Source: a bacterium
GTDB lineage: Bacteria > Arandabacterota > Arandabacteria > Arandabacterales > Arandabacteraceae
Assembly (NCBI GenBank): GCA_029933125.1
Contig: JAOZOU010000035.1
Span: forward strand, 1 to 5,698
Reading direction: 5' to 3'
DNA length: 5,698 nucleotides
Of the stretch, positions 1-5,698 are shown in pieces. Below the pieces are notes generated by a model that saw only the letters and a program-made list of their open reading frames with translations, was not told the origin of the DNA and made no database searches. Position 1 is the stretch's first letter, and each line of letters starts with the position of its first letter. Position numbers and translations under genes: made by a program.

Positions 1-807
1 GTCACTGATGGTAGCGTGGATGGAGAAGCAATACCCGTATTGATGTGGGATTTTGTAGATGCGGATACAATCACAGTGATTTCAGACGTTAAAGGCGTAA
101 AGGGAGTAAGTGGTTCAGGGTATTTGGCAAAGATAGGGTTTGAGGTAAAGGGAAAGGGAGGAGAGGAGTGCGTATTAGCTATAGCCAATGGGATGCTTGT
201 TGACAAAGACGCAATGGAAATACCAGCGAATTGGATTGATGGGGAATTAAAAGTGAGAGAAGAGGATGAGGAGGAAGAGGAAGAAGAAGAGGTCGGCGAA
301 GAAGTTATACCAGGGTCTCCAAAAATAACGGCTTGGAAACCTGCTGCAGAGGTTGTAGGCAATGCAGCAGGCGAGTCAAGAACTTTCAATATCTCTGTAA
401 ACCAAATAGCGGATATTAGCTGGCAAATAAATGGTACAGAAGCGCAAACAAATGAAAGTGTAAAGAAAGCAGTTTTTACGAAGAGTGCAGTTATTGGAAC
501 CTGGAACGTCTCGGCAATCGCAACTAACACAACAACTGGATTATCAGATATGCACATGTGGATATGGAGCGTAACACTTACACCTGCTGCAACTGTAACA
601 CCCTCGCCAGCACTGGCACCGGGGGTAACGCCTATGCCGACACCAACAATAGCACCGGGAGTAACACCAACACCAAAGCCAGCGGAAAAGCCAAAATCAA
701 CGCCTACACCAAAGCCAATTCCAAAGCCTGCAATACCAGGATTCGAAGCGATATTTGCGATAGGTGTGGTGTGGGTGATTGCATATGAGCTGCTAAGGAA
801 GCGATGA
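1..807 (+). CDS. Cohesin-like, PGF-CTERM-anchored surface protein (5' end outside the window)
   Basis: The frame is open to base 1, so the visible 268 residues are the C-terminal part of a longer protein. Residues 1-85 match the end of a cohesin domain: a GSGYLAKIGFEVKGKG strand like the usual GSGxLAxIxFxVKGKG, followed by the closing LVDKDAMEIPANWIDGELKV. Residues 87-101 are an acidic hinge, almost all Glu/Asp. Residues 103-193 form a beta-rich domain with five N-glycosylation sequons (Asn 130, 144, 151, 169, 176). Residues 194-245 are a Thr/Pro/Lys stalk. The protein ends in PGF, a hydrophobic segment and ELLRKR, the tripartite PGF-CTERM signal that archaeosortase A is known to process before lipid anchoring. 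I infer a cell-surface adaptor that displays at least one cohesin beyond the S-layer. The next gene encodes a dockerin protein, a possible partner. The number of cohesins and the signal peptide lie upstream, out of view. GTG at 16 is internal, not the start. Confidence 0.82.
   Translation, partial: VTDGSVDGEAIPVLMWDFVDADTITVISDVKGVKGVSGSGYLAKIGFEVKGKGGEECVLAIANGMLVDKDAMEIPANWIDGELKVREEDEEEEEEEEVGEEVIPGSPKITAWKPAAEVVGNAAGESRTFNISVNQIADISWQINGTEAQTNESVKKAVFTKSAVIGTWNVSAIATNTTTGLSDMHMWIWSVTLTPAATVTPSPALAPGVTPMPTPTIAPGVTPTPKPAEKPKSTPTPKPIPKPAIPGFEAIFAIGVVWVIAYELLRKR
616..687 (+). repeat. 36-base imperfect tandem repeat in the Pro/Thr stalk
   Basis: Two adjacent 36-base units start at 616 and 652. 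Both encode APGVTPxPxP and differ mostly at third positions and towards the end of the second unit. They lie in the stalk of the surface protein, where length variation by repeat gain or loss is common in such linkers. Being a multiple of three, a change of one unit would keep the frame. Confidence 0.6.
736..804 (+). other. PGF-CTERM archaeosortase sorting signal
   Basis: This codes for the last 23 residues of the surface protein: the PGF motif at 736-744, then a hydrophobic stretch of about 15 residues (EAIFAIGVVWVIAYE) and a basic LLRKR tail. This matches the PGF-CTERM layout recognised by archaeosortase A in Euryarchaeota. The Pro/Thr-rich stalk just before it is also typical. It implies processing of the C terminus and membrane attachment with the rest of the protein outside the cell. 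Confidence 0.85.
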
Positions 808-822
808 CGAGAAATGAGCAGA

Positions 823-903
823 ATAGGAAAGATTAGAATAGATGGACACCGGGCCAATAGGAAAGGGGGAAATTTTCACTATTCCCTATTTGGCTATTCC
901 TAT
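823..903 (+). repeat. Nested inverted repeats in the intergenic region
   Basis: The gap between the surface protein and the binding-protein gene holds four copies of a TAGGAA-like motif: direct copies at 822-831 and 856-865 (both AATAGGAAAG) and inverted copies at 881-890 and 894-903. An inner stem can form between 853-861 and 885-894 (9 pairs, one bulged T at 889). An outer 7-base stem can form between 823-829 and 897-903. No long T-tract follows, so it is not a classic terminator. It could be an operator for a dimeric regulator or a processing or termination hairpin; the sequence alone does not decide. I see no convincing TATA box upstream of gene 2. The AT-rich TTAATAAAAAAC at 909-920 is too close to the ribosome binding site to be the promoter of a leadered mRNA. 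Confidence 0.4.
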
Positions 904-923
904 CTCCATTAATAAAAAACTTA

Positions 924-932
924 GGAGGTGAT
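924..932 (+). promoter_or_regulatory. Strong ribosome binding site of the binding-protein gene
   Basis: GGAGGTGAT is a full complement of the conserved archaeal 16S rRNA 3' end and ends 11 bases before ATG 944. It fixes the start of the binding-protein gene. It is far stronger than any site in front of the downstream permease genes, which fits the need for more binding protein than permease. Confidence 0.85.
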
Positions 933-943
933 AAAGAAAAAAA

Positions 944-2740
944 ATGAAACAAACGAGAATAAGAAAAGGAGCAGCGTTTGGAATAATCGCAGTGATGGTA
1001 AGCGCAATGCTGTTAGCATCAATGCCAACGGTAAGCGCAAGTGAAGAGCTTTACGGCGATGCAAATGGCGATGGGAAGATAGACATGCGAGATGTAACAT
1101 ACGTAGGACTGATAATTCTTGGTAAGAAACCGGCTAACGAATTGGCAGATGCGAATCAGGATGGACGGGTAAACGTGGGTGACATAACTTATATCGAGTT
1201 GGTTATTCTTGGGAAGGCTCCGCATCCAGGTAAAACTTTAAAAATAGCTTTAGGTGCCGAGCCTGACGACCTGAATCCGCTCACTATGTATAGCCATAGC
1301 CCTTCTGACGTTCCTAAGTTCTTCAATGGACTGGTTAAATTTGACGAAGATCTTGACCTTGCTCCAGATTTAGCAGAATCATGGGATGTCTCTGCGGGAG
1401 GGAAAGTATATACGTTCCATCTTCGCCAAGGAGTTAAGTGGCATGACGGCAAAGAGTTCACAGCAGAGGATGTGAAATTCACCTATGACCTGATCAGAAG
1501 CGGTGGGATAATCTCTATTTTCCCATTAGCCACAGAATATGAAGACATAGAAGAAGTGGACATCGAGGATGACTATACAGTGAAGTTCACATTGCGTGAG
1601 GGTATAGTGCCATTCAGGGAAAGATTCACAGTGGCAATACTACCAAAACACCTGTTAGAAGGTGAGGATTTGACAACGACAGACTTCTGGCAACATCCCA
1701 TTGGAACAGGACCTTACAAGTTCAAAGAATGGATAGGGGGAGAAAAACTGGTCATGGTAGCTAATCGTAATTATTTCGCGGGAGTTCCAGTAATAAACGA
1801 AGTGACGTTCGTCTTCGTACCTGAAGAAATCAGCAGAGTGAGGTTATTAAAGGATGGCGAAGTTGATGCTATAAAGGTGGACGCGAGAGCTTTGAGTATG
1901 CTGGCTGGTGAGCCAGGAATTGAAATTTATACCGCACCAGCTGCAAATTGGTATGGAATCACTCTACCAACAAAAACACGGCCTTTCGATGAAAAGAAAG
2001 TCCGACAAGCGATAGCCTACGCAATCAATAAGCAAGCGATTCTGGATACAATATTTCAAGATAAAGGAGAGATAGCGTACGGTCCTTTTAGAAAGAGTTC
2101 CTGGGTTTACAATCCTGACATAGAATATGACTACAACCCTGACAAAGCGAGGCAATTACTCGCTCAGGCAGGATTCTTCGACACTGATGGCGACGGAATT
2201 GTAGAAAAGGATGGCGAAAAACTCGAATTTACGTTGATATATCCCGTAGCCGACACGGAAAGAAGGGACATAGCAATCGCAGTGAAGACTGATTTAGCTG
2301 CCGTAGGCATAAACGCCAAGCTGAGTGGTCTCAGTTGGGATGAGATAACAACGGACTTGATTCACGAGAACGCATTTACGATATCGTGGGGTTCACCCTA
2401 TGACCCAGACCTCTTGAATTACAAGTTGTGGCACTCTAAGTTCTTGTATCAGGGCTGGTGGAACCCGGCATGCTATGAAAATCCTGCGGTTGATGAATTA
2501 CTGGACAAAGGAAGGACCACATGGGACAGAGAAGAGCGTAAACATATCTATCAGGAACTCCAAGAGATACTTGTCGAGGATCAGCCAATAGCGTTCATCG
2601 TTTACAGCGATTATGTCTATGCGGTCAGTGAGAAGATAATTGGAATAACGCCAAGACCAGGACCTCACGGTGCAGGAACTCTCGGAGGTATGACAGGCGA
2701 ATTGTGGTGGAACATGGAAGAGTGGGAAGTCAAGCTGTGA
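944..2740 (+). CDS. Dockerin-fused ABC substrate-binding protein, family 5 (peptide/nickel type)
   Basis: The protein has 598 residues. Residues 1-32 are a Sec-type signal peptide (basic KQTRIRK, hydrophobic 10-27, likely cut after VSA at 30-32). There is no lipobox Cys and no C-terminal membrane segment. Residues 37-90 are a complete type I-like dockerin with two calcium-loop repeats. From about residue 98 to the end it is an SBP_bac_5 protein: the LKIALGAEPDDLNPL opening, LAPDLAESWDVS near 139-150, then VKWHDGKEFTAEDVKFTYD, IGTGPYKFKEW, and DTDGDGIVEKDG at 413-424, all usual family signatures. Such proteins bind oligopeptides, dipeptides, nickel, metallophores or some sugars outside the cell and deliver them to a DppBC-type permease. 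The exact ligand cannot be read from sequence. The two permease genes follow directly, so this is the binding component of that importer. The dockerin is unusual and is probably the means of surface attachment through a cohesin, but a non-cleaved N-terminal membrane helix is an alternative anchor. Confidence 0.93.
   Translation: MKQTRIRKGAAFGIIAVMVSAMLLASMPTVSASEELYGDANGDGKIDMRDVTYVGLIILGKKPANELADANQDGRVNVGDITYIELVILGKAPHPGKTLKIALGAEPDDLNPLTMYSHSPSDVPKFFNGLVKFDEDLDLAPDLAESWDVSAGGKVYTFHLRQGVKWHDGKEFTAEDVKFTYDLIRSGGIISIFPLATEYEDIEEVDIEDDYTVKFTLREGIVPFRERFTVAILPKHLLEGEDLTTTDFWQHPIGTGPYKFKEWIGGEKLVMVANRNYFAGVPVINEVTFVFVPEEISRVRLLKDGEVDAIKVDARALSMLAGEPGIEIYTAPAANWYGITLPTKTRPFDEKKVRQAIAYAINKQAILDTIFQDKGEIAYGPFRKSSWVYNPDIEYDYNPDKARQLLAQAGFFDTDGDGIVEKDGEKLEFTLIYPVADTERRDIAIAVKTDLAAVGINAKLSGLSWDEITTDLIHENAFTISWGSPYDPDLLNYKLWHSKFLYQGWWNPACYENPAVDELLDKGRTTWDREERKHIYQELQEILVEDQPIAFIVYSDYVYAVSEKIIGITPRPGPHGAGTLGGMTGELWWNMEEWEVKL
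1052..1213 (+). other. Dockerin domain, both calcium-binding repeats intact
   Basis: Residues 37-90 of the binding protein hold two copies of the dockerin F-hand pattern. Repeat one is DANGDGKIDMRD (39-50) followed by a helix ending in IILGK. Repeat two is DANQDGRVNVGD (69-80) followed by a helix ending in VILGK. The calcium ligands at loop positions 1, 3, 5 and 12 are Asp, Asn, Asp, Asp in both, so neither repeat looks degenerate. The two helix segments, VTYVGLIILGK and ITYIELVILGK, are near-copies, giving the internal twofold symmetry linked in the family to dual binding modes. Known dockerins bind cohesin domains; a cohesin-like domain ends the gene just upstream. Confidence 0.92.
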
Positions 2741-2747
2741 AAAGGAG

Positions 2748-3737
2748 ATGGAAAAAAACCTCGGGCATTATATCTTCAGGAGGGCATTACAAGCTCTCCC
2801 CCTTTTTTTTGGAATTTCTATTCTTACATTTTTAATTGTCTACCTTTCTCCTATCGACCCTGTAATTGCTTACTTCGGTGCGGATGTTGTGTTGCAGATG
2901 CCTGAAGAAGATGTGGCAAAGGTTAAGCAGGAACTGGGGTTAGATGAACCCGTATACATGCAATATTTTTTATGGTTAAAGCGTGTTTGCCAGGGTGATT
3001 TGGGTTTTTCACGTACAAAACATCGGCCAGTATTGGATGTAATTGTCGATAGATTTCCTGCAACTTTGCTCCTTACAGTAACTGGATACAGTATAAGCGT
3101 TATATTGGGTATTATTATAGGCGTTCTTTCAGCTGCTAAAGAAGGTTCCCTTTTTGATCGTCTTTCACTCACCTTGAACTACATCCTTTACTCTACCCCC
3201 TCGTTTTTGATCGCACTTATGGCAATACTTATTTTCGTGGTGTGGTTGGGATGGCTGCCTCCATGCCGCATGACTTCAGTTACCGTAGAAACATCGTCAC
3301 TGTTGTTTTCCATGATAGACCGGATAAAGCACTTAGTATTGCCTGCTCTTGTATTGGGAATGAGTCATCTGGCAATTTATGCAACTTATATACGATCAGG
3401 TATGTTAGAATCACTGCACAAGGATTATATCATTACGGCACGAGCAAAAGGGCTGCATGAATGGACGATAACGCATAAACACGCTTTTCGTAACGCCTTG
3501 CTTCCGTTTATTACGCAACTAGGGTTATCCATACCCTGGCTGATAAGTGGTAGCGTAGTGATTGAAACTATATTTGCATGGCCAGGTATAGGGAGATTGG
3601 CTTATGATGCAGCATTGAGAGCAGATTACACAGTGCTCATGGGACTGACTTTATTCACAGGTACACTGGTAATCTTCGGCAATTTACTGGCTGATATAGC
3701 CTATGCAATCGTTGACCCCAGAGTTAAGTATGATTAA
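2748..3737 (+). CDS. dppB: ABC importer permease, DppB/OppB/NikB type
   Basis: This is one of the two transmembrane subunits of a peptide/nickel-type ABC importer; the family forms a heterodimer with a DppC-type partner in the cytoplasmic membrane. The 329 residues are a normal full length. The N terminus (YIFRRALQALPLFFGISILTF) is the usual first helix, followed by the extracytoplasmic loop with LGLDEPVYMQYFLWLK and a GDLGFS motif. The EAA-type ATPase-docking loop is at residues 226-250, with DYIITARAKGL and HAFRNAL. The C terminus VDPRVKYD is typical. ATG 2748 is the only reasonable start; no in-frame ATG, GTG or TTG lies close upstream. It begins 7 bases after the binding-protein stop, with GGAG directly touching the ATG, so translation is probably coupled to the gene before. 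Substrate type (peptide, nickel, other) cannot be told apart here, so the symbol reflects family only. Confidence 0.93.
   Translation: MEKNLGHYIFRRALQALPLFFGISILTFLIVYLSPIDPVIAYFGADVVLQMPEEDVAKVKQELGLDEPVYMQYFLWLKRVCQGDLGFSRTKHRPVLDVIVDRFPATLLLTVTGYSISVILGIIIGVLSAAKEGSLFDRLSLTLNYILYSTPSFLIALMAILIFVVWLGWLPPCRMTSVTVETSSLLFSMIDRIKHLVLPALVLGMSHLAIYATYIRSGMLESLHKDYIITARAKGLHEWTITHKHAFRNALLPFITQLGLSIPWLISGSVVIETIFAWPGIGRLAYDAALRADYTVLMGLTLFTGTLVIFGNLLADIAYAIVDPRVKYD
2798..2840 (+). terminator. Possible intragenic U-tract attenuation site early in dppB
   Basis: Five C and eight T in a row (2798-2810) lie about 50 bases into dppB, followed by more T-rich sequence to 2840. Archaeal RNA polymerase is known to terminate at oligo-T on the non-template strand without needing a hairpin. 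Partial termination here would give excess binding-protein mRNA over permease mRNA. The T-richness is also explained by Phe/Leu/Ile codons of the first membrane helix, so this is tentative. Confidence 0.2.
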
Positions 3738-4602
3738 GTTCAAATCAGTTGAAATGAAAAGAGAAGGGTATTCAACAGCGAAAAAACACAAGCAAATATT
3801 CGTTAGCCTTGCACTTCTTTTGTTTTTTGTTTTCATCGCGGCTTTTGCACCTTATTTAGCCAAATATGACCCAGTGGAAGCAAGATTGAGCGAAGCAGAA
3901 CAGCCTCCTTCAGTCACCCACCCATTTGGCACGGATTATTTGGGAAGAGATGTATTCAGCAGGGTGGTTTATGGTGCACGCGTTTCCTTACTGGTTGGGG
4001 TGATAGCAGCAGTTGTGGCAGTATGGATAGGTACATCCATAGGACTTATTGCAGGCTACTATGGGGGGTATCTCGACAATATATTAATGCGGATTGTTGA
4101 TACCGTATACTCACTTCCAGCACTTATCCTATTGATTGTTATTATGTCCATGTTTGAACGAAGTATAGAGAGCATTGTGATTGCCATCGGCTTAACTCAT
4201 TGGATGAGCACTGCGAGGTTGATAAGAAGTGAAGCACTGTCATTGAAAAACAGACCCTTTGTTGAAGCAACTGTCGCTCTAGGAGCCCGAGAATCATACA
4301 TCATGCTGCGGCATATATTTCCAAATATCATCTACATAGCTATTGTGTCTGTTACTCTGATGACCGCACACAGTATCCTGACAGAGTCTATGTTGAGTTT
4401 TCTTGGCTTGGGAATACCACCGCATGAATCAAGCTGGGGGAATATGCTTACTGACGCACAAAGGGACATAATGTTCGGTATCTGGTGGACCACTTTCTTT
4501 CCAGGACTGATGATTGTGTTAACCGTATTATCAATAACCTTCTTAGGTGATGGATTAAGAGATATACTCGATCCGAGAAGAGAGTCAATGGTGAGGCTAT
4601 GA
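3730..4602 (+). CDS. dppC: ABC importer permease, DppC/OppC/NikC type
   Basis: This is the second membrane subunit of the importer, expected to pair with the DppB-like protein. From ATG 3730 it has 290 residues, normal for the family. A first helix lies at 23-41. HPFGTDYLGRDVFSR begins at residue 64 and is the DppC hallmark in the periplasmic-side loop. The EAA-type ATPase-contact loop is at about 168-199, containing NRPFVEATVALGA and RHIFPNI. FLGLGIPPHESSWGNML and the end GDGLRDILDPR are also diagnostic. I chose ATG 3730 because it gives the usual short 8-base overlap with the dppB stop. ATG 3703 would overlap by 35 bases, and ATG 3754 would shorten the cytoplasmic tail by 8 residues; none of the three has a clear ribosome binding site, so expression probably relies on coupling to dppB. 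The ATPase partners that normally bind both EAA loops are not encoded in this window. Confidence 0.92.
   Translation: MIKFKSVEMKREGYSTAKKHKQIFVSLALLLFFVFIAAFAPYLAKYDPVEARLSEAEQPPSVTHPFGTDYLGRDVFSRVVYGARVSLLVGVIAAVVAVWIGTSIGLIAGYYGGYLDNILMRIVDTVYSLPALILLIVIMSMFERSIESIVIAIGLTHWMSTARLIRSEALSLKNRPFVEATVALGARESYIMLRHIFPNIIYIAIVSVTLMTAHSILTESMLSFLGLGIPPHESSWGNMLTDAQRDIMFGIWWTTFFPGLMIVLTVLSITFLGDGLRDILDPRRESMVRL
4590..4594 (+). promoter_or_regulatory. Ribosome binding site for the MFS gene inside dppC
   Basis: GGTGA matches the central part of the anti-16S consensus GGAGGTGAT and ends four bases before ATG 4599. With the ATGA stop-start overlap it supports coupled translation and sets the start of the MFS gene. 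Confidence 0.5.
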
Positions 4603-5698
4603 TTTTTAAAGATAGAAACATCCTTTATTTTAGTATTGCAGGTTTTATTGCACTTTTTGGATTTGGGTTCGTGGTGCCATTTCTTCCACTGCATGCCCGC
4701 AACCTTGGTGCCACAAATTTTGAGATAGGACTTCTACTCACAGCGGTTGAGCTTACAAGTGCTTTTGTCGTGCTTCCGCTTGGGCTGCTTGCAGATGGAT
4801 TAGGGAGAAAAAAGTTTGCATGCGCCGGATTCGCACTGTTTTCATTGATGCCGTTGACGTATGCAGTAGCGTGGAGCCCGTGGATGCTTATTGGAATGAG
4901 ATGTATACAGGGTGTAAGTGAGGCTTTATTCTTTACTATCGGCACCGCATACATTGCAGAAATTGCTAAGAAGAAAGGTAGTGCAATAGGTGCGTATAAT
5001 TCATTGACAAATATAGGACTGGTCCCCTCGCCTTTGATAGGTGGCATGCTCATTCCCATATTTGGTATACAAAAAGTCTTCCTTCTCGGTGCGATAATCA
5101 TATTCCTCGGATTTCTTGTATCACTTCCTGCAGAAGGGGATGTGCCATCTCATAAAAGGACTTTTTCCATTCATTTTCAATCAATAAAAAACCCTGATGT
5201 TTATTTGCTTTCGATTCTCGGTGTCTTTTCTGCGATAACCATCGGATTTACAATGGCATTCTTACAGATATTTTTCTATGAGATGGAACCATCAGAAGCA
5301 GTTGCCGGATACGCTACGACCACGTATTTTTTCGGTCTCTCTGCATCGATGTTTTTGGCGGGATATCTGGCAGACATCTTTGGTAGATGGAAGACGACGA
5401 TCTTTGGGTTTATGTTTGGGGGATTCGGGTTCTTTTGCATCTTCTTCTCTGATAACATCTTTCTGGCAGGATTTAGTATCTTTATAATCGGCATTGCTCA
5501 GTCGTTTTCATCTATTCCAGTAGCCACAAAGATCGCAGACATATCTTTAGGTGGGACTGGGGAATCGCTGGGACTTGCATCAATATTCCGTTTATCGGCA
5601 GTCGCTCTCAGCGCAGCTTTTGGTGGAGCGCTCTCTCAATTCATCGGGATAAAAGCTGTGTTTTTGCTCTGTGGAGCGGTAATGCTCGCCGGATCGAT
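4599..5698 (+). CDS. Major facilitator superfamily transporter (3' end outside the window)
   Basis: An open frame of 366 codons runs from ATG 4599 to the window end without a stop. The start overlaps the dppC stop as ATGA, with GGTGA at 4590-4594 as a fitting ribosome binding site. The protein is a typical MFS carrier: motif A LGLLADGLGRKK at 61-72 in the loop after helix 2, RCIQGVSEALF at 101-111 (motif B-like, with Arg101), a helix 5 region GAYNSLTNIGLVPSPLIGG at 131-149, and a second motif-A copy GYLADIFGRWK at 255-265 that marks the start of the second half. The first six helices end near residue 177, a polar loop covers about 178-200, and the visible part reaches about helix 11. MFS members with a strong motif A and motif C-like helix are often drug or small-molecule exporters, but the substrate is unknown. 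Being co-transcribed with an importer suggests a linked role; only about 20-60 residues should be missing. Confidence 0.92.
   Translation, partial: MIFKDRNILYFSIAGFIALFGFGFVVPFLPLHARNLGATNFEIGLLLTAVELTSAFVVLPLGLLADGLGRKKFACAGFALFSLMPLTYAVAWSPWMLIGMRCIQGVSEALFFTIGTAYIAEIAKKKGSAIGAYNSLTNIGLVPSPLIGGMLIPIFGIQKVFLLGAIIIFLGFLVSLPAEGDVPSHKRTFSIHFQSIKNPDVYLLSILGVFSAITIGFTMAFLQIFFYEMEPSEAVAGYATTTYFFGLSASMFLAGYLADIFGRWKTTIFGFMFGGFGFFCIFFSDNIFLAGFSIFIIGIAQSFSSIPVATKIADISLGGTGESLGLASIFRLSAVALSAAFGGALSQFIGIKAVFLLCGAVMLAGS

Follow-up and report, generated by a model that had tools for sequence, protein, structure and literature searches.

Among the closest described systems is the clostridial cellulosome, with its type I dockerins of two calcium loops, its cohesins, its adaptor scaffoldins that combine cohesins with a dockerin, and its surface-anchored cohesin. 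The proteins described here share these elements; however, their cargo is mainly importer receptors rather than plant-polysaccharide hydrolases, their anchor bears a single cohesin and ends in PGF-CTERM, where cellulosomal anchors use SLH or a sortase signal, and the proteins examined here included neither carbohydrate-binding modules nor peptidases. The Archaeoglobus fulgidus cohesin (2xdh) is, likewise, an archaeal cohesin recognised by our profile, but to our knowledge the A. fulgidus cohesin/dockerin pair is not a receptor-anchor gene pair. ABC receptors of the DppA/NikA type that are anchored as lipoproteins or by PGF-CTERM share the SBP_bac_5 receptor and the permeases with our locus; their anchor is held in cis, whereas here it would be supplied in trans. 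Many dockerins and cohesins have been counted in ANME-1 and ANME-2a (Timmers et al., 2017; PMC5244752). The main text of Chadwick et al. (2022; PMC9012536) reports that ANME encode scaffoldin-like proteins as well as NikA/OppA and TroA-type receptors with a dockerin, and leaves their partners open. Those proteins resemble ours in lineage group, receptor classes, dockerin fusion, and the presence of multi-cohesin proteins with a dockerin; however, that main text does not describe the anchor-receptor gene pair, the missing own anchors, or the reused cassette presented here. A literature search of partial coverage also found no paper on any of these three. The gene pairs, the anchor substitution, and the cassette reuse therefore appear to be new; dockerin-bearing NikA/OppA receptors in ANME had already been reported in 2022. 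The gene pair also reduces the question of what cohesins and dockerins do outside cellulosomes, notably in ANME, to the binding of two proteins.

The DNA analyzed here (the window) is one entire contig of 5,698 bases, C67 of assembly G000. It is compared below with L020 and L021, two loci of "Methanosarcinales archaeon B64_G16", for which the Guaymas Basin site is taken from the scaffold name. The features of the window are as follows.

1–255 (+): cohesin domain, C-terminal two thirds, the 5' end lost at the contig edge (non-circular profile; L020 copy above the Pfam cut-off)
256–309 (+): acidic hinge EEDEEEEEEEE, residues 86–103 (translation; conserved in L190, L194, L195, and L182)
325–582 (+): sequon-rich Ig-like "WxW" spacer domain (SWQING...GTWNVSA...WIW; no Pfam family)
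583–729 (+): Pro/Thr-rich stalk (translation)
730–807 (+): PGF-CTERM sorting/anchor tail (sub-threshold in the window; above cut-off in homologues L190 and L178)
875–1217 (+): repeated cassette of a leader with Shine-Dalgarno, a signal peptide, and a dockerin (94–95% identical to L020 1135–1468 and L021 170–512)
944–1039 (+): signal peptide, type I-like, without lipobox (MLLASMPTVSA|SEE; translation)
1049–1216 (+): type I dockerin, loops DANGDGKIDMRD and DANQDGRVNVGD (Pfam PF00404; PDB dockerins)
1226–2740 (+): SBP_bac_5 receptor domain, NikZ-like (Pfam; confident model with fold matches given below)
2748–3737 (+): ABC importer permease, DppB/NikB type (Pfam/NCBIfam)
3703–4602 (+): ABC importer permease, DppC/NikC type (Pfam/NCBIfam)
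4599–5698 (+): MFS transporter, continuing past the contig end (Pfam MFS_1; bacterial homologue L016 with the same gene order)

The gene at 1–807 (+) is open at the first base of the contig, and its 5' part is absent from assembly G000. At the end of this gene, an earlier note on this DNA had read a cohesin-like domain followed by an acidic hinge, then a domain rich in sequons, and finally a stalk with a PGF-CTERM anchor; our analysis recovered the same order. The Pfam Cohesin model (PF00963) scored residues 1–85 weakly (E 0.075, below cut-off) because the domain is truncated; the L020 copy, which is 94% identical and holds more of the cohesin, reached 27.9 bits against a cut-off of 24.1, and full-length relatives of the anchor reached 37–40 bits. 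A cohesin profile that excluded the window and L020 gave the window 100.9 bits, compared to 5.8 bits for the best of 200 shuffles. Among solved structures, a profile of these cohesins retrieved cohesins only, 2xdh included, which bears out the cohesin assignment of residues 1–85. The spacer domain carries five N-x-S/T sequons, a number reached by 6 of 2,000 shuffles; it is common to both anchor types and widespread on the surface proteins of relatives. An archaeosortase A substrate is recognised by a PGF motif, a transmembrane segment, a basic end, and ArtA in the genome; the motif is present at the C terminus here, and it scores below cut-off in the window and above it in full-length relatives. 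Archaeosortase A was present in all six archaeal genomes tested (217.9 bits for ArtA in G060), which supports the proposal of the earlier note that the PGF-CTERM tail would retain the protein at an archaeal membrane. Since the anchor is truncated in the window, we infer its cohesin number from relatives: complete anchors of this type carry a single cohesin (L190: 375 residues, Cohesin and PGF-CTERM both above cut-off), and the window anchor probably does so too, contrary to the several cohesins that had been envisaged. An AlphaFold model of the anchor, built from two sequences, had a pLDDT of 33 and was unusable.

In the next gene, at 944–2740 (+), a signal peptide precedes a type I dockerin that is fused to an SBP_bac_5 receptor domain, in agreement with its first reading as a dockerin-bearing importer receptor. 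Dockerin_1 (PF00404) scored 25.8 bits against a cut-off of 22.9, with both calcium loops intact, and SBP_bac_5 scored 307 bits. The structural model was confident for the SBP_bac_5 domain; its dockerin part was of low confidence, too weak to interpret.

The assembly that holds this contig looks bacterial. No archaeal small-subunit rRNA was matched in G000 (a weak sign alone, as the model also rings in bacteria), no archaeosortase A was found in it, its relatives within the same domain reach up to 9 Mb, and the window contig bears the sole clear PGF-CTERM-like tail among its contigs. The cohesin proteins of G000 itself carry C-terminal modules of a kind that we take to be typical for a bacterial secretion route. 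The GC content is 0.437 in the window contig versus about 0.49 in the G000 core, and the tetranucleotide distance of the window contig to that core (0.266) exceeds the maximum of 0.194 among sampled 5.7-kb core pieces. By the same measure the window contig is close to L020 (0.156) and L021 (0.171), and C144, another small contig in the G000 bin, is 99.7% identical to L021. McrA was not found in the incomplete B64_G16 genome. An ANME-1-type McrA (1289 bits to 3sqg, which we take to be the ANME-1 enzyme) is present in G073, the relative whose dockerin leader is closest. On these grounds we assign the window contig to an ANME-1-type archaeon and regard its place in the bacterial G000 bin as a probable error; the lineage assignment depends on G073 and on B64_G16 being a relative of G073. 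Two G000 cohesins, on C42 and C84, were considered as partners of the dockerin and rejected because they are bacterial and end in different signals; the window contig stands apart from that host in GC, in tetranucleotides, and in its PGF-CTERM-like tail without an archaeosortase A.

The pair of genes is not confined to the window. A cohesin anchor lies directly upstream of a dockerin SBP_bac_5 receptor in the window, L020, L190, L194, and L195, and directly upstream of dockerin PF01497 receptors, often in arrays, in L178, L182, L233, L234, L235, L245, and L293. The neighborhood is conserved in at least seven related genomes, which supports the view of the earlier note that the adjacent cohesin anchor and dockerin receptor may be partners. 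Most of these loci had been found via their dockerins, and we therefore ran a separate search seeded by the anchor protein alone. Among the ten best matches that spanned most of the anchor, nine were followed by a dockerin receptor; the exception, on the short contig L294, has its cohesin split between the two strands and is followed by a nitrogenase-like gene. In L187, the cohesin gene ends early, before its anchor. Cohesins and dockerins co-varied only slightly more strongly than spacers and dockerins did (partial Mantel 0.32, p 0.026, n = 10), and we rejected this co-variation as proof of specificity because joint inheritance accounts for most of it.

We then compared how receptors of this family are held. 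An own anchor (PGF-CTERM, C-terminal transmembrane segment, or lipobox) was found in 0 of 13 non-redundant dockerin SBP_bac_5 receptors and in 9 of 18 SBP_bac_5 receptors without an intact dockerin from the same genomes (Fisher p 0.0036; receptors with readable ends, the ends assigned by eye). The nine comprised four with PGF-CTERM, two with a C-terminal transmembrane segment, two with a lipobox, and one with an N-terminal transmembrane-like segment; the other nine had no obvious own anchor either. Both receptors with a C-terminal transmembrane segment (L191:9131-10930 and L254) keep half-dockerin remnants, as if one anchoring mode had replaced another. L016, a homologous operon from a bacterium that is 51% identical to that of the window, shares the order SBP-permease-permease-MFS; in its receptor, a lipobox (LLASLPAGCGK) takes the place of the cleavable signal and the dockerin seen in the archaeal one. 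These comparisons support a dockerin that would substitute for the receptor's own membrane anchor, and the idea that the receptor is a client of the anchor gains from them, as a client anchored in trans.

The dockerin is also part of a reused unit. The cassette of about 340 bases is present at least three times in the window's archaeon, and its DNA identity breaks off at the end of the dockerin. The cassette dockerins are 95–98% identical, whereas the receptors behind them are 28–34% identical. The anchor gene of L020 is repeated as well (94.5% over 855 aligned bases against the window), and of the 12 codons that changed in the leader between the window and L020, 9 did so synonymously. In G073, the orthologue of the window receptor (L189) is 76% identical in its receptor part and 64% in its dockerin, which is of another subtype, with the same junction, APHPGKTL. 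Given these diverging identities, the tag has a history separate from that of the receptor, through gene conversion or cassette exchange.

Taken together, we consider it probable that the two genes form a trans-anchoring module, in which a membrane cohesin post holds a dockerin-bearing importer receptor near its permease. The anchor would be a membrane-bound post whose single N-terminal cohesin is carried outward by the acidic hinge, by the Ig-like spacer, which could be glycosylated, and by the stalk rich in Pro and Thr; the C-terminal PGF-CTERM tail of the post would be processed by archaeosortase A. The receptor would be secreted in soluble form, and its N-terminal dockerin would plug into the anchor cohesin with calcium; docking would keep it at the membrane beside the permease, although the receptor itself has neither a lipid nor a transmembrane anchor. 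Reuse of the signal-peptide and dockerin cassette before unrelated receptors would let several receptors per cell share docking sites, and separate multi-cohesin scaffoldins could cluster the docked receptors. Binding of cohesin to dockerin, its calcium dependence, and the location relative to the S-layer are predictions of this reading.

A different role for these proteins, mainly in the architecture of the consortium or its matrix, is unlikely but has some support. The matrix outside the cells, or the surface of partner sulfate reducers, would then display the receptors, which would act as adhesins or scavengers and not as importer receptors beside their own permease. Cohesin and dockerin proteins are abundant in ANME and their bacterial partners, and a role in consortium adhesion has been proposed (PMC10553843; PMC5244752); some dockerin proteins resemble PKD proteins or adhesins, and one of these has a nuclease domain; there are also multi-cohesin proteins without any anchor (L178:15920-17668). 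However, the receptors of the window, L020, L021, L188, and L189 are co-encoded with their own permeases, and the neighboring cohesin bears a membrane-anchor tail and no S-layer or carbohydrate-binding domain.

It is also conceivable, and in our judgment improbable, that the adjacency is historical, a repeated DNA segment having been copied as a block while in the cell the anchor pairs with some other dockerin protein. The near-identical segment does cover both genes in the window and L020, and there are many dockerins per cohesin: G060 has 7 cohesin versus 21 dockerin matches, a ratio at which receptors cannot generally each have an anchor to themselves, and the partners may be carried by other proteins. 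Block copying accounts poorly, however, for an anchor-then-receptor order that is kept where the anchors are only 49–61% identical and across two unrelated receptor families. That order recurs in independent assemblies (L190, L194, L195, L235, L293, and others), and the orthologous receptor of G073 bears a dockerin behind the same junction; we therefore give very little credence to a contig chimeric or mis-assembled at the repeat, with the pair absent from any genome, even for a contig that is short, mis-binned, and begins within a repeated region.

If the trans-anchoring module is real, ABC-importer receptors would be anchored non-covalently and interchangeably, which would explain why one genome holds about twenty dockerin proteins, most of them receptors. 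A broader version is doubtful at present: a general plug-in surface on which anchorless importer receptors with a swappable docking tag are held, as expressed, by a few membrane posts and clustered by scaffoldins, with a second, unrelated tag-post pair (a C-terminal EF-hand tail and "ATRTLPEE" repeats on a PGF-CTERM post) doing the same job in sister operons. Profile comparison did not support the EF-hand tail as a half dockerin or the "ATRTLPEE" repeats of its L192 neighbor as cohesins.

The earlier note had likened the system to a cellulosome for uptake, with proteases or other hydrolases co-docked beside the receptor. In G060, receptors of PF01497 and PF00496 make up most of the dockerin cargo; PKD proteins, of which one has a nuclease domain, account for the remainder, and no peptidase was found among the dockerin proteins, so that co-docked peptidases are not supported there. 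With a one-cohesin anchor and mostly receptor cargo, a weaker analogy is left, founded on the separate multi-cohesin scaffoldins beside anchor genes: genes with two to four cohesins adjoin the anchor in L178, L233, and L234 and a dockerin receptor in L246, so that scaffoldins with several cohesins belong to the system as separate genes and not as the anchor itself. Multi-cohesin genes that also bear a dockerin occur in L196 and L228, adaptor scaffoldins with three to four cohesins and a dockerin.

Finally, the ligand need not be the peptide first proposed. No NCBIfam substrate model reached its cut-off on the window receptor, which scored 161 of 1005 bits for DppA and 246 of 650 bits for Opp4A among the DppA/OppA equivalogs, and 200 of 393 bits for NikA. 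The top four fold matches of the receptor model were Campylobacter NikZ with Ni-histidine (4oeu/4oet), AppA, and NikZ-II (8efz; CcNikZ-II is presumably clostridial, from Clostridium), with 32–34% identity to the NikZ structures; peptide-binding AppA (1xoc) ranked between them. Nickel or a nickel complex is thus at least as likely a ligand as a peptide, and the locus may bear on the capture of scarce metals, e.g., nickel for methyl-coenzyme M reductase, by uncultured methane oxidizers. In the alignment with NikZ, the window receptor keeps a histidine near the N terminus, the residue that we take to be a nickel ligand in NikZ.

Receptors with a single EF-hand-like tail at the C-terminus, and without an anchor of their own, adjoin an 'ATRTLPEE'-repeat protein carrying PGF-CTERM and the sequon-rich spacer domain also found in cohesin anchors. 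We consider it possible that receptor and neighbour form a second docking pair. In loci L192, L256, L300 and L301, the repeat protein lies directly between the receptor and the permeases. The repeats matched no family in Pfam, and profile comparison gave no support for their being cohesins.

Receptor and cohesin classes, by locus
Candidate second docking pair: L192:7354-9129 with L192:6000-7370; L256; L300; L301
Candidate second docking pair, further loci: L260, L257; anchors in L296, L297, L298, L302
Receptors with half-dockerin remnants: L191:9131-10930, L253, L254
Tandem PF01497-type dockerin receptor arrays: L177, L178, L179, L185, L186, L228-L230
Anchor-less cohesin proteins: L190:10814-11830, L181:1922-2800, L234:3139-4893

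Among the half-dockerin receptors, both of those with readable ends (2/2) have a C-terminal transmembrane anchor. The dockerin-bearing PF01497-type receptors (B12/siderophore class) stand in tandem, with up to ~15 per array. A nitrogenase-component-1-like gene comes after the array in L179, and a similar gene comes after the anchor in L294.

The anchor-less cohesin proteins end in a conserved ~120-residue domain with the motif GTGGHSESVKI..ATWDGY..NIVFNEPFMLHAGETYSYTI..TGSYPQIHH. We also observed a gene, L180:3222-4274, whose product we take to join a cohesin to a rhodanese-like domain and to carry a PGF-CTERM tail; two PKD-dockerin proteins are encoded upstream of it. The surface protein of L184:7226-13999 (contig C1 of the related archaeal genome G060) exceeds 2,250 residues and carries a dockerin and a staphylococcal-nuclease domain in addition to its PKD domains.

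The bacterial host bin has cohesin/dockerin proteins of its own, on G000 contigs C42 (L013, L014) and C84 (L015); these bear FlgD-like C-terminal sorting modules, and the window is unrelated to them. This metagenome bin, with a listed contamination of 0.25%, contains two small archaeal contigs, C67 (the window, entire) and C144 (L115); C144 shares 99.7% identity with an archaeal contig from Guaymas Basin.
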